Shown one piece after another: positions 1-39,968 of a DNA stretch of 39,968 nt. Position numbers and translations under genes: made by a program. The DNA comes from Candidatus Rokubacteria bacterium CSP1-6 (GTDB lineage: Bacteria > Methylomirabilota > Methylomirabilia > Rokubacteriales > CSP1-6). The DNA is taken from assembly GCA_001443385.1 (NCBI GenBank), contig LDXP01000016.1:1-39968 (forward strand), read 5' to 3'. A model generated the notes under the pieces. That model searched no databases, was not told where the DNA came from, and saw nothing but the letters and a program-made list of their open reading frames with translations. Every line of letters starts with the position of its first letter. The first letter of the stretch is position 1.

Positions 1-1
1 T

Positions 2-27
2 AACGCAAATACGCATGCCTGACCCCA
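2..27 (+). repeat. 26-bp repeat, copy 1 (start region of GNAT-ligase gene)
   Basis: This 26-bp sequence contains the in-frame starts of the first gene (ATG at 15 and 27, encoding MPDPM). It recurs exactly, in the opposite orientation, at 2750-2775 and 3356-3381. Copies 1 and 2 are therefore inverted repeats flanking the whole 909-residue gene. Confidence 0.9.
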
Positions 28-2744
28 TGCCAACACCCGAGTACCCGGCTCACCGCGAGGCCGATGTCGTCCTGAGGGACGGCGCCACCGTCCACGTCCG
101 TCCGGTCTCGCCCGACGACGACCACCGCCTGCTGATCTTCTTCCGCAGCCTGTCGGAGCGCTCCCGGGCGCTCCGGTTCTTCTCCCCCACGACCGACGTC
201 TTTCTGATGGGGGAGGCGCGGCGGGAGGCCGACGTGGACTACGTGAAGACCTTCGGGCTCCTGGCCACGACGGGTCTGGAGGAGCGCGTCGTCGGTCACG
301 CGCTCTACGTCGTCCCCCTCGGCGGGGATCGTGCCGACCTCGGGATCGCGATCGCCGAGGACTTCCAGGGACGGGGGCTCGGCACGCTCCTCCTCGGTCA
401 GCTGGCAGAGGTTGCCGCCGTCAATGGCATCCGCGTCTTTGTGGCGGAGATGCTCCCCGAAAACCACCGGATGCTCGAGGTGCTCCGCGAATCGGGGTTC
501 CCCGTCGAGGTGCGGGCCGAGCCGGGGCAGATCCGGATGACCTTTGCCACCTCCCTCACCGACGAGGCGCGCGAGCACTTCGAGCATCGCGAGGAGATCG
601 CCGCGGCCAACGCGCTGAGATGGTTCTTCAACCCCCGCGCCGTCGCCGTCATCGGGGCGTCGCGGGACCGCGGCACGATCGGCGGCGAGATCTTCGCCAA
701 TCTCGTCGCCTATGGCTTCGTGGGTCCCGTGTACCCCGTGAACCCCGCCGCCGAGGTGGTGCAGGGCGTGCGGGCCTATCCCAGCGTGGACACGATTCCG
801 GATCCGGTGGACCTTGCGGTCATCGCCGTCCCGGCCGCGAAGGTGATGGAGGTGGCCGAGCAGTGCGGGCGGAAGGGGGTCAGGGCGCTGGTGGTGATCT
901 CGGCCGGCTTCGCCGAGACCGGAGACGAGGGACGGGCGCGGCAGGCGCGGCTGCTGCGGGTCTGCCGCGCGGCCGGGATGCGGCTGATCGGACCGAACTG
1001 CATGGGCATCCTGAACACGGATCCCGCCGTGCGGCTCAACGCGACCTTCGCCGCCGGCATGCCGCCGGCGGGCCGGGTGGGGTTCTTCTCCCAGAGCGGG
1101 GCGCTCGGGCTGGCCGTCATCGACTACGCGAGCTCGCTGGGGCTGGGGATCTCCACGTTCGTCTCCATCGGCAACCGGGCCGACGTCTCCAGCAACGATC
1201 TCCTCTCCTACTGGGGGTCGGACCCGGGGACCGACGTGATCCTCCTGTACGTCGAATCCTTCGGCAACCCGCGGAAGTTTTCGCGGCTCGCGCGCCGGGT
1301 CGGGCGGAGCAAGCCGATCGCCGCCGTGAAGAGCGGCCGCACGGCCGCGGGCGCGCGCGCGACGTCCTCCCACACCGGCGCCCTGCTCGCGGCGTCCGAC
1401 GTCAGCGTGGACGCGCTCTTCCGCCAGGCCGGCGTCATCCGGGTGGATACCCTCGAGGAGCTCTTCGACGTGGCCTCCCTCCTGGCCCACCAGCCGCCGC
1501 CCCGGGGCCGCCGCGTGGGCATCATCACGAATTCGGGCGGCCCCGCCGTCCTCTGCGCGGATGTCTGCGAGGCTGAAGGGCTGGAGATCCCCGTCCTCCC
1601 CGAGGAGTCCCAGGCCCGCCTCCGCCAGTTCCTTCCGCGGGAGGCCGCGATCGCCAACCCCGTGGATATGATCGCCTCCGCGACCGCTGAGCACTATCGT
1701 GAAGCCATCGGCATCGTCGCGGCCGACCCGGCAGTGGACGCGCTGATCGTCATCTTCATCCCTCCGCTGGTGACGCGGCCCTCGGACGTGGCGCGCGCCA
1801 TCGTGGAGGGCGCGCGGGGCCTCGACGGCAAGAAGCCGGTGCTGACGGTCTTCATGTCGGCCCGCGGCGTCCCCGATGAGCTCAAGAGCGCGGACGTCCG
1901 CCTCCCGTCGTACGCGTTTCCCGAGGCGGCGGCCCTGGCCCTCGCCCGCGCGGCCCGCTACGGGGAGTGGCGCGAGCGGCCGGAGGCGGCGCCTCCGCCG
2001 CTGACCGATCTTCGCCGGGATGAAGCGGCGGCGCTGGTGGCGACAGCGCTCCAGCGAGGGGAGGGGTGGCTGGCGCCGGGGGAAGTGGCGGCGCTGCTCT
2101 CCTGCTACGGGCTTCCCGTCGCCGACCAGCGCGTCGTGACCGCTCCGGAAGAGGCCGGGGCGGCGGCGCGGGAGATCGGGGGGGAGATCGCGCTGAAGGC
2201 GATCGCTCCCGGAATCCTCCACAAGACGGAGGTCGGAGGAGTTCGCCTCAATCTCCGCGGCGCCGATGAGGTGCGGGCGGCCGCGGAGGAGATGGCGGCG
2301 CGCCTCGGCGCCCTGGGACATCCCCCCACGGGCTTTGTCGTCCAGCGAATGGTCCCGAAGGGGGTGGAGATGCTCGTCGGGGTCGTGCACGATCGCCAGT
2401 TCGGTCCCGTGGTGGCGTGCGGCGCCGGCGGCGTGCTCGTCGAGCTGCTCCGCGACGTGGCGGTTCGCCTCACGCCGCTGACGCGGGAGGACGCCGGGGA
2501 GATGATCCGGAGCCTCCGGACCTACCCGCTGCTCACGGGCTACCGGGGCGGCCCGGTGTGCGACGTCCGAGCGCTGGAGGAGACGCTGCTCCGGGCGAGC
2601 GCGATGGCGGACGACCTCCCCCAGATCGCCGAGGTTGACCTGAACCCCATCCTGGTGCACGAAGCGGCTGCGACCGTCGTGGATGCCCGCATCCGGGTGG
2701 CGCCGGCCGAGCCTCCATTACCCCTGGGCGCGACGACCCGCTGA
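15..2744 (+). CDS. GNAT acetyltransferase fused to ADP-forming acyl-CoA synthetase
   Basis: Seen: residues about 20-175 form a GNAT domain with the acetyl-CoA loop motif QGRGLG. Residues about 200-330 are a Rossmann CoA-binding domain (VAVIGASRD). A ligase-CoA domain follows, with the SSHTGA motif whose His453 is the likely phosphorylated histidine. The C-terminal 230 residues are an ATP-grasp domain (ALKAIAPGILHKTEVGGV). Family knowledge: such fusions are Pat-type protein lysine acetyltransferases or ADP-forming acetyl-CoA ligases, and in Pat the synthetase part is often inactive; here the histidine is retained. Two in-frame starts exist, ATG at 15 and ATG at 27. The first lies inside a 26-bp repeat shared with the GNAT gene at 2808-3368. 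The promoter lies outside the window. A cytosolic role in acetyl-CoA-responsive protein acetylation is inference. Confidence 0.9.
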   Translation: MPDPMPTPEYPAHREADVVLRDGATVHVRPVSPDDDHRLLIFFRSLSERSRALRFFSPTTDVFLMGEARREADVDYVKTFGLLATTGLEERVVGHALYVVPLGGDRADLGIAIAEDFQGRGLGTLLLGQLAEVAAVNGIRVFVAEMLPENHRMLEVLRESGFPVEVRAEPGQIRMTFATSLTDEAREHFEHREEIAAANALRWFFNPRAVAVIGASRDRGTIGGEIFANLVAYGFVGPVYPVNPAAEVVQGVRAYPSVDTIPDPVDLAVIAVPAAKVMEVAEQCGRKGVRALVVISAGFAETGDEGRARQARLLRVCRAAGMRLIGPNCMGILNTDPAVRLNATFAAGMPPAGRVGFFSQSGALGLAVIDYASSLGLGISTFVSIGNRADVSSNDLLSYWGSDPGTDVILLYVESFGNPRKFSRLARRVGRSKPIAAVKSGRTAAGARATSSHTGALLAASDVSVDALFRQAGVIRVDTLEELFDVASLLAHQPPPRGRRVGIITNSGGPAVLCADVCEAEGLEIPVLPEESQARLRQFLPREAAIANPVDMIASATAEHYREAIGIVAADPAVDALIVIFIPPLVTRPSDVARAIVEGARGLDGKKPVLTVFMSARGVPDELKSADVRLPSYAFPEAAALALARAARYGEWRERPEAAPPPLTDLRRDEAAALVATALQRGEGWLAPGEVAALLSCYGLPVADQRVVTAPEEAGAAAREIGGEIALKAIAPGILHKTEVGGVRLNLRGADEVRAAAEEMAARLGALGHPPTGFVVQRMVPKGVEMLVGVVHDRQFGPVVACGAGGVLVELLRDVAVRLTPLTREDAGEMIRSLRTYPLLTGYRGGPVCDVRALEETLLRASAMADDLPQIAEVDLNPILVHEAAATVVDARIRVAPAEPPLPLGATTR

Positions 2745-2749
2745 AGTGC

Positions 2750-2775
2750 TGGGGTCAGGCATGCGTATTTGCGTT
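2750..2775 (-). repeat. 26-bp repeat, copy 2 (orphan, downstream of GNAT-ligase gene)
   Basis: Exact reverse-complement match to positions 2-27. The copy sits in the 63-bp gap between two convergent genes, where no gene starts: read on the minus strand it begins MPDP and then runs into the 3' end of the first gene. The identity with copy 3 extends five more bases (GCCGT) and continues imperfectly. Confidence 0.9.
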
Positions 2776-2807
2776 GCCGTGGAGGCGTCATTGGCGGCTG
2801 GGGACCG

Positions 2808-3368
2808 CTAGGGTGCGCCGCCTCCGGCGGCGGCATCCCCTCCTGGGCCCGCGGCATCGCGCGCGGGGAGGTGCGCCAGGAGCAGCGAGGTGATGCCGCG
2901 TTCCGTGGAGCGGTCCAAGACCTGGGTGGTCCGCGCGAGCAGGTCGAGCATGCGGCGATTGTCGCCCAGGACGTAGGCCCGGAACCGGTGAATTCCCTTG
3001 GTCGCCGCGTAGGCGAGCAGCTCCCGCAGGAGAATCGTTCCCAGTCCTTTTCCCTGCCAGCCGTCCTGGACGACCAGGGCGATCTCAGCTTCTTTCGCCG
3101 CGTCGTCGTAGTCGTAGCGCGCCACCCCGATCAGCCGGCTGCTGGGCGCGACCGCCACGATGGCCATCCGCTTGTCGTAGTCCACGTTGGCGAGAATGCG
3201 GGCCCAGTCGGGAGGCAGGCGCGCCATCACGCTGAAGAAGCGCTGGTAGGCCGTCTCGGGGCTCAGTCCCGAATAAAGGGCCGTCAGCTCGCGCTCGTCC
3301 TCCGGCCGGATCGGCCGCAGCATGATGGTGGCGCCGTCCCGGAGCGTGACGCTCATGGGGTCAGGCAT
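2808..3368 (-). CDS. GNAT family N-acetyltransferase
   Basis: A 186-residue single-domain GNAT protein. Seen: motif A with the acetyl-CoA pyrophosphate loop QGKGLG around residue 105, preceded by the beta-4 strand AEIALVV. Its N-terminus (TLRDGATIMLRPIRPEDE) resembles that of the GNAT domain in the 909-residue fusion upstream (VLRDGATVHVRPVSPDDD), so the two are probably paralogous. The start chosen is ATG 3368 inside the repeat, giving MPDPMSVTL; ATG 3356 is equally possible. The open frame continues upstream to 3503, but that part has no family similarity and overlaps the region upstream of hsp20. The C-terminal tail is low-complexity Gly/Ala. The substrate is unknown. It is convergent with the preceding gene and divergent from hsp20. 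Confidence 0.85.
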   Translation of the reverse strand: MPDPMSVTLRDGATIMLRPIRPEDERELTALYSGLSPETAYQRFFSVMARLPPDWARILANVDYDKRMAIVAVAPSSRLIGVARYDYDDAAKEAEIALVVQDGWQGKGLGTILLRELLAYAATKGIHRFRAYVLGDNRRMLDLLARTTQVLDRSTERGITSLLLAHLPARDAAGPGGDAAAGGGAP

Positions 3369-3381
3369 GCGTATTTGCGTT
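3356..3381 (-). repeat. 26-bp repeat, copy 3 (start region of minus-strand GNAT gene)
   Basis: Same sequence and orientation as copy 2. It supplies the starts of the minus-strand GNAT gene (ATG at 3368, second ATG at 3356, again MPDPM). Copies 2 and 3 are direct repeats that bracket that gene. Confidence 0.9.
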
Positions 3382-3451
3382 GCCGTCGAGGTGTCGTCGG
3401 GCGGGGACGCCCCACCCAGGGACGGAGGTGCCCCACTCGGGGCGCGCGACC

Positions 3452-3468
3452 TCAGCATAAGATGCTGA
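3452..3468. promoter_or_regulatory. Inverted repeat between GNAT and hsp20
   Basis: Perfect 7-bp inverted repeat (TCAGCAT, 3-nt spacer, ATGCTGA) in the divergent intergenic region, followed by the A/T-rich TTTATTG. It could be an operator for hsp20 or a weak terminator; it does not match the CIRCE consensus as I know it. The rest of the 197-bp gap holds the third 26-bp repeat and GC-rich short hairpins. Confidence 0.4.
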
Positions 3469-3509
3469 TTTATTGTCTGTTCGATCCGGCATCGCGGTTG
3501 CAATTCTAC

Positions 3510-3538
3510 TTGTTTCGGCGAAAGCCTGACTGTCTAAT
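3510..3538 (+). promoter_or_regulatory. Candidate sigma-70-type promoter for hsp20
   Basis: TTGTTT, 17-nt spacer, TCTAAT. The -10 box matches five of six consensus positions and the -35 box matches only TTG. Transcription would begin near 3545, just before the Shine-Dalgarno AAGGAGGAG at 3551-3559. Confidence 0.4.
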
Positions 3539-3565
3539 CGTTCGTGCGTGAAGGAGGAGTATGTC

Positions 3566-4006
3566 ATGAAAGCGCTGGCACCCTGGACAGGCTTCACAAC
3601 CCTTCAGAAGGAGATCGACCGGCTGTTCGAGCGCTTCTGGGAACCCAGGTGGGACGAGTTCCCGGCCCTCGCCGGGGAGTGGACCCCCAGCCTGGACCTC
3701 TCCGAGACCAAGGACGCCCTGGTGGTGAAGGCTGAGATCCCCGGGATCGACCCGAAGGAGATCGAGGTGTCCCTCCAGGATCAGGTCCTGACGATCAAGG
3801 GGGAGAAGAGGCAGGAGAAGGAGGAAAAGGACGAGCATTACTTCCGCATGGAGCGCTCGTACGGGGGCTTCGTGCGGAGCATCCGCCTGCCCGTGCCGGT
3901 GGACGGCAGCAAGGTCAGCGCCACGTTCAAGAACGGGCTGCTGACGGTCAAGCTGCCCAAGACGCCGGCCGCCAAGGGCACGACCATCCCGGTCAAGGCG
4001 GAGTAG
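3566..4006 (+). CDS. Hsp20/alpha-crystallin small heat-shock chaperone
   Basis: 146 residues. Seen: an N-terminal arm rich in aromatic residues, then the alpha-crystallin domain from about residue 40 (PSLDLSETKDALVVKAEIPG, KDQVLTIKGEKR-like strands, GGFVRSIRLPVPVD). The diagnostic GLLTVKLPK motif follows, then a short C-terminal extension ending in TIPVKAE, which carries the I-x-V oligomerisation motif. ATG 3566 is preferred over the GTG at 3548 because a strong Shine-Dalgarno (AAGGAGGAG) lies 6 nt upstream of it. The family holds unfolding proteins in the cytosol without ATP. It precedes the archease-rtcB RNA repair pair with only 22 bp between, so co-transcription during stress is plausible. 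Confidence 0.95.
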   Translation: MKALAPWTGFTTLQKEIDRLFERFWEPRWDEFPALAGEWTPSLDLSETKDALVVKAEIPGIDPKEIEVSLQDQVLTIKGEKRQEKEEKDEHYFRMERSYGGFVRSIRLPVPVDGSKVSATFKNGLLTVKLPKTPAAKGTTIPVKAE

Positions 4007-4028
4007 CAGCGGGACCGGGCGGGGGGCC

Positions 4029-4457
4029 GTGGGGCGGTATGAGTTTCTCGAAGAGGTGGCGCTGGCCGACTGCGCCGTGGACGTCGAGGGGAACGACCTC
4101 GACGACCTCTTCGCCACCGCCGCCGCCGCTCTGGCGGACGTGATGGTGGACCCGGCGACGGTGCCGAGCACCGTCGAGCGGACGATCGCCCTCACGGCTC
4201 CCCAGCTCGATCTCCTGCTGTACGACTGGCTGTCGGAGCTGATTTACCGGAAGGACCGGGACCGCGAGGTCTTTACGCGGGCGGAGGTCCGCGTGAGCGG
4301 CGCCGGTCCGTTCGAGTTGACGGCGCGCGTCCACGGGGGTGTGCTTGATCCCGAGCGGACGGCGCTCCGCGCCGACGCGAAGGCCGTGACCTTCCACCAG
4401 TTTGCCCTCACGTCCACGGACGGCGCCTGGCGGGCCCGCATTGTAATAGACATATGA
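4029..4457 (+). CDS. Archease, RtcB activator
   Basis: 142 residues, the usual archease length. Seen: an N-terminal YEFLEEVALADCAVDVEGNDL segment with the conserved early Asp and LDDLFATAAAAL helix, an LLYDWLSELIY helix, and the typical C-terminal end WRARIVIDI, whose Asp belongs to the metal site. The canonical E-H-T-x-D motif reads EVALAD here, so the histidine is missing. GTG 4029 is the start because the YEFL strand follows at once. The stop overlaps the rtcB start (ATGA at 4454). Archease speeds guanylylation and turnover of RtcB in the cytosol; the overlap supports that partnership. Confidence 0.88.
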   Translation: MGRYEFLEEVALADCAVDVEGNDLDDLFATAAAALADVMVDPATVPSTVERTIALTAPQLDLLLYDWLSELIYRKDRDREVFTRAEVRVSGAGPFELTARVHGGVLDPERTALRADAKAVTFHQFALTSTDGAWRARIVIDI

Positions 4458-5899
4458 AAGTCCTTCCCGTCGGCGACTGCGTGTGGGAGATTCCGCCGAG
4501 CGAAAAGCCCGGGATGCGGGTTCCGGCGCGCATCTATGCCTCGGAGTCGCTCCTGGGCCAGATGGACAAGGGCGTCTTCGAGCAGGTGACCAACGTCGCC
4601 TGCCTCCCCGGGATCGTCCGGGCCTCCCTCTGCATGCCCGACGGCCACTGGGGCTACGGCTTCCCCATCGGCGGCGTGGCGGCGTTTAGGGCCGACACCG
4701 GCGTGATCTCCCCCGGGGGAATCGGCTTCGACATCAACTGCGGGATGCGGCTCCTCAGGACGACGCTCACCGAAGACGAGGTCAGGCCGCGGCTCCGGGA
4801 GCTGATCAACGCGCTCTTCGCGGCGGTCCCCTCCGGCGTGGGGGCCAAGGGCTTCGTCCATCTCTCGGAGGCCCAGTTCAGCGAGGTCATGGTGCAAGGG
4901 TCGGGCTGGTGCGTGAAGCACGGCTACGGCTGGCCCGAGGATCTGGAGCGAACCGAGGGGCAGGGCTGCCTGCCCGGCGCCGATCCCGCCCACGTGAGCG
5001 CGCGCGCCGTCTCGCGCGGCAGGGATCAGCTCGGCACACTCGGCTCCGGCAATCACTACCTCGAGATCCAGGTGATCCGTCCGGGCGGGATTCACGATCC
5101 CGCCGCGGCCCGCGCCCTCGGGGTGGACGCGCCCGGGCAGGTCTTCGTGATGTTCCACTGCGGCTCCCGGGGCTTCGGCCACCAGATCGCGACCGACTAC
5201 CTCAGGATCTTCGATCAGGTCATGCGACACTACGGGATCGTGGTGAACGACCGGGAGCTGGCGTGCGCCCCGTTCCGCTCGCCGGAGGGCCAGGCGTACT
5301 TCGGCGCCATGACGGCCGCCGCCAACAGCGCCTTCGTGAACCGCCAGGTGATCACCCACCGGGTGCGGGAGGTCCTGGGGCGGGTCTTCGGCAAGGATCC
5401 CCGGGAGCTGGGGCTGTCGGTGGTCTACGACGTCTGCCACAACACCGCCAAGGTCGAGCGCTACCCCGTGGACGGCGAGCTCCTCGACCTGATCGTCCAC
5501 CGCAAGGGCGCCACGCGCGCCTTCGGTCCCGGCGCCCCGGATCTGCCGGAGGCCTACCGGGAGATCGGCCAGCCGGTGATCATCGGCGGCTCCATGGAGA
5601 CGGGCTCGGCCCTCCTGGTGGGCACGGCCCGCGCGATGGCGGAGACCTGGGGCTCCACCGCCCACGGCGCCGGGCGGACGATGTCGCGGGCCCAGGCCAA
5701 GCGCCGGGTGTGGGGGGAAACCCTCTTGAAGGAGATGGAGGCGCGCGGCGTCATCGTTCGCGCGGCGTCCAAGTCGGGAGTCGCCGAGGAGGCCGGCTTC
5801 GCCTACAAGGACCTGGCGGCGGTGGTGGACGTCCTCCACCGGCTGGACATCTCGCGCAGGGTGGCGTCCCTGACGCCCATCGGCAACATCAAAGGGTAG
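4454..5899 (+). CDS. rtcB: RNA-splicing ligase RtcB (GTP- and Mn-dependent)
   Basis: 481 residues, full length. The enzyme joins 2',3'-cyclic phosphate or 3'-phosphate RNA ends to 5'-OH ends. Seen: GGIGFDINCGMRLL with metal-ligand Cys96, GTLGSGNHYLE, FHCGSRGFGHQI, HNTAKVERY and HGAGRTMSR, whose His404 is the guanylylated residue and falls at the same number as in the Pyrococcus enzyme. The protein ends in the conserved PIGNIKG. It is translationally coupled to archease upstream. A position after hsp20 suggests repair of tRNA or rRNA cut during stress (inference). The first upstream ATG overlaps the archease stop, which fixes the start. Confidence 0.97.
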   Translation: MKVLPVGDCVWEIPPSEKPGMRVPARIYASESLLGQMDKGVFEQVTNVACLPGIVRASLCMPDGHWGYGFPIGGVAAFRADTGVISPGGIGFDINCGMRLLRTTLTEDEVRPRLRELINALFAAVPSGVGAKGFVHLSEAQFSEVMVQGSGWCVKHGYGWPEDLERTEGQGCLPGADPAHVSARAVSRGRDQLGTLGSGNHYLEIQVIRPGGIHDPAAARALGVDAPGQVFVMFHCGSRGFGHQIATDYLRIFDQVMRHYGIVVNDRELACAPFRSPEGQAYFGAMTAAANSAFVNRQVITHRVREVLGRVFGKDPRELGLSVVYDVCHNTAKVERYPVDGELLDLIVHRKGATRAFGPGAPDLPEAYREIGQPVIIGGSMETGSALLVGTARAMAETWGSTAHGAGRTMSRAQAKRRVWGETLLKEMEARGVIVRAASKSGVAEEAGFAYKDLAAVVDVLHRLDISRRVASLTPIGNIKG

Positions 5900-5950
5900 G
5901 GCCTTGGCCTGCTCGGTTCTCGGCCTGGCGCGGAAAGGGTAGGGGGGACA

Positions 5951-6064
5951 ATGGGCTGGCTCGGGTTCGTCCTTCTGGCGGTGGGTTTGATCGCCCTGTT
6001 CGTCGTCTGGGACGTGATCTTCTGCGGAGGGAAGCGCTGCAAGGGGCTCATCGACCGGATGTGA
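5951..6064 (+). CDS. 37-residue single-pass membrane peptide
   Basis: A small ORF beginning MGWLGFVLLAVGLIALFVVW and ending FCGGKRCKGLIDRM. Seen: one membrane span (about residues 3-20) and a short polar tail with two cysteines spaced C-x4-C. A purine-rich Shine-Dalgarno (AGGGGGG) lies just upstream, and the stop overlaps the GTG start of the next CBS gene (GTGA at 6061-6064). Strong initiation signal plus coupling argue that it is translated. I recognise no family. It may be a small membrane anchor or regulator working with the CBS protein (inference). Confidence 0.55.
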   Translation: MGWLGFVLLAVGLIALFVVWDVIFCGGKRCKGLIDRM

Positions 6065-6414
6065 CTGTCGCCGACGTCATGGTCCGGGCGGTGGTGACGG
6101 CCACGCCGGACACCCTCGTGAGTGGGGCCCGGCGCCTGATGAAGCAGGCGCGCGCCCGCCACCTTCCGGTGCTGGACGGTCCGCTGCTCGTCGGGATCGT
6201 CTCCGACCGCGACCTTCGCTCGGCGCCGAGCGAGACCGTTCCCCTTCGGGAGGTCATGCGTCGTCCCGTCTTCGTCCTCTCTCCCGACACGTCCCTCCAC
6301 CGAGCCGCCCACCTCTTTCGCGAGCGCCGCTTCGGCGCGATGCCGGTCCTCGACGGGCGCGAGCTCGTCGGCATCGTCTCGGTCGTGGATGTCCTGAAGG
6401 TTCTCGGCGAGTAG
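6061..6414 (+). CDS. Tandem CBS-domain protein
   Basis: 117 residues made of two CBS motifs and nothing else: residues about 1-55 (TVADVMVRAVVTATPDTLVS, HLPVLDGPLLVGIVSDRDL) and 60-117 (LREVMRRPVFVLSPDTSL, AMPVLDGRELVGIVSVVDV). CBS pairs bind adenine nucleotides such as AMP, ATP or SAM and act as energy sensors. The GTG start overlaps the stop of the 37-residue membrane peptide. It is the first of four CBS proteins in this 7-kb region. No effector domain is present, so it probably acts on a partner protein. Confidence 0.85.
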   Translation: MTVADVMVRAVVTATPDTLVSGARRLMKQARARHLPVLDGPLLVGIVSDRDLRSAPSETVPLREVMRRPVFVLSPDTSLHRAAHLFRERRFGAMPVLDGRELVGIVSVVDVLKVLGE

Positions 6415-6425
6415 GCTGCGGGGCA

Positions 6426-6442
6426 CCCCTGCCCCACAGGGG
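6426..6442 (+). terminator. Short GC hairpin after CBS gene
   Basis: CCCCTG, 5-nt loop, CAGGGG directly after the CBS stop codon. There is no immediate T-run; a TTTT run appears only about 20 nt later. It may be a weak terminator. Confidence 0.3.
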
Positions 6443-6528
6443 CGGAGGGCGCCCCACACGCGGAGATTTTCGCCCGTTTTTGGGGCTTCAACCCCTCGAT
6501 TTTTCTGTTGTTCATCACCCGCTGGCAG

Positions 6529-6544
6529 TGGCACCCGGCTTGCA
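6529..6544 (+). promoter_or_regulatory. Sigma-54 promoter for QEVQAPRG-repeat gene
   Basis: TGGCAC-CCGGC-TTGCA. The -24 GG and -12 GC elements are exactly 12 nt apart, a full match to the TGGCAC-N5-TTGCW consensus. Transcription would begin about 12 nt downstream, leaving a leader of about 50 nt with Shine-Dalgarno AAAGGAGAA before ATG 6607. An upstream T-rich segment with ATTTTCG (about 6465) may be part of an activator site. Confidence 0.85.
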
Positions 6545-6606
6545 CCCTCTCGACGGGTGGTAGTTCGTTTGGTCCACACATATTTCGGTGAAAGGAGAAG
6601 ACGACA

Positions 6607-7098
6607 ATGAAGCGGTTTCTCGTGGCGGCACTCAGTCTGGGCCTGATGAGCGTGACCTTCCCCGATGCGGGTTGGGCTCAGGCACCGGCGACGAAATGCC
6701 CGTCTGAGCTGGCTCAGGCTCAGGTGGCGTTGCAGAAGGCACAGCAGACGCTGAAGCAGCAGCAGGCGCGGGCAAAGCGCGCGCAGGCCGCCGCCAAGTC
6801 TCAAGAGGTCCAGGCGCCGCGCGGCCAGGAAGTGCAAGCGCCTCGTGGTCAGGAAGTCCAAGCTCCTCGCGGCCAGGAAGTCCAGGCGCCCCGCGGTCAG
6901 GAAGTGCAGGCGCCTCGCGGTCAGGAAGTGCAAGCTCCTCGCGGTCAGGAAGTGCAGGCGCCCCGTGCTCAGGAAGTCCAGGCTCCGAAGGTCGCGAAGG
7001 CCCGCGCGCTCGTGCAGCAGTCCCACCAGGCGTGCACGAAGGGCGATATGACCCTCTCTGCTCAGAAGGCCAAGGAAGCTCTCGAGCTGCTGAAGTAA
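6607..7098 (+). CDS. Secreted QEVQAPRG-repeat protein
   Basis: 163 residues. Seen: a signal peptide (MKRFLVAALSLGLMSVTFPDAGWA-Q), then an alpha-helical Gln/Ala/Lys segment predicted as coiled coil. Residues 66-129 hold eight tandem octapeptides QEVQAPRG (six exact, one ending RA, one degenerate ending KV). A C-terminal helical segment with TKGDMTLSAQKAKEALELL resembles tetratricopeptide-like helices. Single cysteines (Cys33 and one near residue 142) flank the repeats and could form a disulfide. I recognise no family. It is the first gene after a consensus sigma-54 promoter and precedes the P-type ATPase by 33 bp. A periplasmic scaffold or binding role is only a guess. Confidence 0.85.
   Translation: MKRFLVAALSLGLMSVTFPDAGWAQAPATKCPSELAQAQVALQKAQQTLKQQQARAKRAQAAAKSQEVQAPRGQEVQAPRGQEVQAPRGQEVQAPRGQEVQAPRGQEVQAPRGQEVQAPRAQEVQAPKVAKARALVQQSHQACTKGDMTLSAQKAKEALELLK
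6802..6993 (+). repeat. Eight tandem 24-bp repeats (QEVQAPRG codons)
   Basis: Eight consecutive 24-bp units differing mainly at third codon positions (GTG/GTC, GCG/GCT, CGT/CGC/CCC changes). The protein repeat is therefore under selection and the array is not a fresh slippage product. The 24-bp period keeps all frames open, which creates spurious ORFs on both strands. Confidence 0.95.
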
Positions 7099-7131
7099 GG
7101 ACGGAGGGAACGACCGGGCGAGGATGGGGAG

Positions 7132-10100
7132 ATGGCGACAACGACGCGTGCGCTGGCCCTCTCCCTGTTCCTCACCGGCGATCCCATCCGTCTCGAGCTT
7201 CCCGTCACTTCGCTGCGAGATCTGCTCGCCGCGCTCGGATTGGAAGGGCTCGAGAAGGCGGGCCTCCTCCCCCTCGCTCCCCGCGTCGCCCTGCTTCACT
7301 CCCTGACGGGCGCGACGGGGAGCGTGACGCTCCGCTGGGTTCACCTGACTCACGCTCCCATTCTGATCGACGGCGCGGGGCCCGTGGAGACAGTGGTGGT
7401 GCTGACGGCGCCGATGTGCCAGAGCGGAAGTGCCCTCCGCCTGGTCTCACGGCTCAGGGCGTCCCTGCGGGATCCCGCCGTCGTGGAGGGTGCCCGGTCG
7501 GCGACCTCGCGCGAGGGGCTGGTGAAGATTCTGGCGGCGGCCGAGGAGACCGCGGGCGAGAGCCCCCTGTCGGGCGACGAGGTTCTGTCCCTTTTGGGCT
7601 CCGGGGCGGCCGGGTTGGCGGCAGCGGAAGCCGAGCGCCGGCTCGAGCAGTGCGGCCTCAACCGGATCGAGCGCGTCCGCCGCCGCCCGCTCGCCCTCCG
7701 CTTCCTGGAGCAGTTCTGGAGCTTCTTCGCGCTGCTCCTCTGGGTCGGCGGCGGCTTCGCGCTGCTGGCCGGGATGCCCCAGCTCGGCTGGGCCATCTTC
7801 GCGGTCATTGTCATCAACGGCGTCTTCAGCTTCTTCCAGGAGTACCGCGCCGAGCGCGCCGTGGAGGCGCTCCAGGAGCTGCTCCCTCAAGAGATCACAG
7901 CGCTCCGCGACGGCCGCGAGCTGCGCGTGGCCGCCTCCCTCCTCGTCCCCGGAGACCTGGTGTGCCTTCAGGAAGGCGATCAAGTGCCCGCGGACGGGCA
8001 GCTCCTCTCGGCGGAGGGGCTCCGGGCGGACCAGAGCGCGCTGACCGGTGAATCCCACCCGGTCTTCAAGCTCCCGGCGGTCGCCAACGAGCGCGAGAGC
8101 GTTCCCTTCGTGGAGCGGCACGAGCTGCTCTTCGCGGGCACCGCCGTCGTGGCGGGGACGGGCACCGCGCTGGTCTTCGCCACCGGGATGGCCACTGAGA
8201 TTGGTGCCATTGCGCGTCTGACGCAGGCCGTCGTGGAGGAGCCCAGCCCCCTCCAGCGCGAGATGGTGCGCGTGACCCGGATCGTGACGCTCCTGGCGGT
8301 CTCCTTCGGGGTCGGCTTCTTCGTCCTCGGCGTCATGACCGGCGTCCTGCCCCTGGCCGAGGGGTTCCTCTTCGCCCTCGGCGTCATCGTCGCCAACGTC
8401 CCCGAGGGACTGCTCCCCACGCTCACGCTGGCCCTGGCGCTGGGGGTCCAGCGCATGGCGCGCCAGCGAAGCCTGATGAAGCGCCTGTCGGCGGTGGAGA
8501 CGCTCGGCGCGACCACCGTGATCTGCACCGACAAGACCGGGACGCTCACCCAGAACCGGATGGCGGCGCGGTCCGTGTGGGCTACGGGCCGGCTGCTGGA
8601 CGTCGCCGACCTGACCGGCGAGGAGCCGGAAGTCAGGGAGCTCTTCGAGGCTGCGGCGCTGGCGTCCCAGGCCACCCTGGATCACGGCGATCCGACCGAG
8701 GTGGCGATTCTGGCGGCGGCCGTGAAGGCCGGCGTGGATCCCGAGAAGGTCCGACGGGCCCACGACCTCCTGGCCCCGTATCCGTTCGACTCGTTCCGCA
8801 AGCGGATGTCGCTCGTGCGCGCCGCGGCCGACAGGGCCACCGCCTACGTGAAGGGCGCTCCTAAGGAGACGCTGGCGCTGTGCGACACGATCCGGTGGGA
8901 GGGCAGCACGGTCGCGCTTACGGATGACATTCGCCGCCGGATCCTGGCGGACCATGATCGGGTCGCTCGGGAGGGACTTCGTCTGCTGGCCGTCGCGGTG
9001 CGGCCGCTTCCAGAGGCGCTCGTCGGAGCCGTCGCCAGCGCCGTCGAGCGCGAGCTGACTTTTCTCGGTCTCGTGGCCCTCTGGGACCCGCCGAGACCGG
9101 AGGTGAAGGAGGCCGTGGCGCTCTGCCGGAGGGCGGGCATCCGCGTGGTGATGATCACGGGCGATTATGGGCTCACCGCCCAGGCCATCGCGCGGCAGAT
9201 CGGGTTGCCGGTGGAGAAGGTCGTGACCGGTGAGGAATTGGAGCGCTTGTCGGCCGAGAGCCTTCAACGGCTTCTCGCCGAGCCCGCCGTGCTCTTCGCC
9301 CGGACTTCCCCCGCGCACAAGCTCAGCATCGTCAGGGGCCTGAAGGCGCTGGGGGAGGTGGTGGCGGTCACCGGCGACGGCGTCAACGATGCGCCGGCCC
9401 TCAAGGCCGCCGACATCGGCGTCGCCATGGGCAAGCGGGGGAGCGACGTGGCCAAGGAGGCGGCCGTGATGGTGATCACGGACGACAACTTCGCCTCCAT
9501 CGTCGGCGCCGTCCGCCAGGGACGCGCCATCTACGCCAACATGGGGAAGTTCATCACCTACATCTTCGCGTCGAACGTCCCCGAGTTGGTGCCGTTCCTC
9601 GCCCTGGTCTTCCTCGGGGTTCCCCTGCCGCTGACCGTGATGCAGATCCTCGCCGTGGATCTGGGGACCGATCTGCTCCCCGCCCTCGCCCTCGGCGCCG
9701 AGCCCCCCGAGCCCGGCGTGATGGACCGGCCGCCGCGCCCGAGGACCCAGCGCCTGCTCGGTCCCGGCAGGCTGCTTCACGCGTATGGCTTTCTGGGAGT
9801 GGCGGAGGCCGCGCTCTCGCTCGCGGCGTTCTTCTGGACCTACTGGGTGGCCGGCTGGCGCCCCGGGCTGCCCATGGCCCGGACGGGAGTCCTCTACCGG
9901 CGCGCCACGACGATGACGCTGGCGGGCATCGTGGCGACCCAGGTCGGCAACGTGTTCGCGTGCCGCACGGATCGCGAGTCAGTCTTCCGGGTCGGGCTCT
10001 TCAGCAACCGGCTCGTCCTCCTGGGGATCGCCGCCGAGATGGGGATCCTCGCCATCTTGATCCTCGTGCCGCCGTTTCCGGCGGTGTTCGGGCTGGCGCC

Positions 10101-10197
10101 CCTCGTGTTCGCGGAGTGGCAGCTCCTCCTCCTCTTCCCGCCGGCGATGCTCCTCCTGGAGGAGGGGCGGAAATACTTCGTTCGGAGGCTCGCATGA
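7132..10197 (+). CDS. P2-type cation ATPase with N-terminal EIIA-like domain
   Basis: 1021 residues. Seen: residues about 165-1021 are a complete P-type ATPase with LTGES, VPEGLLPTLTLAL in M4, phosphorylation motif DKTGTLT (Asp467), MITGDYGLTAQAIA, and TGDGVNDAPALKAADIGVAMG. About ten membrane spans are present, with the M6 sequence DLGTDLLPALALGAEPPE as in Na,K/Ca-type pumps. The ion is probably Ca, Na or K rather than a heavy metal, since no CPC or HMA motif is present. Residues about 1-145 are extra. VALLHS (His56) followed by VVVLTAPMCQSG, LRLVSRLRASLRDPAVVEGARSATSREGLVKIL reads like a PTS EIIA/PtsN domain with its histidine. The stop overlaps the DUF2267 gene. CtpF of the mycobacterial DosR regulon is a related pump class. 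Confidence 0.9.
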   Translation: MATTTRALALSLFLTGDPIRLELPVTSLRDLLAALGLEGLEKAGLLPLAPRVALLHSLTGATGSVTLRWVHLTHAPILIDGAGPVETVVVLTAPMCQSGSALRLVSRLRASLRDPAVVEGARSATSREGLVKILAAAEETAGESPLSGDEVLSLLGSGAAGLAAAEAERRLEQCGLNRIERVRRRPLALRFLEQFWSFFALLLWVGGGFALLAGMPQLGWAIFAVIVINGVFSFFQEYRAERAVEALQELLPQEITALRDGRELRVAASLLVPGDLVCLQEGDQVPADGQLLSAEGLRADQSALTGESHPVFKLPAVANERESVPFVERHELLFAGTAVVAGTGTALVFATGMATEIGAIARLTQAVVEEPSPLQREMVRVTRIVTLLAVSFGVGFFVLGVMTGVLPLAEGFLFALGVIVANVPEGLLPTLTLALALGVQRMARQRSLMKRLSAVETLGATTVICTDKTGTLTQNRMAARSVWATGRLLDVADLTGEEPEVRELFEAAALASQATLDHGDPTEVAILAAAVKAGVDPEKVRRAHDLLAPYPFDSFRKRMSLVRAAADRATAYVKGAPKETLALCDTIRWEGSTVALTDDIRRRILADHDRVAREGLRLLAVAVRPLPEALVGAVASAVERELTFLGLVALWDPPRPEVKEAVALCRRAGIRVVMITGDYGLTAQAIARQIGLPVEKVVTGEELERLSAESLQRLLAEPAVLFARTSPAHKLSIVRGLKALGEVVAVTGDGVNDAPALKAADIGVAMGKRGSDVAKEAAVMVITDDNFASIVGAVRQGRAIYANMGKFITYIFASNVPELVPFLALVFLGVPLPLTVMQILAVDLGTDLLPALALGAEPPEPGVMDRPPRPRTQRLLGPGRLLHAYGFLGVAEAALSLAAFFWTYWVAGWRPGLPMARTGVLYRRATTMTLAGIVATQVGNVFACRTDRESVFRVGLFSNRLVLLGIAAEMGILAILILVPPFPAVFGLAPLVFAEWQLLLLFPPAMLLLEEGRKYFVRRLA

Positions 10198-10583
10198 CGA
10201 CGCTGACGTTCTACCGAAAAGTGATCGAAGAGAGCGGGCAGGCGAACCGGGAGGCGGCGAAGCGCGCGACGGCGGCGGTGCTCCACGCGCTCCGCGATCG
10301 CCTCACGGCTGACGAGGCGGACCAGGTCGCCGCCCAGCTCCCGCGGGAGCTCAAGGGCCTGTGGGAGGCGGGAGAGGGGCCGGGCCGCCGGCCCGTGAAG
10401 ATGCACCGCAAGGAATTCTACGAGCGAGTGAAGGCCGAGGCGGGTCTGGCCTCGCTGCGGGAGTCGCGCTGGTACACCGTGGCGGTGTTCACGGCCCTCA
10501 AGGAGCAGCTGTCGCCGGGCGAGGCCGGGGACGTCCAAGCGCAGCTGCCCAAGGACCTCAAAGAAGTGTGGGAGGAGGCGTGA
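10194..10583 (+). CDS. DUF2267 family protein
   Basis: 129 residues, cytosolic, built of two similar halves. Residues 1-60 (FYRKVIEESGQANREAAKRATAAVLHALRDRLTADEADQVAAQLPRELKGLW) are repeated at 68-129 (FYERVKAEAGLASLRESRWYTVAVFTALKEQLSPGEAGDVQAQLPKDLKEVW, each given here only as the recognisable stretch). The D/GEAxxVxAQLPxxLKxxW signature is typical of DUF2267. The function is unknown. ATG 10194 overlaps the ATPase stop (ATGA), so it is in the same operon. Confidence 0.85.
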   Translation: MTTLTFYRKVIEESGQANREAAKRATAAVLHALRDRLTADEADQVAAQLPRELKGLWEAGEGPGRRPVKMHRKEFYERVKAEAGLASLRESRWYTVAVFTALKEQLSPGEAGDVQAQLPKDLKEVWEEA

Positions 10584-10586
10584 GCC

Positions 10587-11009
10587 ATGGCGAGCCCTGC
10601 GGCGGGACTGACGGCCCCGGTCGAGAGCGTGATGACGAGCCGCGTCGTGATGGTGCTGGAGGAGATTCCGATGGCGGAGGTCCGGGCTATCGCGAGCCGC
10701 TACGATTACAACGGCTTTCCCGTGGTGAGCCGCGAGGGGCGCCTGGTCGGGATGGTGACCAAGGGCGATCTGCTCCGGGTGCTCAAGGCGGGGCTCGGCG
10801 ATCCCGGTGTCTGGCTGCAACTGGTTTCGCGCTGGATGGCCCACGGGGTCCTCGCGCTGCGTCCCAAGGATTCCGTCGAGACCGCAGTGTCGCTCATGGT
10901 GGACTCCGGCTTGCGGAGCCTGCCGGTCATCGACGACGATGGGAAGGTGGTCGGCATCGTCTCCCGGAACGATCTGATGGGGGCGGTGGAGGGAGGGATC
11001 GGGCCATGA
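10587..11009 (+). CDS. Tandem CBS-domain protein
   Basis: 140 residues with two CBS motifs: about 10-68 (VESVMTSRVVMVLEEIPM, GFPVVSREGRLVGMVTKGDL) and 82-136 (MAHGVLALRPKDSVETAVS, SLPVIDDDGKVVGIVSRNDL). There is no other domain. The start follows the DUF2267 stop by 3 nt and the stop overlaps the next ATG (11006). This is similar in architecture to mycobacterial Hrp1. It is probably an adenine-nucleotide sensor; the partner is unknown. Confidence 0.87.
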   Translation: MASPAAGLTAPVESVMTSRVVMVLEEIPMAEVRAIASRYDYNGFPVVSREGRLVGMVTKGDLLRVLKAGLGDPGVWLQLVSRWMAHGVLALRPKDSVETAVSLMVDSGLRSLPVIDDDGKVVGIVSRNDLMGAVEGGIGP

Positions 11010-11407
11010 AACGGAAGGCACGGCAGGCCACCAGGCGGCGCCCCGCGCGGCCCCGCATGGTCAGGCTCCCGGAGCTGGACGACCGGGGCCAGATCGTGCA
11101 GATGCTCCACGAGATGATCGCGCACGGCGAGACCGGCCCGATCCTCACCGGCGGGGATCTGGACGCGGACTGGATGCGAGCCCATCTCTCCGGCGAGGAG
11201 GCCGTGGGCGGCAGCGTCGCCACGCCCGACCAGGACGTGGTGGACGAGATCGGCCGCGCGCTCGGCGTGGAGCAGGCCTCGGACGCCGAGGTCCGCACCT
11301 CCGACGAGATTCTTCGCAACCGGGATCGCTTCCGCTGGCACCTCGAGCGGGAGGCGGCCGACTCGGAGGAAGGACGGCCGCCACGTCCCCGGCGCGGCAC
11401 GCGGTGA
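11006..11407 (+). CDS. DUF6335-like protein
   Basis: 133 residues: a basic N-terminus (KRKARQATRRRPARPR), then an acidic domain with GPILTGGDLDADW, GEEAVGGSVATPDQDVVDEIG and RDRFRWHLE. From memory this matches DUF6335, a family of unknown function seen in cyanobacteria and soil bacteria; a profile search would decide. There is no signal peptide or membrane span. It overlaps genes on both sides (ATGA at 11006, GTGA at 11404), which places it firmly in the stress operon. Confidence 0.65.
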   Translation: MKRKARQATRRRPARPRMVRLPELDDRGQIVQMLHEMIAHGETGPILTGGDLDADWMRAHLSGEEAVGGSVATPDQDVVDEIGRALGVEQASDAEVRTSDEILRNRDRFRWHLEREAADSEEGRPPRPRRGTR

Positions 11408-11778
11408 CGGTGATGGGAAAGACCCTGAACGTGGAGCTGGTGGAGGAGTTCAGGGGCCGCCTGCGCGAGCTGCGGGGACGCCTGCACAGGACCGCGGCCA
11501 CGACCGACGAGGAGCTCCGGACGCTCGAAGCCCATCAGGCGGGCGCGCCGGCGGAAGACGTCGCGCGCGAGTCGGTGACCACGCTCCTCTCCCGGCTCAG
11601 CGCCCAGGAGAAGCACGAACTGGACGAGGTGTACGCTGCCCAGGCCCGGCTCGAGACCGGGACCTTCGGTATCTGCGAGGGGTGCGGCCGGTCCGTCCCG
11701 TTGGCACGCCTCCGGGCGATGCCGGCGGCGCGGACGTGTGTGGCCTGCGAGGCCAGGGAGGAGGAGAGGGCGCGATGA
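11404..11778 (+). CDS. DksA/TraR-type zinc-finger protein
   Basis: About 121 residues from ATG 11413, or 124 from GTG 11404, which overlaps the previous stop. Seen: a long coiled-coil-like helical N-terminus (about 5-80), then GTFGICEGCGRSVPLARLRAMPAARTC with C-x2-C (Cys88, Cys91) and C-x2-C (Cys109, Cys112, numbered from ATG 11413). This family reaches RNA polymerase through the secondary channel and alters transcription under starvation, usually with ppGpp. The canonical acidic coiled-coil tip (D-x-x-D-x-A) is not evident, so a DksA-like activity is not assured. The USP gene follows with an ATGA overlap. Confidence 0.85.
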   Translation: MTVMGKTLNVELVEEFRGRLRELRGRLHRTAATTDEELRTLEAHQAGAPAEDVARESVTTLLSRLSAQEKHELDEVYAAQARLETGTFGICEGCGRSVPLARLRAMPAARTCVACEAREEERAR

Positions 11779-12209
11779 AGATTCTGCATCCGACCGACTT
11801 TTCGGAATGCGCGGAGCAGGCCCGGGCCCAGGCGATCCGGCTGGCGCGGGCGATGGGGGCGGAGATCATCCTCTTCCACGTCTCGGTCGAGACGCCCCTC
11901 TACGCCGAGGGGATGATGGCGGCGGGCACGGTGCAGAGGGTCTACGAGGCCCAGCGGAAGTGGGCCGAGGAGGCGCTGGAGGCGCGCGCCGCCGAGACGC
12001 GGGCTGCGGGGGCGCCGGCGCGGTGGAAGCTCAGCCGCGGGGTGCCGTTCGACGCCATCGTCCAGGCGGCGGAGGAGGAAGGCGCCGACATGATCGTGAT
12101 GGGCACGCACGGCCGGCGCGGCCTCGAGGGGCTGCTCCTGGGCAGCGTGGCCAACCGGGTGGTCCGGCTGGCGGGGTGCCCGGTCCTCACGGTCAGGGAG
12201 AAAAAGTGA
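11775..12209 (+). CDS. Universal stress protein (UspA family)
   Basis: 144 residues. Seen: KILHPTDFSECAEQARAQAIRLA at the N-terminus and the ATP-binding signature MGTHGRRGLEGLLLGSVANRVVR near the C-terminus (G-x2-G-x9-G-S), followed by CPVLTVR. It is therefore of the ATP-binding class. Such proteins are induced by starvation, hypoxia or oxidative stress. Overlaps with the DksA-like gene (11775) and the next CBS gene (GTGATG at 12206) show a single operon. Position between CBS genes repeats the USP/CBS association known from DosR-type regulons. Confidence 0.92.
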   Translation: MKILHPTDFSECAEQARAQAIRLARAMGAEIILFHVSVETPLYAEGMMAAGTVQRVYEAQRKWAEEALEARAAETRAAGAPARWKLSRGVPFDAIVQAAEEEGADMIVMGTHGRRGLEGLLLGSVANRVVRLAGCPVLTVREKK

Positions 12210-12910
12210 TGCTCGTCCAGGATGTCATGCACACGACCCTGACCACCATCACGCCGAAGACGACGCTGCCCCAGGCGATGCGGCTGGTCCAGCAGCGCGG
12301 GATCCGCCACCTCCCGGTCGTCGAGAACGGGGAGCTGGTGGGCATCGTGTCGGACCGCGACCTCAAGCGGGCCATGGCCTCCCCGGCCACGAGCCTGGAG
12401 GTGCGCGAGCTGAACTACCTGCTGGACCGGCTCCCCGTGGCCGAGATCATGACGCGCGCCGTGATCACCATCGCCCCCATGTTCCCCGTGGAGGAAGCGG
12501 CGCGGCTCATGGTGAAAGAGAAGATCAGCGCGCTCCCCGTCACCGAGGGCGGGCGCCTGGTCGGGATCGTGACCGAGACCGACGTCCTGGAGCTCCTGGT
12601 CAAGGCGATGGGAGCCGGCGAGCCCTCGAGCCGGCTGGACGTGGTGCTGGGGGACCGCCCCTCCGCCCTGGCGGAGGCCGTGAAGGCCGTGGAGGCTGCA
12701 GGCGCCGTCATTTCCAGCATCGTGACGCTGGCGAACCGCGCCGGGCTGAAGGAGGCGGTGATCCGGGTCGCGACGATCAACCCGGGCCCGGCGATCAAGG
12801 CGCTGGAGGCCCGGGGCTTCACGGTGCGCGAGTCCTGGCGCGGCCAACAGGGCCCCCCTCACCCAACCCTCTCCCCCGGTGGGGGAGAGGATGAAGGTGA
12901 GGGGGCCTGA
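12209..12910 (+). CDS. AcuB-like CBS-CBS-ACT protein
   Basis: 233 residues. Seen: CBS1 about 1-60 (VQDVMHTTLTTITPKTTL, HLPVVENGELVGIVSDRDL), CBS2 about 77-135 (VAEIMTRAVITIAPMFPV, ALPVTEGGRLVGIVTETDV), and an ACT-like ligand domain about 145-210. This is the AcuB arrangement linked to acetyl-CoA/acetoin metabolism. The last 19 residues (from about 215, GPPHPTLSPGGGEDEGEGA) are encoded by a palindromic repeat element and are probably an acquired tail. ATG 12209 shares its first base with the USP stop; GTG 12206 is the alternative start. Confidence 0.85.
   Translation: MLVQDVMHTTLTTITPKTTLPQAMRLVQQRGIRHLPVVENGELVGIVSDRDLKRAMASPATSLEVRELNYLLDRLPVAEIMTRAVITIAPMFPVEEAARLMVKEKISALPVTEGGRLVGIVTETDVLELLVKAMGAGEPSSRLDVVLGDRPSALAEAVKAVEAAGAVISSIVTLANRAGLKEAVIRVATINPGPAIKALEARGFTVRESWRGQQGPPHPTLSPGGGEDEGEGA
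12854..12905 (+). repeat. REP-like palindromic element, copy A
   Basis: An imperfect palindrome beginning CCCCCTCACCC and ending GGTGAGGGGG, with central CTCTCCCCC/GGGGGAGAG arms. It lies inside the 3' end of the AcuB-like gene. A near reverse-complement copy is at 27483-27535. This sequence style is a common dispersed palindrome in proteobacterial genomes. Confidence 0.8.
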
Positions 12911-12924
12911 GGAGTCGAGCCGGT

Positions 12925-13335
12925 ATGAATGCGCATGCCATCGGAAGCGTCAGGGACTGGATGAGCCGGGAGCCGGTGACGGTGACGCCCGAAGCGTCCA
13001 TCGAGCACGTCATCCGGCTCATGCGGGCGCGCGGGATCCGCCACCTTCTCGTGATGGACGGCGAGCGCCTGGCGGGGATCGTTTCCAACCGCGACGTCCG
13101 CCGGCTCCTCCTCGGGGGGGAGCACTCGATTCCACCGAGCGCGCCGGTCACGCGGGTCATGACCGAGAGCCCGGTGACGGTCTCGCCCGAGACGCCGCTG
13201 ACGGTGGCCGCCCGCGAGCTCCTCGACCGGAAGATCGGCGCGCTCCCTGTCGTCGAGGGCGACCGGCCGATCGGCATCCTCACCAAGTCCGACGCCCTGG
13301 AGGCCCTCCTCGCCTGGGCGGAAGGACCCGAATGA
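12925..13335 (+). CDS. Tandem CBS-domain protein
   Basis: 136 residues, two CBS motifs: about 8-66 (VRDWMSREPVTVTPEASI, HLLVMDGERLAGIVSNRDV) and 76-132 (VTRVMTESPVTVSPETPL, ALPVVEGDRPIGILTKSDAL). It is the fourth CBS protein of the region and has no extra domain. The stop overlaps the start of the cytochrome c gene (ATGA at 13332). A link between nucleotide sensing and a cytochrome gene is suggested only by the overlap. Confidence 0.86.
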   Translation: MNAHAIGSVRDWMSREPVTVTPEASIEHVIRLMRARGIRHLLVMDGERLAGIVSNRDVRRLLLGGEHSIPPSAPVTRVMTESPVTVSPETPLTVAARELLDRKIGALPVVEGDRPIGILTKSDALEALLAWAEGPE

Positions 13336-13670
13336 AGGGGGACTTCAGCATGATCGCGCGGGTCTTCGCTCTCGGGCTGGCGATCGCTCTGGCCGGCGCG
13401 CCTGCCGTCGCGCAGGACCGGGCCGCCCTGATCGCCCAGGGACAGAAGCTTTTCACCGCCCAGGGCTGCTACGGCTGTCACACCGTGGGGAAGGTCGGGA
13501 CGCCGATCGCGTCGGACCTCTCCCGCGTGGGCTCCAAGCACAAAGAGGCGTACCTGCTCCAGTGGCTCAGGGATCCGGCGACCCAGAAGCCCACCGCCCA
13601 CATGCCGAAGATCGCCATGACGGAGGCCGAGGCGCGGGCACTGGCAGCCTGGCTGGCCTCGCTCCGCTGA
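13332..13670 (+). CDS. Monoheme cytochrome c, periplasmic
   Basis: 112 residues. Seen: a signal peptide ending AVA-QD at about residue 28, heme motif CYGCH (Cys46, Cys49, His50) and the probable distal ligand Met in HMPK near residue 92, then a C-terminal helix EARALAAWLASLR. It is a small class I cytochrome c that shuttles electrons in the periplasm. The start ATG 13332 overlaps the CBS stop. A nearly identical C-terminal tail occurs out of context at about 18990-19033. Confidence 0.92.
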   Translation: MKGDFSMIARVFALGLAIALAGAPAVAQDRAALIAQGQKLFTAQGCYGCHTVGKVGTPIASDLSRVGSKHKEAYLLQWLRDPATQKPTAHMPKIAMTEAEARALAAWLASLR

Positions 13671-13672
13671 GG

Positions 13673-13792
13673 ATGGCCACCTTTCCCGAGTTGACCAGAC
13701 GGCTCGTTCGGCGCTGGAATCGTCAGGCGCGCTTCTATGACCTTCTCACCGCGCCGATGGAGCGCATGCTGGGCTTTGCACCGGCGAAATGA
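13673..13792 (+). pseudogene. Truncated 5' fragment of a SAM methyltransferase gene
   Basis: A 39-codon ORF (MATFPELTRRLVRRWNRQAR to GFAPAK). Its first 34 residues match the intact methyltransferase at 27596 in 27 positions, including LVRRWNR and LTAPMERMLG. After that the similarity stops and a UGA follows; the SAM-binding domain is absent. It is best read as a remnant left by deletion or incomplete duplication. It could still be translated as a short peptide, since it starts 3 nt after the cytochrome c stop. Confidence 0.8.
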
Positions 13793-13802
13793 GGTGCTTC
13801 CC

Positions 13803-13831
13803 TTGAACATTCACGCTGTCGCTGGTATCCT
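13803..13831 (+). promoter_or_regulatory. Sigma-70-type promoter
   Basis: TTGAAC, exact 17-nt spacer, TATCCT. It lies directly before the ORF at 13838, so the predicted transcription start falls at or within a few bases of GTG 13838. This suggests a leaderless or very short-leader mRNA. Confidence 0.6.
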
Positions 13832-13837
13832 GACCCC

Positions 13838-14164
13838 GTGGCAGTGACGATGCGCTTGATACGCCGATTCGTCCGAATGCTGCCGGCCTTTGTCGCCGCG
13901 GTCTTCCTCCTCTCGTGCCTCGCCACCGCCGCGCACCTGGCCATGGCGGCGACCGAGGGGTGCCCGCCCAGCCATCCATCGGTCAGGAGCTGCGGGCAGA
14001 CGCTCTCCCTGGACATGGCCCCGGCGTTGCCCGCGATATGGGCGTCTGTTGACTCTCCGCTTGTCTGGACGGCGTGGCCCTCGGTTCCTGCCGTTTTAGG
14101 CCACGACTTGCAGGACCAGTCCAGGCCTTCCGTCCCGCGCTCTCCTCCCGCGCTTCCCGCGTAG
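13838..14164 (+). CDS. Hypothetical protein with N-terminal membrane/signal segment
   Basis: 108 residues from GTG 13838; ATG 13850 is the alternative (MRLIRRFVRMLPAFVAAVFL). Seen: a basic start followed by a hydrophobic segment (about residues 14-38) with a possible lipobox-like LLSC, then a Pro/Ser-rich tail with three cysteines (one in the membrane segment). It resembles small metal-resistance-associated proteins of the DUF2946 kind only in general shape, and I do not assign a family. A good promoter just upstream supports it as real. It precedes the CcdA-like gene by 114 bp in which no clear signal is seen. Confidence 0.5.
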   Translation: MAVTMRLIRRFVRMLPAFVAAVFLLSCLATAAHLAMAATEGCPPSHPSVRSCGQTLSLDMAPALPAIWASVDSPLVWTAWPSVPAVLGHDLQDQSRPSVPRSPPALPA

Positions 14165-14278
14165 TCTCTACTACTAGTCTCTTTCGCTCCCGATAATCCG
14201 CGGCGTAGGAATGTTCGTCCACGGAATTCGGAGGCGGAATTCTGCCGACGCCAAGAACGGAGGAGCTGGGGGAACACG

Positions 14279-22980: not shown

Positions 22981-22988
<8 letters not shown>
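21723..22988 (+). CDS. NtrB-type membrane sensor histidine kinase
   Basis: 421 residues. Seen: five or six membrane helices in residues about 12-158, then a coiled coil (160-200) and the H-box RMAHEVRSP with His208. The N-box is VLNLVKNGIEATP, the G1 box VEDTGRGID and the G2 box GTGLGLAIARQIAEEHGG. There is no periplasmic sensor domain or PAS, so the signal is probably sensed in the membrane (quinone, redox or metal; inference). It overlaps the response regulator by 8 nt. As an NtrB/ZraS/PilS-like kinase it should phosphorylate that regulator. Confidence 0.93.
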
Positions 22989-24321
<1,333 letters not shown>

Positions 24322-24324
24322 GCG

Positions 24325-25272
24325 ATGAGAGCGGGAACGATCCTAACGCTCTTCCTGCTGGCTCTCGGCTCAGACGCATTCGCGGAACCGGTCCGGCTCT
24401 ACGTCACCAACCTGGGAGGCAACACGCTCTCGGTGATCGACGCCCGGGCCCTCAAGGTGACCGGAACGATCGCCACGGCGCAGGATCCCCACTTTGCCGT
24501 CCCGACGCCGGACGGCCGGCGGCTCTACGTCACCATGGCCGGAGCCGACCAGGTCTGGGTCTTCGAGACGGCGAGCGACAAGGTCGTCGCGAAAATTCCT
24601 CTCGGGCTCAGGCCCACCCATCTCGCCATGGCCCCCGACGGGAGATTCGTGTACGCGAGCCTGGAGACCTCCCAGGAGGTCGGTGTGATCAGCACGGGGA
24701 CGAACCGGGTCGAGGCCAAGATCCCCACCGGGCCCGAGCCCCATATCACCTCGGTGTCACGGGACGGGAAGGTCGTCTACGTGGGAGGGGCCGAATCCCA
24801 CCAGATCTTCGTCATCGACCCGGCGGCCCGCCGCCTCGTGGACCGGATCCGGGTGGGATTCCTCCCTCATCTCGCCGTCTTCTCCCCCGACGGCCGGCGC
24901 GCTTGGGCCAGCAGCACGGGCTCCAACGAGCTGTCGGTCATCGACACCGCGACCCGGGCGGTCGTGGGGAGGATCGACGTGGGGCTGAACTCCCACGGGA
25001 TGGCCGTGGCCCCCGACGGGCGCACGCTCTACGTGGCGAGCGAGGTGGGCAACAAGGTGCTCGTGGTGGACACCGAGAGCCGACGGGTCGTCGGGCAGAT
25101 CCCGGTCGGAAAGATGCCCCACACCATGGTCCTCTCGCGCGACGGGGCTTACGCCTACACCGCCGACATGGAGGCCAACGCGATCTCGGTGATCTCCACG
25201 GCGAAGCGCGCGGTGGTGGCAACGATCCCGGTGGGTCAGGCGCCGTCCTCGATCGCGATTGTGGAGCGCTGA
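24325..25272 (+). CDS. YVTN-family beta-propeller protein, secreted
   Basis: 315 residues. Seen: a signal peptide (to AFA-EP, about 21), then about seven repeats of the YVTN/YncE type (LYVTNLGGNTLSVIDARALK, LYVTMAGADQVWVFETASDK, LYVASEVGNKVLVVDTESRR, each with PDGR between). The fold is a seven-bladed periplasmic propeller. Relatives occur with nitrite or nitrous oxide reductases and quinohemoproteins. It starts 3 nt after the response regulator stop and precedes the CuA-4Fe-4S fusion by one base, so it is probably part of the same operon and a partner of the copper/redox proteins. Confidence 0.9.
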   Translation: MRAGTILTLFLLALGSDAFAEPVRLYVTNLGGNTLSVIDARALKVTGTIATAQDPHFAVPTPDGRRLYVTMAGADQVWVFETASDKVVAKIPLGLRPTHLAMAPDGRFVYASLETSQEVGVISTGTNRVEAKIPTGPEPHITSVSRDGKVVYVGGAESHQIFVIDPAARRLVDRIRVGFLPHLAVFSPDGRRAWASSTGSNELSVIDTATRAVVGRIDVGLNSHGMAVAPDGRTLYVASEVGNKVLVVDTESRRVVGQIPVGKMPHTMVLSRDGAYAYTADMEANAISVISTAKRAVVATIPVGQAPSSIAIVER

Positions 25273-25273
25273 C

Positions 25274-27088
25274 GTGCGGGCGCGCTTGGCGGGGATCGCG
25301 CTGCTGGTGGCCCTCGGCGGCGGGTTCCTGCTCTTCACGGGCTTTTTCGTTCACCCTCAGGGCGGCCGGGAGGTGGAAGTGCCGCTCACCGTCCAGAAGT
25401 TCGCCTTTTCGCCGGGGCGAGTCACCGTCGAGGCCGGGGACCGGGTGACGTTCAGGATCCGGTCCCTCGACATCACCCACGGCTTCAGCGTGGAGGGGAG
25501 GGGAATCGACGCCACGGTGCTTCCCGGCCGGGAGGTTCGCGTGACCGTTCCCGCGGAGCACCCCGGCAAGATCCGCTATCGCTGCTCCGTCATCTGCGGG
25601 CCGCTCCACCCGTTCATGGTAGGGGAGATCGTCGTCCGGCCCAACCGCTGGCCACTCTGGGGTGGCGGTCTGGCGCTGGTCGTGGGGCTCCTCGCCTCGG
25701 CGGCCGTGGGCCGCCCGGGCCCGCGCCGCGACCTGCTCGGCTGGCGGCCGCTCCGCTGGCTCCTCACGCGCCGCCCGCTCCAGTTCGCCCTGATCGCGCC
25801 GAACTTGCTGGCCTTCACCCTCATCGTCCTCGCCGGCCTCGTCGGGACGGCCACCGGGGCGATGAACTTCTCGACGATCTTCGTCTGGCTCGCGTGGTGG
25901 GGGCTCCTGGTGCTCTTTCTCATCCCGCTCGCGGGGCGGGCCTGGTGCGCCATGTGCCCGATCCCGGCGCCGGGCGAGTGGCTCGCGCGGCGGGCGATCG
26001 TCGAGCGGAGCGAGCGCGCGTTCAGCCTCGGCTGGGCGTGGCCCAAACGGCTTCAGAATCTCTGGCCGGCCTTCGGCGGCCTCCTCGTGCTCGTGCTCTT
26101 CGGTCTCATCGTGACGACCCGGCCCCTCGTCACGGCGCTCCTCCTGCTGGGGCTCGCCCTGGTGGCGCTGGTGACCCACCTCCTCTTCGAGCGGCGGGTC
26201 TTCTGCCGCTACCTCTGCCCGGTTGGCGGGCTGCTTGGGGTCTACTCGATGGCGGCATCCCTGGAGCTTCGCGCGCGAGACCTCGACGTCTGCCGGGAGT
26301 GCCGGGAGAAGGCGTGCTTTCGTGGGGGGGAGGGCTATCCGTGCCCGACGTTCCAGTTCCCGGGAGGCGGCATGACGCGGAACACCTACTGCCTCCTGTG
26401 CACCGAGTGCCTGAAGGCCTGCCCGTACGATAACCTCGCCCTCAGCCTCCGCCCCTTCGGCGCCGACCTGCTGGTCGCCCGGGGGCGCCGGGCCGACGAG
26501 GCGTGGATCGCGCTCCTCCTCCTGGGGACGGCGCTCGCCCACTCGGTGATCAAGCTCGGGCCGTGGGGATGGATCAAGTCCTGGGCGAACCTCGAGGGGA
26601 CCCCGGAGTTCCTCCTCTATGCCACGCTCTTCCTCGGCACGGTCCTCGTCGCGCTCCCGGCGCTCCACTTCCTCACGGCGTGGCTCTCGCGCACCGTCGC
26701 CGGGGCGCCGCGCGTGAAGCTCGGGAGGCTTTTCGTCGATTACGCCTACGCCCTGATCCCGCTGAGCCTGGCGGCGTGGATGGCCTTCACGCTGGCGGTG
26801 GTCCTGCCGAACCTCTCCTACATCCCGCGGGTGCTCTCCGACCCGCTCGGGTGGGGCTGGGACCTCTTCGGGACGCGGGAGACGACGTGGACGTGGGTGC
26901 CGCTCGGCGTTCTGCCCTGGGCCCAGCTCGCCCTCTTGCTCGTCGGGCTCTGGGGCTCGATCCGGGTGGGGCACACGATCGTCGGGGACGCGCTGGGAGA
27001 CCCCAGCGTTGTCCGGCGCGGCCTGGCTCCCCTCGTCATCTTTCTGGTGGCCATCGCCTGGGCCTTCCTGGCCCTGTACCTGGGGTGA
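25274..27088 (+). CDS. CuA cupredoxin fused to NosR/NapH-like 4Fe-4S membrane protein
   Basis: 604 residues. Seen: a membrane anchor (4-25), a periplasmic cupredoxin domain (35-120) with full CuA ligands C-S-V-I-C-G-P-L-H-P-F-M (Cys104, Cys108, His112, Met115) and His69. About ten membrane helices follow. Between helices are AWCAMCPIPAPGEW, FCRYLCPVGG, CRECREKACF and CLLCTECLKACPYD, the cysteine pattern of NapH/NosR/CcoG-type proteins with 4Fe-4S clusters. GTG 25274 is chosen because it follows the propeller stop by one base. I infer electron transfer between quinol or cytosolic donors and a periplasmic copper site. The fusion of a CuA domain in front of such a protein is unusual to me. Confidence 0.85.
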   Translation: MRARLAGIALLVALGGGFLLFTGFFVHPQGGREVEVPLTVQKFAFSPGRVTVEAGDRVTFRIRSLDITHGFSVEGRGIDATVLPGREVRVTVPAEHPGKIRYRCSVICGPLHPFMVGEIVVRPNRWPLWGGGLALVVGLLASAAVGRPGPRRDLLGWRPLRWLLTRRPLQFALIAPNLLAFTLIVLAGLVGTATGAMNFSTIFVWLAWWGLLVLFLIPLAGRAWCAMCPIPAPGEWLARRAIVERSERAFSLGWAWPKRLQNLWPAFGGLLVLVLFGLIVTTRPLVTALLLLGLALVALVTHLLFERRVFCRYLCPVGGLLGVYSMAASLELRARDLDVCRECREKACFRGGEGYPCPTFQFPGGGMTRNTYCLLCTECLKACPYDNLALSLRPFGADLLVARGRRADEAWIALLLLGTALAHSVIKLGPWGWIKSWANLEGTPEFLLYATLFLGTVLVALPALHFLTAWLSRTVAGAPRVKLGRLFVDYAYALIPLSLAAWMAFTLAVVLPNLSYIPRVLSDPLGWGWDLFGTRETTWTWVPLGVLPWAQLALLLVGLWGSIRVGHTIVGDALGDPSVVRRGLAPLVIFLVAIAWAFLALYLG

Positions 27089-27093
27089 CGGCC

Positions 27094-27477
27094 ATGAAGC
27101 GCATCGAGCGGACAGCCTTCGCCCTCGTCCTCGCCATCCTCATCGGCGTCCCCGCCGCGGTGTTCTCCTATCAGGCGCTCCGCGACAGGCAGCCCCGCGA
27201 GATCTACGTCGTGGCGCGGACGGTGGAGCGCGGGGGGTGGAGCCCGGCGCGCATCGTCGTCAAGCGGGGGCAGAAGGTGAGGCTCAGGATCCTCGCGGAG
27301 GACGTGACCCACGGCTTCCAGCTCCTCCACTTCGGGGTGAACGCGGGAGCCATCAAGACCGGGACGACCAAGGTCGTCGAGTTCACGCCCGACCGGGTGG
27401 GGGAGTTCCCATTCTACTGTAGCGTCCGCTGCAGCCCGCTTCACATGGCGCTGATGGGCACCCTCGTGGTCGAATGA
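27094..27477 (+). CDS. Membrane-anchored CuA-like cupredoxin
   Basis: 127 residues: one N-terminal membrane anchor (8-28) and a cupredoxin domain ending C-S-V-R-C-S-P-L-H-M-A-L-M-G (Cys109, Cys113, His117) plus His73 in DVTHGF. In the standard CuA motif the axial Met is three residues after the His; here methionines are at +1 and +4 (118 and 121), so the site may be altered. It is paralogous to the first domain of the preceding protein (ITHGFSVEG / VTHGFQLLH) and starts 5 nt after it. The two are likely redox partners, with SCO as copper donor. Confidence 0.88.
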   Translation: MKRIERTAFALVLAILIGVPAAVFSYQALRDRQPREIYVVARTVERGGWSPARIVVKRGQKVRLRILAEDVTHGFQLLHFGVNAGAIKTGTTKVVEFTPDRVGEFPFYCSVRCSPLHMALMGTLVVE

Positions 27478-27482
27478 TGATG

Positions 27483-27535
27483 CCCCCTCACCTTCATCCT
27501 CTCCCCCCCGAGGGGGAGAGGGCAGGGTGAGGGGG
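27483..27535 (+). repeat. REP-like palindromic element, copy B
   Basis: Begins CCCCCTCACC and ends GGTGAGGGGG, with CTCTCCCCC / GGGGGAGAG inner arms. It is close to the reverse complement of copy A (12854-12905), so the two copies are in opposite orientation. Half-copies (GGTGAGGGG) follow at about 27548 and 27571. It fills the gap between the CuA gene and the methyltransferase and may act as a transcription terminator or mRNA stabiliser. Confidence 0.82.
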
Positions 27536-27595
27536 AGAGGAGAAGAGGTGAGGGGCATCTGAGTTGGGCAGGGTGAGGGGGGGACGGGAGGGACG

Positions 27596-28219
27596 ATGCC
27601 CACGTTTCCGGAAACGACGAAGGGGCTGGTCAGGCGCTGGAACCGTCGGGCCCGGCTCTACGACCGCCTGACGGCGCCGATGGAGCGTATGCTGGGCCTG
27701 GTCCGGGGGCGGGCCTGGGTCTTCGAGCGTGTCGCGAAGGGGCGCGTGCTCGAGGTGGGGGCCGGCACCGGGAAGAATCTGCCGTACTACCCGGAGCGGG
27801 CCTTCGTCGTAGCGAGCGACCTGAGCCCGGGAATGCTGGCGCGGGCGGTGGAAAAGGCACGCGATCGTTCGCGCGCCGTGCGCTTCGTGGTGACCGATGC
27901 CGAGGACCTGGCGTTCAGGGATGGGGCGTTCGACACGGTCCTCGCGACGTGCGTCTTCTGCACGGTGCCCGATCCGGTCCGCGGCCTCAGGGAGGCGCGG
28001 CGGGTCCTCAAGGATGGCGGCGAGGTCATCCTCCTCGAGCACATGCGGCCCCAAGGGTTCCTCGGCAGGCTCTTCGACCTGCTGGACCCGATGGCCAGCC
28101 GGCTCATGGGGCCCCACATCAACCGGCGGACTCTGGACAACATCCGGAGGGCGGGGCTGGTCGTCGTCGAGGAGCGAACCGTGTTCTCGGATTGGATCAA
28201 GGTCATCGTGGCCCGATAA
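27596..28219 (+). CDS. Class I SAM-dependent methyltransferase (UbiE-like)
   Basis: 207 residues. Seen: an N-terminal helical lead (LVRRWNRRARLYDRLTAPME), SAM motif I (VLEVGAGTGKNLPYY, about residue 43), motif II region VVASDLSPGML, then FVVTDAEDLAFRDGAFDTV and a typical UbiE-type ending with ILLEHMRP. The substrate is unknown; in copper or arsenic clusters such enzymes are often annotated only as methyltransferases. A truncated copy of its first 34 codons occurs at 13673. It follows a REP-like palindrome and precedes the SHOCT gene by 11 nt. Confidence 0.9.
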   Translation: MPTFPETTKGLVRRWNRRARLYDRLTAPMERMLGLVRGRAWVFERVAKGRVLEVGAGTGKNLPYYPERAFVVASDLSPGMLARAVEKARDRSRAVRFVVTDAEDLAFRDGAFDTVLATCVFCTVPDPVRGLREARRVLKDGGEVILLEHMRPQGFLGRLFDLLDPMASRLMGPHINRRTLDNIRRAGLVVVEERTVFSDWIKVIVAR

Positions 28220-28230
28220 GGAGGGGCGAG

Positions 28231-28488
28231 ATGATGCCTGGAGGCGGGATGATGGGGTGGGGATGGGGCGGGGTCGGGATGGGGATCGGCTGGCTGTTCA
28301 TGCTTCTCTTCTGGGGGCTGATCATCGTCGCGGGAGTTTTCCTGGTCCGCTGGCTCTGGGACCAGGGGCGGCCGGCCCCCCGGGGTGAAGGAGGCGAATC
28401 GGCGCTGGAGATCCTCCGGCGGCGCTACGCCCGGGGGGAGATCGACCGGGAAGAGTTCGAGGCCAAGAAGCGCGACCTCGTGGCATGA
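28231..28488 (+). CDS. SHOCT-domain small membrane protein
   Basis: 85 residues. Seen: an N-terminal Met/Gly/Trp-rich stretch (MMPGGGMMGWGWGGVGMG), one membrane helix (about 18-42) and a C-terminal SHOCT motif (ALEILRRRYARGEIDREEFEAKK). A strong Shine-Dalgarno (AAGGAGGGG) precedes the ATG. SHOCT tails are thought to mediate oligomerisation. This protein type is common in copper and heavy-metal loci; the Met-rich head could bind Cu(I). It precedes the UGA-containing gene by 20 bp. Confidence 0.88.
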   Translation: MMPGGGMMGWGWGGVGMGIGWLFMLLFWGLIIVAGVFLVRWLWDQGRPAPRGEGGESALEILRRRYARGEIDREEFEAKKRDLVA

Positions 28489-28508
28489 CCTGATCAGGGA
28501 GGGAGATC

Positions 28509-28979
28509 ATGGGCAAGCATCGGATGAAGCAGCCTCCGCCGCGACGCCCCGTGTGGCGCCGGGTGGTGCTCGGGGCCATCATCGTTGGGGCCGTCGCCGC
28601 CGGGGCCGCTTGGTGGCTCTCAGAGGCGGTGGACGTTTCCGGCGGGACGCCGCGGCTCGTTCTCGACCGCGAGGTGGTGGACCTCGGCTCTCTTCCCTTC
28701 GAGGCGCCGGTGAGGGTCGTCTTCACCCTGACCAACAGGGGGAACGGCTCCTTGAAGCTCGCCGACGTGCCGCGAGTCAAGGTCCTCAAGGGCTGCTGAC
28801 CCCCCGAGGCGGTCGTCGGTCAGACGACCATCCGGCCGGGGCGCTCGACGACGCTGACCCTGAACTTCACGATGCACGAAGGGATGGGCGGCGCCCATGA
28901 GTTCCTGGTTCCGCTCAGGACGAACGATCCCGCCGGCGAGCGGCCGCTCATCGTCCGCTCCTACTGGGGGCCGCGGTGA
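28509..28979 (+). CDS. Membrane-anchored DUF1573-like protein, probable selenoprotein (Sec97)
   Basis: 156 residues if UGA at 28797-28799 is selenocysteine. Seen: a basic start, one membrane helix (about 19-40), then a beta-rich ASH/DUF1573-like domain. That domain has LVLDREVVDLGSLPFEAPVR, FTLTNRGNGSLKLADV, then KGC-U-PPEAVV, IRPGRSTTLTLNFTMHEGM and LRTNDPAGERPL. The UGA interrupts this domain, whose second half continues in frame. Related domains carry a short cysteine motif here, so Sec replaces a likely Cys (Cys96-Sec97). A SECIS-like hairpin follows at 28811-28829. The next gene starts with GTG overlapping the far stop (GTGA at 28976), which implies ribosomes reach it. Periplasm-facing metal or redox chemistry is inferred. 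Confidence 0.82.
28811..28829 (+). promoter_or_regulatory. SECIS-like hairpin 2 downstream of in-frame UGA
   Basis: GGTCGTC-GGTCA-GACGACC: a perfect 7-bp stem with loop GGUCA. The stem starts 11 nt and the loop 18 nt after the UGA, exactly as in hairpin 1 (15775-15793), while the stem sequences differ. That is compensatory conservation of structure and loop, as expected for SelB binding. Confidence 0.85.
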
Positions 28980-29257
28980 TCCGGGTCGAGGTCTACAGCA
29001 AGCGCGACTGCTGCCTCTGCGAGGAGGCGAAGGCGGTGCTCATCAAGGTCCAACGCGAGATCCCCTTCGACCTGCACGAGATCGACGTCGAATCTAGGCC
29101 GGAGCTCTACGAGACCTACAAGGAACGGATCCCGCTCATCCTCATCAACGGGCGTCCAGCCTACAAGTTCCGGGTGGACGAAGCGGCCCTGCGCCGGCGC
29201 CTCGCCAGGGAGCACGGCCGCGCGCCCGAAGGGAGGCTCGACGCGATTGTCGAATGA
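28976..29257 (+). CDS. Glutaredoxin-like (DUF836-type) thiol protein
   Basis: 93 residues, cytosolic. Seen: strand VEVYSKRDC, the redox motif C-C-L-C (Cys12, Cys13, Cys15, a C-x2-C with an extra Cys), helix EEAKAVLIKV, then EIDVESRPELYETYKERIPLILINGR with the cis-Pro (IPLI) of thioredoxin folds. GTG 28976 overlaps the stop of the UGA-containing gene, a sign of translational coupling. It may reduce thiols or the Sec protein's partner, though the Sec protein's domain appears to be on the other side of the membrane. Confidence 0.88.
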   Translation: MIRVEVYSKRDCCLCEEAKAVLIKVQREIPFDLHEIDVESRPELYETYKERIPLILINGRPAYKFRVDEAALRRRLAREHGRAPEGRLDAIVE

Positions 29258-29263
29258 TCGGAA

Positions 29264-29274
29264 ATTCTGTCGAA
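29264..29274 (+). promoter_or_regulatory. Candidate activator (UAS) site, copy 1
   Basis: ATTCTGTCGAA, 75 nt upstream of the -24 GG of the sigma-54 promoter at 29348. The same 11-mer is found at 30880-30890, 74 nt upstream of another sigma-54 promoter. It is probably bound by the NtrC-type regulator. Confidence 0.6.
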
Positions 29275-29347
29275 AACGGGTGGGCGGCGGCAGGTATCCC
29301 CTCCGGCTAAGTTCCCACTGGCCAAGGGGTTCACCGATCGTCGCCGT

Positions 29348-29363
29348 TGGCACGGATTCTGCT
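29348..29363 (+). promoter_or_regulatory. Sigma-54 promoter for Met-rich secreted protein
   Basis: TGGCAC-GGATT-CTGCT. GG and GC are 12 nt apart; one mismatch to TTGCW (C for the first T). The start site would be near 29375, before Shine-Dalgarno GGGGAGGAGG and ATG 29409. Confidence 0.78.
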
Positions 29364-29408
29364 GTTTTCAGGTGTAAGGACGCTTCGAAGGGGAGGAGGT
29401 GAGAAACG

Positions 29409-29861
29409 ATGAAACGGTTCCTGAGTGTAGCGCTTCCAGTGACCGCCGTCATTCTGCTGGCCGGCGTGGCTTTCGCCCAGATGGGCGGCCCGATGGCCGG
29501 CGGCATGGGCGGGGGGATGATGGGCCCCGGCATGATGGGCGGGGGGATGATGGGTGGTGGGATGATGGGTCAGGGCGGCCAGGCCGGCCAGTCGAACTGC
29601 CCCGGCATGGCGGCAAGCGGCCAGCAGACTCCGGCGACTCAGATCACCGAGGACAAGGCCAAGGAGCTGGCCCAGCAGTACGCGAACCAGTACCTCAAGG
29701 GCTTCACCGTCGAGAAGGTGCTCCCGTTCACGGGGATGCACGGCACGATGTACTCCGTCGAGTTGAAGGGACCCCAGGACGAGGTTCGTACGTTCCACAT
29801 CAACCCGTGGGGCAACGTGATGCCCTTCGGCGGCCCGCAGCGGATGGGTCGAGCTCGCTAG
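29409..29861 (+). CDS. Met-rich secreted protein with PepSY-like domain
   Basis: 150 residues. Seen: a signal peptide (MKRFLSVALPVTAVILLAGVAFA-Q), then a Met/Gly-rich segment (about 24-58, repeated GGGMM and GPGMMGG) with one Cys-Pro-Gly-Met. A globular C-terminal half (75-150; ITEDKAKELAQQYANQYL, MYSVELKGPQDEVRTFHINPWG) has the helix-plus-sheet pattern of PepSY-type domains. Methionine clusters of this kind bind Cu(I) in periplasmic proteins. Behind a sigma-54 promoter and before a strong terminator (29882), it is its own transcription unit. Copper buffering in the periplasm is inferred. Confidence 0.85.
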   Translation: MKRFLSVALPVTAVILLAGVAFAQMGGPMAGGMGGGMMGPGMMGGGMMGGGMMGQGGQAGQSNCPGMAASGQQTPATQITEDKAKELAQQYANQYLKGFTVEKVLPFTGMHGTMYSVELKGPQDEVRTFHINPWGNVMPFGGPQRMGRAR

Positions 29862-29881
29862 CGCAGTCCGGCCGGATCCAA

Positions 29882-29911
29882 GACCCCCGAGGGAGTATTC
29901 CCTCGGGGGTC
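29882..29911 (+). terminator. Rho-independent terminator
   Basis: A perfect 13-bp stem (left arm GACCCCCGAGGGA) with loop GTAT, followed within 3 nt by TTTT. It ends the Met-rich protein transcript and is the strongest terminator in the window. Confidence 0.88.
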
Positions 29912-29944
29912 CCATTTTGCTAGAAAGGGAATCGAGGCACCGCG

Positions 29945-30817
29945 ATGAAGCTCTCCGTTGCTGCATTGTTCCTGCTTGTGGTCTGGCAAGGGTCGGGGGT
30001 GACGCTCCGAGCGGCCAGCGGACCGGAGGAGGCCCGAGCGTCCAGCGAAGCCTTCCTCCGAGGACGCGCGGTGTACGAGGCCAACTGCGCTGTCTGCCAC
30101 GGCACGGGCGGGGACGGGAACGGTATGGCGGCCCACATGTTCCGCGTCCGGCCCCGGGATTTCCGGCGCGGGCTCTTCAAGTTCCGCTCCACACCCTCGG
30201 GATCCCTGCCGATGGCTGGGGACCTGGTGCGGACCATCACCGAAGGCATCCGGTGGACCGGAATGGTCGGCCGCCCCGATCTGTCTGAGGCAGACCGAAG
30301 GGCGGTCGTTCGATACATCGAGACCTTCTCGCCGCGCTTCACCGGAGAGCGGCCGTCGCCGCCCGTGGCCGTGCCGCTAGCCCCGCCGGAGAGTCCGGAC
30401 CTCGTGGCACAAGGGGGTCGGCTGTACCGCGACGCCGAATGCGGCAAGTGCCACGGAGACCGAGGCCGTGGAGATGGAGCCTCCGCTCCGGGGATGAAGG
30501 ACGACTGGGGCTGGCCGACCCGCCCGACTGATCTGACGTGGCGGCCGCTCAAGCGGGGGTCTACTCCCGACGGGACGTACCTCACCATCGCCACGGGCCT
30601 TTTGGGAACACCCATGCCGTCCTACGGGGATTCGCTGGAGAGCCGGGACATCTGGGCGCTGGTCTATTACCTCGAGTCCCTGGTGCCGGCCGAACACCGG
30701 CTATCTCCGCTCCGTCCCCTCGGGGAGGAGCAGGCAGGCTGGATGGTGATCCGGATGCACGGGATGATGGGCCCCGGCATGATGCGCCGGATGCCCCGGA
30801 TGCCAATGATGCGCTAG
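29945..30817 (+). CDS. Diheme cytochrome c with Met-rich tail
   Basis: 290 residues. Seen: a signal peptide (to about 24), two cytochrome c domains with CAVCH (Cys48, Cys51, His52) and CGKCH (Cys166, Cys169, His170), candidate distal Met residues in SLPMAGD and GTPMPSYGD, and a C-terminal tail rich in Met ([19 protein letters not shown]). It is a periplasmic electron carrier. The tail resembles the Met clusters of the neighbouring secreted protein and the multicopper oxidase, which suggests contact with copper. It is separated from the upstream gene by a strong terminator, so it needs its own promoter, which I do not see clearly. Confidence 0.92.
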
Positions 30818-30879
30818 CCTCCGGCTACCCCGACTGACAAAATGTCGGACCGCGAGCCCCCTCCGCTCCTGCTTTCGTC

Positions 30880-30890
30880 ATTCTGTCGAA
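30880..30890 (+). promoter_or_regulatory. Candidate activator (UAS) site, copy 2
   Basis: ATTCTGTCGAA, identical to 29264-29274 and 74 nt before the -24 GG at 30964. The following GGCGGCGG and TCCC stretches also align between the two promoter regions. The site lies in a half-palindrome TTCG-N9-CGAA. Confidence 0.6.
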
Positions 30891-30962
30891 TCCTCCGGCG
30901 GCGGTAGCGTTTCCCTCCTGGCGAACCCACCGATTTCCCGCCGGTTTTCGACCTTCCTCCCC

Positions 30963-30978
30963 GGGCACCAGTCTTGCT
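30963..30978 (+). promoter_or_regulatory. Sigma-54 promoter for small His/Cys protein and Cu ATPase
   Basis: GGGCAC-CAGTC-TTGCT. GG and GC are 12 nt apart; one mismatch at the first base of the -24 box. It should drive 31028 and probably the CopA gene behind it. Confidence 0.72.
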
Positions 30979-31027
30979 CTGTTCACCCGTGGCGGCACTG
31001 CGGTCAGAGTGCGCCGGGAGGAACGCG

Positions 31028-31207
31028 ATGGAAGAGTTCATCAGGAGCTACGGGATCTGGATCCTGCTCGCTGGCGTGTTCTTCGCCATGCACCGGTTTG
31101 GGATGGGGTGCGGGGGCGGCCATCGCCACGGCTCCCAAACGGAGGAGACTCCAGCGAAGCCTGGCGAGGAGAAGAAACGGTCCGCCCACTCGGGCGGCTG
31201 CCACTGA
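31028..31207 (+). CDS. Small membrane protein with His/Cys-rich tail
   Basis: 59 residues. Seen: one membrane helix (about 7-24; [14 protein letters not shown]), then [12 protein letters not shown] and a Lys/Glu tail ending SAHSGGCH. The layout (single helix then CGGGHRHG) is like DUF2933-type small metal-locus proteins; the protein at 34199 is similar. Metal binding by His and Cys is likely. It sits between a sigma-54 promoter and the Cu ATPase gene, 13 nt before the latter. Confidence 0.75.
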
Positions 31208-31220
31208 TCCTCTCTCAGCC

Positions 31221-33542
31221 ATGAAGACCGAGCAGCGGACGTTCGGGATCAGCGGGATGCACTGCGCCGGATGCGTCTCGAAGGTCGAGTCGGCGGTCGG
31301 GGCGCTCCCTGGCGTGACGCAGGCGGTCGTGAGCCTCGAGCCGGGGCTGGCCCGGGTTCGGTTCGATCCGTCCCGGGTCGAACCGGCGGCAATCGCCGGG
31401 GCCATCGGGGAACTGGGCTACGCCGTCGAGGAGCGCCTCGAAGGCCAGGCCGCGCTCGACCGCGAGCAGGCGCTCCGCCGTGCGGAGATCCGCCGCCAGG
31501 GCCGGTGGATGGCAGTGGCCTGGCCGCTGGCGCTCATCATCATGGCCGGGACGTTCCGCGAGTACTGGATCCTGCCTTCCTTGATCCCGGAATGGCTCGG
31601 CCGCCCGTTCGTCCTCTTCCTGCTCGCCACGCCCGTCGTGTTCGGCCCGGGATGGCAGTTCTTCGTCCAGAGCGCCCGGGGCCTCGTCCGGGGCGTGGCG
31701 GACATGAACCTCCTCTACGCGACCGGGATCGGGGCCGCCTACCTCATCGGGGTTCTCAACACGTTCTTCCCCGCGGCGGGCTTCGGGGGCGAGAAGGCGA
31801 TCTTCTTCGAGTCGGCGGTGCTGCTGACGGCGTTCATCATCCTCGGGAAGTACCTGGAGGCGCTCACGCGAGGGCGGACGTCCGAGGCCATTCGCAAGCT
31901 GATGCGCCTCCAGCCCAAGGTGGCGCGGGTCGTCAGGGACGGCGAGGAGCGGGAGGTGCCGGCGGAAGAGGTCGAGGCGCGCGATGTCATCGCCGTCCGG
32001 CCGGGCGAGCAGATCCCGGTGGACGGCCTTGTCCTCGACGGCTACTCCGCCGTGGACGAATCCATGCTCACCGGCGAGAGCCTGCCGGTGGAAAAGCAGG
32101 CCGGCGCCGTCGTCATGGGCGGGACGCTGAACAAGACCGGGACGTTCCGGTTTCGCGCGACCAGGGTCGGGAGCGAGACGGCGCTGGCGCAGATTATCCG
32201 GTTGGTGGAGGAGGCCCAGGCCTCCAAGGCCCCCATCCAGAAGCTCGCGGACTGGGTGGCCGGTCACTTCATCCTCGGGGTCCACGCTCTCGCGCTCGCC
32301 GTGTTCGTGTTCTGGTTCCTCCTGGGATACCGCCTCTTTTTCGACCCGGCCTCCGCCTTCATGCTCTCGCCGGCGAGCCTGGGGGAGATCGGCGTCTTCG
32401 GCTTCGCCCTCCTCCTGTCGATCACCGTGCTGGTGATCTCCTGCCCCTGCGCCGTGGGCATGGCCACCCCCAGCGCCATGATGGCCGGGACGGGCAAGGG
32501 GGCCGAGCACGGGGTCCTCTTCAAGGGCGCCGACGCGATCGAGGCGACGACCAAGATCCGGACGGTGATCTTCGACAAGACCGGCACCCTCACGCGCGGG
32601 GAGCCGTCGGTGACCGACGTCCTGCCGGCGGCCGGCATCCTGCGGGAGGAGCTCCTGCGCTGGGCGGCCGTGGCCGAGGTCGCCTCCGAGCATCCCCTGG
32701 GCGAGGCCATCGTCCGGGCGGCGCGCGAGGGCGGGGTCTCTGTGGAACGCCCCGAGTCGTTCCAAGCCATTCCCGGCCACGGCGTGGAGGCCGGCTGGCG
32801 GGGGCGGAAGATCCTCCTGGGCACGCGAAAACTCATGGCCCTCCGCGGAGTGGAGGTGAGGGACCAAGAGGAGCGGCTCCAGGCCCTGGAGGACGGGGGG
32901 AAGACGGCGATGCTCGTGGCCGTGGACAGTCACCTGGCGGGGATCGTTGCCTGCGCCGACACGCTGAAGCCTTTCGCGCGGGAGGCGGTGGCGGGGCTCC
33001 GCCGGATGGGGCTCGAGGTCCTCATGCTCACCGGCGACAACCAGCGGACGGCGGCGGCGATCGCCCGCATGGTGGGGATCGACCGGGCGCTGGCCGAGGT
33101 CCTCCCGGAGGCCAAGGCGGAGGAGGTCGCGCGGCTGCAGGCTGAGGGAAGCGGCGTCGCGATGGTGGGCGATGGGATCAACGATGCCCCGGCGCTGGCC
33201 CGGGCCGACGTGGGGATCGCGATCGGCTCGGGCACCGACGTCGCCAAGGAGACCGGCCACGTGATCCTGATCAAGGACGACCCTCGCGACGTGGCGGTCG
33301 CCCTTCAGATCGCCCGCGCCACCATGCGGAAGGTTAAGCAGAACCTCTTCTGGGCCTTCGCCTACAACACCCTGGCGATCCCCATCGGTGCCGGCCTTTT
33401 CTATCCGGTCTTCAAGCTCGTGGTGAGCCCCGAGCTGGCCGCGCTCCTCATGGCGGTCAGCTCGCTCACCGTGACGTTCAACACGCTGCTTCTGAAGGGG
33501 TTCGTCCCGCCGTCGAAGCGGGCGAATCAGATCCGGAAGTAA
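31221..33542 (+). CDS. copA: Cu(I)-exporting P1B-type ATPase
   Basis: 773 residues. Seen: an N-terminal HMA domain with GMHCAGC (Cys15, Cys18), eight predicted membrane helices, [10 protein letters not shown], the transmembrane metal motif CPC (Cys408-Pro-Cys410), [12 protein letters not shown] with Asp452, SEHPLGEAI (the HP motif of P1B pumps), [13 protein letters not shown] and [20 protein letters not shown]. The CPC motif with downstream [11 protein letters not shown] and [15 protein letters not shown] is of the Cu(I) type. It pumps Cu(I) from cytosol to periplasm for detoxification or oxidase assembly. It is probably transcribed from the sigma-54 promoter at 30963, which would be an unusual control for a copper pump. 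Confidence 0.96.
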
Positions 33543-33552
33543 GGAGGGAGTC

Positions 33553-34020
33553 ATGTCGCAGGCAGTCTTGCACCCCGGACCGGTCGAGCGCCGGTCTTTT
33601 CTCAACTGGTTCCTCGGCACGGGCGTCGGCGCCTTCCTCGCGTCGGCCCTCTACCCGGTGACCCGGTTCCTGATCCCGCCGAGGGTTGAGGAGTCCACAG
33701 CCGCCAGTGTCGCGCTCGACCTCAAGGCGGCGGCGGTCAGGCCCAACAGCGGGCAGATCTTTAAGTTCGGCAAGCAGCCGGGCATCCTGGTGCGGACCCC
33801 CGCGGGGGAACTCCGGGCCTTCACCGCCATCTGCACCCACCTCCAGTGCACCGTGCAGTACCGCGAAGACCTCCAGCACATCTGGTGCGCCTGCCACAAC
33901 GGCCACTACGATCCGGTCTCCGGGAAGAACATCGGGGGTCCCCCGCCGCGGCCGCTGGAGCAGTACACCGCCAACGTGCGCGGGGACAAGATCGTGGTGA
34001 GCCGGAGCGCCTCCGCATGA
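33553..34020 (+). CDS. Rieske 2Fe-2S protein (QcrA/PetC type)
   Basis: 155 residues. Seen: a Tat-like anchor (VERRSFLNWFLGTGVGAFLASAL) and the Rieske boxes C-T-H-L-Q-C (Cys94, His96, Cys99) and C-A-C-H-N-G-H-Y-D (Cys112, Cys114, His115), with GGPPPRPLEQY after box 2. This is the Rieske subunit of a cytochrome bc-type complex, which takes electrons from quinol at the periplasmic face. No cytochrome b gene is present next to it, so its partner must be elsewhere or it works alone. The stop overlaps the next small gene (ATGA). Confidence 0.94.
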   Translation: MSQAVLHPGPVERRSFLNWFLGTGVGAFLASALYPVTRFLIPPRVEESTAASVALDLKAAAVRPNSGQIFKFGKQPGILVRTPAGELRAFTAICTHLQCTVQYREDLQHIWCACHNGHYDPVSGKNIGGPPPRPLEQYTANVRGDKIVVSRSASA

Positions 34021-34202
34021 GCCCCGCGCTGGCCTCCACGGGGCTGTCCATCGGCGCCGCGCTGGCCTTCCAGGCGCTCGCGCGCTGGGTCGGCGAGGCA
34101 CCACCGCTGGCCGCCTGGGGCGGAACGGTCTGGGTCTTTGTCCTCTCTATGATCATCTCCATGCCGCTCGTCACCGGATGGATCAAGCGGAGGTCGTCAT
34201 GA
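34017..34202 (+). CDS. Small two-span membrane protein
   Basis: 61 residues, mostly hydrophobic: helices at about 5-24 and 32-54 and a short basic end (WIKRRSS). No family is recognised. ATG 34017 overlaps the Rieske stop and the stop overlaps the next gene (ATGA at 34199), so the set is co-translated. It may be a small subunit of a membrane complex with the Rieske protein (inference). Confidence 0.65.
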   Translation: MSPALASTGLSIGAALAFQALARWVGEAPPLAAWGGTVWVFVLSMIISMPLVTGWIKRRSS

Positions 34203-34438
34203 AACGCTCGTGGCTCTGGATCGGCGCAGCGCTCCTGGCCCTGGCAGTCCTCTACCTGCCCAGCCTCGGGATCGGTCTGGGGCAGATATTCGCGTTCCTG
34301 ATCCTGCTCCTGTGCCCGCTGATGCATTTCCTCGGAGGGCACCGGCACGGCGCCCACGGGAGCGAGGACGGCGGAGCGCCGGGGCCGGCCGTGCCGGCAT
34401 CGCAGGAGATCAAGGCTTCCGACCGTGATCAGGCGTGA
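34199..34438 (+). CDS. DUF2933-like small membrane protein
   Basis: 79 residues. Seen: two hydrophobic stretches (5-23, 26-44) and LLLCPLMHFLGGHRHGAHG, the CPLMH-x-GGH-x-HG signature I associate with DUF2933, then a soluble acidic tail. Such proteins are found near copper P-type ATPases and may bind metal by Cys, Met and His. It is coupled to the genes on both sides. Confidence 0.75.
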   Translation: MKRSWLWIGAALLALAVLYLPSLGIGLGQIFAFLILLLCPLMHFLGGHRHGAHGSEDGGAPGPAVPASQEIKASDRDQA

Positions 34439-34613
34439 TCCCGCCCCGATGGCCCTGACGCTGGGCGTCGGGCTCTGCACGGTGCCGGTCATCCTGTTTC
34501 TCCTTGCTCCCCTCGTCGGCTTGAAAGCGGCGGCGCTGGCGGCGGGCGGCCTGCTCGTGGCGCTGGCCCTTCTCTGCTGGTCGGTGTGCGCCGTCAAGGC
34601 CGAGGCATCGTGA
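34425..34613 (+). CDS. Small membrane protein, unknown
   Basis: 62 residues from GTG 34425, or 54 from ATG 34449. Seen: two hydrophobic helices (LGVGLCTVPVILFLLAPLVG and LAAGGLLVALALLCWSVCAV) with three cysteines at helix ends. No family is recognised and neither start has a good Shine-Dalgarno, so the start is uncertain. It follows the DUF2933-like gene with overlap. Confidence 0.55.
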   Translation: MIRRDPAPMALTLGVGLCTVPVILFLLAPLVGLKAAALAAGGLLVALALLCWSVCAVKAEAS

Positions 34614-34665
34614 GGCGCCTGTGTCCGCTATGACTCAGCCACCGCACAACGCCGCGCTTGTTCGA

Positions 34666-34684
34666 GCGCTGGCTTTGCCAGCGC
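34666..34684 (+). terminator. Strong hairpin in the gap before ccdA-like/ccm operon
   Basis: A perfect 8-bp stem GCGCTGGC, loop TTT, GCCAGCGC, without a T-run. It lies in the 125-bp gap after the small membrane proteins and may be a Rho-dependent or pausing site. Confidence 0.45.
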
Positions 34685-34707
34685 AACTCCTGGGGGGAGG
34701 CATCGGA

Positions 34708-34726
34708 AGGGGGGCGGAGCCCCCCT
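34708..34726 (+). promoter_or_regulatory. GC hairpin just before CcdA-like start
   Basis: AGGGGGGC, loop GGA, GCCCCCCT: a perfect 8-bp stem ending about 12 nt before ATG 34739. Together with the hairpin at 34666 it could control access to the operon (attenuation or leader folding). Confidence 0.4.
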
Positions 34727-34738
34727 CCGAGGGATGAC

Positions 34739-35491
34739 ATGGAGATGCTGCGCGAGTGGTACGTCATCCTGAGCGGGCTGAGCGCGCTCCTGGCCGGGCC
34801 GCTCGGAGAGCTCTCCACGCGTCTCGAGCTGCCGCTCGCCAGCGCCTTCCTGTTCGGCCTCATCGGGGCGGTGGCGCCCTGCCAGCTCACCACCAACGCC
34901 TCGGCGATGGCCTACCTCTCCCGGGAGGGCGGCCGGAGCGCCGCGGGGAAGGAGGCGGGGGCGTTTGTCCTCGGCAAGATCCTTGTCTACACGGCGCTCG
35001 GAGGCCTGGCCCTCGCCCTCGGCGCCCAGCTCCAGCGGGCCGCGATCCCGGCGGCCGTCGTCACTCGACGAGCCCTGGGGCCGATCCTGGTCCTGATCGG
35101 CCTCTCTCTGCTTGGGGCGTTCCGGCTCCGGGGGGGGTTCGGGACCCGCCTGTCGGCGCGGCTTGCGCACGCCGCTCCGAGGTCGGGCGCGGGACGGGCC
35201 TTCCTCATGGGAGGGACGTTCGCCCTGGCCTTCTGTCCGACGCTCTTCTGGCTCTTCTTCGGTCTGACCGTCCCGCTGGGCCTCGAGAGCCCCGTGGGGT
35301 TCGTTTTCCCCGCCCTCTTCGCCGTTGGGACGAGCGTCCCGGTCCTGCTCCTGGGCACGTTCCTGGCGACGGGAGCGGCCGCGGACGCCTCGGCTCGGCT
35401 CGCACGGGCGAGCCGGATCCTGACCCGCGTCGCTGGCGTGGTCTTCATCCTCGCTGGCCTCAACGACACGCTGACCTACTGGGCCCTGTGA
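34739..35491 (+). CDS. CcdA/DsbD-type membrane thiol transporter (paralog 2)
   Basis: 250 residues, six or more membrane helices. Seen: VAPCQLTTN (Cys48) and AFCPTLFWLFFGLTVPL (Cys166), one cysteine per half as in CcdA. It starts the ccm operon, 10 nt before ccmF, which fits the CcdA role: carrying reducing power across the membrane to CcmG and CcmH so that apocytochrome cysteines are ready for heme. It is a clear paralog of the 14279 gene. ATG 34739 is chosen because the upstream extension has no membrane pattern and lies across a hairpin. Confidence 0.82.
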   Translation: MEMLREWYVILSGLSALLAGPLGELSTRLELPLASAFLFGLIGAVAPCQLTTNASAMAYLSREGGRSAAGKEAGAFVLGKILVYTALGGLALALGAQLQRAAIPAAVVTRRALGPILVLIGLSLLGAFRLRGGFGTRLSARLAHAAPRSGAGRAFLMGGTFALAFCPTLFWLFFGLTVPLGLESPVGFVFPALFAVGTSVPVLLLGTFLATGAAADASARLARASRILTRVAGVVFILAGLNDTLTYWAL

Positions 35492-35501
35492 GGAGGCGGC
35501 G

Positions 35502-37460
<1,959 letters not shown>

Positions 37461-37461
37461 G

Positions 37462-38028
37462 ATGGCCTGGAAGCGGTTGGTGTTCATCTTCGCGGTCGGG
37501 GTCCCGCTCCTGGCGGTGCTGGCGTTCGGCTTCACCCGCGATCCCCGGGAGATTCCGTCTCCCCTCATCGGGCGCCCGGCGCCGTCGTTCAGCGTCCGGC
37601 TCACGGACGGGCGCGAGGTGACCCTGGCGGCCCTCCGCGGCAAGGTGGTCTTCCTGAACTTTTGGGCATCGTGGTGCCCGCCGTGCCGGGCCGAGGCGCG
37701 ATCCCTGGAGGCCTCCTGGCAGCGCCACCGTGGCGGGGACGTGATGTTCCTGGGGATCAACATGCAGGACCGCGAAGAGGCGGCCCGGGAGTTCCTCCGG
37801 GAGTTCGGCGTCACCTACGCCAACGGGATCGACGGGGGGAACCGGATCGCGATCGACTACGGCGTCTGGGGGATCCCCGAAACGTTCTTCCTCGACCGGA
37901 ACGGCCGGATCACCTACAAGCACATCGGCGCGCTCGGCGCGGAGACGATCCACGCCAAGCTGGAGGAGGCCCTGCAGGGCGTCCAGAGCCGGCGGGAGGG
38001 CAAGGGTGAGTACCAGTCGATCCGGTAG
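37462..38028 (+). CDS. ccmG: CcmG/DsbE thiol-disulfide oxidoreductase
   Basis: 188 residues. Seen: an N-terminal anchor (5-24), thioredoxin fold with NFWASWCPPCRAEA (Cys72, Cys75), and GVWGIPETFFLDRNGRITYKHIGAL with the cis-Pro and the acidic groove typical of CcmG/TlpA. It reduces the CcmH or apocytochrome disulfide in the periplasm. The start is 1 nt after the ccmF stop; its end overlaps the ccmH start by 23 nt. Confidence 0.95.
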   Translation: MAWKRLVFIFAVGVPLLAVLAFGFTRDPREIPSPLIGRPAPSFSVRLTDGREVTLAALRGKVVFLNFWASWCPPCRAEARSLEASWQRHRGGDVMFLGINMQDREEAAREFLREFGVTYANGIDGGNRIAIDYGVWGIPETFFLDRNGRITYKHIGALGAETIHAKLEEALQGVQSRREGKGEYQSIR

Positions 38029-38956
38029 GGCGGGCTGGGCCCTCGCGGTGCTCGTGGCGGTGCTCGTCTTCACGGCCCCGGCGGTCGCCGGAGAGGATCT
38101 CGAAGACCGGATGCGGGAGGTCGCCTCGGGCCTGCGCTGCCCCGTCTGCCAGAACCTGTCCGTCGCCGACTCTTCCTCGGAGATGGCGCGGGAGATGCGG
38201 GCGCTGATCGTGGACCAGCTCAGAGAGGGCAAGCGCCCCGAGGAGATCCGGGACTATTTCGTCTCCAAGTACGGTCAGTGGATCCTCCTGTCGCCGGCGC
38301 CGCGCGGGGTGGGGCTCGTCGTCTGGATCGTCCCGACGCTGGGAGCCGTGGCAGGGCTCGGCGGCGCGGTGTGGCTCCTCAGGCGGTGGAGCCGGCGGGG
38401 GACCGCGCCGCCTCTACCGGTGGACGCGGCCGCCCTCACCTGGATCAGGGAGGCGGTCCAGGCCGGCGACTCGCTCGCCGCCCTCACGCCCGAGGAGGCG
38501 CGGCAGGTCGAGGCACTGCGGGAGCTCCAGTTCGACTACCGGGCCGGAAAACTCTCGGCGGCGGATTACGAGGAGCTCCGCGCGCTGTACGAGAGCCGCG
38601 CTGCGGCGGCTCTGGCCGGTGCAAGGAGGCCACCGCGCAAGGCGGCGGCCGAAGTGTCGATGACAGCTCATGCCGTTCCTGCTGGCGTTGGTTCCGCGCC
38701 TCGCGTCTGGCGGTGGGTGACGGCGGCGCTCTTCCTCGTCGGGTTCGGGGCAGCCCTGGGGTACTTCCTCCCGCAGTCGGTGCGCGCGCGCGGCGACGGA
38801 TCGCCCACGGGAGATTTCCTCACCGGGACCCGGGAGGAGGCGGCGCGGGCGGAGGCGCCCGATCTGCCCGTCCTGCTGCAGCGGGGGCGCCAGGCGATGG
38901 ACGCGGGGGAGTGGGACCGCGCCGCGGGGCCGCGCCTCGCGTCTGGCGGTGGGTGA
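38006..38956 (+). CDS. ccmH: CcmH-type protein with C-terminal membrane segments, shortened by duplication
   Basis: 316 residues. Seen: a signal-like start (10-28), the CcmH motif LRCPVCQNLSV (Cys45, Cys48) with FVSKYGQWILLSP, a second span (about 102-122), a cytosolic-looking helical linker (EEARQVEALRELQFDYRAGK), a third span (about 235-253) and then a stalk that ends abruptly. The last few codons (AGPRLASGGG) are read out of frame because of a 236-bp tandem duplication. Before that event it was continuous with the TPR part, a ccmH-ccmI style fusion. The two ends of the old gene now overlap as GTGA at 38953-38956. Confidence 0.88.
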   Translation: MSTSRSGRAGWALAVLVAVLVFTAPAVAGEDLEDRMREVASGLRCPVCQNLSVADSSSEMAREMRALIVDQLREGKRPEEIRDYFVSKYGQWILLSPAPRGVGLVVWIVPTLGAVAGLGGAVWLLRRWSRRGTAPPLPVDAAALTWIREAVQAGDSLAALTPEEARQVEALRELQFDYRAGKLSAADYEELRALYESRAAAALAGARRPPRKAAAEVSMTAHAVPAGVGSAPRVWRWVTAALFLVGFGAALGYFLPQSVRARGDGSPTGDFLTGTREEAARAEAPDLPVLLQRGRQAMDAGEWDRAAGPRLASGGG

Positions 38957-39159
38957 CGGCGGCGCTCTTCCTCGTGGGGTTCGGGGCGGCCCTGGGGTAC
39001 TTCCTCCCGCAGTCGGTGCGCGCGCGCGGCGACGGATCGCCCACGGGAGATTTCCTCACCGGGACCCGGGAGGAGGCGGCGCGGGCGGAGGCGCCCGATC
39101 TGCCCGTCCTGCTGCAGCGGGGGCGCCAGGCGATGGACGCGGGGGAGTGGGACCGCGCC
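38694..39159 (+). repeat. 236-bp tandem duplication within the ccmH-TPR gene
   Basis: Copy A 38694-38923 and copy B 38930-39159 (230 bp each, 6 bp between; period 236). They differ at least at two sites (GTCGGG/GTGGGG and GGCAGCC/GGCGGCC). The period is not a multiple of three, so the reading frame changes in copy B. Each copy encodes a membrane span (TAALFLVGFGAALGYFLPQS) and the stalk to EWDRA. Confidence 0.95.
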
Positions 39160-39498
39160 ATCGGCTTCTTCAGGCGCGCCCTGGAGGCGGACCCGGACGA
39201 ACCGACCGCCCACGCCTCTCTCGGTCTCATCCTCCACCGCGCCGGTCATCCCGACCGGGCGCTCAAGTCCTTCGAGCGGGCGCTGGCCCGCGATCCCACT
39301 TCCCCGGCGGCGCTCTGGGGCAAGGGGCTGGTCCTCTACGAATCGCTGGGGAAGACAGCCGAGGCGGTCCGGACGTGGGAGGCCCTCCTGGCCCAGGAGA
39401 TCTCCAAGGAGGATCGGGACCATGTGCTCTCGATCCTCGCCGAGGCGCGGCAGCGGCTGGCGGCGGGGGCGCCGCCGGTCGAGAGGCTCAGACGCTGA
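38953..39498 (+). CDS. Membrane-anchored TPR protein (CcmI/CycH-like)
   Basis: 181 residues from GTG 38953. Seen: an N-terminal membrane anchor (TAALFLVGFGAALGYFLP) from copy B of the duplication, a Gly/Glu-rich stalk, then three TPR units (DRAIGFFRRALEADPDEPTA, HASLGLILHRAGHPDRALKS, FERALARDPTSPAALWGKGL and following). It corresponds to CcmI/CycH, which holds apocytochrome c for the CcmF/H lyase. The GTG overlaps the ccmH stop (GTGA), so it can be expressed by coupled reinitiation. Its end overlaps the lgt start by one base. Confidence 0.8.
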   Translation: MTAALFLVGFGAALGYFLPQSVRARGDGSPTGDFLTGTREEAARAEAPDLPVLLQRGRQAMDAGEWDRAIGFFRRALEADPDEPTAHASLGLILHRAGHPDRALKSFERALARDPTSPAALWGKGLVLYESLGKTAEAVRTWEALLAQEISKEDRDHVLSILAEARQRLAAGAPPVERLRR

Positions 39499-39968
39499 TG
39501 TATCCGGTGCTGATTCAGGTGGGCGGGTTCAGGCTCCACAGCTACGGCGTCCTCGTGGCCGCGGCCATCCTCGCGGCCCTGTGGATCGGCGCGCGGGAGG
39601 CCCGGCGCAAGCGATTTCCCCCGGGGGTGGTCGAAGACCTGATGCTGCCGGTGGTCCTGGCGGGCTTCCTCGGCGGGCGCCTGGCCCACGTTCTGGGATG
39701 GGAGCCCGAGCTCCTCTGGCGGGATCCGCTCGGGATCCTCGCGGTCTGGCGCGGCGGCCTGGCGATCTACGGCGCGCTCCTGGCCGGCTTCGGCGCCACC
39801 CTTTGGTTCTGCCATCGGCGCCGCCTCGACACGTGGGCGCTGGCCGACGCGCTGGCCCCGGCGATCATTTTGGGGCAGGCGATCGGGCGGTTCGGCTGCT
39901 TCCTGAGCGGCGATTCCTACGGGCGACCGACCGACCTGCCCTGGGCGGTCACGTTCACCAATCCGGAA
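39498..39968 (+). CDS. lgt: Prolipoprotein diacylglyceryl transferase Lgt (partial, runs off window)
   Basis: The first 157 residues are present; the 3' end lies beyond the window. Seen: the N-terminal GGFRLHSYGVLVAAA, LAGFLGGRLAHVL, then VWRGGLAIYGALLAG and GRFGCFLSGDSYGRPTDLPW, the Lgt signature with its conserved Arg and Gly. Lgt transfers diacylglycerol from phosphatidylglycerol to lipobox cysteines at the inner membrane. ATG 39498 shares a base with the TPR gene stop (TGATG). The usual histidine in the GGLSIYGHG-like motif is not seen (AIYGALLAG), which is worth noting. Confidence 0.93.
   Translation, partial: MYPVLIQVGGFRLHSYGVLVAAAILAALWIGAREARRKRFPPGVVEDLMLPVVLAGFLGGRLAHVLGWEPELLWRDPLGILAVWRGGLAIYGALLAGFGATLWFCHRRRLDTWALADALAPAIILGQAIGRFGCFLSGDSYGRPTDLPWAVTFTNPE

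Follow-up and report, generated by a model that had tools for sequence, protein, structure and literature searches.

The window, the whole 39,968-nucleotide stretch of Candidatus Rokubacteria bacterium CSP1-6 analysed here (contig LDXP01000016.1), holds at 28509–28979 a gene with an in-frame UGA that very probably encodes selenocysteine (Sec), followed by a hairpin and lying in the same stretch as several genes that match copper-protein families. The features discussed below are these:

16021–17553, + strand: multicopper oxidase, a farther neighbour (NCBIfam copper_res_A 1e-73, under the curated cut-off)
25259–27088, + strand: membrane polyferredoxin (NapH/MauN-like, Fer4_5) fused to a cupredoxin (NapH/MauN and cupredoxin models)
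28509–28979, + strand: probable selenoprotein gene, 156 residues including Sec97 (UGA-spanning alignments A1 and A2)
28551–28619, + strand: predicted membrane helix, residues 15–37, following a Lys/Arg-rich amino terminus (helix 15–37 in the AlphaFold2 secondary structure)
28644–28976, + strand: predicted Ig/ASH/PapD-like β-sandwich of DUF1573 type, residues 46–156, spanning the UGA (AlphaFold2, Foldseek, Pfam)
28794–28799, + strand: TGC TGA, the Cys96–Sec97 pair within Gly-Cys-Sec-Pro-Pro (invariant in 20/20 rows of A1 and 14/14 of A2)
28811–28829, + strand: putative bacterial SECIS (bSECIS) hairpin, 7 bp stem with a GGUCA loop (fit to the bSECIS model in PMC13188914; covariation)
28869–28898, + strand: conserved loop and strand T-M122-H-x-G-M126-G-G-x-H130, candidate metal ligands (A1 and A2)
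28976–29257, + strand: glutaredoxin-like (DUF836) gene (Pfam Glrx-like, 2.2e-17), its GTG start inside the terminal GTGA
29409–29861, + strand: exported Met-rich (MGGGMMGG) protein, conserved near six other loci
31098–33542, + strand: copper-translocating P1B ATPase with an N-terminal HMA domain (NCBIfam ATPase-IB_hvy 633 bits and IB1_Cu 569 bits, both over cut-off)

Direct reading of the letters places the start codon ATG at 28509, the UGA at 28797–28799 immediately 3′ of the Cys codon (28794–28796), and the final stop TGA at 28977–28979; automated gene calling closes the open reading frame at 28799. An earlier note on this sequence had drawn attention to the gene, and its coordinates, UGA, hairpin and GTGA overlap all proved exact. 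Read through, the product is MGKHRMKQ...VLKGC-U-PPEAVVGQTTIRPG...FTMHEGMGGAHEF...RTNDPAG...WGPR (156 residues), whose carboxy-terminal domain would, by the positive-inside rule, lie on the extracytoplasmic (periplasmic) side of the membrane. We refer to it and its relatives as GCU proteins, after the Gly-Cys-Sec motif.

Homologues were sought in the whole genomes of 95 members of the phylum, and then in a wider profile search and a phylum search. The protein occurs in 22 of the 95; one copy (G074) starts past the site owing to a contig end, and the remaining 21 each contain a single internal stop, TGA, at the identical codon. Outside the phylum the same in-frame TGA recurs in G151, G231 and G142 (wider profile search) and in G396 (phylum search), so that the proposal of a probable selenoprotein is now backed by an identical UGA in every site-spanning homologue, 21 within the phylum and four beyond it. 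All of these continue past the UGA and retain the carboxy-terminal half, and neither a second stop nor a frameshift was found in any homologue. G151 is the only genome of its phylum and its copy is nearly Rokubacteria-like; transfer and misbinning are both possible sources. No relatives were found among plasmids or viral contigs. A scan of genome contigs with one protein as query yielded a single near relative, L009, which is probably the same contig as L011 (31,743 bases each). Across the 14 diverse members of A2, Gly-Cys-Sec-Pro-Pro, M122, M126 and H130 are unchanged, and His123 varies (Pro in L028, Thr in L063, Asn in L092). Cys homologues aligned to the UGA are usual for bacterial selenoproteins, though not obligatory, and the earlier note had expected them here as G-C-C-P-P; this expectation was not borne out in about 480 distinct sampled genomes, where every member carries Sec, and since that sampling is non-exhaustive, ‘always Sec’ is a statement about the sample. 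With no Cys form found, the family would escape the common search method that relies on Cys/Sec pairs.

Both halves of the domain bear the marks of coding-type selection. In codon alignments of 20 members, the nonsynonymous/synonymous ratio of single-step codon differences is 1.18 for the N-terminal region, falls to 0.56 for the part of the domain that precedes the UGA and to 0.36 for the part that follows it; the downstream half is therefore under protein-coding constraint at least as strong as that upstream. AlphaFold2, run on the family alignment, models the blocks from residue 51 on confidently, with pLDDT 93–97 for the strands on either side of the UGA, in agreement with the original suggestion that the codon splits a β-domain; termination there would thus leave half a β-sandwich.

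The hairpin begins 11 nt after the UGA, with its loop (GGTCA, 28818–28822) 18 nt after it, and its arms GGTCGTC (28811–28817) and GACGACC (28823–28829) pair at all seven positions. A published bSECIS model asks for a loop of 3–9 nt with G in one of its first two positions, a stem of 4–16 bp, a loop 16–37 nt past the UGA and a minimum free energy of at most −7.5 kcal/mol (PMC13188914); the element lies within all of these limits, its 31-nt core reaching −15.7 kcal/mol, with folding z-scores of −2.2 and −2.7. An Rfam scan of the window at the gathering threshold gave no match. SECIS-like stems of at least 7 bp at an allowed spacing follow 51 of the 427 + strand TGA triplets in the window (~12%), and because they are so common in this GC-rich DNA the hairpin by itself is weak evidence, which we do not accept as proof. 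Of synonymous recodings that preserve the encoded protein, ~11% again give 7/7 pairs.

Conservation of the element across genomes is more telling. The hairpin covaries: among 20 distinct sequences, 99.3% of hairpin cells are paired, with two-sided changes at three pairs. The covariation score is 0.202; shuffles average 0.060, none of 500 reaches the observed value, and slid-partner controls stay at or below 0.059; as the sequences are related, such shuffle counts are not probabilities, though pair changes still occur in at least three lineages. The stem of G231 and G396 is compensated (GGTTGTG/CACAACC), that of G142 reads GGTGATC/GGTCACC with the encoded residues also altered (VVGQTT to VIREVT), and in G020 the innermost pair is A–T. 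Synonymous differences at the hairpin codons V102, V103, T106 and T107 occur in 0–10% of pairs, against a mean of 47% elsewhere. It is this comparative pattern (shared TGA, helix covariation, frozen synonymous sites and coding-type selection after the UGA) that stands far beyond chance.

The genome is also equipped to use the codon. A lack of selenocysteine machinery would have counted against the gene; tRNA-Sec (70.9 bits), selB (385 bits) and selA (515 bits) are all present on contig C69, and selD (335 bits) on contig C32 (L141, G000:C32:6933-7874). An in-frame TGA lies within selD, as in known SelD of the Sec type, and SelD of this genome is therefore probably a selenoprotein itself. Co-occurrence of the gene with tRNA-Sec within the phylum was tried as evidence and set aside as uninformative, 79 of the 95 genomes having a tRNA-Sec match over the cut-off. 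Matches of unusual length (~97–103 nt) or additional, weaker tRNA-Sec-like matches were seen in G026, G032, G034, G035, G071, G092 and G094.

Two other readings of the UGA have to be weighed against Sec. If it really terminated translation, the protein would consist of the 96 N-terminal residues and the rest would be a decaying or unexpressed frame; the automated call at 28799 and the abundance of comparable hairpins in this DNA are in keeping with that, but selection of coding type is stronger after the UGA than before it, the downstream frame is intact in all homologues, the hairpin covaries and the domain would be halved, and we regard this reading as very improbable. Decoding as Trp or Gly, or by unspecific read-through, has precedents in the UGA read-through and reassigned codes that occur elsewhere; UGA, however, terminates this and many neighbouring genes, and a full Sec machinery and a SECIS element are in place, leaving such decoding barely credible. 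The start of the glutaredoxin-like gene within the selenoprotein stop had been taken to make sense only if ribosomes pass the UGA. The overlap exists, but it is supportive rather than decisive, because a GTGA or ATGA overlap with the glutaredoxin-like gene was seen at just three of the inspected loci (this one, L012 and L013) and in the closest relative, L011, the body of that gene is lost, its 3′ end alone remaining past the selenoprotein stop (after position 1974); we accordingly dropped it as a decisive argument. Decoding as Sec by SelB and tRNA-Sec, directed by the hairpin, in a protein of membrane-anchored DUF1573-type architecture thus remains the reading in which we have high confidence, on comparative sequence grounds.

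The assignment to a DUF1573-like family holds. The window protein scores 29.8 bits against Pfam DUF1573 (PF07610; gathering cut-off 26.1), all 14 rows of A2 match the same model (E ≤ 0.01), and profile–profile comparison (hhalign) with classical DUF1573 proteins gives a probability of 99.3%. Foldseek matches include HYDIN, the Porphyromonas protein 2qsv and PapD-like Ig/ASH domains; a sequence search of the PDB returned weak HYDIN and 2qsv matches only. Classical DUF1573 proteins (PF07610, C-G-C-T) share the fold and the N-x-G-D and N-D-P signatures with the GCU proteins, but have neither Sec nor the TMHxGMGGxH loop. The earlier note put the Cys–Sec pair where related domains carry their short cysteine motif, which is correct in part: in the profile alignment the pair lies near C-G-C and Cys96 falls on the second Cys, but the first Cys is gone and Sec97-Pro98 form a two-residue insertion after it, so Sec is no simple replacement of a classical Cys.

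A Sec-bearing DUF1573 type is already known, and appears in PMC9312934 and PMC13188914 with no motif other than UGC. Its NCBIfam counterpart, OS_HP2 (NF041425, U-G-C), is associated with work on Olavius symbionts (ref. 60 in PMC13188914). The best NCBIfam match of the UGCT protein L113 is to this model (88.8 bits, under the curated cut-off of 100), which suggests that NF041425 describes the catalogued UGC family. OS_HP2 and GCU proteins have in common the Ig-like DUF1573 domain and a UGA-encoded Sec in an equivalent loop region; in OS_HP2 it is the first Cys of C-G-C-T that gives way to Sec, whereas in GCU proteins that position is Lys, Glu or another residue, the second Cys (Cys96) is kept and Sec follows in the insertion ahead of Pro. 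Identity of the two was rejected on this position of Sec, on the NF041425 scores (16.5 for the window protein and 0–43 for its relatives, maximum 42.7) and on phylogeny, the GCU set forming a single clade (support 100/99) apart from CGCT and UGCT DUF1573 proteins. Against the GCU profile, GCU members outside the phylum score at least 143 bits and the best other sampled scores are at most 66 bits; those of the latter that were read are CGCT, UGCT or other DUF1573-like sequences. U-G-C-T DUF1573 selenoproteins are widespread in the sampled phyla (L070, L075, L076, L083, L084, L107, L108, L113 and L114), and the two forms, U-G-C and G-C-U, occur together in G020.

A catalogue of 119 selenoprotein families published in 2026 (PMC13188914) does not contain the GCU motif, a statement that does not extend to Deng et al. 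2026, the groundwater survey in which 63 selenoproteins are predicted in one Methylomirabilota genome (PMC13188914) and which may mention the GCU protein already. The sequence comparisons give good support to the GCU proteins being a new subfamily, distinct from the known UGC type, on a scaffold already known to bear Sec. If so, Sec can be carried by the DUF1573 scaffold in a second way, and an entire selenoprotein subfamily is cut short by standard annotation, in Rokubacteria/Methylomirabilota as well as in two or more further phyla.

The neighbouring genes point towards copper. The genome encodes three copper P1B ATPases that exceed the cut-off, of which the one in the window is the nearest to hand, and homologues of the polyferredoxin flank the selenoprotein gene at six other loci, including that of G396 in another phylum, whose copy has no cupredoxin match. 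Among 21 loci, a Cu-ATPase lies near eight and a member of the cupredoxin–polyferredoxin family near seven (union 11), counts that come from related genomes and hence are not independent. At L127 the gene lies beside an RND pump of Cus-like type and a fusion protein; an HlyD_D23 fusion protein, an outer-membrane channel and a cupredoxin lie near it at L124, and a CsoR-type repressor at L135. Copper genes are absent near five of the inspected loci (L121, L125, L126, L138 and L139). The Met-rich protein matched no family in the family-model scan. A YncE-like β-propeller gene at 24325–25272, conserved next to the cupredoxin–polyferredoxin gene, resembles lactonase-type nitrous-oxide reductase in part, its score of 113 bits falling far short of the cut-off.

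We propose tentatively that the GCU protein handles Cu(I) in the periplasm. The Cys–Sec pair and the invariant Met122, Met126 and His130 would form a soft-metal site at one end of the sandwich, where strand alternation would place both the Cys–Sec and the Met/His loop. There the protein would take up or hold Cu(I) and hand it to a partner, be it an efflux pump, a multicopper oxidase or a respiratory cuproenzyme, and the selenolate could afford tight, readily reversible binding and easy re-reduction. The fuller scheme, in which an obligate-Sec family bears a periplasmic selenolate Cu(I) site (Cys–Sec plus Met/Met/His on the Ig-like DUF1573 scaffold) and the cupredoxin–polyferredoxin supplies it with reduced copper, is rather doubtful. 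Should the copper role hold, an extracytoplasmic, selenium-based copper site would give bacteria a concrete reason to retain Sec.

The main rival is thiol/selenol redox chemistry, in which the pair would cycle through a vicinal selenenylsulfide, as the GCUG tail of animal thioredoxin reductase does, and would exchange electrons with thioredoxin-fold proteins of the periplasm or aid cytochrome c maturation, the copper neighbours being incidental. Cytochrome c maturation genes lie near seven loci, those of G142 and G396 included: CcmF near six (this window, L122, L123, L128, L133 and L134), DsbE-like genes at four, CcmH-like genes at four and CcmE at L129. The next gene at L138 is a DsbA-like thioredoxin, the gene studied here overlaps a glutaredoxin-like one, and selenoproteins known to date are mostly redox proteins (PMC13188914). 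Redox alone, however, leaves the invariant Met122, Met126 and His130 unexplained, and the glutaredoxin, besides its loss in L011, is predicted to be cytosolic whereas the Sec domain is predicted to be periplasmic. The same ligands might instead serve mercury, organomercury or another soft metal: adjacent C-U is known in other, unrelated selenoprotein families, several of them metal-related (HgcA, the MerB-like SaoL, a CopZ-type protein and MbdU in the 2026 catalogue; PMC13188914), but the family models matched by the neighbours (pump, multicopper oxidase, cupredoxins, Cus-like system) indicate copper, and no mer or hgc gene was found among the scanned neighbours. Because five loci are without copper genes, L138 has its DsbA-like neighbour and cytochrome c maturation genes recur, we hold copper handling as a provisional first choice short of an even chance, the redox role as a possibility to be taken seriously, and another soft metal as unlikely.

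Partial analogues of the copper reading exist. CcoG, which reduces cupric ions, has an Ig-like domain in the periplasm whose function is unknown (PMC7558416), and the combination of membrane polyferredoxin and extracytoplasmic Ig-like domain is met here in two neighbouring genes, 25259–27088 and the selenoprotein gene; the neighbour, however, matches NapH/MauN and cupredoxin models and no CcoG model, so that homology to CcoG is unsupported and the likeness is one of analogy only. With PCuAC and CusF (PMC7558416) the GCU proteins share Met/His ligands (candidates in the GCU case), a small periplasmic β-domain and a copper gene context, but those proteins use Met/His without Cys–Sec on other folds, and no homology of the GCU protein to either was found.

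At L129 of G396, a PCYCGC-motif protein (3587–3931; PF13798, a family with known Sec members) is encoded ahead of the GCU gene, and CcmE lies on its far side. Within the window itself, 15146–16036 is another probable selenoprotein gene, likely the first one counted in the earlier note, for an F510_1955/Ycf48-type β-propeller, in which read-through of the UGA at 15761 (NPDCF-U-GWKLV) adds 91 residues with equal propeller repeats and a 9-bp hairpin follows.
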